Origin: Roseburia sp. 499
Lineage (GTDB): Bacteria > Bacillota > Clostridia > Lachnospirales > Lachnospiraceae
DNA length: 64,000 nt
Direction of reading: 5' to 3'
NCBI RefSeq assembly: GCF_001940225.2
Contig: NZ_CP135164.1
Span: 1,054,001-1,118,000 of the forward strand
The notes beneath the pieces were generated by a model that did no database searches, had not been told where the DNA came from, and saw only the letters and a list, made by a program, of their open reading frames with translations. This document shows, piece by piece, positions 1 to 64,000 of the stretch; position 1 is the stretch's first letter, and the number at the start of each line of letters is the position of its first letter. The position numbers were made by a program, and so were the translations under genes.

Positions 1-942
1 GTGATTGAAATTACACATCTGACCAAGAAATATGGCAATCATGTGGCAGTAGATGACTTAAGTCTTACTGTGGAAAAAGGAAAAATATATGGTTTCCTTG
101 GACCAAACGGGGCTGGAAAGTCTACTACTATGAACATGATTACAGGGTATCTTGGAGCCACATCCGGAGAAATAAAAATCAACGGATTCGATATTTTGAA
201 ACAGCCTCAGGAGGCGAAAAAGTCTATCGGCTATCTGCCGGAAATGCCACCACTGTATGTCGAAATGACAGTAAAGGAATATATGAGATTTGTCGCAGAA
301 TTAAAGCAGATTCCAAAGTCAGAACGCCAAGAAGCAGTAGAAAAGGCGATGGAAATGACAGGCATTACGGAAATGAAGGAAAGACTGATACGAAATCTGT
401 CTAAAGGATATAAGCAGAGAGTGGGAATGGCTCAGGCAATCCTAGGATTTCCGGAGATTATTATTTTAGATGAACCGACGGTTGGATTAGATCCAAAGCA
501 GATGATAGAGGTTCGAGAACTGATAAAAAAGTTGGGAGAAGACCATACAGTTATTTTGAGTTCTCATATTCTTTCTGAAATCAGTGCGGTATGTGATCAT
601 ATTTTTATTATTTCCAAGGGAAAATTGGTGGCAAGTGATACCACAGAAAATCTGACTGCAAAAATGCAGGGCGGGCTGGAACTGACATTGGAAATTAAAG
701 GCGCAGAAGAAGATGTGCGAAGAGTGGCAGAAAATATTTCCGGTGTACATAGTATGCAAATAGAGATGGAAAATGAAGAGATTTGTAAGTTGATATTAGA
801 AACGGAGAAAGATACGGATATTCGGGAACAAGTATTTTATGCTTTTGCAGATGCTGAACTTCCTATCTTCGGCATGAGTACCAGTGGAAAATCCTTGGAG
901 GATATTTTCCTTACACTGACTGGGGAAGGAGGACAACAGTAA
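1..942 (+). CDS. ABC exporter ATP-binding subunit (GldA/CcmA-like)
   Basis: 313 aa ATPase that would energise the permease encoded immediately downstream at the cytoplasmic face of the membrane. Visible motifs are Walker A GPNGAGKST near residue 34, the signature LSKGYKQRVGMAQ near 134, Walker B IIILDEPTVGLD near 150 and the switch histidine in SSHILSE. The N-terminal half is the ABC domain; residues ~215-313 form a C-terminal extension usual in GldA-type ATPases. The stop overlaps the next start by one base, so the three genes form one operon. The GTG start lies on the first base of the window; it fits the family N-terminus, but no ribosome binding site can be seen. The exported substrate is not identifiable. 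Confidence 0.9.
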   Translation: MIEITHLTKKYGNHVAVDDLSLTVEKGKIYGFLGPNGAGKSTTMNMITGYLGATSGEIKINGFDILKQPQEAKKSIGYLPEMPPLYVEMTVKEYMRFVAELKQIPKSERQEAVEKAMEMTGITEMKERLIRNLSKGYKQRVGMAQAILGFPEIIILDEPTVGLDPKQMIEVRELIKKLGEDHTVILSSHILSEISAVCDHIFIISKGKLVASDTTENLTAKMQGGLELTLEIKGAEEDVRRVAENISGVHSMQIEMENEEICKLILETEKDTDIREQVFYAFADAELPIFGMSTSGKSLEDIFLTLTGEGGQQ

Positions 943-3077
943 TGTGGGCAATTTATAAAAGAGAAATAAAATCACTTTTTCAGTCTGTAATCGGCTGGCT
1001 GTTTTTAGCAGCAATTATGGCATTGTTTGGACTATATTTTTATGTATACAATTTGATGTATGCATCTCCGTATATCAGTAATACATTATCGGCAACCACA
1101 GTAATTTTGTTGATTGCAGTACCGGTACTTACTATGCGTGTGCTGGCAGAAGAACGCAAGGCAAAGACGGACCAGCTGCTATTAACATCCCCTGTTTCTG
1201 TAGGAGATTTGGTAGTAGGAAAGTATTTGGCAGTAGGTACGATTTTTACAGTTTCCATAGTGATGATAGGAATTACACCATTGTTTTTACGAATTTTTGG
1301 AGAAATACCTTTTAGTGAGTGTTATGCAGCAGTATTAGGATTCTGGTTGTTTGGTATGACATGTATTGCTATAGGTACTTTTATTTCTTCTATTACGGAA
1401 AGTCAGGTAATTGCAGCAGTACTGACCTTTGCGGCGTTGTTCTTAGGTTATATGATGAGTGGAATTACTCAGGTAATTTCTTCTACCGGAAATATTATAA
1501 CTAAGATATTGAACGGTTTTGATTTGACTAGTGGATTGGATAATTTTTTCCAGGGATGCCTCGATGTAAAAGCTATTATTTATTATGTGTCATTGTCAGC
1601 GTTATGCTTGTTCTTTGCATGTCAAGCTATTCAAAAGAGACGGTGGAGCATGAGTACAAAAAAAATAAAGCTTGGAGTATTCAGTAGTGGTATGATTGCA
1701 GTAGCGCTTGTGGCAGCCGTGGCAGTAAACATGGTAGCATCTCAGTTACCGGAAAAGATAGCAAGCATTGATGTAACCTCTCAGAAATTATACTCTATTA
1801 CCGATAACACGGAAAAGATTTTAAAGGACTTGAAAGAGGATATTACTATTTATGTTCTTGCAAAAAAGGATAGTCAGGATACCAATTTGGAAAAAACACT
1901 GAAACGGTATGAGGATGCTTCTAGTCATATTACAGTGGAGTATAAAGACCCATCCGTATCCCCAACCTTTTACAGAGAGTATTCAGACACAGCCTTAACC
2001 AGTAACAGTCTTATTGTGGTAGGAGAGAATCGTTCGAAAGTAATTGATTATAATGATATTTATGAATATAGTGTAGATTACAGCACCTATCAGCAGACAG
2101 TATCCGGTTACGACGCAGAAGGTCAGCTGACCAGTGCAATTTCTTATGTTACCAGCGAAAATACGACAGTGATGTATCAAATTAGTGGACACGGAGAAGC
2201 GACTTTGTCTGGAAGCTTTACGGATGCATTAGAAAAGCAGAATGTAGATGTTGCTTCTTTGAATTTGGTAGAAAATGAAACAATTCCGGAAGATGCAGCA
2301 TGTCTTTTCATGATAGCACCGAAGCAGGATTACTCGGAAGATGATGTAAATAAGATAAAGAGTTATCTCGAAAATGGTGGAAAAGCAGTAATTGTAGGAA
2401 ATTATGAGGCTGAGGATTTAACAAACTTCAAAACAATTTTGGCAGCATATGATGTAAGTATTGTGGATGGTATGGTAATGGAAGGAGAGTCAGGATATTA
2501 TTATCCTCAGGCGCCATATTGCCTTTTGCCGGAAATTGAGTATGATACTGTAACCTCAGAGGCAAGCAATGGATACATTTTTGCACCTTACTGTCAGGGA
2601 TTTACTTATCCGGAACAGACGGAGGAAGAAGCAGAAAGCAGTGATATTACTTATACGCCACTTCTTACCACTTCAGAAAGTGCTTATTCCAAGGTAGACT
2701 TGGCAAATGCAGAAACCTTTAATAAAGAAGAAAATGATATCGCAGGTCCTTTTACAGTGGGATTGCATGTGTCAAAAGCATCAACGGAAGAAGAGGGAGA
2801 AAGTACAGAACTTTATTTGTTTGGTGCAGCAGATATTTTCACGGATGAAGCAAGCAGCTATGTATACGGAAACAATCTGAATCTTTTTACAGGAATTACG
2901 ACTCAGTTTAGTGGTGGAGAAGCAGAAAGTATAATTCCGGTAAAATCTTATGAGGTTTCCAGTTTAGTAGTGAGTCAGGCAGTGGTTACCGGTGGAATGC
3001 TGATTATGCTGGTTTTGATTCCGGTAGGATTGTTAGTAGCAGGTATTATCATCTGGGCAAGAAGGAGAAAACGATAA
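942..3077 (+). CDS. ABC permease fused to GldG-like auxiliary domain
   Basis: 711 aa membrane protein. Residues ~1-230 are an ABC-2 type permease with about six hydrophobic segments (GldF-like). From ~235 a second module begins with a new membrane segment and the sequence SQKLYSITDNTEKILKDL, typical of the GldG/ABC_transp_aux family, a large extracytoplasmic domain ending in a C-terminal transmembrane helix (~685-705) and a basic tail ARRRKR. GldF and GldG are separate proteins in Bacteroidetes; in many Clostridia they are joined as here. It overlaps the ATPase stop and the DUF4340 start by one base each. The role of such exporters in Firmicutes is unknown; gliding is not implied. Confidence 0.85.
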   Translation: MWAIYKREIKSLFQSVIGWLFLAAIMALFGLYFYVYNLMYASPYISNTLSATTVILLIAVPVLTMRVLAEERKAKTDQLLLTSPVSVGDLVVGKYLAVGTIFTVSIVMIGITPLFLRIFGEIPFSECYAAVLGFWLFGMTCIAIGTFISSITESQVIAAVLTFAALFLGYMMSGITQVISSTGNIITKILNGFDLTSGLDNFFQGCLDVKAIIYYVSLSALCLFFACQAIQKRRWSMSTKKIKLGVFSSGMIAVALVAAVAVNMVASQLPEKIASIDVTSQKLYSITDNTEKILKDLKEDITIYVLAKKDSQDTNLEKTLKRYEDASSHITVEYKDPSVSPTFYREYSDTALTSNSLIVVGENRSKVIDYNDIYEYSVDYSTYQQTVSGYDAEGQLTSAISYVTSENTTVMYQISGHGEATLSGSFTDALEKQNVDVASLNLVENETIPEDAACLFMIAPKQDYSEDDVNKIKSYLENGGKAVIVGNYEAEDLTNFKTILAAYDVSIVDGMVMEGESGYYYPQAPYCLLPEIEYDTVTSEASNGYIFAPYCQGFTYPEQTEEEAESSDITYTPLLTTSESAYSKVDLANAETFNKEENDIAGPFTVGLHVSKASTEEEGESTELYLFGAADIFTDEASSYVYGNNLNLFTGITTQFSGGEAESIIPVKSYEVSSLVVSQAVVTGGMLIMLVLIPVGLLVAGIIIWARRRKR

Positions 3078-3655
3078 TGGATGGACAAAAAAAACAGTTT
3101 ATTGGCATTTGCGTCCTAGTGATTGTGTGTGTTGCAGCCTATTTTGGATTAAAGACTTATAATGAAAAGGCAGCGGAACAGGAACAGAAGGAAGAAGAAA
3201 GTAAAAAAATAGAAGCAGTAAGTATTGATAAGGATGCCGTAAAATCTTTTTCTTATCAGATAGATGGAAATACCATTACTTTTGAAAAAGAAGAATATAC
3301 CTGGTATTATCAGCCGGATCATAGTATTAACATTGACCAGGATGCAATCAGTGAAATGTTGGATGCAGTAACAGCAGTGACAGCAGAAGAAAAACTAGAG
3401 AATGTAGAAGATACCAGTGAGTACGGATTTGATAGCCCTACCAATGTATTGACTTTTACCATGGAGGATGGAACCAGAACTATCACTATTGGTATGCAAA
3501 ATGAAATCACCAGTGAATATTACATTATGGATAATAATTCTAGTGCTATTTATGTGGTAGAGACGAATCTGAATACAACTTTCTCGAAATCCGTTGAGGA
3601 TGTGACTGCGGAAGAAGAGGAGACAGAAGATACAACAGATACAACTGGAGAATAA
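3077..3655 (+). CDS. DUF4340 domain membrane-anchored protein
   Basis: 192 aa protein with one N-terminal membrane helix (IGICVLVIVCVAAYFGL, residues ~7-23), a charged linker rich in Glu, Gln and Lys, and an extracytoplasmic beta-rich domain resembling DUF4340, shorter than the usual 300-450 aa and apparently containing one repeat. The tail is very acidic (EEEETEDTTDTTGE). DUF4340 proteins are commonly encoded directly after GldG-like proteins, and the start overlaps the preceding stop by one base, so it probably acts as an accessory of the same exporter. Biochemical function is unknown. Confidence 0.75.
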   Translation: MDGQKKQFIGICVLVIVCVAAYFGLKTYNEKAAEQEQKEEESKKIEAVSIDKDAVKSFSYQIDGNTITFEKEEYTWYYQPDHSINIDQDAISEMLDAVTAVTAEEKLENVEDTSEYGFDSPTNVLTFTMEDGTRTITIGMQNEITSEYYIMDNNSSAIYVVETNLNTTFSKSVEDVTAEEEETEDTTDTTGE

Positions 3656-3663
3656 AAAGATAT

Positions 3664-3705
3664 AAAAAGCAGGAACACATGTTCTGACATGCGTTCCTGC
3701 TTTTT
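3664..3705 (+). terminator. Rho-independent terminator of the Gld-type operon
   Basis: Left arm AAAAAGCAGGAAC pairs with GTTCCTGCTTTTT across a short loop and the right arm ends in a T run. It lies 9 bases after the DUF4340 stop. Confidence 0.85.
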
Positions 3706-3840
3706 GCTATGACTCTATACAACACTATATCATAATCAAAAATATAAGTCTAGTATTAATTTTATTTTTTTGTTATCCTTACTAAGCAACAAAAAAAGAG
3801 AGAAAAAACAAAGCAAATGCGAAGAAGGAGGCAAAAGCAT

Positions 3841-5865
3841 ATGAGAGAAGAACAGGAATATTTTGATAGGTGTAGAGAGGTCATACGGCAGAATATCGTC
3901 CTTTATGAAGAAAAGGCGGAAAAGGGAAAAAAGGAAACAGAAGAATTGTATGCAGCAGTCTCCTCCGGGGATATGGAGCTTTACGACCAGCTGATTGTAA
4001 GTAGGGACATGCAGGAACATAATGAAAATATGCTGCGGAAAAACAAGGCAGCATTTCAGAAGCCTTATTTTGGAAGAGTGGATTATAAGGAAACAGAGAC
4101 CGGACAGGAGGAAAGTCTGTATATCGGGAAGAACGGAGTTTCCAAGGATAAAACGAATGTTATTGTTATCGACTGGAGGGCCCCGGTTTCCACACTGTAT
4201 TATGAAAATGAATTAGGAGCCGGAAGTTATGACGTCCCGGATATTGGAACTATTCCGGTAGATTTGCAACTTAAACGAACCTTTGATGTGAACGAAGGAA
4301 AGCTTTTGGGTTATTATGACAACGATACGGCAGCTACGGACGAATTATTGGTGAAGTATCTATCCCAGAATAAGGATGTGATTCTGGGAGATATTATTTC
4401 CACCATACAAAAGGAGCAAAACGAAATCATTCGTGAAACACCTTTTGCCAATGTGATTGTGCAGGGAGTGGCAGGAAGTGGAAAGACAACGGTTGCCATG
4501 CATCGGATTTCTTATATTTTGTACAACTACGAGAAACGTTTTACACCCAGTGAGTTTTGTATTATTGGAAGTAACGATATGCTACTTAACTATATCACTA
4601 GTGGATTGCCGGAGTTGGATGTACATCATGTAAAGCAGAAGAGGATGGATGCATTTTTCTGTGAAATGCTGGGAAGAGAGTGGAAGAAAAAATATAAAAT
4701 CATAGAACCGCAGGAAGCATTTAAGAGTAAATTGGCTTTTGTGAAGGAATTAGAAGAATATCTGGCAGAAATGCGAGAAAAACTGTTGCCTTGTACACCG
4801 GTGAAGGACGAAAGGCTTGGTGTGATTCTTTCAGACGAAAGTATTGCTACCACGTTGCAGGAAAATAGAAATGCTTCGGTGTATCAGATATGTAAACTTT
4901 TGAATGAGCGTATTAAGAACCGCATTCGTTTTCTGGTGCCGGAGGATAATTCTGATTATTGCAAGGAAAAGATAAAAGAGTATCGTGGATATTACAAATT
5001 AGAAGCACCTCAGAAAAATTTGTTAAATATTTATCAGAATTTTATAGAGCAATATGGCAAGAAACATCAGATGGATGTCACAGAATGGTCGGAAAGAACG
5101 AGGAAAGGGAACTTTGATGTTTATGATGTGGCAGCTCTTGCATTGATTCAAAAGCGGATTTCAGAAAAAGAAGTGCAGGATCAGTATGGACAGATTATTG
5201 TGGATGAAGCACAGGACTTTGGTTCTATGGTGTATTATGTGCTCAGCAGAATCTTGTCCGGATGCTATTTTACCATTATGGGAGATGTGTCCCAGAACAT
5301 TAACTATGAAACTGGTATGAATGATTGGGAGGATTTGCAACAGGAGATTTTTGAATCACAAAGAACGCGGTTTCACATTCTGGCAAAGAGTTATCGTAAT
5401 ACCATAGAGATTTCAGAATATGCAGGAAAAATACTAGAAAAAGCATCCTTTGGAAAGTATAAGATTCATCCGGTTATTCGTCATGGCAGACAGGTAGAAT
5501 TTTATAAGACCAGAGAGATTGCGAAAAAGACGGCAGAGCTTATCAAGGAGATACAAGAGCGAGGTTATGACACCACAGCAGTAATTTGTCGGGATGAGGC
5601 AGAGGCAGAACGAGCAAGAGAACAGTTAAAGGGATTAATGGGAGTAAAAGAAGGTGAAGACGAATTTCAGAAAGGAGTTATGGTACTTCCAATTCAGCTC
5701 ACGAAGGGATTAGAATTTGATGCAGTTATTTTATGGAATCCGGATGAAAATGCTTATCAGAAGAAAGAAGGAGATGCTAAGCTTCTGTATGTAGCGGTAA
5801 CTAGAGCATTGCATGAGTTGCATGTGGTGCATGACACAGCATTGTCGCACTTGTTTGAGAGATAA
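3841..5865 (+). CDS. HelD-like superfamily 1 helicase (RNA polymerase recycling type)
   Basis: 674 aa UvrD/Rep-like helicase of the HelD (helicase IV) family. An N-terminal coiled-coil region precedes a long insert and the helicase core. Motifs seen: Walker A GVAGSGKTT around residue 211, motif II IIVDEAQDF around 455, motif III GDVSQNI, and the C-terminal motif LLYVAVTRALHELHVV. In Bacillus HelD binds RNA polymerase and helps remove stalled complexes from DNA. An upstream in-frame ATG at 3817 is rejected because AAGGAGG at 3825-3831 sits correctly spaced before the ATG at 3841. It appears monocistronic. Its 3' end overlaps a convergent decayed gene by 65 bases. Confidence 0.85.
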   Translation: MREEQEYFDRCREVIRQNIVLYEEKAEKGKKETEELYAAVSSGDMELYDQLIVSRDMQEHNENMLRKNKAAFQKPYFGRVDYKETETGQEESLYIGKNGVSKDKTNVIVIDWRAPVSTLYYENELGAGSYDVPDIGTIPVDLQLKRTFDVNEGKLLGYYDNDTAATDELLVKYLSQNKDVILGDIISTIQKEQNEIIRETPFANVIVQGVAGSGKTTVAMHRISYILYNYEKRFTPSEFCIIGSNDMLLNYITSGLPELDVHHVKQKRMDAFFCEMLGREWKKKYKIIEPQEAFKSKLAFVKELEEYLAEMREKLLPCTPVKDERLGVILSDESIATTLQENRNASVYQICKLLNERIKNRIRFLVPEDNSDYCKEKIKEYRGYYKLEAPQKNLLNIYQNFIEQYGKKHQMDVTEWSERTRKGNFDVYDVAALALIQKRISEKEVQDQYGQIIVDEAQDFGSMVYYVLSRILSGCYFTIMGDVSQNINYETGMNDWEDLQQEIFESQRTRFHILAKSYRNTIEISEYAGKILEKASFGKYKIHPVIRHGRQVEFYKTREIAKKTAELIKEIQERGYDTTAVICRDEAEAERAREQLKGLMGVKEGEDEFQKGVMVLPIQLTKGLEFDAVILWNPDENAYQKKEGDAKLLYVAVTRALHELHVVHDTALSHLFER

Positions 5866-6391
5866 AATCAATCCTAAAACGATATTTGTCATTGGGAAGT
5901 TCAATCGCGCCATCTAGTAAAGGTTTCATTTCTTCACAACCTCCTACTTTTTCTAAATCTGCACAAATATGTGCGTAGAGGAGTTCGGTTAGTTCCAGTA
6001 GCTGAAAGGGAATCAGGACAATCATTTTTCTTCGGTTCAGTTCCGTGACATCGTGTTCCAGATACATGTAGTTTTGTACCTTGTAGTCAAATGTGCCCTG
6101 ATTGCAAAAGGAAATATGTAGAATACTTTCTTTCGGGATTCCGGGCTGATTGTCCAGATAAATGATCATTAGTTCGGGAAAATATAGGGTGTTGTCGTCG
6201 CTCCATTGTGACATGGCATAGAAGAATTCGTACTCAAAAACCCGTAATACAATCCTTTCATCTTTTGTCATCTGAGCTTCCAGATGAAAGGTATGGACGT
6301 CATTAATAATAACGATAATATCTGCAAATCGGTCTTTCAGACCGGGAGTGCTGACATGGTGTAGACACACCATAATTGAATTGGGAATCAA
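5801..6391 (-). pseudogene. Remnant of Rpn/PD-(D/E)XK nuclease family protein
   Basis: Open frame of about 196 codons resembling the middle of Rpn-family recombination-promoting nucleases (YhgA-like, formerly putative transposases). The segment RFADIIVIINDVHTFHLEAQ carries the usual acidic residue and E-x-Q pair of the PD-(D/E)XK core, followed by RVFEYEFFYAM. The N-terminal third expected in the family is missing: the frame opens after a TGA and offers only a TTG or an internal ATG with no ribosome binding site. The C-terminus is short and runs into helD, which it overlaps on the opposite strand. I read it as a truncated decaying gene rather than a functional nuclease. Confidence 0.55.
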
Positions 6392-6461
6392 ACGTACACA
6401 GGAAGTGTACAGATAGAGAATATAGTAATTGTATGGGCATTGTCAAGGAAAATATTTTTTA

Positions 6462-6500
6462 TTTAAAATGGGCGGGAAATTCAGTCCATTTCCCACCCAC
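6462..6500 (-). terminator. Terminator of the small membrane protein gene
   Basis: Imperfect inverted repeat (TGGGCGGGAAAT / ATTTCCCACCCA) just downstream, on the minus strand, of the stop at 6509. It is followed in that direction by a T-rich stretch (ATTTTAAATAAAAAATATTTT). Confidence 0.55.
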
Positions 6501-6508
6501 TCGATTGG

Positions 6509-6715
6509 CTAGTTCTTTTCTTTTTTTTCTTTTCTTGATTTTTCCATTAATGTGTAGAGCCATAAAATTCCTGGAAGGACAAGAGTAGTGGCAAGAGCGG
6601 CCATAAACATAGGGAAGAAATCTTTTCCTAAGATTGCTAATACCAGTGTGCCAAGATAGAGTGCCACTAGCAAGATAACACCAATCATAGCAAGAACCTG
6701 TTTTGCTTTTTTCAT
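6509..6715 (-). CDS. Small two-helix membrane protein
   Basis: 68 aa protein with two hydrophobic segments (residues ~6-28 and ~33-56) and a very basic tail (EKSRKEKKEKN), so both termini are probably cytoplasmic. The start at 6715 is chosen over an upstream ATG at 6748 because AGAGG lies about 9 bases before it on the minus strand. I do not recognise a family; similar short double-helix proteins are common in Lachnospiraceae. It is transcribed away from the palindromic element on its 5' side. Confidence 0.6.
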   Translation of the reverse strand: MKKAKQVLAMIGVILLVALYLGTLVLAILGKDFFPMFMAALATTLVLPGILWLYTLMEKSRKEKKEKN

Positions 6716-6813
6716 ATGAATACCTCTTTTATCATTTTCTAATAACATAGTATCGGGTTAGAGGAGATTTGGCAAGTAAAAATTAATTACTCTTCCGCCT
6801 TTATTTCAGATAA

Positions 6814-7200
6814 CTATAAAAATACTTATGGAAAGTTCAAGACATGTATTTTCCTAAGTTCGTTATCTGAGGTTTTTCCTTCTTCTGCAAAGAACCTGAT
6901 ACAAAAAATCCAATTTTAATATGAATTCACACTTTTAGTTCTTCTAGACAGCAGCAACAAGAATGTTTGATAAGGGTATGCCAAAAGAACTCGGACAGAT
7001 ACACATTCAAGACAATGTTCCTCTGTCCTCAAACATCTTTCTGGCATACCCATTCATTCTTTTATGCTGCTGTGAGAAGAACACAAAGTGTTCCACATAT
7101 GAAAATCGGATTTTTTGTATTCAGGTTCTAGTGCATGAATGGAAAAACCGAGTTTCGAATTAGGGAAATCACTTAACTTCCCATGAGTATTTCTACTAGT
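6814..7200. repeat. Large imperfect palindromic element, copy A (~387 bp)
   Basis: Almost the whole stretch folds back on itself. Matching arms from outside inwards include AAATACTTATGGAAAGTT with AACTTCCCATGAGTATTT, GAGGTTTTTCC with GGAAAAACCGAG, AGAACCTGATACAAAAAAT with ATTTTTTGTATTCAGGTTCT, CAGCAGCAACAAGAATG with CATTCTTTTATGCTGCTG, and GGGTATGCCA with TGGCATACCC; the apex is near 7013. A second copy in the same orientation lies at 45940-46418. Open frames inside it are not supported as genes. It could be a MITE-like mobile hairpin or a long hairpin RNA. No transposase and no clear target duplication are visible. Confidence 0.8.
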
Positions 7201-7221
7201 ATAAAAATAAAAGCGGAATAG

Positions 7222-7250
7222 TTGTTTTAAAAGAAAAAGTATAGTAGAAT
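7222..7250 (+). promoter_or_regulatory. Sigma-A type promoter of azlCD
   Basis: TTGTTT at 7222-7227 and TAGAAT at 7245-7250 with 17-base spacing. Because the -10 box covers an ATG at 7249, translation cannot begin there, which supports the azlC start at 7282. Confidence 0.6.
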
Positions 7251-7281
7251 GGACAGGAAAACAAAGGCTAAGGGTGATAAA

Positions 7282-7995
7282 ATGAATGAATTTAAACAGG
7301 GCATCAGGGATGGCTGTGCTATTGGCATTGGCTATTTTTCTGTGTCCTTTACTTTTGGAATTGCAGCAGTAGCAAGTGGTCTGGACTGGTGGCAGGCATT
7401 GGCAGTATCTTTTATGAATCTGACCTCTGCAGGGCAGTTTGCGGGAATTACAGTAATGGCAGCTGCCGGTTCTTATATTGAGATGGCGATATCACAGTTT
7501 ATTATCAACTTAAGATATGCGCTGATGAGTATTTCACTCTCACAGAAGGTAGATAAGAATTTTACCGCAGGAAAGAAAATGGTTCTGGGGTTTGCAGTAA
7601 CAGATGAAATATTTGCGGTATCCATGAGCCGGGAAGGAGAGGTTAGTAGCCAGTATTTTGCAGGACTTACGGTACTACCTCTTCTAGGTTGGAATCTGGG
7701 AACACTGGCAGGAGCAGTGCTGGGAGATGTTTTGCCAGATAATATTGTTTCGGCTTTGGGACTTGCCATTTATGGAATGTTTATAGCCATTGTGGTTCCT
7801 GTTGCCAAAAAGGACAAGCATGTGTTGATGATTGTACTTCTTGCAATAGCATTAAGCTTCGGCTTGTATTATCTGCCGGGATTAAATCGCATTTCCAGTG
7901 GATTTGCCATTATTATTTGTGCGGTTATAGCATCTGCGGTAGGAGCATGGTTATTTCCTGTACAGGATGAAGCAGAGGAGGAAATGGAATCATGA
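7282..7995 (+). CDS. azlC: AzlC family branched-chain amino acid export subunit
   Basis: 237 aa integral membrane protein with the AzlC signature near the N-terminus (FKQGIRDGCAIGIGYFSVSFTFGI) and LTSAGQFAG, plus the conserved stretch QFIINLRYALMS. AzlC works with the small AzlD partner to export branched-chain amino acids or analogues such as azaleucine; exact substrates cannot be read from sequence. The start at 7282 follows an AAGGGTG site; the ATG 33 bases upstream lies inside the promoter -10 box. The stop overlaps azlD by four bases (ATGA), indicating translational coupling. Confidence 0.88.
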   Translation: MNEFKQGIRDGCAIGIGYFSVSFTFGIAAVASGLDWWQALAVSFMNLTSAGQFAGITVMAAAGSYIEMAISQFIINLRYALMSISLSQKVDKNFTAGKKMVLGFAVTDEIFAVSMSREGEVSSQYFAGLTVLPLLGWNLGTLAGAVLGDVLPDNIVSALGLAIYGMFIAIVVPVAKKDKHVLMIVLLAIALSFGLYYLPGLNRISSGFAIIICAVIASAVGAWLFPVQDEAEEEMES

Positions 7996-8297
7996 AAAAT
8001 TTCTGGATTTATCTGCTGGTGATGTTTGCTGTGACCTATATGGTTCGAGTACTTCCTTTCTTGATTTTTCGTAAAAAAATCGAGAATAGATTTGTGCGTT
8101 CTTTTTTGGCATATATTCCTTATACGGTTTTGGGAGCTATGACCTTTCCTACTGTTTTTTATGCAACTGGGTCAGTTATTACAGCAAGTGCAGGAGTCAT
8201 TGTTGCACTAATCCTTGCCTATCGTGGAAAGGGGCTTTTTGAGGTGGCGGTGTTTGCAAGTTTGACGGCATTTTTAATGTCTCTTTTGCCCTTTTAA
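7992..8297 (+). CDS. azlD: AzlD family transport subunit
   Basis: 101 aa protein with three to four hydrophobic segments and the AzlD hallmark TYMVRVLPFLIF at residues ~15-26, followed by FLAYIPYTVLGAM. It is the small obligate partner of AzlC in the branched-chain amino acid exporter. Length is normal for the family. The start codon overlaps the azlC stop (ATGA), so the two are co-translated. Confidence 0.88.
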   Translation: MKNFWIYLLVMFAVTYMVRVLPFLIFRKKIENRFVRSFLAYIPYTVLGAMTFPTVFYATGSVITASAGVIVALILAYRGKGLFEVAVFASLTAFLMSLLPF

Positions 8298-8354
8298 AAA
8301 TAAGGAAAAAGTGTTAAACTAAGAAAAGAATAAAAAGAGAGAAGGAGATAAATT

Positions 8355-9074
8355 ATGGCAAATACACCAACACCACATATTGAAGCAAAGGAAGGGGATT
8401 TTGCAAAAACTGTTTTGATGCCAGGAGACCCGTTGCGTGCAAAGTTTATTGCAGAGACTTATCTGGAAAATGTCAGATGTGTGAATCAGGTACGAGGCAT
8501 GTTAGGGTTCACAGGAACTTATAAAGGAAAAGAGATTTCCGTTATGGGGTCCGGAATGGGAATGCCTTCTATCGGTATCTATTCCTATGAGTTATTTAAC
8601 TTCTACGGCGTGGACAACATTATCCGAGTAGGTTCTGCAGGAGCACTTCAGGATGATATCAATCTTATGGATGTAGTGATTGGTATGGGAGCGTCCATGG
8701 TATCAGACTTTGGAGATCAGTTTGGTTGTCCGGGACATCTGGCACCACTGGCAGATTACAATCTACTGAGCAAGGCAGTAGAAAGTGCCAAAGACCTTGG
8801 AACAGAAGTAAGGGTAGGAAATATCTTATCGGAAGATGCTTTTTACAACGACCGACCAAATCCAAAGGACTGTTTTAAAAAGATGGGCGTTCTGGCAGTG
8901 GAGATGGAAAGCGGAGCATTATACCTAAATGCGGCAAGAGCAGGAAAGCATGCTCTTTGCATTCTGACCATTTCTGACCACATTTATCGTCCGGAGGAGT
9001 TGACTTCGGAGGAAAGACAGTTAGGCTTCGGAAAAATGATTGAGATTGCATTAGAAACAGCAATTCGTGCATAA
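8355..9074 (+). CDS. deoD: Purine-nucleoside phosphorylase, DeoD type
   Basis: 239 aa, the normal length for the hexameric DeoD family. It phosphorolyses purine (deoxy)nucleosides to base and (deoxy)ribose-1-phosphate in purine salvage. Conserved features are the start MANTPTPHIEA, VLMPGDPLRAKFIAE (phosphate site), GSGMGMPSIGIYS, VEMESGALY and the catalytic Asp in ILTISDHI near residue 204. An AGAAGGAG site precedes the ATG. The gene is followed by a 19-bp perfect stem terminator and appears to be transcribed alone. Confidence 0.95.
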   Translation: MANTPTPHIEAKEGDFAKTVLMPGDPLRAKFIAETYLENVRCVNQVRGMLGFTGTYKGKEISVMGSGMGMPSIGIYSYELFNFYGVDNIIRVGSAGALQDDINLMDVVIGMGASMVSDFGDQFGCPGHLAPLADYNLLSKAVESAKDLGTEVRVGNILSEDAFYNDRPNPKDCFKKMGVLAVEMESGALYLNAARAGKHALCILTISDHIYRPEELTSEERQLGFGKMIEIALETAIRA

Positions 9075-9114
9075 GCAAATATCTATTTTTCTCATATTGA
9101 TTTTAGAATGCGGG

Positions 9115-9161
9115 AAACTCCCATTTGATATAGATTTCAACTATATCAAATGGGAGTTTTT
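9115..9161 (+). terminator. Strong terminator after deoD
   Basis: A 19-bp perfect stem, AAACTCCCATTTGATATAG with its reverse complement across a 7-base loop, followed by a T run. It lies between deoD and metE. Confidence 0.9.
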
Positions 9162-9239
9162 AGGTATTATACAGAACAAAAAAGTGTCTATATAATAAAG
9201 GTCACAATGTTCAAGGACAAAAATCAAGGAGGAGAGAAA

Positions 9240-11504
9240 ATGAATACAACAATCGTAGGCTATCCGAGAATCGGAAAAATGAGAGAACTGAAATTTGTCA
9301 TAGAAAAATATTGGCGTGGAGAGGTGACGGAAGCAGAACTTAAAGAGACCGCAAAGACATTACGGAGTGAAAATTTGAAAAAGCAGAAGCAGGCAGGAAT
9401 TACAGTAAGTCCGGTCAATGATTTTTCTTATTATGATGGAATGTTAGACTTGGCAGTTATGCTGAATGCAGTACCGGAAAGATACCGCAAGCTTAATTTA
9501 TCAGAGTTAGATACATATTTTGCAATGGCAAGAGGCTATCAGGGAGAACATGGGGATGTAAAAGCATTTGCCATGAAAAAGTGGTTCAATACCAATTATC
9601 ACTATATGGTGCCGGAACTAGAAGAAGGAATGGAATTAAAGCTTCAGTCGGAAAAACTGTTTGCAGAATACGAGGAAGCAAAGCAACTGGGGATTTGTCC
9701 AAGACCGGTAACCATTGGAGCCTATACCTTCTTGAAAATGGCGGTTGCTCAGGAAGGAATATCTAAGATAACTTATGTGGCGCCAATAAAGGAAGTGTTT
9801 CAAGAGTTATTGCAGGAATGTAATAAGCGTGGTGTAGAGTGGATTCAGATTGATGAGCCGGCGTTGGTTCTGGATATGGATGAAGCGGATAAAAAACTTT
9901 TTTGCGAACTTTACGAAGGAATTTTAGAAGTGAAAGGAAGCGTAAAGGTATTATTACAAACTTATTTTGGTGATGTACGTGACTGCTATCAGGAACTTAC
10001 GGCATTGTCATTTGACGGACTTGGATTGGACTTCGTAGAAGGAAAGTACACAGAAAAAATAATTCAGGAAAATGGTTTTCCGAAAGAAAAGTATTTGTAT
10101 GCGGGAATTGTAAACGGAAAAAATATCTGGAAATGTGATTATGAAAAGAAGCTAGCATTAGTGGACAGCCTAAAGAAGGTGACGGACAAGTTGATACTTA
10201 CCACCTCTTGTTCTTTACTGCATGTGCCATATACTACCAAAAGTGAGAAAAAACTGTCTGTCGATACTTTAAAGTATTTTTCCTATGCAGAAGAAAAACT
10301 GGAGGAACTTCATGAGCTAGCAGAGCTTTCTGAAAAAGATTATGTAAATGAGACAGCTTATAAGAGAAATATAGAAGTAACACATTCAGAAAGAGGAATG
10401 AAAGACAACAGTATATGCAAACAGGTAGCGGCTCTTTCTAAGAAGGATTTTGTGCGAAATGTACCAAGAACAGAGCGTCAGAAACTACAAAGAGAAAAGC
10501 TTGGATTACCAATATTTCCGACTACAACCATTGGTTCATTTCCACAGACAAAAGAGGTAAAGGCAAATCGAAGTCGTTATCGTAAGGGAGAGATTACCAA
10601 GGAACAATATGATGAACAGGTATTTGCATTTATCAAAGATTGTGTGGAAAAGCAGGAAGAACTTGGATTGGATGTTCTGGTGCATGGTGAATATGAACGA
10701 AATGATATGGTAGAATTCTTTGGAGAAAATTTCGGTGGATATGTGTTTACCGAATATGCCTGGGTGCAGTCCTATGGTACAAGATGTGTAAAGCCACCGG
10801 TTATCTTCGGTGATGTAAAGCGGATAGAGCCAATTACAGTAAAATATTCCAAATATGCGGCGTCATTGACGAAAAAACCAATGAAAGGAATGTTGACTGG
10901 CCCGGTTACTATTTTAAACTGGTCTTTCCCAAGGGAGGATGTTTCTAATCGCGAAATGGCTTTTCAGATAGCTTTGGCAATTCGTCAGGAGGTACTAGAC
11001 TTAGAAGCTGCCAGAATATCTGTGATTCAGATTGATGAAGCTGCTTTAAGAGAGAAATTGCCTCTTAGAAAAGCAGAGTGGCATAGCGATTATCTGGATT
11101 GGGCATTGGAAGCGTTCCGGTTATGTCACAGTGGCGTAAAACCGGAAACTCAGATTCATACGCATATGTGCTATAGTGAATTTGAAGATATTATCAAGGA
11201 AATTGACGAGATGGATGCAGATGTGATTACTTTTGAGGCATCACGTTCCAAATTAGAGATTTTGGATGCTTTAAAGGATGCGGAATTTGAAACAGAAGCA
11301 GGACCGGGAGTCTATGATATCCATTCACCGAGAGTCCCTTCCGTGGAGGAAATTGTAGAGGCTTTAAGAAGGATGCTTGATAAGATTCCTGAGGAAAAAC
11401 TGTGGGTCAATCCGGATTGTGGACTAAAGACCAGAGGAATTCCGGAGACAGAAGCCAGCCTTAAAAATATGGTAGCTGCGGCTAAAATTTTGAGGGAAGA
11501 ATGA
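9240..11504 (+). CDS. metE: Cobalamin-independent methionine synthase
   Basis: 754 aa, usual length for MetE, which transfers a methyl group from 5-methyltetrahydropteroyl-tri-L-glutamate to homocysteine. The N-terminus MNTTIVGYPRIGKMRELKF is typical. The C-terminal catalytic half has FPTTTIGSFPQTKEV, the zinc ligands in HTHMCYSEF and NPDCGLKTRG, and the conserved QIDEAALREKLPL. The start at 9240 follows AAGGAGGAG; a longer frame from 9150 lies inside the deoD terminator and is rejected. No SAM riboswitch or T-box is visible in the 80 bases before the gene, so its control is not evident. Confidence 0.95.
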   Translation: MNTTIVGYPRIGKMRELKFVIEKYWRGEVTEAELKETAKTLRSENLKKQKQAGITVSPVNDFSYYDGMLDLAVMLNAVPERYRKLNLSELDTYFAMARGYQGEHGDVKAFAMKKWFNTNYHYMVPELEEGMELKLQSEKLFAEYEEAKQLGICPRPVTIGAYTFLKMAVAQEGISKITYVAPIKEVFQELLQECNKRGVEWIQIDEPALVLDMDEADKKLFCELYEGILEVKGSVKVLLQTYFGDVRDCYQELTALSFDGLGLDFVEGKYTEKIIQENGFPKEKYLYAGIVNGKNIWKCDYEKKLALVDSLKKVTDKLILTTSCSLLHVPYTTKSEKKLSVDTLKYFSYAEEKLEELHELAELSEKDYVNETAYKRNIEVTHSERGMKDNSICKQVAALSKKDFVRNVPRTERQKLQREKLGLPIFPTTTIGSFPQTKEVKANRSRYRKGEITKEQYDEQVFAFIKDCVEKQEELGLDVLVHGEYERNDMVEFFGENFGGYVFTEYAWVQSYGTRCVKPPVIFGDVKRIEPITVKYSKYAASLTKKPMKGMLTGPVTILNWSFPREDVSNREMAFQIALAIRQEVLDLEAARISVIQIDEAALREKLPLRKAEWHSDYLDWALEAFRLCHSGVKPETQIHTHMCYSEFEDIIKEIDEMDADVITFEASRSKLEILDALKDAEFETEAGPGVYDIHSPRVPSVEEIVEALRRMLDKIPEEKLWVNPDCGLKTRGIPETEASLKNMVAAAKILREE

Positions 11505-11513
11505 AATTAAGTC

Positions 11514-11564
11514 TTGACAAAAAAAGAGAGTTAGAATATACTAACTATGATAAATGATATCCAT
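11514..11564 (+). promoter_or_regulatory. Consensus promoter with Fur-box-like operator
   Basis: TTGACA at 11514-11519 and TATACT at 11537-11542 with exactly 17 bases between. Just downstream, around 11550-11570, GATAAATGATATCCATTCTC resembles the 19-bp Fur consensus (GATAATGATAATCATTATC) with small offsets. Iron control would fit the FeoB-associated protein that follows; the operator part is an inference. Confidence 0.6.
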
Positions 11565-11586
11565 TCTCAAAATAGGAGGGATGCAA

Positions 11587-11736
11587 ATGGGTACAATCAT
11601 AGTTGGTGCAGTAGTGGTGGTTGTGGCTGCATTGGCAGCACGTTCCATATACCGTGATAAAAAGAGTGGAAAAGCTTGCAGCGGATGTAGCGGCGGATGT
11701 GCCGGATGTCATGGTGGATGCCACACGGAACAATAA
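11587..11736 (+). CDS. FeoB-associated Cys-rich membrane protein
   Basis: 49 aa protein: one N-terminal membrane helix (GTIIVGAVVVVVAALAARSIY) followed by a Cys/Gly-rich tail with four CxxC-spaced or near-spaced cysteines (CSGCSGGCAGCHGGC). This is the layout of the FeoB-associated Cys-rich family, small proteins usually encoded next to ferrous iron transporters. Here no feoA or feoB is adjacent. The start at 11587 is preferred because AGGAGG at 11574-11579 is properly spaced from it, while the in-frame ATG at 11581 is too close. Own promoter and terminator make it monocistronic. Confidence 0.75.
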   Translation: MGTIIVGAVVVVVAALAARSIYRDKKSGKACSGCSGGCAGCHGGCHTEQ

Positions 11737-11750
11737 ATAGAAAAAATGGG

Positions 11751-11785
11751 ATGCCTTGAAGAAAACAAATCTTCAAGGCATTTTA
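11751..11785 (+). terminator. Terminator after Cys-rich protein gene
   Basis: ATGCCTTGAAG and CTTCAAGGCAT form a perfect 11-bp stem followed by TTTTAT. Confidence 0.8.
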
Positions 11786-11891
11786 TCTTATAGAAGAATA
11801 AAACATAGGAAGAATGGGAAGGTTGCATTTTATAGAAATTGGATTATAATTAAAAACAGGGGTAAAAAGACGAAATTAGGAGAGAAAAAAT

Positions 11892-12566
11892 ATGTTAAGT
11901 TATTATATAAATCAGCTACGTTCCATGCTCTATGTGGCACCGGTGATTTTAATTGCAATTTCTTTTCATGAATTTGCCCATGGATATGTGTCATACAAAA
12001 TGGGAGACCCGACGCCCAAAAGGGATGGAAGATTGACCTTAAATCCATTTAAGCATTTGGACGTGGCAGGAACTTTATGTCTGTTGTTTTTCCATATGGG
12101 ATGGGCAAAACCGGTACGAATCAATACGGCATGTTACAAAAATAAGAAGAGAGGCACAATTCTGGTATCTTTGGCAGGACCGGTTATGAACTTCTTATTA
12201 GCATTTCTTTCATTGGTGATTTATGGATTGCTATTAAAATATGGAAGTATCTCTCGGGTGGTCTACATAGGAGTGACGCTTGCTTATTACTCCGCCGTGG
12301 TAAACATTGGACTTGGACTGTTTAATTTAATTCCATTGCCGCCGTTGGATGGTTCCAATGTGTTGGGAGAAATTATTCCTAAGGTAAACCAGTATTTTTA
12401 CGAGATACGACGTTACAGCAGTCTGATTCTGATTGTACTGCTGGTGAGCGGTGCATTAAGCAGACCATTGGGATATGCCAATCATGTTATATTAAATGGA
12501 ATGTGGAAACTGGTAAAAATGATTCTGCAAATTGGAATCACAGGTACGACAGATATTTATATTTAA
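11892..12566 (+). CDS. Site-2 protease family (M50) membrane metalloprotease
   Basis: 224 aa intramembrane zinc protease. The HExxH motif appears as SFHEFAHGYVS near residue 26 and the second metal site as NLIPLPPLDGSNVL near 152; both lie in hydrophobic segments. The compact length without a PDZ domain matches the YwhC/Rv-type M50B group rather than RseP or SpoIVFB. A TAGGAGAG site precedes the ATG. Substrate is unknown. In this order it stands alone between two terminators. Confidence 0.88.
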   Translation: MLSYYINQLRSMLYVAPVILIAISFHEFAHGYVSYKMGDPTPKRDGRLTLNPFKHLDVAGTLCLLFFHMGWAKPVRINTACYKNKKRGTILVSLAGPVMNFLLAFLSLVIYGLLLKYGSISRVVYIGVTLAYYSAVVNIGLGLFNLIPLPPLDGSNVLGEIIPKVNQYFYEIRRYSSLILIVLLVSGALSRPLGYANHVILNGMWKLVKMILQIGITGTTDIYI

Positions 12567-12605
12567 AATTTTGTATAAACGGAAAAAAACGGGTGATACT
12601 ATAAT

Positions 12606-12737
12606 TATCCGAAAAACGAAGCCCCCACTTGTTCTTCGGATAAAGCGAAAGCTTTGAACCAAAGATAAGGTTAAATACTTATCCTCCCCTTTTGAAAATC
12701 CCTGCGGTGGCAAATGTGCTGACCGTGGGGATTTTTT
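12606..12737 (+). ncRNA. Candidate structured small RNA with intrinsic terminator
   Basis: Non-coding stretch with three successive helices: TTATCCGAA pairing with TTCGGATAA around 12604-12643, a small GC hairpin AGCGAAAGCT, a short ATAAG/CTTAT helix, and a terminator at 12695-12737 (AAAATCCCTGCGGT / ACCGTGGGGATTTT plus T run). A promoter-like pair TTGTAT (12571) and GATACT or TATAAT (12595-12605) lies upstream. The motif TTGAACCAA followed by CCTGCGGTGGCA recalls the 3' half of 6S RNA, but I cannot see the long closing stem expected of 6S. It may be another small RNA or only a complex terminator of the M50 gene. Confidence 0.4.
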
Positions 12738-12766
12738 ACATATATAACAGGAATGAAAAAAATCCT

Positions 12767-12795
12767 TTGAAAAATCATAAGAAATGAGTTATACT
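12767..12795 (+). promoter_or_regulatory. Promoter of the SEC-C protein gene
   Basis: TTGAAA at 12767-12772 and TATACT at 12790-12795 with 17-base spacing, about 65 bases before the start codon. Confidence 0.6.
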
Positions 12796-12859
12796 GTTAT
12801 AGCATGTATCAATAATGAATATGTAATGATAATATTTGAAACAAAGGATGGTATTTATT

Positions 12860-13366
12860 ATGGCATTATTAGAACAGTGGAGAAGCGTTGCATACAATCA
12901 GGAAACTGACCGAGCACAGCTTCAGAAGTTCTGGCAGGATTATTTTATGCTGGAAAAAGGCGTATATGAGAAGTTACTGGAGAATCCAGATGAGAAGGTA
13001 GAAGGTACCGTAAAGGAACTGGCAGAGAAGTACGGATTGTCTGTAATGGAGATGACAGGTTTCCTTGATGGTATTAACGAGAGCTTGATAGAAGAAAATC
13101 CTATTGAAGAGATGGAAGAAGATACCAAGGTAAGTCTTGCATTTGATAAAGAAAAGCTTTACAAAAACATGGTAGATGCAAAGGCAGATTGGTTATATGA
13201 ACTTCCACAGTGGGAGAAGATTTTTGATGAAGAAACCAGACACAAACTGTATATTGAACAGAAAAAGTCCGGTACAGTTGTAAAGGAAGCAAAAGTATAC
13301 CCAAATGATCCATGTCCATGTGGCAGCGGTAAGAAATATAAGAAGTGTTGCGGAAGAAACAAATAA
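12860..13366 (+). CDS. SEC-C metal-binding motif protein
   Basis: 168 aa soluble acidic protein. The C-terminus holds the SEC-C zinc motif: [20 protein letters not shown], with the CxC and CC pairs of the SecA-tail type. The remaining ~145 residues are helical and charged and I do not recognise a further domain; homologues of this size are widespread in Lachnospiraceae with unknown function. The start at 12860 follows AAAGGATGG; a TTG eight codons upstream has no site. It lies directly before the threonine T-box but has its own promoter. Confidence 0.75.
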
Positions 13367-13384
13367 GATTCTAACGATTCACTC

Positions 13385-13413
13385 TTTACAAAATGAAAAA
13401 AAGAGTCTACAAT
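13385..13413 (+). promoter_or_regulatory. Promoter of the thrS T-box transcript
   Basis: TTTACA at 13385-13390 and TACAAT at 13408-13413 with 17-base spacing, placing the transcript start near 13420, just before the leader's stem I. Confidence 0.65.
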
Positions 13414-13419
13414 ACACAG

Positions 13420-13684
13420 TAGAAAAAGCGTTGAAGAGAAGAGTACGTTGCAGGAATGCACCAGAGAGAACCGCCGAAGATGGCTTAAGCCCCCTTCGAG
13501 CTGTGAGCGGTTTGGCAGGAAGGCTTCGGAAGACCACCTCGGAGCGGCTTTAATACAGCCCGGTGATTCCGTTATCATCAAATGAGCGGCTTTGTCAGAG
13601 ACAATATGACAGAGCAAGCAGGGTGGAACCGCGAGTATATTCGTCCCATGCATTGTCTTTATGACAGTGTATGGGACTTTTTTT
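13420..13684 (+). promoter_or_regulatory. T-box leader, threonine specific
   Basis: tRNA-sensing leader that binds uncharged tRNA-Thr and then lets transcription continue. The T-box core AAGCAGGGTGGAACCGCG is at 13616-13633. Stem I features include AGAGAG near 13463 and, near 13528, GAAGACCACCTCGGAG, matching the usual GAA-N-codon-A-CCT-GAG layout; the specifier reads ACC (13533-13535), a threonine codon. The terminator is 13643-13684 (GTCCCATGCATTGTC with its near complement, then seven Ts). The specifier agrees with thrS downstream, but a small membrane protein gene lies in between. Confidence 0.93.
13643..13684 (+). terminator. T-box regulated terminator
   Basis: Stem GTCCCATGCATTGTC / GACAGTGTATGGGAC with loop TTTAT followed by a run of Ts. 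It is the attenuator hairpin competing with the antiterminator that contains the T-box core. Confidence 0.9.
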
Positions 13685-13702
13685 ATCGAAAGGAGAATGG
13701 TT

Positions 13703-13951
13703 ATGTGTAAAGTAAAAGAATTTATAGCAAGTTTATCTGAAACAACAACCGTCACCAAGCGGGAATTATTTTTTGCAGCTTTGACCTGTATATTTGGTGG
13801 AATGGTAGTAGGAATGTTTTGTTCTCCGAAAAAGAGAACAATGATAGGTTCCCATAACGGAAATAATAATGGCAACAATAATGGATGGGATGATGAAATG
13901 TGGGAAGAAGAATGCCCGGAAGAAGATTCAGATATCCTTTCCTTTAACTAG
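13703..13951 (+). CDS. Small single-helix membrane protein under T-box control
   Basis: 82 aa protein with an amphipathic N-terminus, one membrane helix (ELFFAALTCIFGGMVVGMF, residues ~21-39), a basic stop-transfer stretch (SPKKR), an Asn/Gly-rich linker (NGNNNGNNNG) and an acidic C-terminus. The start at 13703 is preceded by AAAGGAG; an ATG at 13661 lies inside the attenuator hairpin and is rejected. It is located between the T-box terminator and thrS (34-base gap), so both should be induced by threonine limitation. No family is recognised. Confidence 0.7.
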   Translation: MCKVKEFIASLSETTTVTKRELFFAALTCIFGGMVVGMFCSPKKRTMIGSHNGNNNGNNNGWDDEMWEEECPEEDSDILSFN

Positions 13952-13985
13952 AATAATTATGAAAAAGAAATAGAGGAGAAAGAAC

Positions 13986-15956
13986 ATGAAAATCACATTA
14001 AAAGATGGCTCCATAAAGGAGTACAGCGAAGCAAAAAGTGTATATGATATCGCATTGGATATCAGTGAAGGATTAGCAAGAGCAGCCTGTGCCGGAGAAG
14101 TAAACGGTGAGGTTGTGGATTTAAGAACTGTTTTGGAGAAAGATTGCGAATTAAATATTTTAACACAGAAGGACGCAGAGGGTATTCGTACCGTACGTCA
14201 TACCTGTTCTCATGTGTTGGCAGAAGCAGTAAAACGTCTGTTTCCAAACGCAAAATTAGCAATTGGACCATCTATTGACGAAGGATTCTACTATGATTTT
14301 GAAGCGGAACCATTTTCCAGAGAAGATTTAGACAATCTGGAAAAAGAAATGAAAAAGATTATCAAAGAAGGAAATAAATTAGAGAAGTTTACTCTGCCAA
14401 GAGCAGAAGCAATTCAGTTCATGAAGGATAAAGAAGAACCATATAAGGTAGAATTAATCGAAGACCTTCCGGAAGATGCAGAGATCTCCTTCTATAAGCA
14501 GGGCGAAGGGTTTACTGATTTGTGTGCAGGACCTCATCTTATGAGCACCAAGCCAATCAAAGCATTTAAGCTGATTTCTTCTTCTATGGCATATTGGAGA
14601 GGAGATTCCAACAAAGCACAGCTTCAGAGAATCTACGGAACTGCATTTGCAACAAAAGATGAATTAAATGCATATTTAGAGCATTTAGAGGATATTAAGA
14701 AGCGTGATCACAATAAGTTGGGAAGAGAAATGAAGTTATTTACTACCGTTGATGTAATTGGACAGGGACTCCCACTTCTTATGCCAAAGGGACAAAAGAT
14801 TGTTCAGACATTACAGAGATGGATTGAAGACTTAGAAGACAATGAGTGGGGCTATATCCGTACCAAGACACCATTGATGGCAAAATCTGATTTGTACAAA
14901 ATTTCCGGTCACTGGGATCATTACAAAGACGGTATGTTTGTATTGGGAGATGAGGAAAAAGACAAGGAAGTATTTGCACTTCGTCCAATGACTTGTCCGT
15001 TCCAGTATTATGTATACAAAGCAGAACAGCATTCTTATCGTGATTTGCCATTACGTTACGGCGAAACATCTACTTTGTTCCGTTCAGAAGATTCCGGTGA
15101 AATGCATGGACTTACTCGTGTACGTCAGTTTACCATTTCCGAAGGTCATTTGATTGTAAGACCGGATCAAATGGTAGAAGAATTCAAGGGATGTCTTGCA
15201 TTAGCAAAACACTGCCTTACTACACTGGGCTTAGAAGAGGATGTAACTTATCATTTGTCTAAGTGGGATCCGGACAATCGCGAAAAATATATTGGTACTG
15301 CGGAAGTTTGGGAAGAAACACAGCAGCATATGCGTGATATTATGAATGAACTTGGAATCAAGTTTACGGAGGATGTAGGAGAAGCTGCATTCTATGGTCC
15401 TAAGGTAGATATCAATGCTAAGAATGTATATGGAAAAGAAGACACTATGATTACCATTCAGTGGGACGCATTGTTGGCAGAACAGTTTGATATGTACTAC
15501 ATTGACCAGAATGGAGAGAAGATTCGTCCATATATTATTCACAGAACATCTATTGGATGCTACGAGAGAACGCTTGCATGGTTAATTGAAAAATATGCCG
15601 GAAAGTTCCCAACATGGCTTTGTCCGGAACAGGTAAGAGTATTGCCGATTTCTGATAAGTACGAAGCATATGCAGCAGAAGTGGAAAAAGAATTAAAGAA
15701 AAATAAGATTCTTTGCAGTGTTGACAATCGTTCCGAAAAAATCGGATATAAGATTCGTGAAGCAAGACTGGACAAAATTCCATACATGTTGGTAGTAGGT
15801 CAGCAGGAAGAAGCAGATAAGACTGTATCTGTAAGAAGCCGTTTTGCCGGTGATGAAGGTGTAAAACCATTAGATACTTTTATTGAACAGATTTGCAAGG
15901 AAATCCGCACTAAGGAAATCCGTAAGGAAGAAGTTGTGGAAGAACAGAAGAAATAA
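13986..15956 (+). CDS. thrS: Threonine--tRNA ligase
   Basis: 656 aa class II aminoacyl-tRNA synthetase that charges tRNA-Thr. Order: TGS domain (residues 1-60), second additional/editing domain with HTCSHVLAEAV (zinc-type HxxxH, ~75) and CAGPHL, the catalytic core with MTCPFQYYVYK (motif 1/zinc Cys), FRSEDSGEMHGLTRVRQF (motif 2) and RTSIGCYERTLAWLIEKY (motif 3), and the C-terminal anticodon-binding domain from ~550. Length is normal. AGAGGAG precedes the ATG. Regulated by the T-box leader at 13420-13684. Confidence 0.96.
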   Translation: MKITLKDGSIKEYSEAKSVYDIALDISEGLARAACAGEVNGEVVDLRTVLEKDCELNILTQKDAEGIRTVRHTCSHVLAEAVKRLFPNAKLAIGPSIDEGFYYDFEAEPFSREDLDNLEKEMKKIIKEGNKLEKFTLPRAEAIQFMKDKEEPYKVELIEDLPEDAEISFYKQGEGFTDLCAGPHLMSTKPIKAFKLISSSMAYWRGDSNKAQLQRIYGTAFATKDELNAYLEHLEDIKKRDHNKLGREMKLFTTVDVIGQGLPLLMPKGQKIVQTLQRWIEDLEDNEWGYIRTKTPLMAKSDLYKISGHWDHYKDGMFVLGDEEKDKEVFALRPMTCPFQYYVYKAEQHSYRDLPLRYGETSTLFRSEDSGEMHGLTRVRQFTISEGHLIVRPDQMVEEFKGCLALAKHCLTTLGLEEDVTYHLSKWDPDNREKYIGTAEVWEETQQHMRDIMNELGIKFTEDVGEAAFYGPKVDINAKNVYGKEDTMITIQWDALLAEQFDMYYIDQNGEKIRPYIIHRTSIGCYERTLAWLIEKYAGKFPTWLCPEQVRVLPISDKYEAYAAEVEKELKKNKILCSVDNRSEKIGYKIREARLDKIPYMLVVGQQEEADKTVSVRSRFAGDEGVKPLDTFIEQICKEIRTKEIRKEEVVEEQKK

Positions 15957-15982
15957 ATTATATTGGTAAGTTGGTTTTAGAG

Positions 15983-16027
15983 AATCCGCTATACAAAGGA
16001 AAATAGTACTTTGTATGGCGGATTTTT
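15983..16027 (+). terminator. Terminator after thrS
   Basis: AATCCGCTATACAAAG pairs with CTTTGTATGGCGGATT (one mismatch) and is followed by five Ts. Confidence 0.85.
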
Positions 16028-16074
16028 ACAGAGAGAAGGGTTTAGGAAGGGTATAGGAAAGAAGAAAAAATATA

Positions 16075-16103
16075 TTGAAAGGGCGAGGATAGAGGAATAT
16101 AAT
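16075..16103 (+). promoter_or_regulatory. Promoter of the LRR surface protein operon
   Basis: TTGAAA at 16075-16080 and TATAAT at 16098-16103 with 17-base spacing, 45 bases before the first LRR gene. Confidence 0.65.
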
Positions 16104-16148
16104 AAAGTAAAATGGAAATCGGTTTGATTCAAAGGAGGAAAAGGGCTT

Positions 16149-17834
16149 ATGAAACGAAAGATATTAGCAATGTTAGCAGTAGCATCTTTGACAGCTAGCA
16201 TAACACCGGTTATGCAGGCAAAAGCAGAAGAAACGGCACAGGAGAACACTGTTGAGGAAGGTACAGAGACAGTTGAAACAACAGAGCGTGGAGCAACGGA
16301 AATAGAAAACGGTATGTGTGGAGAAAATGTTAGTTACACATTGACCGCAGATGGAACACTTACTATTTCTGGAAGTGGAGATATGTATGATTATGAATTT
16401 CTTCTGAATCCATCGCCATTTTCTACTAATAGTAATATTAAAAAGATTGTTATTGAAAATGGAGTAACAGGTATTGGAAAATGGGCATTTTATAATGGAA
16501 GTTTAACAAGCGTTACAATACCAGAAAGTGTAACAAATATTGGTGATGCTGCATTTTGGCAGTGTGGAAGTTTGACAAGTGTCACAATACCGGGGAGTGT
16601 AACAAGTATTGGTGATTCTGCATTTTGGAGATGTAAAAATTTAACAAGTATTACCTTCTCGGAAGGAATCAAGAGTATTGGGTATGGGGCGTTTTCAGAT
16701 TGTAGTAATTTAACAAGTATTGTAATTCCGAATAGTGTAACTGAAATACAAGAAGCTGCATTTGCTAGTTGTAGCATAACAAGTATCACAATTCCACAAA
16801 ATGTAGCAAGTATTGAACCGGGAGCATTCGGACTATGTAGAAATCTGACAGATATTATAGTTGCACCGGAAAATACACACTATACATCTGTGAATGGGGC
16901 CCTGTATAATAAAGATTTGACAGAATTATTGAGATATCCAGCAGATGAGACGGAAGCAGTTATATTGCCAAGTGTAACAACTATAGCAGATTGTGCTTTT
17001 AATGGTTCAGAGGTATTAAAAGAAGTAAAAATTCCAAAAGGTGTAATCAAGATAGGTGATGCGGCTTTTAGTGGTTGTCCGGAATTAAGAGTAGTGGAAA
17101 TACCAAGCGGTGTAACAAGTATAGGGGATATGGCTTTTTCCGTATGTAATAATCTGAAAAGTGTGGTAATTCCAAGCAGTGTAACGAGTATGGGAATACA
17201 GGTATTTGGAAAGTCTATACCAGAAGAACTTACAGTCTATTGTTGTCTCGGTTCTACAGCAGAAGTATATGCCAAGGAACATAACATAAATTATACCTTA
17301 TTAAATAATACAGACGAATTGCGTTTTTATGACAGTAATGGAGATATGATAACCAATGAGTTTGTTTTTGATGGCTCTTATACATATTTTATGCAGGCAG
17401 ATGGAACGCCTATGAGAGACAGACTTACTTATCATCCGGATGGAGAACATATTATTTATCTGGATACCAATGGACATGAGGTATTTAACGATTTCCAGTA
17501 TTGCCCGAGCGTAGGATATACCTGCTACTTTGACTCCAACGGATATATTTATAAAGACCAGATTACCTTTGTTGGAGACAAGACCTATTATTTGAATCTG
17601 AATGGAAAACTGGAGAATGAAGGATGGTTTCAGTTTGGAAACGGTATGGATTATGGATATGCTAATTGGGATGGAACGCTGAATACCGGTGGATTTTCCT
17701 ATGATCCATGGGGAAGAGTGGTGTTTTATCATTGGAACGGAATGGTAGCACGAGGACTTATCACAGATGGTCAGTGGTATTATCTCATGGATGAAACAGA
17801 TGGACATTATCTGGGAAGTTTTCCGGTGAATTAG
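16149..17834 (+). CDS. LRR_5 (BspA-like) surface protein with wall-binding repeat tail
   Basis: 561 aa secreted protein. Signal peptide at residues 1-26 (ILAMLAVASLTASITPVMQAKA). Residues ~55-375 are BspA/TpLRR-type leucine-rich repeats of 22-23 residues with the recurring pattern SLTSVTIPxSVTSIGDxAFxxC. Residues ~395-561 are aromatic/Gly-rich repeats like glucan- or choline-binding wall modules (YTYFMQADGTPM, HIIYLDTNGHEVF, TYYLNLNGKLENEGW, ending GHYLGSFPVN). It probably attaches non-covalently to the cell surface and mediates binding; ligands are unknown. AAAGGAGG precedes the start. It leads a tight cluster with the next two genes (gaps of 32 and 24 bases). Confidence 0.82.
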   Translation: MKRKILAMLAVASLTASITPVMQAKAEETAQENTVEEGTETVETTERGATEIENGMCGENVSYTLTADGTLTISGSGDMYDYEFLLNPSPFSTNSNIKKIVIENGVTGIGKWAFYNGSLTSVTIPESVTNIGDAAFWQCGSLTSVTIPGSVTSIGDSAFWRCKNLTSITFSEGIKSIGYGAFSDCSNLTSIVIPNSVTEIQEAAFASCSITSITIPQNVASIEPGAFGLCRNLTDIIVAPENTHYTSVNGALYNKDLTELLRYPADETEAVILPSVTTIADCAFNGSEVLKEVKIPKGVIKIGDAAFSGCPELRVVEIPSGVTSIGDMAFSVCNNLKSVVIPSSVTSMGIQVFGKSIPEELTVYCCLGSTAEVYAKEHNINYTLLNNTDELRFYDSNGDMITNEFVFDGSYTYFMQADGTPMRDRLTYHPDGEHIIYLDTNGHEVFNDFQYCPSVGYTCYFDSNGYIYKDQITFVGDKTYYLNLNGKLENEGWFQFGNGMDYGYANWDGTLNTGGFSYDPWGRVVFYHWNGMVARGLITDGQWYYLMDETDGHYLGSFPVN

Positions 17835-17866
17835 AAGAAGGTTCAGATACGATAAGAGAAAGCGTT

Positions 17867-18740
17867 ATGAAAAGAAAAATATTGGCTTTTGCGTTAGGTA
17901 TATTCTTGATATCTTCAGGAGGTGTTCTTTCATTACATGCTGCGGAAAGTGGTCGATGTGTTCCACATTATAATGTTGCGGAAGTTGGGGGAGACTGGGA
18001 CAGATTTAGATATAGACTTACGGATGGAACCTTAGTAAAAGATGCGTTTGTTTTCGATGGAATGCATACATATTATGTACAATCCGATGGAACAGAGTGG
18101 GTGGTTTCAGTTTGCCAATGGAAGGGACTATGGATATGCCAACGGGGATGGTACTTTGAATACTAGTGGATTTTATTATGACCCATGGGGAAGAATTGTG
18201 TATTGTCATTGGAATGGAATGGTGGCAAGAGGACTTATCACAGACGGAACTACTTATTACAATATGGATATGACAGACGGGCATTTGATAGGAGTGTTCC
18301 CGGCAAATACTGAAGTAAAAGCGCATGAACATCATTGGGAAGCTGTAAATTTGACAGTACGTCATCCGGAACAAAAATGCTGGACAGATCAGGGGCATCG
18401 TGAAACGGTATTAATTAAGGAAGCTCATGAAGAACCTAATATGGTAGTTAAATGGATTTGTAAGACTTGCTATTTTAGAGATGGGATAATTGTAGAATTA
18501 CCGAGAGATAAAGAACCATCTCAAGATGAAACATATCAGCAGCATTTTCAATATCATTGGGACCGAAATGATGGATTAGTTCAATGGGGGGATGTGGAGG
18601 TTCAAGATGGAATGAAATGGGTACCTGCAATGTATACTGAGGAATGGATTCAAAATATTGTACCAGTAGTGTATAAAGAAGCAAAGGATGAAGTAATAAC
18701 ATTATATTATAAATGTTCTGAATGTGGCGCAGTTAAGTAA
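17867..18740 (+). pseudogene. Frameshifted, internally deleted wall-repeat protein
   Basis: The first frame (17867-18166) begins with a signal peptide (KILAFALGIFLISSGGVLSL) and the repeat FVFDGMHTYYVQSDGTE. The family sequence then continues in the +1 frame as WFQFANGRDYGYANGDGT, WGRIVYCHWNGMVARGLITDG and a C-terminal region ending at 18740. One extra base in TGGG at 18098-18101 explains the break. Compared with its paralogues, about 75 residues of middle repeats are also missing exactly there and the LRR domain is absent. Past residue ~160 comes a unique His/Cys-containing tail (CKTCYFRDG, YYKCSECGAVK) with zinc-ribbon-like pairs. Correcting one base would give about 290 aa. Programmed frameshifting or a sequencing error are alternatives. 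Confidence 0.7.
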
Positions 18741-18764
18741 GGAAAAATATAGGAAGAAGGGAAA

Positions 18765-21638
18765 ATGATGAAAGAAAGAAAAGTAATAAAAAAATCGACT
18801 GTATTTGTATTATGTTTTTTGTTGGGGCTTATGTCATCAGTAAGTACTGTTCAGGCAGAAGAAATGTCTGGAGAGACAGAAGAAAGTGTGATAGGGGAAC
18901 AGCCAGCAGAAAATTTTTCAGAAATAGAAGAAAATGTTTTGAAGGATAATGAAGAAATAAAAATGCCATCAGGTTATCAAGAAGAAGTATCGGTAGATAC
19001 TGCAGAAGAAGGTTTTAATGGGTCAGAAAAGGGAGCGGTTTCTTCAAGCAATTCTTGTGGTGATAACGCGGTATGGACTCTGAACAATGGCATACTTACC
19101 ATCAGTGGAACGGGAGCAATGTATGATTATTCGTCTAGTGCTTTTCCAGCATGGTATAGTCAGAAATCCAACATTACTTCAATTGTAGTTGCAGAGGGAA
19201 TTACTTACATAGGTTCATGTGCGTTTTATGGATTAGATAGCGTGACAACTGTATCTCTGCCATCATCATTAACTTCATGTGGTAGTATAGTATTTGCAGA
19301 ATGTAGTAGATTAAATAATGTAACGTTGCCGGCAGGAGTTACATCAATTCCATATGCAATGTTTGCTAATTGCACAAGCCTTAGTACAATTAGTGCACCG
19401 GGAGTAACTGTTTATGGAGATTATGCATTCCAAGGATGCAACTTTTCTACGTTTACAGTAGGTAGGTATGTCAATAACATTAACTCGCTGGCGTTTTATA
19501 ATGCAAGTGTAACGTCGTTTGAAGTAGAAACAGGAAATACAGTGTATTTTGCATCCAATGGTGTACTATTTGCGGATGGAGGAGCTACACTGTATGCATA
19601 TCCTTCAGCAAATCCTAATACTTCTTATATAGTTCCGAATACGGTAAAAAAGATAGGAGACTCTGCATTTATTAATAATAAGTATTTAACACAGATTACA
19701 ATTGGAAATTCTGTTACAAGTCTCGGAGAATCAGCATTTCAGGCCTGTGCCAATTTATCATCTATTGCGATTCCGGATAGTGTGACGGAAGCTGGTTATT
19801 TTACTTTTTATGGATGTCAGAATTTGGGAAGTGTAAGGTTTGGAAGTGGGTTGAAAGAGACCTCATATGAGATGTTTGAAAAGTGTACGGCATTAACAAC
19901 CATTGATTTTGGTGGAAGTTTGGAATCTTTGTATGCAAGAAGTTTTGGGTATTGTAGTGCGTTACAGAGTGTTAGTCTTCCTGCAAATATAAAAAGTATA
20001 GGAAATGGCTGCTTTGGTGAATGTTACAATTTGAAAAATTTTACATCAGTGGCATTAACTAGTATTCCGTATCAGGCTTTTTTGAATGATTATTTTTTGA
20101 CAACGGTTTCCTTGAACGAAGGATTGACAACAATTAATCGTTTGGCTTTTGGTGGATGTACAAATTTGAAAAAGATTACCCTACCGTCCACGATAAAGAT
20201 AGTTTATTCCTATGGGTTCCCGGATATAACAGAAGTGGTTCAAACAGGTACCACGCTGACAAAGTATGGGCATAACGGCTATCGAAGCATGGAAAAGGTA
20301 TCTGTGTCCGGTACAAGAAATTATAACTATGCTTATGAAGTATTGGATATTGTAAATCAGAGAAGAAGCGAAAATGGTGTTGTACCATTGGTTATGAATT
20401 CTTCTTTGATGGAATCAGCTATGCAGCGTGCGGCTGAAACATCTGTTCTGTTTTCACATACCAGACCGGATAGCTCATTATGCTTTGATATTAATAGTCT
20501 GATGTCCGGTGAAAATATAGCAGCAGGAGATTCAACTGCTTCAAGTGTTATGACCAGCTGGATGAATTCAAGTGGACATAAAGCTAATATATTGAATTCC
20601 AGTTATACAACAATTGGTATTGGCTGTATCAATATTAATGGTACCTATTATTGGGTTCAGTGTTTTGGAACAGGAGCTGATAGTAATAGTTGTTCTAAGC
20701 CTTCAGATACATATACAACGGAAACCATTAATATAGCGGCAGAAACTTTTGAGGAAGCGCCCACAACATCAGGAATTATCTGGGGGACACCGGAATCCTA
20801 TACCTATTCGGTGGGAATCAGCGTGCCAAAAACAGATTTAGATTTGAATAGTTCAGTACAAGCTAACTTTTATATTATAAATCCGGGAAATTCATGGTGT
20901 ACTATAGTAAATAATGATCAAAATATTATTTGGTCCAGTAGTAATAACTCGGTTGCAACAGTAGAAAATGGAGTGATAAAAGCAATAAAGACGGGTGGCA
21001 CTACGATTACGGCAAAAACAAAAAATGGTGCCTATAAAGCTACGATACAAGTTGGGGTAAATATAGGAACATTCATTACACAGTACGGTAATTTGAGCTT
21101 TTACCGTCACCCGGATGGAAAAATGCGTTGTTATGACGAAAATTTCAACATGATTACAAACCAGTTTGTGTTCGATGGTTCATACACATATTTTATGCAG
21201 GCAGATGGCACTCCAATGTGTGATCGTCTGACTTACCATCCGGATGGAGAACACATTATTTATCTGGATTCAAATGGACACGAAGTATTTAATAATTTCC
21301 AGTATTGTCCAAGTGTAGGATATACCTGCTATTTTGACTCTCAGGGATATATTTATAAAGACCAAATTACATTTGTGGGAGATAAAGTGTATTATCTGAA
21401 TGCAAATGGAAAGATGGAAAATGAAGGATGGTTCCAATTTGCAAATGGTCGGGATTACGGATGCGCAAATTGGGATGGAACTCTGAATACCGGTGGATTC
21501 TCCTATGACCCGTGGGGAAGAGTGGTATTTTATCACTGGAATGGAATGGTAGCTCGCGGACTTATTACAGATGGTGTGTGGTATTATAGCATGGATACAA
21601 CAGATGGTCATTATCTGGGAAACTTTCCGGTAAACTAA
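18765..21638 (+). CDS. Multidomain surface protein: LRR_5, CAP/SCP, Ig-like and wall-binding repeats
   Basis: 957 aa secreted protein. Signal peptide ~1-31; Glu-rich linker; LRR_5 repeats ~100-500 (for example SLTSCGSIVFAECSRLNNVTLP); a CAP/SCP-PR1 domain ~525-645 with ILDIVNQRRSENGV, SHTRPDS, SGENIAAG and SSGHKANILNSSYTTIGIG; a Big_2-like Ig domain ~690-770 (IIWSSSNNSVATVENGVIKAIKTG); then the ~165-residue wall-binding tail shared with its neighbours, ending GHYLGNFPVN. CAP domains occur in secreted bacterial proteins of poorly known function; LRRs suggest protein binding. It follows the frameshifted gene by 24 bases. Confidence 0.82.
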   Translation: MMKERKVIKKSTVFVLCFLLGLMSSVSTVQAEEMSGETEESVIGEQPAENFSEIEENVLKDNEEIKMPSGYQEEVSVDTAEEGFNGSEKGAVSSSNSCGDNAVWTLNNGILTISGTGAMYDYSSSAFPAWYSQKSNITSIVVAEGITYIGSCAFYGLDSVTTVSLPSSLTSCGSIVFAECSRLNNVTLPAGVTSIPYAMFANCTSLSTISAPGVTVYGDYAFQGCNFSTFTVGRYVNNINSLAFYNASVTSFEVETGNTVYFASNGVLFADGGATLYAYPSANPNTSYIVPNTVKKIGDSAFINNKYLTQITIGNSVTSLGESAFQACANLSSIAIPDSVTEAGYFTFYGCQNLGSVRFGSGLKETSYEMFEKCTALTTIDFGGSLESLYARSFGYCSALQSVSLPANIKSIGNGCFGECYNLKNFTSVALTSIPYQAFLNDYFLTTVSLNEGLTTINRLAFGGCTNLKKITLPSTIKIVYSYGFPDITEVVQTGTTLTKYGHNGYRSMEKVSVSGTRNYNYAYEVLDIVNQRRSENGVVPLVMNSSLMESAMQRAAETSVLFSHTRPDSSLCFDINSLMSGENIAAGDSTASSVMTSWMNSSGHKANILNSSYTTIGIGCININGTYYWVQCFGTGADSNSCSKPSDTYTTETINIAAETFEEAPTTSGIIWGTPESYTYSVGISVPKTDLDLNSSVQANFYIINPGNSWCTIVNNDQNIIWSSSNNSVATVENGVIKAIKTGGTTITAKTKNGAYKATIQVGVNIGTFITQYGNLSFYRHPDGKMRCYDENFNMITNQFVFDGSYTYFMQADGTPMCDRLTYHPDGEHIIYLDSNGHEVFNNFQYCPSVGYTCYFDSQGYIYKDQITFVGDKVYYLNANGKMENEGWFQFANGRDYGCANWDGTLNTGGFSYDPWGRVVFYHWNGMVARGLITDGVWYYSMDTTDGHYLGNFPVN

Positions 21639-21680
21639 CTTAAGAGTAGGAATAGACGGAATTTGTAAACTATATAAAAG

Positions 21681-21741
21681 AGAAAAGGAACAGAGAATGA
21701 ATGAGTAAGTAAGAGATTCAACATTCTACTGTTCTTTTTCT
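21681..21741 (+). terminator. Terminator after the LRR operon
   Basis: AAAAGGAACAG and AGAATG pair with CATTCT and CTGTTCTTTTT across a 22-base loop, ending in T-rich sequence. The remaining ~160 bases before the next gene are AT-rich and show no other clear structure. Confidence 0.65.
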
Positions 21742-21902
21742 ATATAGAATGTAAAAAGTATGAAAAATATATGTAGCATTGAAGAGTGTTGAAGAATATT
21801 CACTGTTACATATTGTTTTCAGATTTTATGTGTGTTAAAATTTGGATGTGAAGTAATTCTCATAAAACTGGTTTTAAAGAAAAAACATAGGAGGAGAAGA
21901 AA

Positions 21903-23717
21903 ATGAAGATGAAGTATGTCAAACAAGCATTAGCAACCGTATTAGCGGTAACATTGCTGGTTGGTAGCAACAGCAATCTGTCGGTTCAGGCTGCAGAAGA
22001 ACAGGAAGATGTGGTGTCAGGAGAAATCTTAGAAGACCAGAAAGGAACAGTAACGGACAGTGGAACCTGTGGAGAAAATGCAACCTGGACTTATGAGGAT
22101 GGAGTATTGACAATCAGCGGAAGTGGGGTAGTAAATAGTTGCGCATGGAATAGTTATAAAGCAGATGTTACAAAACTTGTTATTTCAGAAGGAATTACAT
22201 CGGCAACTGTTTATTCATTGTTTACGGAAATGCCCAAATTGACAGAAGCATCTTTACCAAATTCACTGACAGAATTGCCTTATTTTAGTAAGTGCACGAG
22301 TTTGAAAGAGATAACTATTCCGAGTGGAATAACAAGTATTCCGAATAGTAATTTTGCATACTGTACTGGCTTAGAGAGGGTAACAGCACCTGGAGTTACT
22401 AAAATTTATGATGGTGCATTTAAAGGCTGTACATCATTGATGAATGCCAATGGAATGGCAATCATAAATAATATATTGGTTTTAATTGATTCAACAAAGG
22501 TTGGAAATAATCTTGTAATTCCGGAAGGAGTAAAAGATTTTGCTTCATGGATGCATTTTCCTAGCAGTGTAACATATGTTTCAATTCCAAGTACACTTCA
22601 GACAGCTTTAGGCGGATTAGCTGGTCCGCTCATCTCCTGTGAGAATCTGGAAAAAATAGATGTATCAGAGGGAAATACACTTTACACATCTGTGGATGAC
22701 AGCTTGTTGAGTAAAGATAAGAAGACCTTATGGATTGTACCGAAGGAAAAGAGCGGAAAATATGTAGTTCCGGATGGGGTAGAAACAATAGGATATGAGG
22801 CAATGTCTCATTGTGCATATTTGTCAGAAGTAGTGATTCCTGCAAGCGTAAAAAAGATTGAAGAAGGCGGATGTGCTACTGCAAATGCTACTTCAATATA
22901 TTTTTCCGGGGATGCCGTAGAAAATATAGATGGTATATTCTATAACGATTATTATGATGATGATGATTTCAAAACATATTATGAAAGTATGGCAGAAGGA
23001 GAACGTAAACAATATTTCACAGAAGAATTGCAGACAATTGCCCAGAAAAAAATTTACTATGTAGAAGGTACTTCAGGCTGGGATGCGTTAAAGGCAAAAT
23101 ATCCAAGAGTTCAATGGCTGACCTGGGATGGAAATAACGTTGACGCAGGTCGTACCGTACCGTATTATAGTCTTTCGGAAAATGGTGGTACTTGGGATGG
23201 AACTCATTACACGAAGACGGACGGAACAGTAGCAACAGATATATTTTTCTTTGATGGAAGCAGTACTTATTACTTACAGGCTGATGGAACACCTATGAAA
23301 GATACCCTTACTTATCATCCGGACGGAAAACACATCATTTATCTGGATTCCAATGGACATGAGGTATTCAATTCCTTCCAATATTGTCCGAGTGTAGGTT
23401 ATACCTGCTATTTTGATTCACAGGGATATCTCTATAAAGATCAGATTACATTTGTAGGCGATAAGACCTATTACCTGAATGCAAATGGTAAACTGGAGAA
23501 TGAAGGATGGTTCCGGTTTGCAAACGGCATGGATTATGGATATGCTAATTGGGATGGAACATTAGTTACAGGAGGATTCTCCTATGACCCATGGGGAAGA
23601 GTAGTATTCTATCATTGGAACGGAATGGTAGCACGTGGACTTATTACAGATGGTCAGTGGTATTATCTCATGGATGAAACAGATGGACATTATCTGGGAA
23701 GCTTTCCGGTAAACTAA
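21903..23717 (+). CDS. LRR_5 surface protein with wall-binding repeat tail
   Basis: 604 aa secreted protein with signal peptide (QALATVLAVTLLVGSNSNLSV, residues ~7-28). Residues ~55-390 hold degenerate BspA-type leucine-rich repeats (SLKEITIPSGITSIPNSNFAYC, YLSEVVIPASVKKIEEGG). The final ~165 residues are the same wall-binding module as in the preceding proteins, almost identical to the 561-aa protein (GLITDGQWYYLMDETDGHYL). AGGAGGAG precedes the ATG. It is separated from the preceding cluster by a terminator and is followed by its own, so it is monocistronic. Likely a surface adhesin; target unknown. Confidence 0.82.
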   Translation: MKMKYVKQALATVLAVTLLVGSNSNLSVQAAEEQEDVVSGEILEDQKGTVTDSGTCGENATWTYEDGVLTISGSGVVNSCAWNSYKADVTKLVISEGITSATVYSLFTEMPKLTEASLPNSLTELPYFSKCTSLKEITIPSGITSIPNSNFAYCTGLERVTAPGVTKIYDGAFKGCTSLMNANGMAIINNILVLIDSTKVGNNLVIPEGVKDFASWMHFPSSVTYVSIPSTLQTALGGLAGPLISCENLEKIDVSEGNTLYTSVDDSLLSKDKKTLWIVPKEKSGKYVVPDGVETIGYEAMSHCAYLSEVVIPASVKKIEEGGCATANATSIYFSGDAVENIDGIFYNDYYDDDDFKTYYESMAEGERKQYFTEELQTIAQKKIYYVEGTSGWDALKAKYPRVQWLTWDGNNVDAGRTVPYYSLSENGGTWDGTHYTKTDGTVATDIFFFDGSSTYYLQADGTPMKDTLTYHPDGKHIIYLDSNGHEVFNSFQYCPSVGYTCYFDSQGYLYKDQITFVGDKTYYLNANGKLENEGWFRFANGMDYGYANWDGTLVTGGFSYDPWGRVVFYHWNGMVARGLITDGQWYYLMDETDGHYLGSFPVN

Positions 23718-23755
23718 TCTGAAGTTAAAATGTATGGAATTGAATAAATAAATAT

Positions 23756-23812
23756 AAAAGGAAGAAAAGATTACAATTTGAAAATTTTGTCATTTTTTCT
23801 TCCTTTTCTTTT
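23756..23812 (+). terminator. Terminator after the last LRR gene
   Basis: AAAAGGAAGAAAA pairs with TTTTTTCTTCCTTTT around a 24-base loop and is followed by CTTTT. Confidence 0.7.
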
Positions 23813-23877
23813 ATAGATGATTTAAAATGAAAGAGAACTATGTATGACAATAGATAAAACGGAGCAGAGTAAAACTT

Positions 23878-25740
23878 ATGAAGCCAAAATATAGGAAAAA
23901 GACAAAATTTATCGAAGATGAAAACGTAAAATACAAAAACTTTCTGGTACACACAATTGCTGTTTTTTTATGTATATTTCCATTTTGTGTTTATAGCCAT
24001 GTAGAACATCTTTCAGAAATGGCACAGAAATATTTCTCAAATACAGAAGGCTACACAGCAGATTTCTTCTTATATCATAAAGAAAAACTATTGCTGATAT
24101 TTGCAATATGGCTGGTGCTGTTTTTTATAGGAGAGCATATTTATCCGGAACATCCTGTAAAAAATATTCCTCTGAAAAGAAAAACAGCAAGAATAACTTT
24201 GATTCTACTGGGGATATATACAGTTTGTATTCTGGTGTCTGCCTTGTTTTCAACAGATAAAGCAACAGCAATTTGGGGCAGTTGTACAGAGTATGAAGGC
24301 ATAGTGGCACTTTTAGGCTATCTTGTATTGTTTTTTGCCGGGTATAATTATTTTCAGAGTGAATATCACCGCAAAATTTTAAAACGTGGAATGGTGGTTT
24401 TGATGTCGGTTATCTGTGTACTGGCATTAGTGGAATTCATTTGTGGTCCTATTTATGAAATGAGTTTTATGAAGTATTTGATTGCTCCGGCAGAATATAG
24501 AGAGATGGCAGCCTCATTATCGAATAAGGAATTTTTGGGTAAAATAACACTGTCCTTTTATAATCCGGGATATTTAGGGGGCTTATGTGCAATGTTGCTT
24601 CCAATTAGCTTTGGATTGGCTTATGAAGTAGAAATAAGGTGGAAGAAGATATTGTATATGCTTTTGACAGCAGGATTAGGTTTTACTCTGCTTGGAACAG
24701 GAACTACAGGTCCGTTTATTGCAGCGATAGTAGGAATGCTTGTTTTAACTTTGGGCTTGCGTGCAGATAAAAAGCGACTTTTTACAAATATTGGCTATAT
24801 GCTAGGCATTTTTGGAATCGTTTTTCTTCTGACTAATATAGTAACCGAAGGGAAAATGACGGAGCGACTGTTTTCGGTGGTGACCAATCAGAGTAATCAA
24901 GAACAGAAAAAACAACGTTTTATGGTAACAAATATGCAGATAGAGGGAGGAACATTGGAGATTTCAGCTGAGGAGTATTCGTTCAATGTGGAAAGGGACG
25001 CTTCGGAAGATTTTGTGCTGGAAACATTAAAGTTTACAGATGAGGATGGAAGTGAAATTCCAACTACGATAGATGCGGATGGAACATTACATTTGCTGAC
25101 AGAAGGTTATGAGGCAGTGGAGTTTACTTACAATGGACGATATCTGTCGATGGATTTGGGATACGAAGATACAGTAGATTTTTATCTGACAGAAGAAGGA
25201 TTTGCTTTGGTGGGGCAAAATGGAGCTCCATTGGTAAGAATACCACAGTCAGAAATCAAAAGTGAGTTTTTGAAAAGTCTATATCCGATAGCTACAGGAA
25301 GGGGATATATGTGGATAAATACGCTTCCTGTTTTAAAAGAATGTATTTTAATCGGAAAAGGTCCGGGAAATTTTGCCTATGCGTTTAATCAAAATGAGGT
25401 TGTAGGTCTTTTGAATACGCATGGAAGTTACAAATTTGTAGTGGATAAACCCCATAACTGGTATTTGCAAATTGGGGTAAATACAGGTCTGCTATCGCTG
25501 ATATGTGTTTTAGGACTGATGTTACGTTATATAAAAAGTGGGGTTACATGCTATTGTGCAAGCAAGAATCATGATAAGGGAGAAGGAATGGTTTTTGAGA
25601 AAGCATTATGGGCAGGACTTATTGCTTTTTGTGTCACAGGGCTTGTAAATGATAGTATTGTAGCAGTAAATCCGATTTTCTGGTTACTGTTTGGCGTGGG
25701 AAGTTGTGCTGTTGATAATAAGCGAGGTAAATGTGAATAA
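23878..25740 (+). CDS. O-antigen ligase/polymerase-like (Wzy_C) membrane protein
   Basis: 620 aa polytopic protein with about ten membrane segments. The hallmark of the Wzy_C/O-antigen ligase family, an amphipathic stretch with DKPHNWYLQIGVNTGL, lies near residue 525 after GKGPGNFAYAF. A large hydrophilic extracytoplasmic insert (~340-470, acidic) is unusual in size. Such proteins polymerise or transfer glycans carried on lipid at the outer face of the membrane. No glycosyltransferase or flippase genes are adjacent, so its polymer cannot be named; it may decorate the neighbouring surface proteins or wall. Confidence 0.72.
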   Translation: MKPKYRKKTKFIEDENVKYKNFLVHTIAVFLCIFPFCVYSHVEHLSEMAQKYFSNTEGYTADFFLYHKEKLLLIFAIWLVLFFIGEHIYPEHPVKNIPLKRKTARITLILLGIYTVCILVSALFSTDKATAIWGSCTEYEGIVALLGYLVLFFAGYNYFQSEYHRKILKRGMVVLMSVICVLALVEFICGPIYEMSFMKYLIAPAEYREMAASLSNKEFLGKITLSFYNPGYLGGLCAMLLPISFGLAYEVEIRWKKILYMLLTAGLGFTLLGTGTTGPFIAAIVGMLVLTLGLRADKKRLFTNIGYMLGIFGIVFLLTNIVTEGKMTERLFSVVTNQSNQEQKKQRFMVTNMQIEGGTLEISAEEYSFNVERDASEDFVLETLKFTDEDGSEIPTTIDADGTLHLLTEGYEAVEFTYNGRYLSMDLGYEDTVDFYLTEEGFALVGQNGAPLVRIPQSEIKSEFLKSLYPIATGRGYMWINTLPVLKECILIGKGPGNFAYAFNQNEVVGLLNTHGSYKFVVDKPHNWYLQIGVNTGLLSLICVLGLMLRYIKSGVTCYCASKNHDKGEGMVFEKALWAGLIAFCVTGLVNDSIVAVNPIFWLLFGVGSCAVDNKRGKCE

Positions 25741-25796
25741 ATCATTTTAAAATTCTCATACTAAGAATGTTATAATTCAGGAAAGGAGATTTTAAA

Positions 25797-26120
25797 ATGA
25801 CTCAGTTAAAATGTTCTGTTAAAAACTGCATGTACAACGATAATGACGACCAGCTTTGCTCCAAGGGAGATATTATGATTGGTGGACAAAGTGCAACAGC
25901 ATCTAATGAGACACGTTGCGAGAGCTTTCAGGAACGCAGGAGTTCTGCAACCAATTCTGTAGGTTCTCCAAGAGAGAGTATTAAAGTGGGATGCAAGGCA
26001 GAAAATTGTGTCTTTAATGAAGCGTGTAAGTGTAGTGCTCAGGAAATCGGCATTGCCGGAAGCAATGCATGCAATTGTGCAGAGACAGAATGTGCAAGCT
26101 TTGAATGTAAATGTAAATAA
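25797..26120 (+). CDS. DUF1540 Cys-rich protein (two motif copies)
   Basis: 107 aa soluble protein made of two related Cys-rich segments: LKCSVKNCMYNDNDDQLC...RCESF and VGCKAENCVFNEACKC...ECASFECKCK. Each carries the DUF1540 pattern C-x3-N-C-x-(Y/F)-N with later C pairs and probably binds a metal. Function is unknown; members are common in spore-forming Firmicutes. AAAGGAG precedes the start. A T-rich terminator follows, so it is likely transcribed alone. Confidence 0.78.
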   Translation: MTQLKCSVKNCMYNDNDDQLCSKGDIMIGGQSATASNETRCESFQERRSSATNSVGSPRESIKVGCKAENCVFNEACKCSAQEIGIAGSNACNCAETECASFECKCK

Positions 26121-26181
26121 ACTTTACTAAAATTACCACGAAATTTTACAAAAAATTAAAAAAATAATACTTGTAAAACAG

Positions 26182-26240
26182 AAAAGCAGGAAGTAGAATG
26201 GAGCTGAAATGAGTTGTTGGCTATTTTACTTCCTGTTTTT
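26182..26240 (+). terminator. Terminator after the DUF1540 gene
   Basis: AAAAGCAGGAAGTA pairs with TACTTCCTGTTTTT across a loop of about 30 bases; the right arm ends in five Ts. Confidence 0.7.
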
Positions 26241-26285
26241 ATATGGAAGTGAGCTTTGTAAGTCGTAAGACCATGGAGGAAGTTA

Positions 26286-26888
26286 ATGAGAAAAAAATCT
26301 CACATATCGTTAGCAAAGTACATTGTAGACAGCATTGCAGAACAGGATATGATAGAGCATAAGAAGGCATTTTACCTCGGAAGCATTTTGCCGGATTGTA
26401 AGCCATCGTTTTTGACAGAGCGTCATGAGATGGAAGGAACCTTTCCAAAGATACAGGAACAGATGAGAATTCTGGTAGAGAGGCAAATGAATTTCCAAAT
26501 AAATGCGCGAGTGTTTTATCGCAATTTGGGAGAGATTATACATTATATTGCTGATTATTTTACATTTCCGCATAACGCTCATTATCCGGGAAATTTAAAA
26601 GATCATTGTGCATATGAAGAACAACTTAAAAATAGTTTGAGAGAATATATCCAAAGTGGTGAGGCAAAGAAGAATTGTATCTGGATTTGTAGAAACGCCA
26701 AAATACTAAACAGTACAGAAGCTATTTGTGAATTTATTCAGATGGCGCATGACAGATATGTCAAAATAAAGAATACAGTGGAGGAAGATTGCCGTCAAAT
26801 CGTGGCGTTATGTCATCAGGTGGTAGAGGCAATCATCTTATTGATAAAGGGCGAAATCAAGGGAAAGATGTTATTATCCGCCGCATAA
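26286..26888 (+). CDS. Zinc-dependent phospholipase C family protein
   Basis: 200 aa all-helical protein related to the zinc-dependent phospholipase C/S1-P1 nuclease fold. Candidate metal ligands are the early His of KSHISLAKYI, LGSILPDCKPSF (Asp near 37) and GEIIHYIADYFTFPHN (His and Asp near 85-95). It has no signal peptide and is shorter than secreted PLCs, like the widespread intracellular clostridial group of unknown substrate. GGAGG precedes the start. An imperfect hairpin (AGTGTTTT with AAAACAC, 26896-26943) may end its transcript. Confidence 0.72.
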   Translation: MRKKSHISLAKYIVDSIAEQDMIEHKKAFYLGSILPDCKPSFLTERHEMEGTFPKIQEQMRILVERQMNFQINARVFYRNLGEIIHYIADYFTFPHNAHYPGNLKDHCAYEEQLKNSLREYIQSGEAKKNCIWICRNAKILNSTEAICEFIQMAHDRYVKIKNTVEEDCRQIVALCHQVVEAIILLIKGEIKGKMLLSAA

Positions 26889-26944
26889 AGTAAGAAAAAA
26901 GTGTTTTATGTCGAAATGTTGTGTAAAAAAAACACGTTTTTCGT

Positions 26945-26973
26945 TTGATTTTTCTCCGGGAAGAAGATACAAT
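26945..26973 (+). promoter_or_regulatory. Promoter of the Spo0E-like gene
   Basis: TTGATT at 26945-26950 and TACAAT at 26968-26973 with 17-base spacing; it overlaps an in-frame upstream ATG and thereby argues against that start. Confidence 0.55.
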
Positions 26974-26998
26974 AAAACGGGGAGAAAAGGAGATATCT

Positions 26999-27178
26999 AT
27001 GAGACACTTGCTAGAACTGAAAAGAGAAATTGAAAGTGTACGAGAAGAATTGGATGTGGCCGTTCAGAATGGTGTGGAAGGAACGGAGTGTTATGAGATT
27101 AGTCTTCAATTAGATAGTCTCATAGCAGATTACATGCAATTAAAGGAAGATAAAATTCAGTTGCGGAATTGTAGCTGA
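26999..27178 (+). CDS. Spo0E-like aspartyl-phosphate phosphatase
   Basis: 59 aa helical peptide with the Spo0E-family layout: a first helix ELKREIESVREELDVAV, then the signature SLQLDSLIADYMQ matching S-x-x-L-D-x-L-I. Spo0E-type phosphatases dephosphorylate Spo0A~P and delay sporulation. Length and motif position are normal. The start follows AAAGGAG at 26987-26993. It is a single gene between a promoter and a strong terminator. The presence of spoIIGA, sigE and sigG nearby makes a role in sporulation control plausible. Confidence 0.75.
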   Translation: MRHLLELKREIESVREELDVAVQNGVEGTECYEISLQLDSLIADYMQLKEDKIQLRNCS

Positions 27179-27203
27179 AGATGAGACAATAAAATATAGA
27201 AAG

Positions 27204-27257
27204 TGGTGCCGGTGTGCTGAAGATTAAAAATCTTAAGTGTGCCGGCACTATTTTTTT
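27204..27257 (+). terminator. Terminator after the Spo0E-like gene
   Basis: GTGCCGGTGTGCTGAAGATT pairs with AATCTTAAGTGTGCCGGCAC through a 20-position stem with several G-T pairs, followed by seven Ts. Confidence 0.8.
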
Positions 27258-27290
27258 GAAAAAATAGTGATTACTATATATTGTAGTGTT

Positions 27291-27381
27291 AAGAAAATAG
27301 ACAACAACATGAAGTGTAAAAGAGGAAAAATCCTGCAAATTATGGGCTGGAAACCCTGATTTTGTCAGGATTCTTTTTTAA
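27291..27381 (+). ncRNA. Candidate small RNA or orphan terminator upstream of mraZ
   Basis: No gene lies between the Spo0E terminator and the mraZ promoter, yet a promoter-like pair (TTGAAA 27256-27261, TATTGT 27279-27284, spacing 17) is followed by a second intrinsic terminator. Its stem runs from AATCCTGCAAA at 27329 to TTTTGTCAGGATT at 27372, with an internal GGG/CCC hairpin and six Ts. This would give a ~90-nt transcript without a reading frame. Low confidence. Confidence 0.3.
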
Positions 27382-27389
27382 ATTTTCTA

Positions 27390-27418
27390 TTGCTTTTTTC
27401 CTATTTATGGTCTAGAAT
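27390..27418 (+). promoter_or_regulatory. Promoter of the division (dcw) cluster
   Basis: TTGCTT at 27390-27395 and TAGAAT at 27413-27418 with 17-base spacing, immediately before the MraZ-type repeats and about 115 bases before mraZ. Confidence 0.65.
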
Positions 27419-27428
27419 GGAAGAAAAA

Positions 27429-27485
27429 GTGGAGGAAAGTGGTAGAAAAGGGTAAGAAGTGGTGGATAAGTGGAGCGAAATGTGG
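27429..27485 (+). promoter_or_regulatory. MraZ operator: GTGG repeats with ~10-base period
   Basis: GTGG occurs at 27429, 27439, 27459, 27470 and 27482, with a degenerate AGGG at 27449, usually within AAGTGG. MraZ is known to bind short direct repeats with 10-bp spacing in front of its own operon in E. coli and Mollicutes. The array lies just downstream of the promoter, fitting autoregulation by the mraZ product encoded next. Confidence 0.7.
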
Positions 27486-27534
27486 AAAATATGGAAAAAC
27501 CATCACGACCTGTACGGTTAGAAGGTGATTTTCA

Positions 27535-27966
27535 ATGTTCATGGGAGAATTTAATCACACAATCGATACAAAAGGCAGACTGATAGTACCGTCCAAATTC
27601 AGAGAGTTACTGGGAGATGAATTTGTTGTGACAAAGGGACTGGATGGATGCTTATTCGTGTATCCTGCGGACGAATGGAAAATCATCGAGGATAAATTCC
27701 GTGAAGTATCACAGTTCTCCAAGGAAGCCAGAAAATTTGCCAGATTTTTCTTCGCAGGAGCAGCATCCTGTGAGGTGGACAAGCAGGGAAGAGTATTACT
27801 TCCTGCTGTTTTGCGTGAATTCGCGGGATTGGAAAAGGAAGTGGTTTTGGCCGGAGTCTTAAATCATATCGAAATATGGAGCAAAGACAGATGGCAGGAG
27901 ACCAGCGAATATGATGATGTAGAAGAAATCGCAGAACATATGGCAAGTCTGGGACTTACAATTTAA
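27535..27966 (+). CDS. mraZ: Transcriptional regulator MraZ
   Basis: 143 aa with two SpoVT/AbrB-like halves: [23 protein letters not shown] at the N-terminus and [20 protein letters not shown] in the second. MraZ is a ring-shaped DNA-binding protein that controls the division cluster it leads. The ATG at 27535 follows AGAAGGTGAT; the family start MFMGE is preserved. Its predicted binding repeats lie at 27429-27485. It is followed by rsmH after 25 bases. Confidence 0.95.
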
Positions 27967-27991
27967 CCGTATGCTGCAGAAAGGAATATGC

Positions 27992-28930
27992 ATGGAATTC
28001 AAACATAAGTCCGTACTTTTAAAAGAAACCATAGAAAATTTAAATATAAAACCGGATGGCATTTATGTGGATGGAACCCTTGGCGGGGGCGGACATGCAT
28101 ATGAGGTATGCAAGAGACTTTCATCCAAAGGAAGGTTTATTGGTATCGATCAAGATGAGGATGCTATAAAGGCTGCTACGCGGCGGTTAATGGAATTTGA
28201 AGATAAAGTTCAGATTATTCGAAGTAATTATTGTGATATGCGGGAAGCATTGGAAGAGGTTGGTGTTTGCAAGGTAGATGGAATTGTGCTTGATTTAGGT
28301 GTTTCCTCTTATCAATTGGATGATCCGGAACGCGGATTTACTTATCGAGTGGAAGATGCGCCATTAGATATGCGCATGGATAGACGTCAGGAATTTACAG
28401 CAAAGGAATTGGTAAATACCTACAGTGAAATGGAACTGTATCGGATTATCAGAGACTTTGGGGAAGATAAATTTGCAAAGAACATTGCGAAACATATTGT
28501 TGCAGCGAGAGCTGAAAAGCCAATTGAAACAACTGGAGAATTAACGGAAATTATTAAAGCAGCAATTCCAGCCAAGATACGCATGAATGCGGGGCATCCT
28601 GCAAAACGTACGTTTCAGGCAATTCGTATTGAACTGAATAAGGAATTGGAGGTTTTACAGAATACACTGGAAGACATGATAGAATTACTGAATCCGGGTG
28701 GACGAATATGTATTATAACATTCCATTCCCTGGAAGATCGAATTGTAAAGAGCATTTATAAGAAAAGCGAAAATCCATGTACCTGTCCAAGTGATTTTCC
28801 AATTTGCGTATGCGGAAAGAAACCATTGGGAAAAGTTGTAACAAGAAAACCAATTGTATCGACGGAGGAAGAACTGGAATACAATTCCAGGTCTAAGAGT
28901 GCCAAGTTAAGAGTGTTCGAAAAGGCATAA
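27992..28930 (+). CDS. rsmH: 16S rRNA m4C1402 methyltransferase
   Basis: 312 aa SAM-dependent methyltransferase acting on N4 of C1402 in 16S rRNA. Motifs: [12 protein letters not shown] near the N-terminus, SAM site [32 protein letters not shown], the helical insert, and the C-terminal [13 protein letters not shown]. The start at 27992 follows AAAGGA; a longer frame from 27971 lacks a site. Second gene of the dcw cluster, in its normal position after mraZ. Confidence 0.95.
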
Positions 28931-28975
28931 TGACAGGAGTAAAATAAGCAGGGATGCGTCAGGAGTGAGAATAAA

Positions 28976-29497
28976 ATGAAGGAAGAAGAGGTATCAAACA
29001 GAAGAACCGTGAATTACATAGAAGGAAATACCGTACGGAAGATGGAAGCTGTACCGCAGAGAAGAAGTGAACAGGTACATCGCGAGTTAGAGCGTAAGCA
29101 GGAAAAAGACCGTGTACGGGAAGAAAGACAGAGAGAAGCACGGATTGCAGCTAGAAGAAATCAGGAAAGAGCTCTTCAGATGAGTCCGGGGTATGTTGTA
29201 TTTTTGGCAGTGGCAATGGCTGCAATGGTGGGAGTTTGTGGAGTATATCTTAAATTACAATCAGATATTGCAAATAGAATGAAAACAGTTGCAGTACTAG
29301 AAAGCCAAGTGACAAATTTAAAAACAGATAATGATGCGAATTTAAAGAGAATTAATACATCAATTGATTTGGAAAGCATTAAGAATACGGCAATCAACGA
29401 ATTAGGTATGGTATACCCAAGTAAAGACCAGATTATATACTTCCATATTGACACATCAGATTACATGAATCAGTATGAAGATATTCCAGAAAAATAA
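28976..29497 (+). CDS. ftsL: Cell division protein FtsL-like
   Basis: 173 aa bitopic protein: a long basic, Arg/Glu-rich cytoplasmic region (residues ~1-60), one membrane helix (YVVFLAVAMAAMVGVCGVYL, ~66-85), then an extracellular coiled coil (VAVLESQVTNLKTDN). This is the FtsL/DivIC layout, and it lies between rsmH and the division PBP as ftsL does. FtsL joins FtsQ and FtsB/DivIC to activate septal synthesis. The sequence is poorly conserved, so the name rests largely on layout and position. AGGAGTGAG precedes the start. Confidence 0.8.
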   Translation: MKEEEVSNRRTVNYIEGNTVRKMEAVPQRRSEQVHRELERKQEKDRVREERQREARIAARRNQERALQMSPGYVVFLAVAMAAMVGVCGVYLKLQSDIANRMKTVAVLESQVTNLKTDNDANLKRINTSIDLESIKNTAINELGMVYPSKDQIIYFHIDTSDYMNQYEDIPEK

Positions 29498-29510
29498 GAG
29501 GGTGTAGTAG

Positions 29511-31481
29511 TTGGCGAAAAGAAAGAAAAAGCCGAAGAAGTTTACGAAGGCCATGAAAAAAAAGCTACTGGTAGTATTTATGCTGGTAGTGTTAATGCTA
29601 ATTGTATTAGTTGTACGTCTTTTCTATATTAGATATACAAAGGGAGACGAATACGAAAAAAGAGTACTGAGTCAGCAAGGATATGAGAGTCAGACGATTC
29701 CATATCAGCGCGGAGATATTTTAGATTCTCAGGGAACAATTTTGGCAACTAGTGTAGATGTATATAATGTGATATTGGATTGTAAGTTGATTAATGAAGA
29801 TGAAAAATATATTGAACCTACAATAAGTGCATTAGTACAGTGTTTCCCGGATGTGACAGAAGAAGAAGTAAGGGTTGCTCTGACAGAAAAGGCAGACAGC
29901 CGTTACTTTGTGTTGCGCAAAAAACTGCCCTATGAAGAAATTCAAGGCTTTGAGCAAATGCAGAATGAAGTTTATACCGAGGGGAAAAATAAGGGAGATA
30001 AAGTGAATCCGAATATCCAGGGTGTATGGTTTGAAAAAGAATATGTAAGAGAGTATCCTTATAATTCGTTAGCATGTAAGGTTCTTGGATTTACCACATC
30101 CGGAAATGTGGGAATCGGTGGAATAGAAGATTATTACAATGATACATTAAATGGTATCAATGGAAGACAGTATGGTTATTTAAATACCGACAATAATTTT
30201 GAAAAAACAATAAAAGAACCGGTAAATGGGCAGAGCCTTGTAACTACTATTGATATGAATATTCAAACTATAGTAGAACAGAAAATCGCAGCTTTCAATG
30301 CAGCTCATGCCAATGAAGCAACAGAAGGACCGGGAAGTCAGAATACAGCAGTTATAGTTATGAATCCTCAAAACGGAGAGATTCTTGCTATGGCAGACAG
30401 CAAAGGTTATGATTTGAATAATGCATGGGATTTATCTGCATATTATACACCGGAAGAGATTGCTGCTATGGATGAACAGACGACTTTAGATAATCTAAAT
30501 GGTATATGGCAGAATTTCTGTACAACTTATACCTATGAGCCCGGTTCCACAGCAAAGCCGTTTACTGTTGCAACTGGACTTGAGACAGGTAAGTTGACCG
30601 GAGATGAGACATATTTTTGCGATGGATATCAGGAAGTAGGAGGGCATACCATTAAGTGTGTCGCACATTCTCATGGTGGACATGGCGTAGAGACTGTTGA
30701 GAAAGCTATTATGAATTCTTGCAATGATGCATTAATGCAGATGGCGGATGCCATTGGAAAAGAGGAATTTAGTAAATATCAAAAAATTTTTAATTTTGGT
30801 TTAAAGACTGGAATTGACTTGCCGGGAGAGGCGAGAACCGATAGTCTGGTAAAGAGTGCAGAAGAAATGGGAAGCGCCGATCTTGCTACATACTCTTTTG
30901 GTCAGAACTTTAATGTGACTATGATACAGCTTGCCAGTGGATTTTCTTCCATTATAAATGGAGGAAATTACTATCAGCCTCATCTAGTGAAAAAAATTGT
31001 AGATGATAATGGAAATACCGTTCAGACAATCGAGCCTGTTTTATTGAAACAGACTATTTCAAAACAGACCAGCGATACCGTAAAGGGTTATTTATATAAT
31101 ACTGTTTCATCCGGTACAGCAAAAAGTGCCAAGGTGGAAGGATATTCCATGGGTGGAAAGACAGGTACGGCAGAAAAATATCCGCGTAGAAACGGAAAGT
31201 ATCTGGTATCTTTCATAGGATTTGCACCGGTAGAAGACCCACAGGTGCTGGTATATGTCGTTATCAATGAGCCGAATGTAGAAAATCAGGCGCAGAGTAG
31301 CCTTGCTACAAATTTGGCGAAAGACATTTTTACAGAACTCTTTCCTTATATGAATATCTATAAGGATGAAGAAGACCCGCAGGCACAGGAAAATGTCCAG
31401 AGTCAGGCACAGGCAGCACAGATGACACCGGAAGAACAGTCATCTGCGCAGGAAGATTACACAGAGAACATTTTTAATTAG
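29511..31481 (+). CDS. Class B penicillin-binding protein, FtsI/PBP2B type
   Basis: 656 aa septal transpeptidase. A basic cytoplasmic tail, one membrane helix (LLVVFMLVVLMLIVLVVRLFY), a dimerisation/pedestal domain and the transpeptidase domain with SxxK (PGSTAKPF, near residue 347), SxN (NSCND, near 403) and KTG (GGKTGTAEK, near 548). A Gln/Ala-rich acidic tail follows. No PASTA domains. The TTG start at 29511 is supported by GAGGGTG at 29499-29504. It crosslinks peptidoglycan at the septum with FtsW. A 13-bp stem hairpin separates it from the next PBP. Confidence 0.88.
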   Translation: MAKRKKKPKKFTKAMKKKLLVVFMLVVLMLIVLVVRLFYIRYTKGDEYEKRVLSQQGYESQTIPYQRGDILDSQGTILATSVDVYNVILDCKLINEDEKYIEPTISALVQCFPDVTEEEVRVALTEKADSRYFVLRKKLPYEEIQGFEQMQNEVYTEGKNKGDKVNPNIQGVWFEKEYVREYPYNSLACKVLGFTTSGNVGIGGIEDYYNDTLNGINGRQYGYLNTDNNFEKTIKEPVNGQSLVTTIDMNIQTIVEQKIAAFNAAHANEATEGPGSQNTAVIVMNPQNGEILAMADSKGYDLNNAWDLSAYYTPEEIAAMDEQTTLDNLNGIWQNFCTTYTYEPGSTAKPFTVATGLETGKLTGDETYFCDGYQEVGGHTIKCVAHSHGGHGVETVEKAIMNSCNDALMQMADAIGKEEFSKYQKIFNFGLKTGIDLPGEARTDSLVKSAEEMGSADLATYSFGQNFNVTMIQLASGFSSIINGGNYYQPHLVKKIVDDNGNTVQTIEPVLLKQTISKQTSDTVKGYLYNTVSSGTAKSAKVEGYSMGGKTGTAEKYPRRNGKYLVSFIGFAPVEDPQVLVYVVINEPNVENQAQSSLATNLAKDIFTELFPYMNIYKDEEDPQAQENVQSQAQAAQMTPEEQSSAQEDYTENIFN

Positions 31482-31491
31482 AATAGTACAT

Positions 31492-31546
31492 AACCTCATA
31501 AAAGATGTAATAGATTATAGTAATTGCTTTTATGAGGTTTTTATGT
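31492..31546 (+). terminator. Hairpin between the two PBP genes, overlapping a ribosome binding site
   Basis: AACCTCATAAAAG (31492-31504) and CTTTTATGAGGTT (31527-31539) form a perfect 13-bp stem with a 22-base loop, followed by TTTTAT. It looks like a terminator, but its right arm contains GAGG, the only ribosome binding site for the ATG at 31547. Confidence 0.7.
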
Positions 31547-33274
31547 ATGTTTCGGAATAAAACATATAACCGTAAGAAAATATTGATTGTATTTACGGTG
31601 GTTATGCTGTTACTCTGTGTTCTTGTAGGACGTCTGGTATATCTGATGATATTTTGTTCCCAGTATTATGGACAAAAGGCAGAAGATTTGCATGAAAGAG
31701 AAAGAGACATTAAGGCAGCCAGAGGAAAAATTCTAGATGCCAATGGTGTGGTGCTGGCCACAAATCGTACTGTTTGTACCATTTCAGTAATTCATAGTCA
31801 GATGGAAGAACCTGAAAAAATTATTCAGGTACTGTCTAAAGAATTGGGAATGGAGGAGGGAGAGGTACGAAAAAGAGTAGAGAAAGTAAGTTCTATTGAG
31901 CGAGTAAAGTCTAATGTAGACAAGGAAACAGGAGACTGTATCCGAGCATATAAGCTTCCGGGAGTAAAGGTGGATGAAGATTACAAACGTTATTACCCAT
32001 ATGATTCTTTAGCGTCTAAAGTACTTGGATTTACAGGAGGAGACAATCAAGGGATTATTGGACTAGAAGTAAAGTATGAAGATTACCTTAAGGGAACCAA
32101 TGGAAAAATACTAACACTGACAGATGCAAGAGGGGTAGAAATCGAAAATGCAGGAGAGCGTAGACAAGAACCGGTAGATGGATACAATCTTCACATTAGT
32201 CTGGATTACAATATACAAATGTATTGTGAACAGGCTGCAAGGAGGGTCATGGAACAGAAGTCGGCAGATAGTGTTTCCGTAATTGTTATTAACCCGAAAA
32301 ATGGCGAAATTATGGCAATGGTAAATTTACCGGAGTTCAATTTAAATGAACCATTTACCGGAGGGCAGACGCAGGACCAATTGAACCAGATGTGGCGTAA
32401 TCAGTGTATTAATGATACCTATGAGCCGGGTTCCATATTCAAGGTCGTTACGGCAGCAGCAGCTTTGGAAGAAGGTGTAGTCAGTGTTGATGATAACTTT
32501 TTCTGTCCGGGATATAAGATGGTAGAGGATCGAAGAATCCGGTGTGCCAAAGCAGGTGGACACGGAGCAGAAACCTTTACACAGGGGATTATGAATTCAT
32601 GCAATCCGGTGTTTATTGAGGTTGGACTACGGCTTGGAGTGGATAATTTCTACAAGTATTTTGAGCAGTTTGGCCTGTTAAATAAGACAGGAATTGATTT
32701 GCCGGGAGAGGCAGTCACCATTATGCATAAAAAAGAAAATGTAGGACCCGTAGAACTTGCTACCATATCTTTTGGACAGTCTTTTCAGGTGACGCCCATA
32801 CAGCTTGCGGCCACAGTATCTTCCATTATAAATGGAGGAAAGCGAGTAATTCCTCATTTTGGTGTGGATATCCGGGATAATCAGGGAAATGTTGTGGAAA
32901 CATTTCAATACGATACCGAGAAACAGATTGTTAGTGAAGAAACTTCAGAAACCATGCGTACATTGTTAGAAAAAGTAGTATCGGAAGGCGGAGGAAATAA
33001 AGCATACATAGAAGGATATTCTATTGGCGGTAAGACAGCAACCTCTCAGACATTGCCAAGAAGTGCACATCGCTATATTTCTGCTTTTATGGGCTTTGCA
33101 CCGGCGGAGGATCCACAGGTATTAACATTGTTCATTGTTAATAATCCACAGGGGATTTATTATGGAGGAATGATAGCAGCACCTGCAGTAAAGGACATTT
33201 ATTCTAATATTCTTCCTTACCTGGGAATTGAAAAGGAAGAGATAGTACAAGAAGAACCGGATAGTTCTGAGTAA
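31547..33274 (+). CDS. Second class B penicillin-binding protein (FtsI/SpoVD-like)
   Basis: 575 aa transpeptidase similar in architecture to the preceding PBP: one membrane helix (ILIVFTVVMLLLCVLVGRLVYLM), pedestal domain, transpeptidase domain with SxxK (PGSIFKVV, near 300), SxN (NSCNP) and the third motif written KTA (GGKTATSQ, near 495) instead of KTG. No PASTA domain. Possibly a sporulation-specific partner such as SpoVD, which is often duplicated beside the vegetative enzyme in this cluster. The start at 31547 uses GAGG at 31534-31537; an ATG at 31532 lies within the hairpin. Confidence 0.85.
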   Translation: MFRNKTYNRKKILIVFTVVMLLLCVLVGRLVYLMIFCSQYYGQKAEDLHERERDIKAARGKILDANGVVLATNRTVCTISVIHSQMEEPEKIIQVLSKELGMEEGEVRKRVEKVSSIERVKSNVDKETGDCIRAYKLPGVKVDEDYKRYYPYDSLASKVLGFTGGDNQGIIGLEVKYEDYLKGTNGKILTLTDARGVEIENAGERRQEPVDGYNLHISLDYNIQMYCEQAARRVMEQKSADSVSVIVINPKNGEIMAMVNLPEFNLNEPFTGGQTQDQLNQMWRNQCINDTYEPGSIFKVVTAAAALEEGVVSVDDNFFCPGYKMVEDRRIRCAKAGGHGAETFTQGIMNSCNPVFIEVGLRLGVDNFYKYFEQFGLLNKTGIDLPGEAVTIMHKKENVGPVELATISFGQSFQVTPIQLAATVSSIINGGKRVIPHFGVDIRDNQGNVVETFQYDTEKQIVSEETSETMRTLLEKVVSEGGGNKAYIEGYSIGGKTATSQTLPRSAHRYISAFMGFAPAEDPQVLTLFIVNNPQGIYYGGMIAAPAVKDIYSNILPYLGIEKEEIVQEEPDSSE

Positions 33275-33390
33275 ATGGGTGAATAGACTTGCATAATATA
33301 AGGAAAGGTTTTATAATTGAAAAGTTATATGAAGATAAAAAAGAAAGATACGGTGAGCATAAAGCATCGTAAAGCGAGAGGTGTAAGAAA

Positions 33391-34356
33391 ATGGCACAGA
33401 AAGTAATTTTTCCGGTGTTGATTGCGTTTGCAATTACAGCAGTATTAGGACCGGTGGTAATTCCGGTGTTAAGGAGATTGAAAATAGGGCAGACGGAAAG
33501 GGAGGAATTGAAATCACATTTGAAGAAAGCAGGAACCCCTACGATGGGCGGCCTTATGATACTGGCGGGTATTATAGTTACTTCCCTGTTTTATATGAAG
33601 GATTATCCGAAAATTATTCCAATTCTTTTTGTAACGATGGGATTTGCAATTATTGGATTTTTAGATGATTATTTAAAGGTAGTACTAAGAAGGTCGGATG
33701 GGCTGCTTCCATGGCAGAAGATGCTGGGACAAATTGTAGTGACAGCAATATTTATTTTCTATATGATAAAATATTCCGGCATTTCTTTAACCATGCTGGT
33801 ACCGTTTACCGGAGGTTTTGAGAAAGGAATCTATCTGGATTTGGGATGGTTTGCTGTTCCGGTTATGTTTCTTGCAATTATAGGTACCGTGAATGGCGCT
33901 AATTTTACAGATGGTCTGGATGGCTTAGCTTCCAGTGTTACAGTATTGATTGCAACATTTTTTACCGTAGTAGCAATTGGAACGAATAGTGGCATTGAAC
34001 CAATTACCTGTGCGGTAGTGGGAGCGCTGCTTGGATTCTTGCTGTTTAATGTATATCCGGCAAGTGTATTTATGGGAGATACCGGTTCTCTTGCATTAGG
34101 TGGTTTTGTTGCAGCTACCGCTTATATGATGCAGATGCCGATTTTTATTTTGATTGTAGCGTTGATTTATTGGGTAGAATTATTATCTGTTATGATTCAG
34201 GTAACTTATTTTAAAAAGACCGGAGGAAAGCGAATCTTCCGTATGGCACCGATTCACCATCATTTTGAATTAGGTGGATGGTCTGAAACAAGAGTAGTAG
34301 CAGTATTTTCCATTGTGACAGCACTTCTTTGTTTAGTAGGGCTGTTGGCGTTATAA
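33391..34356 (+). CDS. mraY: Phospho-N-acetylmuramoyl-pentapeptide transferase
   Basis: 321 aa polytopic enzyme that makes lipid I from UDP-MurNAc-pentapeptide and undecaprenyl phosphate. Visible family motifs: AGTPTMGGLMIL, the catalytic Asp pair in GFLDDYLKV, NFTDGLDGLA, FMGDTGSLALGG and the C-terminal MAPIHHHFELGGW. About ten membrane helices. GAGGTG precedes the start. The 116-base gap before it contains no convincing gene. Confidence 0.96.
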   Translation: MAQKVIFPVLIAFAITAVLGPVVIPVLRRLKIGQTEREELKSHLKKAGTPTMGGLMILAGIIVTSLFYMKDYPKIIPILFVTMGFAIIGFLDDYLKVVLRRSDGLLPWQKMLGQIVVTAIFIFYMIKYSGISLTMLVPFTGGFEKGIYLDLGWFAVPVMFLAIIGTVNGANFTDGLDGLASSVTVLIATFFTVVAIGTNSGIEPITCAVVGALLGFLLFNVYPASVFMGDTGSLALGGFVAATAYMMQMPIFILIVALIYWVELLSVMIQVTYFKKTGGKRIFRMAPIHHHFELGGWSETRVVAVFSIVTALLCLVGLLAL

Positions 34357-34372
34357 GGAAGAGAGGAAGAAC

Positions 34373-35740
34373 ATGAAAATCGAAGGAAAGAAATTTCTGG
34401 TGGTAGGAACCGGAATTAGCGGTATTGCCGCAACAGAACTTCTGGTGAAGAAAAATCTGGAAGTATTACTTTATGATGGAAATGGAGAATTAAAGGAACA
34501 GGAAATCAGAGAAAAGTCTCCTTTGTTAGCACAGGTTGAGATTGTCTTGGGAGAACTGTCAGAAGAAAAAATAAAGAGCTGCGATATTGCAGTGCTAAGT
34601 CCGGGAGTTCCTATTGATATCTCGGTAGTGAATCAGATGCGCGAGGCAGGTCTTGCTATCTGGGGCGAAATCGAACTTGCCTATGCTTTTGAAAAAGGAA
34701 AGGTTCTGGCAATTACCGGAACAAATGGAAAGACTACCACAACTGCGTTGTTGGGAGAGATTATGAAGAACTATTGTGCCAAGGTGCAGGTAGTAGGAAA
34801 TATTGGAATCCCATATACCAGTGTAGTAACGGATACAGACGAGAATTCTGTTACAGTGGCGGAAATCAGTAGTTTCCAACTAGAAACTGTACATGAATTC
34901 TGTCCGCAAGTTTCTGCTATTTTAAATATTACACCGGATCATCTGAATCGTCATCATACCATGGAAAATTATATTCTGGCAAAGGAATATATTACTAAGA
35001 ATCAAGGAAAAGAACAGGTATGCGTGCTGAACTATGAAGATGAAGTATTACGAAAGTTTGCAGAAGAGACAAAAGCAAAGGTTCTGTTTTTCAGCAGCCA
35101 GAGAAAACTTTCAGAAGGAATCTTCCTAGATGGAGAGAATATCATCTGGGTAGCAGAGGGAAAAGAAACAACGGTATGCAATGTAAAGGAACTTAAGCTT
35201 ATCGGAAGACATAACTATGAAAATGTAATGGCTGCAACAGCTATGGCACTTTCTTTTGGAGTACCAATGGAGAAAATAAAGGAAGTTCTGGTTCGATTTG
35301 TGGCAGTTGCACATAGAATAGAATATGTGGTAACAAAGCGCGGCGTACGTTTCTATAATGATTCTAAGGGGACCAATCCGGATGCTGCTATTCAGGCGAT
35401 TCGTGCTATGGAGTGGCCAACGCTATTAATTGGTGGTGGTTATGATAAGAATTCGGAATACGATGAGTGGATTGAGGCTTTTGACGGAAAAGTGAAAAAG
35501 CTGGTACTTTTAGGAGCAACCAGAGAAAAAATAGCAGAAACAGCTATCAAGCTTGGATATCCGAAAGAAGATATTGTATTTGTAGAAAGTTTGCAGGAAG
35601 CAGTGGATGTATGCTACCAGAATGCAGAAAGCGGAGATGCAGTATTGCTTTCCCCGGCATGTGCAAGTTGGGGAATGTTCAAGAATTACGAGCAGAGAGG
35701 CGATATGTTTAAGGAAATGGCGAGAGCATTGAAGGAGTAA
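34373..35740 (+). CDS. murD: UDP-N-acetylmuramoyl-L-alanine--D-glutamate ligase
   Basis: 455 aa cytoplasmic Mur ligase adding D-glutamate. N-terminal Rossmann domain (FLVVGTGISGIAATELL), ATP loop TGTNGKTTTTALLGEI near residue 116, NITPDHLNRH, and C-terminal domain with FYNDSKGTNPDA and LLSPACASWGMFKNYEQRG. Length is normal. Sixteen bases after mraY with GAGAGGAAG before the ATG. Confidence 0.96.
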   Translation: MKIEGKKFLVVGTGISGIAATELLVKKNLEVLLYDGNGELKEQEIREKSPLLAQVEIVLGELSEEKIKSCDIAVLSPGVPIDISVVNQMREAGLAIWGEIELAYAFEKGKVLAITGTNGKTTTTALLGEIMKNYCAKVQVVGNIGIPYTSVVTDTDENSVTVAEISSFQLETVHEFCPQVSAILNITPDHLNRHHTMENYILAKEYITKNQGKEQVCVLNYEDEVLRKFAEETKAKVLFFSSQRKLSEGIFLDGENIIWVAEGKETTVCNVKELKLIGRHNYENVMAATAMALSFGVPMEKIKEVLVRFVAVAHRIEYVVTKRGVRFYNDSKGTNPDAAIQAIRAMEWPTLLIGGGYDKNSEYDEWIEAFDGKVKKLVLLGATREKIAETAIKLGYPKEDIVFVESLQEAVDVCYQNAESGDAVLLSPACASWGMFKNYEQRGDMFKEMARALKE

Positions 35741-35761
35741 GTAAGGGTCAGGAGTGCTGGT

Positions 35762-36880
35762 ATGGGCAGAGAACAAAATCAAGACAAAAGACAAAAGAAT
35801 ATTAGATATTTTGATTATAGTCTGCTGGTGATTATTCTGTTTTTAATCTGCTTTGGACTGGTAATGCTTTATAGTACCAGTTCTTATAATGCTCAGATTA
35901 AATTTGGGGATGGGACTTATTATCTGAGGAAACAGTTGCAGGCAACTGTGTTAGGTCTGGTAATTATGTTTGTGATTTCAAGAATCGATTACCGGGTGTG
36001 GAAAAAGTTCTGGCTTTTGGCATACATAGGAGCATTTGGGCTTTGTACGTTGGTACTTTTTGTAGGAGTAGAATTAAACGGTGCGAAGCGTTGGCTTAAG
36101 GTAGGACCGCTGAGTATTCAGCCTTCGGAAATTGCAAAGCTTGCAATTATTGTGTTTTTGGCTTCTATTATCAGTGAGATGCCGAAACAGATGGGAAAGT
36201 TCTCTTCCTTGGTAAAGGTCGTGATTATAGTAATGCCCATGGTTATCATTGTAGCTTCTGAAAACTTAAGTACAGCGATTATTATTTTAGGAATTGCTAT
36301 TGCACTGGTATTTGTATCAAGCCCAAAGTATATGCAATTTGTGGTGATGGCGGGAATTGTTATTGTATTCGGCGCCGCCTTTATTATGCTAGAGTCTTAT
36401 CGTGCGGAGCGTCTCAAAATCTGGTTGAATCCGGAAAAATATGAAAAAGGATATCAGACCCTTCAAGGTTTATATGCCATTGGTTCCGGTGGACTTTTTG
36501 GAAAAGGATTGGGCGCAAGTATGCAGAAGTTAGGGTTTGTACCGGAAGCGCAGAATGATATGATTTTTTCTATTATTTGTGAAGAGTTAGGTTTGTTTGG
36601 CGCAATATGCGTAATCATGTTGTTTGTGATTCTGATTTGGCGTTTTATGGTAGTTGCCAATAATGCCCAGGACTTATATGGTGCGTTGCTTGTTACCGGT
36701 GTCATGGCGCATATCGCAATTCAGGTTATTTTGAATATTGCCGTTGTAACCAATACTATACCAAATACCGGTATTTCTTTGCCGTTAATCAGTTATGGAG
36801 GAACTTCTGTATTGTTTTTGCTGGCAGAAATAGGACTGGTGTTGAGTGTATCCAGAGGAATACGGCTGGAACAGGAGTGA
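35762..36880 (+). CDS. ftsW: SEDS family glycosyltransferase FtsW/SpoVE
   Basis: 372 aa SEDS peptidoglycan polymerase with ten membrane segments. Conserved: GAKRWLKVGPLSIQPSEIAKL, LAAIII-type repeats, the stretch GLGASMQKLGFVPEAQNDMIFSII (split here as FVPEAQNDMIF) and GISLPLISYGGTS near the C-terminus. FtsW works with the cognate class B PBP; SpoVE is the sporulation version, and sequence alone does not separate them. Located after murD with AGGAG before the start; four bases separate it from ftsQ. Confidence 0.92.
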   Translation: MGREQNQDKRQKNIRYFDYSLLVIILFLICFGLVMLYSTSSYNAQIKFGDGTYYLRKQLQATVLGLVIMFVISRIDYRVWKKFWLLAYIGAFGLCTLVLFVGVELNGAKRWLKVGPLSIQPSEIAKLAIIVFLASIISEMPKQMGKFSSLVKVVIIVMPMVIIVASENLSTAIIILGIAIALVFVSSPKYMQFVVMAGIVIVFGAAFIMLESYRAERLKIWLNPEKYEKGYQTLQGLYAIGSGGLFGKGLGASMQKLGFVPEAQNDMIFSIICEELGLFGAICVIMLFVILIWRFMVVANNAQDLYGALLVTGVMAHIAIQVILNIAVVTNTIPNTGISLPLISYGGTSVLFLLAEIGLVLSVSRGIRLEQE

Positions 36881-36884
36881 CGGG

Positions 36885-37631
36885 ATGAGGGAAGAACGAA
36901 AAAGAAAGAAAAGATGGAAAGTACGTCTGGCAGTATTTTTGATTATTTTAGCCTTGCTTGCATTAGGAGCATTTGTGGTAATTAAAGTATTTACGGTCAA
37001 AAAAGTGGAAATTACTGGGAATGTGAATGCTTCAGATGAAACAATTAAAGAATGGATTCTGAAGGATGAGTATTCCTGGAGCAGTCTTTATGTATACTTC
37101 AAGAATAAGTTTGTAGAGCCTGAAGATATTCCATTTGTGGATACTATGGAAGTTTCTTTGAAATCGCCGCATGTATTGTCAATTAAGGTATATGAAAAAG
37201 GACTTCTGGGATGTGTTTATATGGAAGCATTGGGGCAGAATGCTTATTTTGACAAGGACGGACTGGTGGTAGAAATGTCTTCGGATATTATAGAAGGTGT
37301 GCCACGGATTACCGGACTGGATGTGGAAGAAATTGTATTGTATGAGAAACTGCCTATTAAAGGAAAGAATGTATTGAAAAATTTGCTGTCCCTTACTCAG
37401 AACTTGAAAAAGTATGAGTTGGTACCTGAGAGCATTAATTACAGTAAAGAAGGTAGTTATACCTTAGGATATGGAAATATTACTGTTTTGTTGGGACAAG
37501 CACAGCATTTAAATGAAAAAATTTTAAGGCTGTCTTATATTATGCCTCAATTAGAAGGACAGGTAGGAACGTTACATTTAGAGAGTTGGACCGAAGATAC
37601 AACAGATATTAGCTTTGAAAAAGCACAATAA
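36885..37631 (+). CDS. ftsQ: Division protein FtsQ/DivIB
   Basis: 248 aa bitopic protein: a basic cytoplasmic tail, one helix (VRLAVFLIILALLALGAFVVI), a POTRA domain (VKKVEITGNVNASDETIKEW) and a beta domain ending near 235. FtsQ/DivIB bridges FtsL and DivIC and helps recruit septal enzymes. The start at 36885 follows AGGAG at 36874-36878; an upstream in-frame ATG lies within ftsW and is rejected. An 88-base AT-rich gap separates it from the ftsZ ribosome binding site. Confidence 0.85.
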   Translation: MREERKRKKRWKVRLAVFLIILALLALGAFVVIKVFTVKKVEITGNVNASDETIKEWILKDEYSWSSLYVYFKNKFVEPEDIPFVDTMEVSLKSPHVLSIKVYEKGLLGCVYMEALGQNAYFDKDGLVVEMSSDIIEGVPRITGLDVEEIVLYEKLPIKGKNVLKNLLSLTQNLKKYELVPESINYSKEGSYTLGYGNITVLLGQAQHLNEKILRLSYIMPQLEGQVGTLHLESWTEDTTDISFEKAQ

Positions 37632-37743
37632 AAGAAAAAAGTTTCGTAAAATTAAAAATTTTTATTGATTAATTAGCAAAAAAATTATACTATATTGTAT
37701 AAGAGTTTATATTGGATAAATGAGGACAAAAGGAGGAAGAACC

Positions 37744-38931
37744 TTGCTGGAGATTATGACAAGTGAAGCAGATTCCAGTGCCAAGATCATCGTAGTTGGT
37801 GTCGGGGGAGCTGGAAATAATGCAGTAAATAGAATGGTTGATGAAAATATTGGTGGTGTTGAATTTATAGGAATCAACACAGACAAGCAGGCGTTAGCAC
37901 TTTGTAAGGCGCCAACCCTGATTCAGATTGGTGAGAAACTGACCAAGGGATTGGGAGCAGGTGCACAGCCTGAAATTGGTGAAAAGGCAGCAGAAGAGAG
38001 TAGCGAAGAACTGACAGCAGCCATCAAGGGTGCAGATATGGTATTTGTAACCTGTGGTATGGGCGGTGGAACAGGAACTGGAGCAGCTCCTGTTGTTGCA
38101 AAGATTGCTAAGGATATGGGAATTTTGACCGTTGGTGTTGTAACCAAGCCGTTTAAGTTTGAAGCGAAAGCTCGTATGGTGAATGCACTTGGTGGAATTG
38201 AAAAATTAAAAGATAGTGTAGATACATTAATTGTAATTCCGAATGATAAGTTATTAGAGATTGTAGATAGACGTACTACGATGCCGGATGCATTAAAGAA
38301 GGCTGATGAGGTATTACAGCAGGCAGTACAGGGAATTACCGACCTGATTAACTTACCTGCATTGATTAACCTTGACTTTGCAGATGTTCAGACTGTTATG
38401 AAGGACAAGGGAATGGCTCATATCGGTATTGGTAATGCGAAGGGTGATGAGAAGGCAATTGAGGCTGTAAAACTTGCTGTTGCCAGTCCTTTATTGGAGA
38501 CAACAATTACCGGTGCTTCTCATGTTATTATTAATATTTCCGGTGATATTTCTCTTATGGATGCAAATGATGCTGCAAGTTATGTACAGGATCTTGCAGG
38601 AGACAATGCAAATATTATCTTTGGTGCGAAGTTCGATGAGACTATGACAGATGAGGCAACAATTACTGTAATTGCAACTGGTCTAGAGGATGTAGCGGCA
38701 GCTCCGAAGATTATGCCAAGCATGAAGTATACAACAAATGCAACAACAAGACCGACAACAACTACTAGTCGTCCGTTGAATTCATATACTTCAGGAACAA
38801 CTCAGAATACTACCGGTGGTATGGGTGTGACTGCATCCACATTGGGATTGCAGAGACCTAAGAAACCAGAAAGCAGTATCCCAGAGCGTGATATTAAGAT
38901 TCCGGAGTTTTTAAAGAATACAAGAAAGTAA
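37744..38931 (+). CDS. ftsZ: Cell division GTPase FtsZ
   Basis: 395 aa tubulin homologue that forms the Z ring. GTP-binding features: [19 protein letters not shown], the tubulin signature [10 protein letters not shown] near residue 100, and the T7 loop [12 protein letters not shown] Thr-rich linker (~320-365) precedes the conserved C-terminal peptide [13 protein letters not shown]. The start is TTG at 37744: AAAGGAGG at 37729-37735 is correctly spaced, and the protein then begins MLEIMTSEA as in relatives. ATG at 37720 would lie upstream of that site. A terminator follows. Confidence 0.96.
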
Positions 38932-38946
38932 CTATATAAGACAGAA

Positions 38947-38988
38947 AAGGTGTCTAACTGTAAGAAGCAGTTGGACATCTTTTTTTTG
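38947..38988 (+). terminator. Terminator after ftsZ
   Basis: AAGGTGTCTAACTG pairs with CAGTTGGACATCTT (one mismatch), followed by a long T run. It separates the division cluster from spoIIGA. Confidence 0.85.
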
Positions 38989-39146
38989 TATTCTAGGAAA
39001 GACCTTGTTACATTAAAGTGTGAAAGTGAATAACTTTCCTAGAATATAAAAAGCGCTCCGCTAAGGATGCGCAGCTCGCGGAGAGGAATTTTGTCGTAAA
39101 CGACACCGCTCGCGCGCGGCGAATTCCGCAAGCGGAATTCTTTTTT
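38989..39146. other. Structured GC-rich intergenic segment
   Basis: A 13-bp perfect inverted repeat (TATTCTAGGAAAG at 38989-39001, CTTTCCTAGAATA at 39034-39046) is followed by an unusually GC-rich stretch: CTCCG/CGGAG, GTCGTAAACGAC, CGCTCGCGCGCGGC, and a 9-bp hairpin GAATTCCGCAAGCGGAATTC with six Ts (39121-39146). No reading frame of note. The last hairpin could act as a terminator; the whole could be a repeat element. Confidence 0.5.
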
Positions 39147-39210
39147 ATTGCAAAGTATGCAGATGCCTGTAAGATTTTGTAAATCGATTTTTTGAAAAGG
39201 GGACAACGGT

Positions 39211-39243
39211 TTGACAAAAAAATCATGGAAACAACTCTATAAT
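39211..39243 (+). promoter_or_regulatory. Candidate Spo0A-dependent spoIIG promoter with long spacer
   Basis: TTGACA at 39211-39216 and TATAAT at 39238-39243 are both consensus but 21 bases apart. The B. subtilis spoIIG promoter has a similarly overlong spacer and needs Spo0A~P. The -35 region read in reverse is TTTTGTCAA, matching the clostridial 0A box TTTGTCAAA. Confidence 0.55.
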
Positions 39244-39268
39244 GAAAAGGTCAGAAAGGGGGCTTTCA

Positions 39269-40054
39269 GTGAAATATGAACTGTATGCAGATGTTTGGTT
39301 TGCTACAAATTATACCATGGACTGTTTAGCGTTGTGGCTATGTGGGAAACTTATGAAGCAGAAACAAAAGAAAAGGAGACTTTTTCTGGCAGGTTTTTTC
39401 GGGACCGGAGCAGCCATGTCATGTTTTTTCCTCATGAAGAGCTATATCTGTTATCTGCTGGCCGTACATTTTGTGATAAATCCTTTGATGATTTTTATGT
39501 ATTTTAGAAGTAGGAGTGGAAAAGAATTTCTGATTCAGTATCTTTTTACTTACTTATCGGTGATTCTTTTGGGTGGAATCCTAGAGTTTAGTAGAGGAAT
39601 GTGGAAGAGCAGTAGAGGCTATTGGATGGCTGTAGTAGTTGCTGTCATGTTTATTTTTTTGATAGAGAAAATATTAGATAGCTGGAAAAAGCAAAAGGAT
39701 ACGGTTGTCGAAGTAGTGATTTTGACAGGAGAGCGACAGATGAAAGCAAAGGGATTCCTGGATACGGGAAATCTTCTGAGGGATCCAATCGTAAACCGAC
39801 CGGTACATATTATAAAGGAAGAACTTCTGGAACCGGAATTAGCAGAGGGGAAGCTGTTGATGCGCCTGATTCCTTATCATTCGCTTGGAAAAGAGCATGG
39901 ACTGTTAGAAACCGTTACATTGGAAGGAATGTACATATTGCAGGGAGAAACATCGGTTTATTTGGAAAAACCGGTATTTGGGATTGCAAAAGAGAAATTA
40001 TTTCAAGGTGATAAATATGATGTAATACTAAACGGAGTATGTATGGAGCATTAG
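39269..40054 (+). CDS. spoIIGA: Sigma-E processing peptidase SpoIIGA
   Basis: 261 aa membrane-embedded aspartic protease that converts pro-sigma-E to the active form in the mother cell. Five to six membrane segments (residues ~1-140) are followed by a cytoplasmic domain with the retropepsin-like active site GFLDTGNLLRDP near 165. The GTG start at 39269 follows AAAGGGGG; the ATG at 39242 would be inside that site and -10 region. sigE follows after 12 bases, the standard spoIIG operon. Confidence 0.9.
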   Translation: MKYELYADVWFATNYTMDCLALWLCGKLMKQKQKKRRLFLAGFFGTGAAMSCFFLMKSYICYLLAVHFVINPLMIFMYFRSRSGKEFLIQYLFTYLSVILLGGILEFSRGMWKSSRGYWMAVVVAVMFIFLIEKILDSWKKQKDTVVEVVILTGERQMKAKGFLDTGNLLRDPIVNRPVHIIKEELLEPELAEGKLLMRLIPYHSLGKEHGLLETVTLEGMYILQGETSVYLEKPVFGIAKEKLFQGDKYDVILNGVCMEH

Positions 40055-40066
40055 AGGAGGAAAAGG

Positions 40067-40807
40067 ATGTATATAAAAATTGCAATACCACAGCATTTTC
40101 AATTAAAATTGATTCCTAATTTTCAGAATATGATGTTGCTGAAAAAGGGAGATATCCATTATATTGGGGGAGCGGAGATTTTGCCGCCGCCTTTAGAAGC
40201 AATAGAAGAGAATCATTGTATTCGCCAGCTTGGAGGAGAAGAACAGGAGAAGGCTAGAAGCAGACTTATTGAGCACAATCTACGTTTGGTGGTGTACATA
40301 GCGAAGAAGTTTGACAACACAGGAATTGGCGTAGAGGATTTGATATCTATCGGAACCATAGGATTGATTAAGGCAATCAACACTTTTAATCCGGAGAAAA
40401 ATATTAAGCTTGCTACCTATGCGTCCAGATGCATCGAGAATGAGATTTTAATGTATTTACGAAGAAATAATAAGACAAGGCTGGAAGTTTCCATAGATGA
40501 GCCGTTAAATGTGGACTGGGATGGAAATGAACTCTTGCTTTCAGACATTCTGGGAACAGAAGAGGATATTATATATCGTGATATTGAAACTGAGGTAGAG
40601 AAAGGATTACTAAAAAAGGCAGTGGAAAAGCTTTCGCCAAGAGAAAAGACCATTGTTGAACTAAGATTTGGGTTGAATCATCCGAATGGAGACGAACTGA
40701 CACAAAAAGAGGTTGCAGACCTTCTTGGAATTTCACAGTCTTACATTTCTAGATTGGAAAAAAAGATAATGAAACGGCTTCGAAAAGAGATTGTAAAATT
40801 TGAATAG
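40067..40807 (+). CDS. sigE: RNA polymerase sporulation sigma factor SigE
   Basis: 246 aa sigma-70 family factor, made as an inactive precursor. The pro-region (~1-30) leads to [13 protein letters not shown], the processing area. Region 2: [34 protein letters not shown] and [16 protein letters not shown]; region 4: [15 protein letters not shown] and [22 protein letters not shown]. It directs early mother-cell transcription. GAGGAGG precedes the start; coupled to spoIIGA. Confidence 0.96.
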
Positions 40808-40859
40808 ATATACTAAATATGGTATAATCATACTATACAGACAGAATGGAGATGGTAGT

Positions 40860-42461
40860 ATGAAGCTAGAATTTTTGGGGGCAGCCCATGAGGTAACCGG
40901 AAGTTGTCATTATTTACAGGTTGGAGGTACTACATTACTGGTAGATTGCGGTATGGAGCAGGGAGCAGACATTTATGTGAACCAAGAGATTCCAGTAAAT
41001 GCAGCAGAAATTGATTTCGTTCTGGTGACTCATGCACACATTGATCATTCCGGTCTTTTGCCGTTGTTGTATAGTCACGGATTTCGTGGAAAAATATATG
41101 CGACTACAGCAACAACAGAATTGTGCAATATTATGCTGAAGGATTCGGCACATATTCAGATGTTTGAAGCCGAGTGGCGGAATCGTAAAGCAAAGCGAGC
41201 AGGAAAGCCGCTTGTAGAGCCGATGTATGATATGGAAGATGCTATGGGAGTTTTGGAACATTTTATTCCGTGTGCGTATGGGGAAAAGATTACATTATCA
41301 GAGGAGATTTCCATTCGTTTTATTGATGCAGGGCATTTGCTTGGATCTTCCAGTATTGAGGTGTGGGCAAACGAAGGGGAAGAGGAAGTTAAACTGGTAT
41401 TTTCCGGTGATATCGGACATGAAAATAAGCCATTGATTCGTAATCCTGAATATATTAAGGACGCAGATTATGTAATTATGGAATCGACCTATGGAAATCG
41501 TGTACATCAGAATCCACCGGATTATGCAAAAGAACTGGCGAGAGTATGCAAGGAAACCTTTACCAGAGGCGGTAATCTGGTGATTCCGGCATTTTCCGTA
41601 GGCAGAACGCAGGAAATGTTGTATTTCTTGAGAAAGATAAAAATGGAGAATTTGTTGCCGGAGTTTCAGGATTTTGAAGTTTATATTGACAGTCCGCTGG
41701 CGGTAGAAGCTACCAATATCTTTCACAAGAGTGTGGAAGAATGCTTTGATGAAGAGGCAAAGGAACTGGTTGAAAAGGGAATTAATCCGATTGGATTTCC
41801 GGGGCTTAAGACTGCGATTTCCAGTGATGAATCCAAGATGATTAACTTTATTAATAAGCCGATTGTAATTATTTCAGCTTCCGGTATGTGTGAGGCGGGA
41901 AGAATTCGACATCATTTAAAGCATAATCTGTGGCGGGCAGATTCCACCATTCTATTTGTAGGTTATCAAGTTCCGGGAACACTTGGAAATCATCTATTGA
42001 GTGGCGCAAAGGAAGTGAAACTTTTTGGTGAGACGATAGAGGTGCATGCAAAAATCGAAAATCTTCCGGGAATCAGTGGGCATGCAGACCAGCCACATTT
42101 GTTAGAGTGGATTAAGGCATTTGAAGGAAAGCCTAAGAGAGTGTTTGTTGTGCATGGAGATGATAAAGTATGCGATCATTTTGCACAATTGGTAGAATTG
42201 GAAACCGGCATTCCTTCCGTAGCGCCGTATAGTGGAGATACCTATGATTTGCTTACCAACACCTGCGTTGCGCAGGGTAGCCGTGAAATGACACAGAATA
42301 AAAAGAAGGATACGCGTGTGGTTTCTAATGTATTTGCACGGCTGGTTGCAGCAGGAGAACGTCTTATGTCTGTCATTCGTAAATGTGAAGGCAGACCGAA
42401 TAAAGAATTGGGCAAGTTTGCAGATCAGATTAATTCCCTCTGCGATAAGTGGGAGCAATAG
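40860..42461 (+). CDS. MBL-fold beta-CASP metallo-hydrolase (RNase-like)
   Basis: 533 aa metallo-beta-lactamase fold protein with beta-CASP insert. Motifs: HAHIDHSG (metal site, near residue 57), FSGDIGH, IESTYGNRVH-type segment (MESTYGNRVH), then DSPLAVEAT, SASGMCEAGRIRHHL (beta-CASP motif B) and SGHADQP, HGD near the C-terminus. This group contains RNA nucleases such as the CPSF-like/YsgR proteins. GGAGATGG precedes the start at 40860; a longer frame from 40800 overlaps sigE and is rejected. It converges with sigG, overlapping by 32 bases. Confidence 0.85.
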   Translation: MKLEFLGAAHEVTGSCHYLQVGGTTLLVDCGMEQGADIYVNQEIPVNAAEIDFVLVTHAHIDHSGLLPLLYSHGFRGKIYATTATTELCNIMLKDSAHIQMFEAEWRNRKAKRAGKPLVEPMYDMEDAMGVLEHFIPCAYGEKITLSEEISIRFIDAGHLLGSSSIEVWANEGEEEVKLVFSGDIGHENKPLIRNPEYIKDADYVIMESTYGNRVHQNPPDYAKELARVCKETFTRGGNLVIPAFSVGRTQEMLYFLRKIKMENLLPEFQDFEVYIDSPLAVEATNIFHKSVEECFDEEAKELVEKGINPIGFPGLKTAISSDESKMINFINKPIVIISASGMCEAGRIRHHLKHNLWRADSTILFVGYQVPGTLGNHLLSGAKEVKLFGETIEVHAKIENLPGISGHADQPHLLEWIKAFEGKPKRVFVVHGDDKVCDHFAQLVELETGIPSVAPYSGDTYDLLTNTCVAQGSREMTQNKKKDTRVVSNVFARLVAAGERLMSVIRKCEGRPNKELGKFADQINSLCDKWEQ

Positions 42462-43233
42462 AAAGATAATTTTTCATGTTTTTTAAAGCAGATTTTTCAA
42501 GTCTGCTGACCTGAGCCTGGGAGATATGAATTTCTTCGGCGACTTCCATTTGAGTTTTACCCTCGAAGAAACGGAGTTTGATAATATAATTTTCACGCTC
42601 ATTTAAACGTTTCATGGCATCGCTTAGAGAAAGTTCTTCTACCCAGGCTTCTTCTTTATTCTTTTTATCACTAATCTGGTCCATGACGTAAAGGGTATCG
42701 CCGCCGTCTGTGTAAACCGGTTCATATAAGCTTACGGGACTTTGAATAGCATCTAGTGCAAAAACGATATCTTCCTTTGGAATATCAATTGCTTTTGCAA
42801 TGTCCTCTAATGTTGGTTCACGGGAAAGTTCTTTGGACAATAACTCGCGGGTATGGATAACCTTATAAGCTGTGTCTCTGAGGGAGCGGCTAACGCGGAT
42901 AGAGTTATTGTCTCGCAGGTAGCGACGTATTTCACCAATAATCATGGGAACTGCATAGGTGGAGAACTTTACCCCCATATCAGGATTAAAATTGTCAATG
43001 GACTTAATAAGTCCGATACAGCCAATTTGAAACAGGTCGTCTACGTTTTCATTGCTGTTGGAAAAACGTTTGATGACACTTAGGACAAGCCTCAGATTGC
43101 CTTTGATGTATTCTTCACGAGCCTGCATGTCACCGGCTTTGATTCGTGTAAAAAGGGCACTTTTTTCTTCTTCTTTTAATATAGGAAGCCGAGATGTATT
43201 GACTCCGCAGATTTCTACTTTGTATGCAGCCAT
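42430..43233 (-). CDS. sigG: RNA polymerase sporulation sigma factor SigG
   Basis: 267 aa sigma factor for late forespore genes. The N-terminus YKVEICGVNTSRLPIL is characteristic of sigma-G. Region 2: LRLVLSVIKRFSNSNENVDDLFQIGCIGLIKSI (seen as two halves), FSTYAVPMIIGEIRRYLRD; region 4: LNERENYIIKLRFFEGKTQ and EEIHISQAQVSRLEKSAL. The start at 43233 has GGAGG seven bases upstream; a longer frame from 43272 is rejected. In Bacillus sigG follows sigE directly; here a beta-CASP gene lies between and sigG is on the opposite strand. Confidence 0.95.
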   Translation of the reverse strand: MAAYKVEICGVNTSRLPILKEEEKSALFTRIKAGDMQAREEYIKGNLRLVLSVIKRFSNSNENVDDLFQIGCIGLIKSIDNFNPDMGVKFSTYAVPMIIGEIRRYLRDNNSIRVSRSLRDTAYKVIHTRELLSKELSREPTLEDIAKAIDIPKEDIVFALDAIQSPVSLYEPVYTDGGDTLYVMDQISDKKNKEEAWVEELSLSDAMKRLNERENYIIKLRFFEGKTQMEVAEEIHISQAQVSRLEKSALKNMKNYLSIAPTYRRGN

Positions 43234-43364
43234 GGTGTTACCTCCGGAAATTTTTATATTAAAAGAATGCACGGAATTTGATACTTTTATTCATATAAAA
43301 TTTGTGATAAAATAAAAAATAATAAATGGATTTCCCTAAGGAGGGGGTCTGGAGGGTTGATTAT

Positions 43365-43886
43365 ATGAAAGACGCTATTGATAAGAGAAATGAAAGAGAA
43401 AAAATAGCAAATAGTATTGTTAAGAGATGGAATGTTGTTTATATTACGAAAGAAGAATTGGAAAGAAAACGCCAAGAAGAAGAACGTATGGCGCGGATGG
43501 AGGAAGAACGGGAAAAGGCAGATGATATACTGCGACGTTTGGATGCGGAAGCCGAGGCAGATAAGAGGAAGAAGGCAGATGAGATTCAGGCACTCATATA
43601 TCAAAAAGAAATAGAAGGACATAAAAGCCAGGATACCTATGGAACGACTCCGATGGATGGAGTTACCCAGGAGAAAGTAGAGGCAATTTTAAGTGATAAA
43701 GATCGCATGTTACAGGAGCTTATTCAAAATACCGAAGTGGTTTCAACGCAGCCAGAGATGGAAGAAAACTTGGGAGAGGAGCTTGCAGCAGATAACGCCG
43801 CAACAGAAATGGAAGCTGAAACAGAACCTTCGCAGGATGCGAGTGAAATTAATCAAGAAGCTGAGGAAGATTTGAGTGAAAATTAG
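43365..43886 (+). CDS. Highly charged coiled-coil protein, unknown
   Basis: 173 aa hydrophilic protein with no membrane segment. Residues ~1-25 contain NSIVKRWNVVYITKEELE; residues ~28-80 are an uninterrupted Glu/Lys/Arg helix (RKRQEEERMARMEEEREK) likely to form a coiled coil; the C-terminal 60 residues are acidic and probably disordered (ATEMEAETEPSQDASEI). Start at 43365 follows GGAGGG; an ATG at 43326 lacks spacing. Divergent from sigG and followed after 40 bases by a 49-aa gene. No family recognised. Confidence 0.6.
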   Translation: MKDAIDKRNEREKIANSIVKRWNVVYITKEELERKRQEEERMARMEEEREKADDILRRLDAEAEADKRKKADEIQALIYQKEIEGHKSQDTYGTTPMDGVTQEKVEAILSDKDRMLQELIQNTEVVSTQPEMEENLGEELAADNAATEMEAETEPSQDASEINQEAEEDLSEN

Positions 43887-43926
43887 CAAGATGTTATTAG
43901 AGGAATAGAAGAGAGGAGGCATCCTT

Positions 43927-44076
43927 ATGAAAGGACCGGAAGAAGTGAAGAAACAGCCATTAGCAGAAGAAGCAGAAAAAGAGACAAAACAGCCATTGAG
44001 TGAAACATGGTCTCAGGATGCACAGGATGAACTTCAGGAATTCATTGAACTTCAAGGAATCTATATCAGACAATAA
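43927..44076 (+). CDS. Small 49-aa acidic protein, unknown
   Basis: Short frame with a textbook ribosome binding site (GAGGAGG at 43912-43918, 8 bases before the ATG). The product begins MKGPEEVKKQPLAEEAEKE and shows an internal echo (KKQPLAEE, TKQPLSET), then WSQDAQDELQEFIELQGIYI. No signal peptide, cysteines or membrane helix. Its last 11 bases overlap the 3' end of the convergent AraC-type gene. It probably shares a transcript with the preceding coiled-coil gene. Function unknown. Confidence 0.5.
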   Translation: MKGPEEVKKQPLAEEAEKETKQPLSETWSQDAQDELQEFIELQGIYIRQ

Positions 44077-44923
44077 TATCCTTTGGTGACATTCCGTACA
44101 TTTTGCGGAATGCGCGTAAAAAGGTAGAATAATCGGAGAAACCGCATTGGGAGGCAGCCTTTAGTATAGGTGAGCCTCCTTTTATCATGTCTGCAGCACA
44201 AATTAAGCGCTTCTGCTGAACGTAATTATGAAGTGTGTATCCTGTTTCTTCTTTGAATTTGTGCATAAGGTAGTATTTGCTGAGAAAAAATTTTTCTGCA
44301 AGTGTTTCATTGGACAGATCAGCATCTAAGTGAAGATTGATGTACTTTAAAATATCCGCAATTTGTTTATCATAGCGGGAGGCAGACTGATCTTCTTGGT
44401 ATTGTTCCGGAGAGAATACCTGATTTAAGTAAACCATGAGTTGTAAAAAGTAAGTTTGGCTTAAAACTTCATGTCCAAATTCTTCGCTGGTTAAGGAATC
44501 TTCCAAAGAGTGAATTAATGTCTGAATCTTCGTTTGAAGAGAAGCATTCAAACGGATGAGATTAAAACTCTTTTCGTTGGCAGTAGCAAAACAAGCAGAT
44601 AGGTCACAGGGGCGATCTTTTTGAGATTTTATAAAGTCGTTTTGTAGCCAGATAATAATACGCTCATAGGTAGTACCTGGGTCAATAATTGGCTTATGAA
44701 TGTCATGATGATTCACCAGAAGAATGTCCCATGGTTTTAAATAATATGCCTTTCCTTCTACCAGATAAGTAACATTACCCGAAAGAAAGACAATAATTTT
44801 ATTAAAATCATGATAGTGAAATTCAAATTCCTGTGTTTTTTTATCTTTTAAATGGAATAGGCGGAAGTTCTGATGCAGGTATCCGCTCTGTTTTTCTTTA
44901 GAAATTCCAGTTTTTTCAGTCAT
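44066..44923 (-). CDS. AraC family transcriptional regulator
   Basis: 285 aa. N-terminal cupin-like sensor domain (FEFHYHDFNKIIVFLSGNVTYLVEGKAYYL split over residues ~33-62; PWDILLVNHHDIHKP) and C-terminal double helix-turn-helix with LSNETLAEKFFLSKYYLMHKFK and QCGFSDYSTFLRAFRKMYGMSP. Such proteins usually sense small molecules and activate nearby sugar or stress genes, but no obvious target is adjacent; it is divergent from dapF. AGAGG precedes the start on the minus strand. Confidence 0.88.
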   Translation of the reverse strand: MTEKTGISKEKQSGYLHQNFRLFHLKDKKTQEFEFHYHDFNKIIVFLSGNVTYLVEGKAYYLKPWDILLVNHHDIHKPIIDPGTTYERIIIWLQNDFIKSQKDRPCDLSACFATANEKSFNLIRLNASLQTKIQTLIHSLEDSLTSEEFGHEVLSQTYFLQLMVYLNQVFSPEQYQEDQSASRYDKQIADILKYINLHLDADLSNETLAEKFFLSKYYLMHKFKEETGYTLHNYVQQKRLICAADMIKGGSPILKAASQCGFSDYSTFLRAFRKMYGMSPKDIIV

Positions 44924-45089
44924 ATTGGTATCCTCTGCAAAATATAATTAATTCTAAAAATATCATACCGCACTTTTTGCAATGTTTCAAGCAATTTATT
45001 AACTATTATTTGCAAAAAGAAACGATATAATAGAGATATAGAAAATAATACATAGCAATTGCAGGTATAGCCTGGGAAAGGAAATGCGT

Positions 45090-45935
45090 ATGGATACTAT
45101 TACAATGAAAAAATATCATGGATTAGGAAATGATTATTTGGTGTTGGATCCGAATAAAAACGATATAAAATTACAGAAGAGAAATGTGGAGATGCTTTGT
45201 AGAAGAAACTTTGGGGTTGGCGCTGACGGTATTTTATACGGACCATTTGAAGAGGATGGAAAATTCAGGGTTCAGATTTTTAATCCGGATGGTTCAGAAG
45301 CAGAGCGCAGTGGCAACGGCGTCCGAATTTTTGCAAAATATTTGCTGGATGAAGGGTATGTAAAGGAAAAGAGATTTACCTTAAATACATTGGCTGGAGA
45401 TGTGGAAATTGAATTTATGGAGGAAGATGGAAGCAAGATGCGAGTGAATATGGGAAAACCTGCTTTTGCTGGCGTGCAGATGCCTTTGGTAGGGTTAGAA
45501 GGAGAGATTGTCAATGAACATTTAAGATTTCATGACAATGATTATAATGCGACTTGTTTGTCTGTAGGAAATCCAAATTGCGTGATTATGATGGAGGAAG
45601 TTACCCCACAAAAAGCAAAGGAACTAGGTCCTTATGTGGAGGGGGCATCTTATTTTCCGAACAGAACCAATATGCAGATTTGCAAAGTTATTGATCGGGA
45701 AAACATTGCGATTGAAATCTATGAGCGTGGGGCAGGATATACCTTAGCTTCCGGTACCGGTGCCTGTGCTGCTGCAGCGGCTACAAGACGTATGGGTCTG
45801 GTAGATAAAAAAGTGACAGTTCACATGCAAGGTGGAGATCTGGTGATAGAATTTGGCGAAGATGATACCATTTATATGACAGGAACCGTGGGAACGGTAG
45901 GAACCTTTACATTGGCGGAGAATTTCTTTGCATAG
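45090..45935 (+). CDS. dapF: Diaminopimelate epimerase (DapF family), Cys-to-Ser variant
   Basis: 281 aa two-domain protein interconverting LL- and meso-diaminopimelate in lysine and peptidoglycan precursor synthesis. The N-terminal MKKYHGLGNDYLVLD, VGADGILYG, and NPDGSEAERSGNGVR near residue 75 are clear. In canonical DapF the last motif reads E-M-C-G-N-G, with a catalytic Cys; here Ser occupies that place. The second catalytic Cys remains in SGTGACAAAAATRR near 225. Start 45090 uses AAAGGA; ATG 45084 is too close. The substitution may change the reaction or be tolerated; the call is family-level. Confidence 0.82.
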   Translation: MDTITMKKYHGLGNDYLVLDPNKNDIKLQKRNVEMLCRRNFGVGADGILYGPFEEDGKFRVQIFNPDGSEAERSGNGVRIFAKYLLDEGYVKEKRFTLNTLAGDVEIEFMEEDGSKMRVNMGKPAFAGVQMPLVGLEGEIVNEHLRFHDNDYNATCLSVGNPNCVIMMEEVTPQKAKELGPYVEGASYFPNRTNMQICKVIDRENIAIEIYERGAGYTLASGTGACAAAAATRRMGLVDKKVTVHMQGGDLVIEFGEDDTIYMTGTVGTVGTFTLAENFFA

Positions 45936-45939
45936 GTAA

Positions 45940-46418
45940 CGATAAAAATTCTTATAAGAAGTTCTAGAAATGTATTTTCCTAAGTTCGTTGTCTGAGGTT
46001 TTTCCTTCTTCTGCAAAGAACCTGATACAAAAAATTGGAGTTTCATATTGAATCACGCTTTTAGTTCTTCTAAACAGCAGCAACAAGAATGTTCGATAAG
46101 GGTATGCCAAAAGAACTCGGACAGATACACATTTAAGCCCGTGTTTCTCTGTCCTCAAACATCTTTCTGGCATACCCATTCATTCTTTTATGCTGCTGTA
46201 AGAAGAACACAAAGTGTTCAACATATGAAACTCCAATTTTTTGTATTCAGCTTCAGTTGCATGAAGGGAAAAACCGAGTCTCGAATTAGGAAAATTAATA
46301 TCATTCTTCAAAATGCAATATTTAGACATGCTAGAAAGTGTGTCCGGCTTTGTCCTTGTCAAATCTGAATAAAATCAGAAGTAAAAAGTTTTTAACTTCT
46401 CATAAGAATTTTTATAGG
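45940..46418. repeat. Large imperfect palindromic element, copy B (~479 bp)
   Basis: Same architecture and orientation as the element at 6814-7200. Terminal arms ATAAAAATTCTTATAAGAAG and CTTCTCATAAGAATTTTTAT pair; inner arms include GAACCTGATACAAAAAATTG with CAATTTTTTGTATTCAGCTTC (partly), CAGCAGCAACAAGAATG with CATTCTTTTATGCTGCTG and GGGTATGCCA with TGGCATACCC. About 90 extra bases interrupt the right arm (roughly 46290-46380), unmatched in copy A. It lies between dapF and argS and is followed by a terminator. Short frames inside it are not credible genes. Confidence 0.8.
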
Positions 46419-46443
46419 AAGCAACAATGCAGATAAAAAATCG

Positions 46444-46475
46444 TAAAAAAGAGGGTGACAAGATACCCTCTTTTT
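46444..46475 (+). terminator. Terminator between the palindromic element and argS
   Basis: AAAAAGAGGGT pairs with ACCCTCTTTTT around an 8-base loop. It would end transcripts from dapF through the palindromic element. Confidence 0.8.
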
Positions 46476-46541
46476 GTTATGATTAAAAGTAAAGTGTTCT
46501 GGAGAAGTCCAGAAAGTATTTGAAAGAAAAGAGGACAGACC

Positions 46542-48311
46542 ATGAAAAAAATGTTGGACCTAATCAGTGCAGAGGTGACGAAGGCATTTGAAGAAAATGG
46601 ATATGATGCAAAATATGGAAAAGTGACGTTGTCAAACCGTCCGGATTTATGTGAATATCAGTGTAACGGTGCAATGGCAGCAGCAAAGGAATATAAGTGT
46701 GCGCCATTTATGATTTCAGATAAGATAGCAGAGTGCTTAAAGGAGAATCAGATGTTTTCATCTGTAGAATCTGTGAAACCGGGATTCTTGAATTTGAAGT
46801 TAAGTGAAACATATCTGGCAGATTATGTTGGAGAAATGGAGGCAGACAAGGAACGCCTTGGTTGTGAAAAAGCAAAGAATCCTAAGACAATTATGATTGA
46901 TTATGGCGGACCTAACGTAGCAAAACCTCTTCATGTAGGACATTTGCGTTCTGCTATTATCGGGGAAAGTGTAAAACGTATCGGTAAGTTCATGGGACAT
47001 AATATGATTGGTGATGTGCATCTGGGAGACTGGGGCCTTCAGATGGGACTTATCATTACTGAACTTAAGGAGCGTAAGCCGGAACTTGTTTATTTTGATG
47101 AGAATTATGATGGAGAATACCCGGCAGAGCCACCTTTTACTATTTCTGAGTTAGAAGAAATTTATCCTACTGCCAGCGGAAAATCCAAGGAAGATGCAGC
47201 ATATAAAGAAGCAGCGATGCAGGCAACCTATGAGTTACAGCAGGGAAGAAGAGGATACAATGCGTTGCTGAAACATATTTTGGATGTTTCTGTGAACGAT
47301 TTGAAACGTAACTACGAGAACTTAAATGTTTCCTTCGACTTATGGAAGGGTGAATCAGATGCACAGCCATATATCCCGGATATGGTGCAGAAGATGAAAG
47401 ATGATGGATTTGCTTACATAAGTGAGGGTGCTCTTGTAGTAGATGTAAAAGAAGAAACTGATACGAAAGAGATTCCTCCTTGTATGATTTTAAAATCAGA
47501 CGGAGCTTCTCTTTACAATACCACAGACTTGGCAACTATCGTATGGCGTATGAAGGACTATAATCCGGACGAGCTTATTTATGTAGTGGATAAGCGTCAG
47601 GAACTGTATTTTACACAGGTGTTCCGTTGTGCAAGAAAGACCGGATTGGTAAAACCGGAGACAAAACTGAATTTCTTAGGTTTTGGTACTATGAATGGAA
47701 AAGACGGAAAGCCATTTAAGACTCGTGAAGGTGGCGTAATGCGTTTGGAATATCTGGTTTCATCCATTAACGAAGAGATGTATAAGAAGATTGCAGAGAA
47801 CCATACCGTAGAAGAGGCCGAAGGAAAAGAGACCGCAAAAGTAGTTGCATTGTCTGCAATTAAATATGGTGATTTGTCCAATCAGGCATCCAAAGATTAT
47901 GTTTTTGATATTGATAGATTTACTTCCTTTGAAGGAAATACAGGACCATATATTTTGTATACCATTGTTCGTATCAAGTCAATCTTAAAAAAATATCAGG
48001 CAGAAAAAACTATGCCGGAAGGGGCGGCAATACTTCCAGCCCATTCTGAAAGCGAAAAAGCATTGATGTTGGAATTAAGTAAATTTAATGCAGTAATGGA
48101 AACAGCATTTGAAGAAACAGCACCACATAAAGTGTGTGCATATATCTATGATTTGGCAAATGCATTTAATCATTTCTATCATGAAACAAAAATTATGGCA
48201 GAAGAAGATGTAATGGTGCAGGCAGGCTACATCAAGTTGTTAGAATTAACCAGAAAAGTCCTTGAAACCTGTATCGATGTGTTAGGATTCGAGGCACCGG
48301 AAAGGATGTAG
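46542..48311 (+). CDS. argS: Arginine--tRNA ligase
   Basis: 589 aa class I synthetase. N-terminal tRNA-binding Add1 domain, then the HIGH-type motif KPLHVGHLRSAIIGES near residue 130, the catalytic domain with LKSDGASLYNTTDLATI, and the C-terminal helical anticodon domain starting around 460 (NTGPYILYTIVRIKSIL). Length is normal. The start has AAAGAGGA upstream. No T-box leader is visible between the preceding terminator and the gene. Confidence 0.95.
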   Translation: MKKMLDLISAEVTKAFEENGYDAKYGKVTLSNRPDLCEYQCNGAMAAAKEYKCAPFMISDKIAECLKENQMFSSVESVKPGFLNLKLSETYLADYVGEMEADKERLGCEKAKNPKTIMIDYGGPNVAKPLHVGHLRSAIIGESVKRIGKFMGHNMIGDVHLGDWGLQMGLIITELKERKPELVYFDENYDGEYPAEPPFTISELEEIYPTASGKSKEDAAYKEAAMQATYELQQGRRGYNALLKHILDVSVNDLKRNYENLNVSFDLWKGESDAQPYIPDMVQKMKDDGFAYISEGALVVDVKEETDTKEIPPCMILKSDGASLYNTTDLATIVWRMKDYNPDELIYVVDKRQELYFTQVFRCARKTGLVKPETKLNFLGFGTMNGKDGKPFKTREGGVMRLEYLVSSINEEMYKKIAENHTVEEAEGKETAKVVALSAIKYGDLSNQASKDYVFDIDRFTSFEGNTGPYILYTIVRIKSILKKYQAEKTMPEGAAILPAHSESEKALMLELSKFNAVMETAFEETAPHKVCAYIYDLANAFNHFYHETKIMAEEDVMVQAGYIKLLELTRKVLETCIDVLGFEAPERM

Positions 48312-48334
48312 TTAGCTACAAGCATCGCCCAGAT

Positions 48335-48385
48335 AAAAAGAACAGTTCTAATGAAAATTTATTTTCGAATAGGACTGTTCTTTTT
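48335..48385 (+). terminator. Terminator after argS
   Basis: AAAAAGAACAGTTCT pairs with AGGACTGTTCTTTTT (near-perfect) around a 21-base loop. Confidence 0.85.
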
Positions 48386-48396
48386 AGATGAGATGA

Positions 48397-48456
48397 GGCG
48401 CCAGCCTCTAGCGAGAAGAAGCGAAGCGGAATCGAGCTAGGCGATGCGTGGAGTAT
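48397..48456. repeat. 60-bp direct repeat, copy 1
   Basis: GC-rich unit starting GGCGCCAGCCTCTAGCGAG and ending AGGCGATGCGTGGAGTAT. Its outer parts are complementary (CGCC..CTAGC with GCTAG..GGCG), closing a purine-rich loop, so each unit can form a hairpin. An identical copy lies 94 bases further on. Confidence 0.85.
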
Positions 48457-48550
48457 GGAATTATGTGAATTTATTTGTGATAGTGCCATATTTTATATGG
48501 TAAGCACCGAAGGTGCCTTTGCGGATAAGCAGAGATTTTTAGATAAATTT

Positions 48551-48610
48551 GGCGCCAGCCTCTAGCGAGAAGAAGCGAAGCGGAATCGAGCTAGGCGATG
48601 CGTGGAGTAT
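48551..48610. repeat. 60-bp direct repeat, copy 2
   Basis: Identical over all 60 bases to the unit at 48397-48456. The 94-base spacer is AT-rich and holds a small hairpin (GCACCGAAGGTGC). Copy 2 ends 33 bases before the CPBP start codon, so it would be in that gene's 5' leader. Confidence 0.85.
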
Positions 48611-49277
48611 TACGATAAACAAAAAACTAAGGAGAAAAGACTTATGAATAAAGATAAAGAAATCAGAAACATATGGAAACTTATATTTCTGCACTTGTTT
48701 CCAGGAATTGCGTTAAGCATTATGTATATATTTTTTTCGAAGGTGGGAATTTTAGAAGGATATCCCAGGGCAGTTATATTAGGAGTTTCTGCGATTTTTT
48801 CAATAATTCCTATTGAACTTGGATACCTATTTTATGTAGCAAAGAAGGAAGAAGGAACTTTTAATATATTTAAGATATTAGGTTTAAAAAGTAAGTTGAA
48901 GGTTAAAGAATTTATACTTTATTCTCTTTCATTGCTTATAGTGGGAGTGGGAATTTTAATTGCTTTAAAGCCACTTTCAAATTTCTTATTAAAAACGGTA
49001 TTTTGTTGGATTCCAAGTTGGTATAATTTTGTCCAAGATATGAGTTTGTTTAGTAAAAACTATATTATCATAGCAACTTTAGTAAGCTTTTTCATTTTTA
49101 CACTCATAGTACCAATTATTGAGGAGTTTTACTTCAGAGGATTTTTAATGACTCGAATGAAGTGGATGGGAAAATATAGTGTTTTATTTAATGTAATATT
49201 ATATTCAGTTTACCATTTTTATCAACCCTGGCTTGTTATTACAAGGATTGCTATGATGTTACCATTATACTATTTTG

Positions 49278-51090
49278 GTAACTGTTCAGAACCTCGATAA
49301 GTTCGTGTGATTTTATTTTGTATAAAACAGAGAATTTTAATTTTTTCTGTTTTGATAAAAATCGCTTTATTGTGGATAAGAGAATTTCTACTTAGAAGTT
49401 TTCTTATCTCATGTGGATAGATATATTTTTTCGCTTATATTTTATTTCAAATCCATCGATTTTCGATGATTTTGAATAGATTTAATACCATTTGTGCTCA
49501 AAAATTTAATACTTATCCACCGTCATTTTTACCATAAGCGGTTTTCTTAAGATTCGCTTATTTCCTTGAATTTCGTTATAATTATACTATAGAAATCAAG
49601 GAAAGAAGGTGGTCTGTTTGCCTATTAATATCACAATGGAATTCGTTCAACAGTTAATGGATCAGAATACTGCTTTGACAAAGCAGGTATCTGAAATGAA
49701 CGAAACAATTAAAGAGCTTAATCAGACCATCAAAGAACTTAAGGAGCAGCTCAACAAAAACTCCAAGAATAGTTCAAAACCACCTTCAAGCGATGGACTT
49801 AAGAAACCACCGGTAAATAAGAATCGTAGTCTGCGTCAAAAGTCTGGTAAGAAGCAGGGAGCTCAGAATGGCCACGATGGAACATGTCTTTCTGTTATCG
49901 CTGAACCTGACATTATAGAACCACATATGCATTCTGATTGTGATAATTGCCCTTATCATGATAGCTGTCTTGATAAAGCTTGCATCAAGGAGACTCGTCA
50001 CGAAATTGATGCTGAAGTAAATGTAAATGTCACAGCACATCAGCTTATTGTAGTAAGAAACTGTCCTCTTCATAACTGCCAGAAGGCAGGTTCTTTTCCT
50101 GCTGGCATCAAAGCAACTGTGCAGTATGGTAAAAACTTACAAGCAATGGTAGTCGCTTTTAATACTGTTGGAGCAGTAAGTATTAATCGCACTCATGAAA
50201 TACTCAGTAGTGTATTCAACATCCCACTATCAACTGGAACCATCAAAAACATGGTGACTCGATGTGCCGATGTTTTAAAGCCAACCTATGAAAAGATTTA
50301 TTGTATTATGACGAAGCTTGGGCTTATTCATTGCGATGAAACAGGAACTCGTGTTGATGGCAAGACCTGGTGGGTTCATAACGTTTCAGATATGGATTAT
50401 ACCTATCTGAGCATCCAACAGAAACGAGGGCATCTTGGAATGGATGCAATTGGAATCCTTCCATCTTTTCAGGGTATTGCTGTCCATGATTGTTGGGCTT
50501 CATACTGGAAGTATCCAGATGTGAAACATGCGGTATGCTGCGCACATCTATTGCGTGAGCTTAACGGGATAATCGAAAACTATCCCGAGCAAAAATGGGC
50601 TCTACAATTCAAAGAACTTCTTCTTGATATGAAAAAGGTAAGAGACAAAGCTCTTTTAGGCGAAAAAGATGAAATCAGCTATTATCATCGACATAAGTTT
50701 GATAAGAAATATGATGAAATCATCAAAACCGCATATGAAGAAAATCCTCTTCCTGAAGAAACCATAAAAAAGCGTGGTCGCAAGAAAAAGAGCAAGGTAT
50801 TAAATTTGATTTGCAGACTACAGAATTACAAGGCATCAGTCTGCCTATTTATAAATAACCTCTGTGTACCTTTCGATAACAACCAGGCTGAACGAGATTT
50901 AAGAATGATAAAAGTCAAAACTAAAGTATCAGGCTGTTTTCGAAGTGAAGAAGGTGCACAGGAATATTTAACAATTATGAGTTATATCGGAACCGCTCAT
51001 AAGCATGGAATCAATGCATTCACAGCGATAAAAGAATCATTAAATGGGAATGCAGATATCATCTTTGCTTAAGACGTTCTGAACAGTTAC
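49278..51090. mobile_element. IS66-family insertion sequence (1813 bp)
   Basis: Ends are the inverted repeats GTAACTGTTCAGAAC (49278-49292) and GTTCTGAACAGTTAC (51076-51090). An 8-bp target duplication CTATTTTG flanks it at 49270-49277 and 51091-51098, the length expected of IS66. It carries one TnpC-like transposase and no tnpA/tnpB, the ISBst12-like arrangement. About 330 bases before the transposase are AT-rich and non-coding; a TATAAT-like box lies near 49578-49590. Confidence 0.92.
49618..51072 (+). CDS. IS66 family transposase (TnpC)
   Basis: 484 aa DDE transposase. An N-terminal leucine-zipper-like coiled coil (MNETIKELNQTIKELKEQ), the proline/Lys-rich linker SSKPPSSDGLKKPP, a zinc-binding segment (CDNCPYHDSCLD), and the catalytic core with LIHCDETGTRV (first Asp), AVHDCWASYW (second Asp) and NNQAERDLRMIKVKTKVSG (Glu). 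The C-terminal IS66 helper segment with YLTIMSYIGTAHKHGINAF follows. The start is uncertain: TTG at 49618 or GTG at 49609 near AAGGTGG, or ATG at 49636. The gene appears intact. Confidence 0.9.
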   Translation: MPINITMEFVQQLMDQNTALTKQVSEMNETIKELNQTIKELKEQLNKNSKNSSKPPSSDGLKKPPVNKNRSLRQKSGKKQGAQNGHDGTCLSVIAEPDIIEPHMHSDCDNCPYHDSCLDKACIKETRHEIDAEVNVNVTAHQLIVVRNCPLHNCQKAGSFPAGIKATVQYGKNLQAMVVAFNTVGAVSINRTHEILSSVFNIPLSTGTIKNMVTRCADVLKPTYEKIYCIMTKLGLIHCDETGTRVDGKTWWVHNVSDMDYTYLSIQQKRGHLGMDAIGILPSFQGIAVHDCWASYWKYPDVKHAVCCAHLLRELNGIIENYPEQKWALQFKELLLDMKKVRDKALLGEKDEISYYHRHKFDKKYDEIIKTAYEENPLPEETIKKRGRKKKSKVLNLICRLQNYKASVCLFINNLCVPFDNNQAERDLRMIKVKTKVSGCFRSEEGAQEYLTIMSYIGTAHKHGINAFTAIKESLNGNADIIFA

Positions 51091-51193
51091 CTATTTTGTA
51101 TATAAAAAAGACTCTCTGAAATTAGGAGTATTTGTGCATTGTTTAGCAAACTTTCCGGATGTGGTAGCATATATGTTACTGTTGTAATATAGC

Positions 51194-51346
51194 GTGGAAG
51201 ATGAGGAGGAAAAAATAGAGGGACTGAAGGCGATTATGAAACATGCCACAGGTAAAACGGATTGGACATTTGAGCAAAAGATGTTGAATGCTGTCTGTGT
51301 ATTTAAATTAGTAGTAGAAAAAATAAGTTGCAAGCAAATTTTCTAA
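51194..51346 (+). pseudogene. C-terminal remnant of pyridoxamine 5'-phosphate oxidase-like protein
   Basis: Fifty codons without an initiation site read EDEEEKIEGLKAIMKHATGK...FEQKMLNAVCVFKLVVEKIS and stop. This resembles the C-terminal end of the flavin-binding split-barrel family related to nitroimidazole resistance proteins, where a helix with GL..IM..(T/H)G is followed by a strand VxVFKLxVE and a 'sgK' ending. The N-terminal barrel is absent, so it is a remnant. Confidence 0.5.
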
Positions 51347-51370
51347 GAGTATTAGGAAATTGAAAAATTA

Positions 51371-51399
51371 TTGACAAACTATACATAACAATATATAAT
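51371..51399 (+). promoter_or_regulatory. Consensus promoter of the tetR-flavodoxin operon
   Basis: TTGACA at 51371-51376 and TATAAT at 51394-51399 with exactly 17 bases between them. The -10 box overlaps a long perfect palindrome. Confidence 0.8.
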
Positions 51400-51433
51400 C
51401 CGTTTATATAAACTATTTATATAAACGGATTAT
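51395..51433. promoter_or_regulatory. 39-bp perfect palindromic operator
   Basis: ATAATCCGTTTATATAAA, centre CTA, then TTTATATAAACGGATTAT: 18-bp arms with no mismatch, overlapping the -10 box and start site, followed by TTTTTT. Very likely the binding site of the TetR protein encoded 24 bases downstream. It could also fold as a hairpin terminator. Confidence 0.7.
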
Positions 51434-51456
51434 TTTTTGAATTGAGGAGGGAACAC

Positions 51457-52047
51457 ATGCCAAAACAAAGAATTACAAAAGAAATGGTAGTTAAAGCTGC
51501 CTTTGAACTGGCGAGAGAAGGCGGTATGGAACAGGTTCTGGTAAAAAACATTGCAGAAAAACTTGGGTGTTCGGTACAGCCCATTTACAGCTATTGCTCG
51601 AATATGGAAGAGTTAAAAAAGGATGTGCAGAAGTGTGCAGCTGAGTTCTTCCGAGAGTATGTTGCTGCACACGTAGATAAAGAAGATTTTTTTCATAGTA
51701 TTGGTAAGGCATATCTGCTTTTATCGAAAGAAGAACCAAATTTATTTGAACTATATTTTCTTCGGAAAAGACCAGATTGTATGGCTACATCATTGGAGAA
51801 ACTTTATGAACAAGAATGTACACCGGAAGTTGCAGAGTTCCTTGCAGAAAACTATTCCATATCTTTGGAGGCTGCAAGAAGGTTGCATCTGAATATGGTA
51901 ATTTATAATACCGGCATCAGTACACTGATGATATCCAGTAACTTTGGGATTTCCTTGGAGGAACTGGAACAAAAGTTAGTCGAGACCAATGAGGTGTTTT
52001 TGGAACAAGCAAGAAAAGAAACAAATGAAAAGGAGAATAGAAAATGA
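51457..52047 (+). CDS. TetR family transcriptional regulator
   Basis: 196 aa. N-terminal helix-turn-helix: ITKEMVVKAAFELAREGGME then VKNIAEKLGCSVQPIYSYCSNMEELK. The C-terminal ligand domain is of the TetR_C_33/WHG-like size and has a conserved RRLHLNMVIYNTGIS helix. The start at 51457 follows GAGGAGG; an ATG 15 bases upstream overlaps that site. The stop overlaps the flavodoxin start (ATGA). Probably autorepresses from the palindrome at 51395-51433 and controls the redox genes that follow. Confidence 0.88.
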   Translation: MPKQRITKEMVVKAAFELAREGGMEQVLVKNIAEKLGCSVQPIYSYCSNMEELKKDVQKCAAEFFREYVAAHVDKEDFFHSIGKAYLLLSKEEPNLFELYFLRKRPDCMATSLEKLYEQECTPEVAEFLAENYSISLEAARRLHLNMVIYNTGISTLMISSNFGISLEELEQKLVETNEVFLEQARKETNEKENRK

Positions 52048-52544
52048 AGAAATTAGTAGTATATCAAAGTTCCACCGGGTTTACAGCAAAGTACGCAGCA
52101 TGGATTGCAGAGGCACTTTCTTGTGAAGCAAAGGAGTTAAAGCGAGTTTCAGCCGGAGAAGTAGCAGAATGCGATTGTATTATTTTTGGTGGATGGATCA
52201 TGGGCGGCATGATTACAGGACTGGATAAAATGCGAAAAATGAACCCAAAACAGTTGGTAGTGTTTGCTGTTGGGGCAACATCAAACAGTGAAGAATTGCG
52301 AAATAACTTAAAGAACCAAAACCATTTGGAGCAGACGCCATTTTTCTATTTTGAGGGAGGACTTAACTTCGAAAAGATGAGTTTCTTCCCGAAAATGATG
52401 CTTAAAATGATGCAAAAATCTGTTGCAAAAAAGGAGAATAAGACAGAACAGGAGAAGGAGATGGAGAAGCTGTTTGCAGGTTCGGTTGACAATTCTGATA
52501 AAGCTAATATAGAACCATTGGTTGCATTGGTGAAAGAGGCGTAA
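52044..52544 (+). CDS. Flavodoxin-like domain protein
   Basis: 166 aa. The N-terminal LVVYQSSTGFTAKYAAWIAEAL is the FMN-phosphate loop of flavodoxins (S-T-G-x-T), followed by the CDCIIFGGWIMGGMI segment. It resembles the flavodoxin_5/HemG-like group that ends in a helical tail. Likely a cytoplasmic FMN electron carrier or quinone/protoporphyrinogen-type oxidoreductase. Overlaps tetR by four bases, and an FMN-binding domain protein follows after 18 bases, so a flavin redox chain is plausible. Confidence 0.8.
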   Translation: MKKLVVYQSSTGFTAKYAAWIAEALSCEAKELKRVSAGEVAECDCIIFGGWIMGGMITGLDKMRKMNPKQLVVFAVGATSNSEELRNNLKNQNHLEQTPFFYFEGGLNFEKMSFFPKMMLKMMQKSVAKKENKTEQEKEMEKLFAGSVDNSDKANIEPLVALVKEA

Positions 52545-52562
52545 GAGAAAAGGAGAATTAGA

Positions 52563-52958
52563 ATGAAAAAGAAATTAAAAATAGCACTTATTGTTGTGGT
52601 AGTAATTGTATTACTTTTTGCAGCTATGTTTGTAGCAATGGGGAAGAAAGCAAATGAAGCTTTGGATAAACAGGTGAATGTCGAAATTGATATGGAAAAG
52701 GTTGCAGATGGTGTTTATAAGGGAAGCAGTGATGGAGGCATGGTAAAGGTGGAAGTGGAAGTAGAAGTGAAAGACCACAAGATTGTCAATATCAATCTGT
52801 TGAAACATGAATGTGGAACAGGTAAGCCGGCAGAAAGCATGCTAGATGAAATGATAAAAAATAATACGGATGATGTAGATGCAGTTAGTGGTGCAACTAC
52901 TTCAAGTAAAACGCTTCGTAATGCTGTGAATAAAGCACTTCAAAGTGGAATGAAATAG
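52563..52958 (+). CDS. Membrane-anchored FMN-binding domain protein
   Basis: 131 aa: one N-terminal membrane helix (IALIVVVVIVLLFAAMFVAM, residues ~6-25), then an extracytoplasmic FMN_bind domain ending with DAVSGATTSSKTLRNAV near residue 108. The motif (D/S)-x-x-SGATxSS is where ApbE attaches FMN to Thr. No apbE lies in the window. It would pass electrons outside the membrane or to the neighbouring membrane proteins. Third gene of the tetR operon. Confidence 0.85.
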   Translation: MKKKLKIALIVVVVIVLLFAAMFVAMGKKANEALDKQVNVEIDMEKVADGVYKGSSDGGMVKVEVEVEVKDHKIVNINLLKHECGTGKPAESMLDEMIKNNTDDVDAVSGATTSSKTLRNAVNKALQSGMK

Positions 52959-52972
52959 GCAAGGAGAATGGA

Positions 52973-53845
52973 ATGAAAAAAATAATATCTGTATTGACAA
53001 TATTAACAGCGATTCTGGCAATAATTTGTTGTACTTTTGGTATTTTTGATAAGGAAAAGCATAATTATTCTACGATTAAAACAGCCTATGAGGAAGAAAT
53101 TACTTTATACCAAGAGGGAGTTTATGCAAGGGATTCGTTTTCGATGGCTTCTCAGGCAATTGCGCAGGATTATATTACCTTATTTGTGGGGGTGCCGGCT
53201 CTTTTAGTCACGTTGTATATGGCAATGAAACATGGGAAAATATGGATGCTATTTCTTGCAGGATTTATAGGATATTTTCTATATGCATATATCCCTTATG
53301 CTACAATGCTATCATATAATAAGTGCTTTTTACTATATGTTATGCTGATGGCAATAGGGATATATAATTTCATTTTATGTATGATTCAGATTGTAAAAAC
53401 GGAATTTCCGTCATATTATTTTAAATATTTTCCGGTTAAAGTATTGGCGGTATTTCAAATAATCACGGGTGTACTACTGTGTGGTATGTGGCTTTCGCGA
53501 ATTATCAGTGCAGAGTTAGCATGTGGGGCTCCAGTTGGGTTGGAACATTACTCTACACTAGTAATTCAGGCGGTGGACTTGGCCATTATTGTTCCTGTAA
53601 GTTTTATTAGTGCGTATTTACTTTTGAAAAGAAACAAAATAGGATATGGATTGTACGTTGTTTTACAAGTGAAAGGAATTGTAATGGCAATGGCGGTTAC
53701 AGCGATGACAATTGGTATGATACGAAATGGTGTGAAGGTCAGTATCATGGAAATAGCATTCTTTCCCTCTATTTTAGTAATTAGTGTAGCATTTTTAGTA
53801 TATGCTTTATGGGGAATTAGAAGAGCAAAGCGAGAAGAAACATAA
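52973..53845 (+). CDS. Polytopic membrane protein, paralogue 1 (unknown)
   Basis: 290 aa with about seven to eight hydrophobic segments. A first helix (ISVLTILTAILAIICCTFGIF), then an extracytoplasmic loop with LYQEGVYARDSFSMASQ, then repeated helices with YNKCFLLYVMLMAIGIYNF. It is clearly related to the next gene product (shared patterns (E/Q)GxYAxDS, SYNK/TYNQ-x-FLxYV). No cofactor ligands are evident. AAGGAGAATGG precedes the start. Its position after the FMN-binding protein suggests partnership, but function is unknown. Confidence 0.65.
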   Translation: MKKIISVLTILTAILAIICCTFGIFDKEKHNYSTIKTAYEEEITLYQEGVYARDSFSMASQAIAQDYITLFVGVPALLVTLYMAMKHGKIWMLFLAGFIGYFLYAYIPYATMLSYNKCFLLYVMLMAIGIYNFILCMIQIVKTEFPSYYFKYFPVKVLAVFQIITGVLLCGMWLSRIISAELACGAPVGLEHYSTLVIQAVDLAIIVPVSFISAYLLLKRNKIGYGLYVVLQVKGIVMAMAVTAMTIGMIRNGVKVSIMEIAFFPSILVISVAFLVYALWGIRRAKREET

Positions 53846-53883
53846 TGGAAATGAACTTATAAAAAGAATGAAAGGAAAATCTA

Positions 53884-54735
53884 ATGAAAAAGAAAAATGA
53901 CATTTTGGCTATTATTACAATATTATGTATGTGCGTAACATCAATGGCTGGAATTCTATCCATGAACTTCGAACATGCTTATAACTTTGTAAATCAATAT
54001 GGACACACAGTAGAGATTTTTGGTTACGGAATTTATGCCAATGATAGCTATTTCAAAGCTCCAATTTCCATAGGAAGTGACTTTTGCATTTTGCTTGTAG
54101 TGGTTCCGTTATTCGTATATACTTATTTACAGTATAGAAAAAAAGGCGATACAACCACGGAAATAAAACTGATTTCCATGTATGCCGTTGCATTTTACTA
54201 TGGGGCGAGCATTGCCTTTGGTGTTACCTATAACCAGATTTTTCTAGTGTATGTGTTGCTGTTTACCAGTTCCTTGTTCGGGATGTTTGCACATATCAGA
54301 AAGGTGAGCGTAGAACAGAAAGTAACTGTCACAAAAGGATTAAGTGCATTTATGATTGTAACTGGAGTAGCACTGATTGTAGCGTGGTTGCCGGATATTA
54401 TTTCAGCAATGGTAATGGGAGGGACACTTCCTTTGATTGGCGTATACACAACAGAAATTACATATGTGCTTGATATGGGCATTATTAGTCCGATGTGTTT
54501 TGTATGTCTGTACTTGTTGAAGAAGAAAGAGGGACTTGGAGTGGTACTTTTGACAGGTTTGTTGAAATTGTGTATCATTGTAGGGATTATGATAATTCCA
54601 CAATCGATATGTCAGGTTCTTTCCGGTGCAGAAATAGCACTTCCGGTACTTGTTACAAAAGGATTATCTTTTGTGGTTTTGGGAGGATTTGCATTGTATT
54701 TTAATAGAAAATTATATCGAGAATTGGAAGAATAG
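53884..54735 (+). CDS. Polytopic membrane protein, paralogue 2 (unknown)
   Basis: 283 aa with about seven to eight membrane segments, homologous to the preceding protein over its whole length: FGYGIYANDSYFKAPISIGSDF corresponds to YQEGVYARDSFSMASQAIAQDY (compared piecewise), and VTYNQIFLVYVLL to LSYNKCFLLYVML. GAAAGG precedes the start. Tandem duplication within one operon is likely. The gene is followed by the DUF6544 gene after nine bases. Confidence 0.65.
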   Translation: MKKKNDILAIITILCMCVTSMAGILSMNFEHAYNFVNQYGHTVEIFGYGIYANDSYFKAPISIGSDFCILLVVVPLFVYTYLQYRKKGDTTTEIKLISMYAVAFYYGASIAFGVTYNQIFLVYVLLFTSSLFGMFAHIRKVSVEQKVTVTKGLSAFMIVTGVALIVAWLPDIISAMVMGGTLPLIGVYTTEITYVLDMGIISPMCFVCLYLLKKKEGLGVVLLTGLLKLCIIVGIMIIPQSICQVLSGAEIALPVLVTKGLSFVVLGGFALYFNRKLYRELEE

Positions 54736-54744
54736 GAGGAATTC

Positions 54745-55602
54745 ATGAAGAAAGTAATTGTAATCGGTTTGATTCTGTTGGTGTTAATCGGGGGAATCAT
54801 CATATACTGGAAGTTGCCCTATTCACCGGAAAAGGAGAAGTTTCACAATTCCATGCAAAAGAGGGTGGATGGAACGAAAAAAAGCGATGCGGTTTGTACA
54901 CGAGAAGAAATAGAGCAGCTACCGGAACCGTTGAAGAAATATTGTGACTATATTGGATTGGAAAATTTTCCAAAATACCAGGTCGCAAATGCAGTATTTG
55001 ATAATACGGACTTTGTATTTGATACAGCATCCGGAAAAGTAATAAGTATGGATTATGATTTGTGGCTTTTTTATGGAGATTTCTATCGTTCCGCATTTTG
55101 CAGCAGTTCCATGTACGGGATTCCATTTGAAGGTGTGGACTATGCTACGAAAGATAATCAGGGCGGTATGAAAGGAATCCTTGCAAAACACATCCGGCTT
55201 TTCGATGAAAAGGATGAACAGGGATACAAGGCAGGCCTTATTTCTTGGCTGGCAGAATCTGCAACCATAAATCCATCCGTATTGTTGTCTCCATATGTTA
55301 CTTATGAGGAAATAGATGATACACACGTTAAGGCAACCGTATCTTATCGAGGTGTGTCCGGTTCCGGAATATTTACGTTTAATGCAGACGGAGCAATTAC
55401 AGAGTTTTATAGTCCGGAACGGCAAGTAGAAGAAATCGACGGTGTGAAGATGGAGCTTGGATGGGTATGCACCTATGATGGTTATGAAGAGAGAAATGGG
55501 ATTAAAATAGCAACGAAAATAAAGAGTATTAAGGTATTTCCGGATGGGAAGGAATTGGTTTACTTTGCAGCAGAGGACTATACAGTAGAGTATATGAAAT
55601 AA
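54745..55602 (+). CDS. DUF6544 family protein
   Basis: 285 aa with one N-terminal membrane helix (VIVIGLILLVLIGGIIIYW) and a soluble domain with EQLPEPLKKYCDYIG, FCSSSMYGIPFEGVDYAT, WLAESATINPSVLL and, towards the end, features of the DUF6544 family (LP.P..RY; W..E....P..L). Members are predicted beta-rich proteins of unknown function. AGGAGG precedes the start. Tight spacing on both sides places it in the tetR-led operon. Confidence 0.7.
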   Translation: MKKVIVIGLILLVLIGGIIIYWKLPYSPEKEKFHNSMQKRVDGTKKSDAVCTREEIEQLPEPLKKYCDYIGLENFPKYQVANAVFDNTDFVFDTASGKVISMDYDLWLFYGDFYRSAFCSSSMYGIPFEGVDYATKDNQGGMKGILAKHIRLFDEKDEQGYKAGLISWLAESATINPSVLLSPYVTYEEIDDTHVKATVSYRGVSGSGIFTFNADGAITEFYSPERQVEEIDGVKMELGWVCTYDGYEERNGIKIATKIKSIKVFPDGKELVYFAAEDYTVEYMK

Positions 55603-55633
55603 AAGGTTCGCAGAGAAAGTCAGGGAGTCAGGC

Positions 55634-56320
55634 ATGGACAAGATCTTAGTTGTAGATGACAATAAAGAGATTACAGATTTAATTGAAAGTATATTAGAAA
55701 AAGAAGGATATGAAGTTGTAAAGGCTTATTCCGGTTTGGAGGCAGTAAATCTTTTCGAGGCAACAATGTCGTTAGTCATTTTGGATGTAATGATGTCTGA
55801 AATGAATGGCTATGAAGCCTGTCAGAAAATTCGCCAGCAAAGTCAGGTTCCAATTTTGTTTTTAAGTGCAAAGGGAACAGATGTCGACAAAGTAGTGGGG
55901 TTGTCTGCCGGAGGAGATGACTATATGGTAAAGCCATTTAGTGCCATTGAATTAGTCGCGAGAGTCAGGGCGTTAATCCGCAGATATCATTATGCAGGGA
56001 AAATTCAGCAAAGTACAAATTTGATTGTTGTAAATGATGTATTAGCCATTGATGTTGATGCCAGAAAAGTGACCAAATATGGGGAAGAGATTAGTTTGAC
56101 AAGAACAGAGTTTGGCATTTTAGAATTATTAGCCCAAAATAAAGGAAGAGTCTTTAGCACCGAAGAGATTTTTAAAAGTGTATGGCAGGATAAGTATTAT
56201 GAAGGGAATAATACGGTTATGGTGCACCTGGCCAGACTTCGTGAGAAAATAGAGGATAATCCAAGAAAAGCCCAAATTATTAAGAATGTATGGGGTGTGG
56301 GTTACAAAATTGAGGATTAG
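55634..56320 (+). CDS. OmpR/PhoB family response regulator
   Basis: 228 aa: receiver domain with acidic pair VVDDNKE, phospho-acceptor Asp in LVILDVMMSEMNG near residue 51, Lys in DDYMVKPFS near 101; then a winged-helix DNA-binding domain (SLTRTEFGILELLAQNKGRVFS, VMVHLARLREKIEDNP, VWGVGYKIED). Close to the VanR-like group. Followed two bases later by its histidine kinase. Probably controls the ABC exporter downstream. Confidence 0.93.
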   Translation: MDKILVVDDNKEITDLIESILEKEGYEVVKAYSGLEAVNLFEATMSLVILDVMMSEMNGYEACQKIRQQSQVPILFLSAKGTDVDKVVGLSAGGDDYMVKPFSAIELVARVRALIRRYHYAGKIQQSTNLIVVNDVLAIDVDARKVTKYGEEISLTRTEFGILELLAQNKGRVFSTEEIFKSVWQDKYYEGNNTVMVHLARLREKIEDNPRKAQIIKNVWGVGYKIED

Positions 56321-56322
56321 AG

Positions 56323-57378
56323 GTGAAAACATTGAAGCATAAATTGCAGTGGAAATTTATATTTATTATGTTTATCAGCCTTATTGCGGGGATTATTTTA
56401 ATGGCAGTAAGTCAGGGCATTTATGGATATTATCACCAAATGAGCGCAGAAAAGACGCAGGAAGTATTTGAAGCCGGTTGGTATGCAATCGCCTTGGATA
56501 TCGCATTTGTCGGAGTGGTTGTCATTGTTTTTCTCATTTTATCCAGAAGCATTGTCAAGCGTATTGAACAATTAAATAGCAGTATTGAGCAGATTTCGAA
56601 AGGAAACATGAAAAATATTCCGATAGATAAACATAAAGATGAGTTAGGAACGCTCTCAGGAAGTGTATATGAAATGGCCAGAATGCTAGAAGAATCCTTA
56701 GAAAATGAGCGGGCTATGGTACGCAATATTGCCCATGATTTGCGTACTCCGGTTACCTCTATTCAAGGATATGCACAGCTGTTGGAGCAGAGTGAAGAAC
56801 TTTCCTTGCAAAATAAGGAACATGTGGCAATTATTCAAAGAAAATCAGAACATTTGTCGGAACAAATAGAGGAATTATTGGAATACTCCATCTTACAGTT
56901 TGAGGAAAAAGAGTATTCTTTTGAGATGCTATCATTAAGCAGCTTGGTAGAGCAGATTTTTATTGATTTTATCCCACAGCTGGATGCACTAGATATGAAG
57001 TTTTCACTGAAGGGAAATGACGCACCGCATATGATTTCCTGTAACCAAAATCTTATGATACGGTTATTGGAGAATCTGATTAATAATGCACTGCGGTATG
57101 GGAAAAAAGGGAAAATAATAGAAGCATTCTTGTCAGAGGATGAATCGCATGTGTATCTGGAAATTGCTAATTATGGAAGTACATTAACACAGACGCAGAT
57201 ACAGAATATCTTTCATCCCTTTTATCAGGGAGAAGATGCAAAGGAATATGTGACGCAAAGTAAAGGGTTAGGGCTTGCGATTGTATCTAAGATTGCAGCT
57301 ATTCATCATGGAACTATTACAGTACAGTGCGAGGAGGAAACAAAGCGTACCGCGTTTTTACTGACTTTTGATAAATAA
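56323..57378 (+). CDS. Sensor histidine kinase
   Basis: 351 aa. Two membrane helices (~10-30 and ~50-73) enclose a very short outer loop, then HAMP (~74-125), the H-box MVRNIAHDLRTPVTSIQGY near residue 142, N-box LENLINNALRYG, G-box SKGLGLAIVSKIAAIHHG. Short-loop sensing is typical of membrane-stress kinases that work with exporters. The start is either GTG 56323 or TTG 56332; AGAGGTG at 56319-56325 would favour the latter. Terminator directly downstream. Confidence 0.9.
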   Translation: MKTLKHKLQWKFIFIMFISLIAGIILMAVSQGIYGYYHQMSAEKTQEVFEAGWYAIALDIAFVGVVVIVFLILSRSIVKRIEQLNSSIEQISKGNMKNIPIDKHKDELGTLSGSVYEMARMLEESLENERAMVRNIAHDLRTPVTSIQGYAQLLEQSEELSLQNKEHVAIIQRKSEHLSEQIEELLEYSILQFEEKEYSFEMLSLSSLVEQIFIDFIPQLDALDMKFSLKGNDAPHMISCNQNLMIRLLENLINNALRYGKKGKIIEAFLSEDESHVYLEIANYGSTLTQTQIQNIFHPFYQGEDAKEYVTQSKGLGLAIVSKIAAIHHGTITVQCEEETKRTAFLLTFDK

Positions 57379-57396
57379 GAAATAAAAAATGTAATT

Positions 57397-57426
57397 AAGT
57401 TGTAAGTTTTTCTTACAACTTTTTTT
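57397..57426 (+). terminator. Terminator after the histidine kinase gene
   Basis: AAGTTGTAAG and CTTACAACTT form a perfect 10-bp stem followed by six Ts. Confidence 0.85.
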
Positions 57427-57483
57427 ATGTTTAGAAGTTATGATGATAATTGTTCAAGAAACAAAAGAATTAAGGAGGAGATT

Positions 57484-59829
57484 ATGTTTCAGAAACAATT
57501 TAAAAAAAATAAGGTGATTCATCTTACATTACTTCTATTTATGATATTGGCTGCATTTTTAATGTCGGTTGCAAGCTGTGTTATTTTGCAGACTTCCGGT
57601 TCTATGGAAAATATTTTTTCTATTGCAAAACCGCCTCATTTCTTACAAATGCATACAGGAGAACTGGATGAGGAAAAAGTACAGGAATTTGCAGACAGTG
57701 TGGACTATGTATCCCAGAGCGAAATCGTTGAAATGGTAAATATTGATGGCGCAAATATCTGGTACGAGAAAAAAGGAAGCAGTGCTGTTTCTATGGCAGA
57801 AAGTATGTTGGATAATGGATTTGTCAAACAGACAAAATACTTTGATTATTTGTTAGATTTAGATAATAACATTGTTAAACAAGAAGATGGAGAAATAGGA
57901 GTTCCTATCAGTTACATGGAAAAGTATGGTCTATCTATTGGAGATACCATTACGCTTACAAAAGGCGACTTTTCGAAAACATACGAAATCAGAAACTTTT
58001 TAAGAGATTCTCAAATGGCATCTACTATGGCATCCTCTGTTCGATTTTTAATGAGTGACCATGATTTCATGGAACTAAAAGAAAAGGTGGGGGAAGTAGA
58101 GTATATCCTTGAATTCCGTCTGGAAGATAGTGGTCGGGCAGGGGAATTTCAAAAATTGTATGAGGATTCCGATATGCCGGTAAATGGTCAGGGTATTACT
58201 TATCCACTCATTAAGCTGGTAAATTCGCTGGCTAGCGGATTGTTAGCCGGAGCAATGATTTTGGTCAGCATTATTTTAATTCTACTTGCGGCATTCAATC
58301 TTAGGTTTACGATTTTAGCAGTGCTGGAAGAAGAAATCCATGAAATTGGTGCGATGAAAGCAATTGGTATCAGTAATAAAGATATAAAGAAGATGTATTT
58401 AAAAAACTATCGTGTGTTAGCAGTAATCGGTTGCATCATTGGATTTCTCATTGGAATAGTTACCAATAAATTATTTACGAAAAGTATAAGACTTGTGCTG
58501 GGAGAGCAGGCGCTGGGGATAAAGGGTGTTATTGTTTCTATGATAGCCGTGTTGTTTGTATATTGGTTCATGATGCATCTTTGCAAAAAGATATTAAAAC
58601 GCATCGGTAACATCACAGTAGTTCAGGCCTTGGTTTATGGAGAGACAGGGACACGAAGAAAAAGAACAGAGAAATGTTCGTTTTCACTTCAAAAGTATTG
58701 TAAAAATCATGTGAACTTGTATTTTAGTTTAAAAAATCTGGTGCAAAAGAAAAAATCCTGGTTATTGATTGTGGTAGTATTTTTCCTTGCTACAAATATC
58801 ATGTTAGTTCCTTTGAATCTTATTCACACAGTTCAGGACAAAAAATTTGCCAATAACATGGGAAATGCAGACTGTGACTTGGGGATAGAACTTCAGACAA
58901 AGGATCATATAGAAGAAAATTGTGCACAAATAGTTTCTATGTTAAAGAATGATGCACAAATAGAAAGTTATAGTGTTTTTTCCACAAACAAGTATGAAAC
59001 CTTAGGAGAAGATGGTGAGGAATCCATTCAGGTGCAATGGGGAGATTATACGGAGTTTATGATTCCATGTATCGAAGGACGTTCACCAGAGAAGGAAGGA
59101 GAAATTGCACTTTCTTATTTGAATCAAGTAAAGTTAGGAAAAAATGTTGGAGACTCTTTGGAAATTACCATGGATCATCAGCGAAAGGAGTATAAAGTTA
59201 CCGGAATTTATCAGGATCTTACCAGTGGTGGATATACAGCAAAAGCTTTTAGCAATGATGAATTTAAGGAAGTACAAAATTATACGATTTATGCTAAGTG
59301 TACGGATAAAAGCGATGTCAAAAAGCTGGCGGAGCAATATAGTGAAATGTTTTCGTTTGCTAAGATTTTACCTATAGAAGAATATACTTCTCAAACATTT
59401 GGTAGTGTGATTGACACTTTTGCTGATGCTGCATACGTTTGTGTAGTGGTAGCAGTGTTTATCGGGGGATTGATTACCGCGCTGTTTTTGAAGTTACAAA
59501 GCGCAAAAGAGTATTCGGAGATTGCAACATTAAGAGTATTAGGTTTTTCTTCTAAAGATATTATAAAACAATATATGATAAAAGGATTTCTTGCATCATC
59601 GCTTGGTATTTTGTTGGGGATTCTCTGGTGTAATACCGGTTGTGGGGATATGGTAGGATTTGCGTTAAAGTTTGCAGATTCCGGAATTGCAGATTTTGAA
59701 TTTGTAACGCAGCCAATATTTAATTTTGTGATATGTCCGTTGATTCTGGTGCTGACAGCAATGATAGTGACTTATGTGTGTGCACGGGAAGTGAAGGATT
59801 ATGAAATTATAAAAATGCTTCAAGAATAG
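57484..59829 (+). CDS. FtsX-type ABC transporter permease
   Basis: 781 aa: first helix (LTLLLFMILAAFLMSVASC), a ~200-residue outer domain, a three-helix FtsX block (~255-390) with EEEIHEIGAMKAIGISNKDIKKMYLK, a helix near 435, a second outer domain and a second FtsX block (~655-775) with SEIATLRVLGFSSKDIIKQYM. The MacB/BceB-like layout fits lipoprotein or antimicrobial-peptide export or resistance. AAGGAGGAG precedes the ATG at 57484; an earlier frame from 57427 starts inside the terminator. Its ATPase follows. Confidence 0.87.
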   Translation: MFQKQFKKNKVIHLTLLLFMILAAFLMSVASCVILQTSGSMENIFSIAKPPHFLQMHTGELDEEKVQEFADSVDYVSQSEIVEMVNIDGANIWYEKKGSSAVSMAESMLDNGFVKQTKYFDYLLDLDNNIVKQEDGEIGVPISYMEKYGLSIGDTITLTKGDFSKTYEIRNFLRDSQMASTMASSVRFLMSDHDFMELKEKVGEVEYILEFRLEDSGRAGEFQKLYEDSDMPVNGQGITYPLIKLVNSLASGLLAGAMILVSIILILLAAFNLRFTILAVLEEEIHEIGAMKAIGISNKDIKKMYLKNYRVLAVIGCIIGFLIGIVTNKLFTKSIRLVLGEQALGIKGVIVSMIAVLFVYWFMMHLCKKILKRIGNITVVQALVYGETGTRRKRTEKCSFSLQKYCKNHVNLYFSLKNLVQKKKSWLLIVVVFFLATNIMLVPLNLIHTVQDKKFANNMGNADCDLGIELQTKDHIEENCAQIVSMLKNDAQIESYSVFSTNKYETLGEDGEESIQVQWGDYTEFMIPCIEGRSPEKEGEIALSYLNQVKLGKNVGDSLEITMDHQRKEYKVTGIYQDLTSGGYTAKAFSNDEFKEVQNYTIYAKCTDKSDVKKLAEQYSEMFSFAKILPIEEYTSQTFGSVIDTFADAAYVCVVVAVFIGGLITALFLKLQSAKEYSEIATLRVLGFSSKDIIKQYMIKGFLASSLGILLGILWCNTGCGDMVGFALKFADSGIADFEFVTQPIFNFVICPLILVLTAMIVTYVCAREVKDYEIIKMLQE

Positions 59830-59863
59830 CGCAAGAAGAATAATGAAAAAACAGGAGGTTGTT

Positions 59864-60619
59864 ATGAGTAAAATTTTAGAAACAAAAAATGTATATAAAG
59901 AATTTGGTCAGGAGAATAAAACTGTTGTATTAAAAGGAATTAACATGGAAGTAGAGGAAGGCGAATATGTCGTGATTATGGGGCAATCCGGTTCGGGAAA
60001 ATCTACCTTACTGTACAATATCAGTGGCATGGATAAGACAACATCCGGAGAAGTAATCTTTGATGGAGAAAAGATTTCTGAATTTGATGATGAAAAAATG
60101 AGTCAGTTACGTTTACAAAAGATGGGATTTATTTTTCAGCACTCTTATTTGTTGAAAAAAATGTCTTTGAGAGATAATGTAATGCTTCCGGCTTTTAAAG
60201 CCAAAAAATACTCGAAAAAAGAGATATTGGAAAAAGGCAATTCGTTAATGGAAAGCCTGCATATTGAGGGGGTCGCTGATCATGCAATTAATCAGGTGTC
60301 AGGAGGACAGGTACAAAGGACTGCCATTTGCCGAGCGTTAATAAATGAACCTAAAATTTTGTATGGGGATGAACCCACAGGAGCATTGAATGCGTCTACA
60401 ACCAGAGAAGTAATGGATATATTAAATACAATCAATAAAAAAGGAACAACAATTGTGCTTGTGACCCATGATGCCAAGGTGGCCGCAAGAGCAGACCGCA
60501 TTATTTATCTGCAGGATGGGGAAATTGTATCAAGTCTGACACTGGGAAAATATGAAAAACAGCAGGAAAAGAATCGAGAAGAAAAGACAAACCAGTGGCT
60601 TAGGGAACAAGGATTTTAA
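59864..60619 (+). CDS. ABC transporter ATP-binding protein (MacB/LolD-like)
   Basis: 251 aa: Walker A MGQSGSGKSTLL near residue 39, Q-loop FIFQHSYLL, signature QVSGGQVQRTAICRAL near 144, Walker B LYGDEPTGALN and H-switch LVTHDAKVAARAD. The LFDEPTG(A)L pattern is typical of the MacB/LolD/BceA group that partners FtsX permeases. A charged Gln/Glu/Lys tail follows. The start at 59864 uses AGGAGG; ATG 59843 precedes it without a site. Confidence 0.92.
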   Translation: MSKILETKNVYKEFGQENKTVVLKGINMEVEEGEYVVIMGQSGSGKSTLLYNISGMDKTTSGEVIFDGEKISEFDDEKMSQLRLQKMGFIFQHSYLLKKMSLRDNVMLPAFKAKKYSKKEILEKGNSLMESLHIEGVADHAINQVSGGQVQRTAICRALINEPKILYGDEPTGALNASTTREVMDILNTINKKGTTIVLVTHDAKVAARADRIIYLQDGEIVSSLTLGKYEKQQEKNREEKTNQWLREQGF

Positions 60620-60631
60620 GGAGAGAAAAAG

Positions 60632-61432
60632 ATGAAGAAAAAAATTGGATTTGGGATTCTGCTACTTGTGGAGTTGCTGTTTATTGTTGGAGTGTATTTT
60701 ATCAGGGGGCAAATAGGAGCTTATCTTTGGTCTGCAAATGTATTTATTATTGCGCCAATAGCAGCCGTGGCATTTCTGGCTCAGCTTATTGTTTTGATTA
60801 TTAGAATCGTTAAGAAAAAAAAGATACGTTGGAATGCAGCATACATAATTTTATCTTTTATCATGACATATCCGATTACGATACTGATGGGAATATCTGT
60901 TTTAACATATCCGACTAGTAATAGCGAAAAAGATACAATAAGTGTGAGTAATCCGGTACAAGAATCGGTTTTACTTGGAGGAAAAGAGTATAAGACACAT
61001 GCGGTCTGGCCATCAGAATGTTATGCCTATGATATTCTGAAAGAACCATATGATATAGACTCAGATGATTTATATGATTATGGAATTTATCTTGCTGATG
61101 TATATTGCCCGGTGAATGGAACGGTAATTGATTGTAAAGATACCGAAGAGGATATTCTTCCAAACACAGAGGAATTTGAAAGTTCATTGGGAAATTACAT
61201 TTTTATCGAAGTTGATGAAACGGGAACCTATCTTATTCTGTCACATTTAGAAAAGGATAGTGTGTTAGTAGATGTGGGAGAACATGTTACGAAAGGCATG
61301 AAAATCGCAAAGGTTGGGAATTCCGGAACAACATCCGAACCCCATTTGCATATGCAGCATCAGAGAAATAATCCACTGGAAATGAAGATTCCGGTTTGTG
61401 CAGAAGGATTGCCAATGAAAATTGAAAATTAG
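60632..61432 (+). CDS. Membrane-anchored M23-like peptidase domain protein
   Basis: 266 aa: three N-terminal membrane helices (residues ~5-95), then an extracytoplasmic domain of the M23/LytM fold: AVWPSECYAYDILK, ADVYCPVNGTVIDC, LGNYIFIEVDETGTYLILSHLEK, VGEHVTKGMKIAKVGNSGTTSEPHLHMQ. The HLH zinc pair is present, but in the first motif (normally HxxxD) Cys stands where His is expected (C-Y-A-Y-D). It may use altered metal binding or be inactive, serving as a sensor or permease regulator. GGAGAG precedes the start; same operon as the ABC genes. Confidence 0.75.
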   Translation: MKKKIGFGILLLVELLFIVGVYFIRGQIGAYLWSANVFIIAPIAAVAFLAQLIVLIIRIVKKKKIRWNAAYIILSFIMTYPITILMGISVLTYPTSNSEKDTISVSNPVQESVLLGGKEYKTHAVWPSECYAYDILKEPYDIDSDDLYDYGIYLADVYCPVNGTVIDCKDTEEDILPNTEEFESSLGNYIFIEVDETGTYLILSHLEKDSVLVDVGEHVTKGMKIAKVGNSGTTSEPHLHMQHQRNNPLEMKIPVCAEGLPMKIEN

Positions 61433-61448
61433 GTCTAAAAAATAAAAC

Positions 61449-61507
61449 TTGACAAAGTGACCAGTTGCTCACTATAATAAACATAGAAAGTGAGCGACCG
61501 GTCACTT
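61449..61507 (+). promoter_or_regulatory. Promoter with paired TetR-type operators
   Basis: TTGACA 61449-61454 and TATAAT 61473-61478 (18-base spacer). GTGACCAGTTGCTCACT (61457-61473) fills the spacer, and AAGTGAGCGACCGGTCACTT (61488-61507) follows the -10 box. The two are near inverted copies of each other, and the second is itself close to palindromic. Binding would block RNA polymerase; the likely repressor is the TetR encoded at 62651. Confidence 0.75.
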
Positions 61508-61553
61508 TATGTTATTTGAAACAATAAAACACAAGAAGAAAGGTAGTGTCAAA

Positions 61554-62633
61554 ATGGAGCAAGTATTGATAAATCAAAAAACATTGAAGCAGAGAAAGAG
61601 CATAAAGCAGATACAGAAAGCAGCTATTGGCAAATATGGGCGAGGACATGGAGCAGTTGCAAAGGCTAGAATCGGAAAGCTTGTAAGCCTCTCTGGGCAG
61701 GAAGTAGCGAAAACAAGTACAAAAGGTATAACAATTCCAGACTTATCACAAGACGAATTACTTTGTATTATAAGAGAAAGCAAATTAACAGGGATGAGTG
61801 GAAATGAATTTCCAACGGTTCAAAAGTTAGAAAATTTTTTGCAAAGTAAAAAGGAAAATAGTATATTAGTAGTCAACGGTGTGGAGTGTGAACCGGGTTT
61901 ACTGCATGATGAATGGCTTCTGGAACAGTGTTTGGATGAAATTATGGGAGGAATTCAGATTTTGTCTAAAACGCTAGGTATAAAACATTCGGTGTTAGCG
62001 GTAAAAACAGATATGAAATTTGAAAGTAAAGGAATAAAATTATGTCGGGTACCGGCAAGATATCCCATGGGAGAAGAGCATATCCTGCTACAACAGCTTT
62101 TTGGGGTTACTATGGATAAAACGGAGTATCCGGCAGAAAAAGGTTTTTTGGTGATGAATGTGCAAACCGTATATCAGATATATCATCTGTGTAATGGAAC
62201 GTATCAGGAAGGAAGATATGTGACATTGGCAGATATAGATACCGGGGAAGCAAAGGTTGTTTTTGCAAAGGATGGCGACAACATCAGAAAAATTTTAGAA
62301 AAAAACTTTGTAAAGCATAAAAGTAAGGAATGCTATGCAGGAGGTGGAATACTGTCTGCACATCCGATAAATGAGAATGAATGTTTTAAGGGAAATATTT
62401 CATTTGCCGCTATTGGATACCCTGCTAGTATTTCCAATGAGAATCAGTGCAAGAAGTGTGGGAAATGTATGCGTAAGTGCCCTATGGGAGTAAACGTAAA
62501 AGAGATTGTAAAAAGGCGCGAACAGAATCCGAATGCGGACATTACAGGATTGGGATTAGAAAAATGTATCCATTGCAATAGTTGCACCTATTTTTGCAAG
62601 GCAGGAAAGAATATAGCTGCCATACTAAAGTAG
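61554..62633 (+). CDS. RnfC-like 4Fe-4S dicluster protein
   Basis: 359 aa. Residues ~55-200 resemble the flavin/NADH-binding part of RnfC/Nqo1-type proteins (NSILVVNGVECEPGLLHDEWLL, DEIMGGIQIL), followed by an SLBB-like region and two C-terminal cluster motifs: CKKCGKCMRKCPMGV (near 302) and CIHCNSCTYFCKAGK (near 340). The family's glycine-rich loop GGAGFPT is altered to GMSGNEFPT. The N-terminal barrel of RnfC is short and no other rnf genes are present. Probably a soluble electron-transfer protein, repressed by the adjacent TetR. Start 61554 has AAAGG upstream; earlier ATG 61509 lies in the operator region. Confidence 0.75.
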   Translation: MEQVLINQKTLKQRKSIKQIQKAAIGKYGRGHGAVAKARIGKLVSLSGQEVAKTSTKGITIPDLSQDELLCIIRESKLTGMSGNEFPTVQKLENFLQSKKENSILVVNGVECEPGLLHDEWLLEQCLDEIMGGIQILSKTLGIKHSVLAVKTDMKFESKGIKLCRVPARYPMGEEHILLQQLFGVTMDKTEYPAEKGFLVMNVQTVYQIYHLCNGTYQEGRYVTLADIDTGEAKVVFAKDGDNIRKILEKNFVKHKSKECYAGGGILSAHPINENECFKGNISFAAIGYPASISNENQCKKCGKCMRKCPMGVNVKEIVKRREQNPNADITGLGLEKCIHCNSCTYFCKAGKNIAAILK

Positions 62634-62650
62634 AGGAAAGGAATGATTTT

Positions 62651-63238
62651 GTGGGAAGAAAAAGAGGCGAAACGAAGGAAAAAATTATGCAAGAAGCCTT
62701 AAAATTATTTTCGGTAAATGGTTTTGATGCAGTGTCAATACGAACCATTGCAGATGCAGTAGGAATTGGAAACAGTGCTTTGTATAAGCATTTTTCCAGC
62801 AAACAGGAAATATTAGAGGCTATTGTGGATTACTCCAAATCCTATTTTTTGAAAGTAGGCTGTGAGCAGATGGAGGGAAATAAGGATGTTGAGGAATTGA
62901 AGGATTCCTGTCTTAGGATGTTTGAGTTCCAAACACAGGATGAATGGATTGTGATGTTTCGTAGATTGCTTATGATTGAACAATTCAAAAATCCGGATAT
63001 GGCAGAAATATATCGCAATTTTTTCATTGAATTGCCGGTACAATCGCAGGAACAGTTGTTTTTGAAACTAATGGATGACGGTATTATGAAGAAAAAGAAC
63101 GCGCGTGTGTTGGCAATGGAATTATATGCGCCATTTTTCCTATATCATACGGCTGCGGAAAGTAGAGAAGATATTTTAGAATTATTACAGTGCCATGTGC
63201 AGAATTTTTATAAGGAGAATATAATATGCGAAAAATAA
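62651..63238 (+). CDS. TetR family transcriptional regulator
   Basis: 195 aa. Helix-turn-helix: RGETKEKIMQEALKLFSVNG, then ISIRTIADAVGIGNSALYKHFSSKQEILEAI (seen as VSIRTIADAVGIGNSALYKHF). The C-terminal domain includes EWIVMFRRLLMIEQFKNP, typical of a common clostridial TetR group. GTG start at 62651 with AAAGGAA eight bases before. It follows the Fe-S gene by 17 bases and overlaps the next gene by 13. Likely represses this three-gene set through the paired operators. Confidence 0.88.
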   Translation: MGRKRGETKEKIMQEALKLFSVNGFDAVSIRTIADAVGIGNSALYKHFSSKQEILEAIVDYSKSYFLKVGCEQMEGNKDVEELKDSCLRMFEFQTQDEWIVMFRRLLMIEQFKNPDMAEIYRNFFIELPVQSQEQLFLKLMDDGIMKKKNARVLAMELYAPFFLYHTAAESREDILELLQCHVQNFYKENIICEK

Positions 63239-63753
63239 ATAAAACAGGTGTGTTATGGATATTTGCGGTCATTGGTTTTATAGTGACATTATATATGGTT
63301 GAGGCAAGTCCTTTTGGAAGTGCAGCAGTTGCGGTACATAATGAAGGTTACGGAACTTTTGATATGAAAAAGTATGACTATGCGAGTGTTACGGAGGTTC
63401 TGGCTAATATGGACTCAGAAGGCATCCGTGTATACCAGAAATATTATTTTGCAGATTTTCTTTTTATCATATGTTTCGGATTGATTCAGTGTATGATTTC
63501 AAGTGCTGTTTATAAGAAGAATAAATTGATTTATAAGAGGATAGCGATAGGTGTTCCAATTGCTCGTGGAATCTTTGATGTGATTGAAAATGTATTGTTG
63601 TTGATAACAATTAGCAATTATCCGAAGGTAAGCAATGGGTTAATTATGATTGCATCTATATCGACACAGTGTAAGCTTTGGTGCATTCGTATCTGGGTAG
63701 TAATGCTTTTGATAGGCATTGTCTATAATATTTGCAAAAAGAAGGTTAAATAA
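63226..63753 (+). CDS. Four-helix membrane protein, unknown
   Basis: 175 aa with about four hydrophobic segments (VLWIFAVIGFIVTLYMV, DFLFIICFGLIQCMISSAVY, GIFDVIENVLLLITI, LWCIRIWVVMLLIGIVY). The segment GIFDVIENVLLL with Asp, Glu and Asn inside a helix is characteristic of a small family of uncharacterised Firmicute membrane proteins. AAGGAG at about 63212 precedes the ATG. It overlaps the tetR stop by 13 bases and so belongs to the operon with the RnfC-like protein. No function is assigned. Confidence 0.6.
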   Translation: MRKINKTGVLWIFAVIGFIVTLYMVEASPFGSAAVAVHNEGYGTFDMKKYDYASVTEVLANMDSEGIRVYQKYYFADFLFIICFGLIQCMISSAVYKKNKLIYKRIAIGVPIARGIFDVIENVLLLITISNYPKVSNGLIMIASISTQCKLWCIRIWVVMLLIGIVYNICKKKVK

Positions 63754-63774
63754 AATTTGAAGGTAAGAGAGCTT

Positions 63775-64000
63775 TTAAACGTGAGCCAACCACTTACATT
63801 CTGTAACATCCATGTCAAAAAATCTGGCTTCAAAAGATGATTCTTCAGGAGAACATGCATAGATGCCAAAGGTGATTTCTTCTGCACCTTCCCACATATG
63901 GCAGATTCTCATTTGCTTGAATGTAATTCCGTCGGTGGAACATTCAATGCAATAATCAGATTCTCTACGGCTAAAGCGATACCACATAGACTTAATGGAA
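63775..64000 (-). CDS. DUF1349 domain protein, C-terminal part (runs off the window)
   Basis: The minus-strand frame stays open to the window edge; the visible C-terminal ~75 residues contain SIKSMWYRFSRRESDYCIECS, DGITFKQMRICHMWEG, FGIYACSPEESSFEARF. This is the DUF1349 concanavalin A-like lectin fold (Ree1/YagM-like), normally ~180-200 aa, in which W-R-(F/I)-S-R, MRI.H and (G)IYACSP are conserved. Internal ATG at 63987 should not be taken as its start, since sequence conservation continues upstream. Function in bacteria is unknown. Confidence 0.75.
   Translation of the reverse strand, partial: SIKSMWYRFSRRESDYCIECSTDGITFKQMRICHMWEGAEEITFGIYACSPEESSFEARFFDMDVTECKWLAHV

What the first reader, a model, noticed from the sequence alone, without database searches (positions are those of the whole stretch)
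6814..7200. A ~390-bp near-complete palindrome present twice in the window
The stretch pairs with itself from end to end through at least six successive arm blocks, much longer than REP, ERIC or typical MITE inverted repeats. A second copy, same orientation, lies at 45940-46418 in another intergenic region. No transposase lies inside. It could be a mobile hairpin moved in trans, or the gene of a very long hairpin RNA. I know of no described element that matches it.
Basis: seen in the sequence. Interest (0 to 1): 0.75.

Follow-up and report, generated by a model that had tools for sequence, protein, structure and literature searches.

The report
Giant palindromic mobile DNA element family
The long palindrome is one of about fourteen copies of a jumping DNA element with no genes of its own, whose whole body folds back on itself, and whose two halves stay matched in related bacteria even though the sequence itself has changed a lot.

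Summary
Window 6786-7225 and about 45936-46425 are shortened copies of a palindromic element with 14 near-complete and 2 partial copies in this 3.38-Mb genome. Relatives occur in at least 7 other species of the genus (694-702 nt in 5 of 6 species with full-length rows) and in a second genus. The family moves: in relatives, ends fit GTAACNRTTCAGCC and 31 elements show 8-bp target duplications (mean 6.55/8, 9 exact; mispaired control 2.37, none exact); a sister genome lacks the element at 7 of 7 aligned sites. No reading frame above 119 aa lies inside 14 elements tested. An IS66-family insertion sequence in the window (49278-51090) has ends fitting the same motif and an 8-bp duplication, so movement in trans by an IS66/ISBst12-type transposase is likely but unproven; five carrier genomes have no IS66 match. 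Arms are 85.5-88.7% complementary within a copy but only 61-64% identical between species; wobble counts and a copied patch favour template switching between arms over RNA selection. New variant of a known kind; the role of its conserved mismatches is open.

The parts
6786..7225 (+). Palindromic element, copy 1 (shortened; outer segments of both arms missing); limits inferred
   Evidence: Fold z about -15; alignment with full-length copies and decayed end motif on both sides; as a query 6814-7200 gives 32 hits in the own genome, both strands counted
6786..6799 (+). Left end of copy 1, decayed form of GTAACNRTTCAGCC (inferred)
7212..7225 (-). Right end of copy 1, decayed form of GTAACNRTTCAGCC (inferred)
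6899..6923 (+). One arm block of copy 1 (pairs with 7096-7120, 92% complementary)
7096..7120 (+). Partner arm block of copy 1
6936..7084 (+). Conserved apical part of copy 1 (GGGTATGCC ... GGCATACCC)
   Evidence: Covariance model R1, 133.9 bits, E 4.2e-37; opposite strand 32.8 bits
45936..46425 (+). Palindromic element, copy 2 (outer left arm mostly missing), between dapF and argS; limits inferred
   Evidence: Fold z about -15; arms 45942-45963/46394-46415 and 46025-46048/46223-46246; neighbours from Pfam; site without the element in G007
46062..46210 (+). Conserved apical part of copy 2
   Evidence: Model R1, 133.5 bits, E 5.5e-37
49278..51090 (+). IS66-family insertion sequence (1813 bp), ends GTAACTGTTCAGAAC, 8-bp target duplication CTATTTTG; candidate kind of mobiliser
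   Evidence: Ends and duplication; three copies of the transposase, 100% identical as protein, in the genome
49609..51072 (+). IS66-family transposase (487 aa)
   Evidence: PF03050 E 1.9e-47, PF20042 E 2.5e-16

Best explanation
It is a non-autonomous transposable element: a MITE-like, fold-back element whose entire body (about 620 nt in this genome, about 700 nt in most relatives) is one imperfect palindrome. Shown: in relatives a shared end motif GTAACNRTTCAGCC and 8-bp target-site duplications; in this genome dispersed copies, sites without the element in a sister species, and no frame large enough for a transposase. Inferred: an IS66-family (ISBst12-like) DDE transposase supplied in trans recognises the GTAAC ends and inserts the element with an 8-bp duplication. 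Shown: arms of one copy resemble each other far more than the same arm does between species, with paired changes on both arms. Inferred: replication template switching between the arms (one arm copied from the other) keeps them matched and also yields central deletions and flipped cores. The element is most likely selfish DNA; because over half of the copies here lie at stop codons it may act incidentally as a two-way terminator (inference only). The two window copies are old, shortened derivatives.
For: Copies: 14 near-complete plus 2 partial in the own genome. Relatives of the same design in G007, G002, G012, G005, G017, G010, G024 and in another genus, G360. Length 694-702 nt in 5 of the 6 species with full-length rows (777 in G005, which has an extra stretch). 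Target duplications: of 34 rows, 31 used (dropped: L089, L111 and the 899-nt L169 row): mean 6.55 of 8, 9 exact; mispaired control mean 2.37, none exact; lengths 6, 7, 9 and 10 give no exact pair. 24 of the 31 are the palindrome or derived from it (mean 6.88, all 9 exact ones); 7 are short elements with the same ends and another interior (mean 5.43, none exact). Sites without it: 7 of 7 sites aligned in sister G007; at L003 the flanks are contiguous there and the extra DNA here is the element plus 8 nt. The window's IS66-family IS has ends that fit GTAACNRTTCAG (11 of 12 bases identical to the G024 end) and an exact 8-bp duplication; an ISBst12-group IS is reported with ends GTGACTACTCAGCA/GTAACTGCTCAGCA and an 8-bp repeat (PMC12898284, passages). 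Gene-free: longest frames 46-119 aa in 12 full-length elements and the two window copies, six of these frames without Pfam match. Arm maintenance: within-copy complementarity 0.855-0.887 against same-arm identity between species of 0.643 (left) and 0.613 (right) on average; 59 of 122 consensus pairs with changes on both sides (36.5 in shuffles), 95.4% of cells paired (83.6% in shuffles, 37-50% slid); two-sided changes 2-9 per comparison among five paralogues against 0.45-0.96 expected; in L003 alone of 14 copies the left arm carries 24 nt identical to the complement of its own right arm, 8 or more differences from every other copy.
Against: The target duplications come from relatives and short elements; the palindromes of the own genome have decayed ends and were not in that count (only L003 is resolved, with 3 of 8 matching). 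No close relative of the window's transposase in the other 8 carrier genomes searched, only weak hits in G002 and G024; G005, G007, G010, G012 and G017 have no PF03050 match, though they are drafts. The three transposase copies here are identical while the hairpins are decayed, so this IS is probably not the original mobiliser. Pairing the listed ends of G024 by eye gave no IS-sized element. In the second genus the ends differ and no duplication was established. Absence in G007 could be loss at sites with leftover DNA (77 and 97 nt at L005 and L006). Only 3 two-sided changes against 0.9 expected in the one orthologous pair; one-sided breaks outnumber two-sided changes in every comparison. The number of further pair types is not above shuffles (100 against 97.6, reached by 146 of 500). 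In 12 of the 14 own-genome copies newly broken pairs outnumber healed mismatches (tie in L008; L005 2 against 1 is included).
Confidence: 0.72

Rival explanations
1. It is the mobile gene of a large structured RNA: pairing and internal loops are selected in a transcript of one strand.
For: Very stable folds on both strands; widespread paired changes; conserved asymmetric loops and polarity (model R1 134 bits on +, 33 on -). In the five G024 copies mismatches are skewed to one strand's wobble (14 G:U against 51 A:C on the + strand, near-identical copies).
Against: Over one element per species (7) G:U and A:C are 54 and 58; over all 17 rows 94 and 125; without G024 80 and 74; selection on one RNA strand should favour G:U on it throughout. 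No Rfam match in the window or in 8 carrier loci. Derivatives lacking the apex carry exact 8-bp duplications (L160, L162).
Confidence: 0.12
2. The folded single strand or cruciform is itself the substrate of a hairpin-recognising enzyme, as in attC sites or IS200/IS605 and REP elements.
For: Mismatches kept in 7 of 7 species representatives (columns 155/664, 156/663) or 6 of 6 scored (206-208/530-532, 302/434) inside otherwise changing arms; no overall strand preference of wobble pairs.
Against: Clean 8-bp target duplications, which fit a DDE transposase acting on double-stranded ends; forms without the apex or with one arm also show exact duplications (L160, L162, L156). The 155/664 mismatch seems not kept in G360 (read by eye). 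On average mismatched columns are not more conserved than paired ones.
Confidence: 0.08
3. The hairpin has been kept by host selection as a two-way transcription terminator or mRNA 3'-end stabiliser.
For: No open frame spans any of the 14 copies, and in 8 of 14 a neighbouring frame ends within 50 nt of, or inside, the approximate element limit (L003, L004, L006, L007, L008, L009, L010, L011).
Against: Sites without it in the sister genome; 5 of 14 lie between divergent frames (L001, L002, L005, L012, L013); a terminator needs no arms of 300 nt.
Confidence: 0.05
4. It is a degraded part of a coding transposon.
For: Its ends are of the same type as those of an IS66-family IS.
Against: Full-length elements keep the same palindromic design in several species; longest frames 46-119 aa in 14 elements, six tested without Pfam match.
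Confidence: 0.03

Closest known systems
Bacterial MITEs (Correia/NEMIS, RUP, ERIC, RPE and others; review PMC2229807, passages seen)
   Same: Multicopy, terminal inverted repeats, target duplications in several families, transcripts that would fold strongly
   Different: That review gives about 100-200 bp; here about 700 nt, palindromic over the whole length, 8-bp duplication, IS66-like ends, arms that evolve in concert
IS66 family, ISBst12 group (ISDge4, PMC12898284, passages seen)
   Same: GTAAC...TCAG-type ends and an 8-bp direct repeat
   Different: No transposase inside; palindromic body
Fold-back (FB) elements of eukaryotes (recalled)
   Same: Long inverted repeats making up most of the element
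   Different: Bacterial, IS66-like ends, conserved asymmetric motif near the apex
REP/REPIN and IS200/IS605 hairpins (PMC3116915 seen only as a search listing; rest recalled)
   Same: Mobile DNA able to form hairpins
   Different: Those are short and, as recalled, not flanked by direct target duplications; here 8-bp duplications
Template-switch homogenisation of inverted repeats (PMC8604942, passages; PMC8794818, abstract, opening and outline)
   Same: One arm copied from the other, patches of several bases, spacer flips
   Different: The cases read concern short repeats; here arms of about 300 nt inside a mobile element

Membership tests
MITE (non-autonomous, transposase-mobilised element) | Terminal inverted repeats and no transposase gene | tested here: met
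   End motif on both sides in relatives, decayed in the own genome; longest frames 46-119 aa
MITE (non-autonomous, transposase-mobilised element) | Target-site duplication of fixed length | tested here: met
   8 bp; 31 elements of relatives and short forms, mean 6.55/8, 9 exact, control 2.37
MITE (non-autonomous, transposase-mobilised element) | Dispersed copies and empty sites | tested here: met
   (7 of 7 aligned sites in G007)
MITE (non-autonomous, transposase-mobilised element) | Ends shared with an autonomous IS in the same genome | tested here: inconclusive
   The IS66-family IS of the window fits the end motif and has an 8-bp duplication, but no such IS was found in the other carrier genomes searched
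IS66 family (ISBst12 group) insertion sequence | Encodes an IS66 transposase | tested here: not met
   No frame above 119 aa in 14 palindromes; the separate IS at 49278-51090 meets it
IS66 family (ISBst12 group) insertion sequence | 8-bp target duplication and GTAAC-type ends | tested here: met
   compare PMC12898284
REP / IS200-IS605 hairpin elements | No target-site duplication (recalled) | tested here: not met
   8-bp duplications present
Known structured RNA family (Rfam 15) | Score above a family's gathering threshold | tested here: not met
   None in the window or in 8 loci; sub-threshold hit snR3, 23.8 bits against 100
Structured RNA in general | Transcription as a discrete RNA | not testable with these tools
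   No RNA-seq available

The most novel reading that the evidence does not exclude
The palindromic body is not passive filler but a conserved, structure-dependent device: a large hairpin (as single-stranded DNA or RNA) with fixed internal mismatches and repeated end-like motifs at defined places, kept by arm-to-arm copying plus selection on the loops, and carried by transposon ends that differ between genera. That would be a new class of mobile folded nucleic acid.
Probability: 0.2. Interest if true: 0.8.

Novelty: new variant of a known kind. Interest (0 to 1): 0.55.

Why it matters
Long palindromes are usually expected to be unstable in bacteria (recalled), yet here a family with arms of about 300 nt has persisted and diversified in at least eight species of one genus and in a second genus. 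It offers a natural record of copying between inverted-repeat arms at a scale above the short repeats in the papers read, with a single-copy patch, paired changes, central deletions and a core flip readable in related copies. It is also a caution: abundant compensatory changes can arise without selection on an RNA, and comparing G:U with A:C mismatches helps to separate the two.

Tried and rejected
RNA-gene reading: tested by wobble-pair asymmetry and Rfam; less likely, not excluded. The G024 copies alone are skewed (14 against 51), which the reading of no strand preference does not explain.

Known-transposon-fragment reading: no frame above 119 aa, same palindromic design at full length in several species; rejected.

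Wider hosts: a mis-typed pattern found nothing; the corrected pattern found only L068 in the genome collection (the contig of the sister genome's copy; the tool may leave out the window's own genome) and nothing in viral contigs. A looser viral pattern gave 21 loci, none convincing with model R1 (4 matches, best E 0.11). Plasmids (with a G024 element) and phages (with a G017 element): no match. R1 over 397 family genomes: own and G360 only; over 398 phylum genomes: own only. At most 7 candidates per genome were scored there and filters were strict, so absences are soft; other carriers of the genus were not among the genomes drawn.

Short matches set aside: G059 (24 nt, read) and G014 (query 282-321, the end of a different hairpin element). 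Of the end-like 13-mers of the own genome outside known copies I read ten loci; nine gave no palindromic element, and L039 holds a small hairpin with similar ends.

Conservation of mismatched against paired columns is about the same on average (0.70-0.78 against 0.77-0.78), so particular mismatches, not mismatches in general, are conserved; this weakens the novel case.

An inverted-repeat scan of the IS66 loci L082-L111 with GT ends and a duplication of 7 or more found one pair, of another end type (GTAAGCG, L082); it did not find an IS66 with the hairpin's ends in other genomes.

Literature searches without a matching element: (open-access library only). Seen: passages of PMC2229807, PMC12898284 and PMC8604942; abstract, opening and outline of PMC8794818. 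Others were seen as listings only.

Full report
What is there. The stretch 6814-7200 pairs with itself end to end, and so does 45940-46418. Folding energies are about 15 standard deviations below dinucleotide shuffles on both strands for both copies. Four full-length copies here measure 614-624 nt (L002, L003, L005, L007). The window's copy 1 (6786-7225) lacks matching outer segments of both arms, and copy 2 (about 45936-46425) most of the outer left arm; these limits are inferred.

Copies and relatives. The query 6814-7200 finds 14 near-complete copies (86-100% identity, 74-100% of the query) and two partial ones in the 3.38-Mb genome (32 hits because each palindrome also matches on the other strand). 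No open frame of 80 aa or more spans any of the 14; three copies (L008, L009, L010) overlap the edge of a frame, given my approximate limits. The sister genome G007, whose contig is the record JAAYPT010000072.1, 'Clostridiales bacterium', holds an orthologous copy at the site of L002 and a centrally deleted remnant at the site of the window's copy 1. With other queries, elements of the same design appear in G002 (62 partly overlapping matches), G012, G005, G017, G010 and G024, so at least 8 of the 29 same-genus genomes searched carry it. A covariance model of the apical part finds it in one further genus (G360) among 397 family genomes, and only in the own among 398 phylum genomes (at most 7 candidates per genome were scored).

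It is a mobile element. Taking end pairs found by motif alone (34 rows; 3 dropped, L089, L111 and the 899-nt L169 row), 31 elements have flanks that match as 8-bp direct repeats: mean 6.55 of 8, 9 exact, against 2.37 and none for mispaired flanks; lengths of 6, 7, 9 or 10 give no exact pair. Twenty-four of these are the palindrome or derived from it (mean 6.88, all 9 exact); 7 are short elements with the same ends and other interiors (mean 5.43). None is a palindrome of the own genome, whose ends have decayed too far for the motif. For the own genome the evidence is the sister genome: 12 of the 14 sites were looked for (L001 and L002 were known to be shared) in three genomes, of which I analysed G007. 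Both flanks were found together for 9 (L003, L005, L006, L007, L009, L010, L011, L013, L014); for L004, L008 and L012 only one flank. Seven of the nine were aligned and none has room for the element, with at most 97 nt between the flank alignments (L003, L005, L006, L009, L010, L013, L014). L011 looks empty from spacing alone and L007 is unresolved. At L003 the flanks are contiguous in G007, and the extra DNA here is the element plus 8 nt; that 8-mer matches its supposed partner at only 3 of 8 places, as expected only if it is old. At L005 and L006 leftover DNA (77 and 97 nt) means that loss is not excluded.

What moves it. Frames inside 12 full-length elements and the two window copies are at most 46-119 aa long, and six of them have no Pfam match. 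The window itself holds an IS66-family insertion sequence at 49278-51090 with ends GTAACTGTTCAGAAC, an exact 8-bp duplication CTATTTTG and a 487-aa transposase (PF03050). Its first 12 bases fit the palindrome's end motif, and 11 of 12 equal the G024 end. An ISBst12-group member is described with ends GTGACTACTCAGCA/GTAACTGCTCAGCA and an 8-bp repeat (PMC12898284, passages). This makes mobilisation in trans by an IS66-type transposase the best guess. Against it: close relatives of this transposase are missing from the other eight carrier genomes searched, five of them have no PF03050 match at all, and the three copies in this genome are identical as proteins and so look younger than the hairpins. 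Derivatives without the apex (323, 125 and 67 nt) and a one-arm derivative (326 nt) have duplications of their own (8, 8, 7 and 8 of 8), so the two ends seem enough for movement.

Why it stays a palindrome. Within a copy the arms are 85.5-88.7% complementary; between species the same arm is on average only 64.3% (left) or 61.3% (right) identical (seven representatives). On the alignment of 12 full-length elements 95.4% of cells pair (83.6% in shuffles, 37-50% slid), 59 of 122 pairs have changes on both sides (36.5 in shuffles), and the covariation score is 0.402 against 0.189 shuffled and at most 0.134 slid; the number of further pair types is not above shuffles (100 against 97.6, reached by 146 of 500) (the structure came from these sequences, which favours it). 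Selection on one RNA strand should favour G:U over A:C mismatches. Over one element per species they are 54 and 58; over all 17 rows 94 and 125; without G024 80 and 74; but the five near-identical G024 copies are skewed, 14 against 51. In nine G024 copies there are 58 one-sided and 20 two-sided variant cells in paired columns, the latter at 6 distinct column pairs. Among five paralogues of the own genome two-sided changes number 2-9 per comparison against 0.45-0.96 expected if independent, beside 9-18 one-sided breaks; the single orthologous comparison gives 3 against 0.91. L003, alone of the 14 copies, carries in its left arm a 24-nt stretch identical to the complement of its own right arm; every other copy differs from it there at 8 or more places. 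One G024 copy (L140) has its core flipped relative to its outer arms (read by eye). Patches, double changes and flips are what template switching between inverted-repeat arms is described to produce (PMC8604942, passages; PMC8794818, abstract). Against a strong version: in nearly all own-genome copies newly broken pairs outnumber healed mismatches, so maintenance there is slow or has stopped.

What is unexplained. A few mismatches are kept in every species representative that could be scored (columns 155/664 and 156/663, 7 of 7; 206-208/530-532 and 302/434, 6 of 6), and the apex keeps an asymmetric motif (GGGTATGCC-CTGAAACTC ... CTCAGACAG-TCA-GGCATACCC; decayed in the own genome) that recurs in complementary form lower in the stem and resembles the element's own end (ACAGTTCA; read by eye from the alignments). 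In the second genus the lower and apical motifs persist but the 155/664 mismatch seems not to (by eye). On average mismatched columns are no more conserved than paired ones. These motifs may be extra transposase sites, relics of nested ends, or part of a functional fold. I commit to selfish mobile DNA as the most likely nature, with the conserved loops as the open question.

Comparison. It works like a MITE and is filed as a new variant of that kind: palindromic over its whole length, about 700 nt where the review read gives about 100-200 bp (PMC2229807, passages), with IS66-type ends and arms that evolve in concert. It is not an IS66 element (no transposase) and not a REP/IS200-type hairpin (it has direct target duplications). 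Searches of the open-access library for such an element found none; subscription papers and ISfinder were not searched.

Noticed in passing
window 48602-51090: The IS66-family IS at 49278-51090 appears to be inserted in a CAAX-protease-like gene (PF02517), whose reading frame ends inside the IS; the genome has two further copies of the transposase, identical as protein.
   Followed up: partly
window 48404-48456 and 48558-48610: A 53-bp direct repeat, two copies about 150 bp apart, not part of the palindromes.
   Followed up: no
L143:1351-1515 and L149:1501-1692 (own genome); L144, L147, L157, L163, L169 (G012): Short elements (163-230 nt) with ends fitting GTAACNRTTCAGCC but different multi-stem interiors: the ends define a wider family of non-autonomous elements.
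   Followed up: partly
G024 loci L117-L162: Elements fall into size classes of about 700, 500, 325 and 120 nt, several with their own 8-bp duplications, as if shortened forms were moved again.
   Followed up: partly
L080 and L119: A different hairpin element with ends GGGGCTGTCGCACTAA, in L080 apparently inserted at the right end of a palindromic element.
   Followed up: no
L178 (G360): In the second genus one copy is flanked by an inverted repeat CCGCTGCCTTTGTT/AACAAAGGCAGCGG, as if it sat in the loop of a terminator.
   Followed up: no
L039 (G000:C1:1599269-1599304): A small hairpin with AAGCA/CTTATGG-type arms like the outer stem of the palindromes, perhaps a remnant.
   Followed up: no
window 16496-16648: A 69-bp tandem repeat (2.2 copies) inside the open reading frame 16149-17834.
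   Followed up: no
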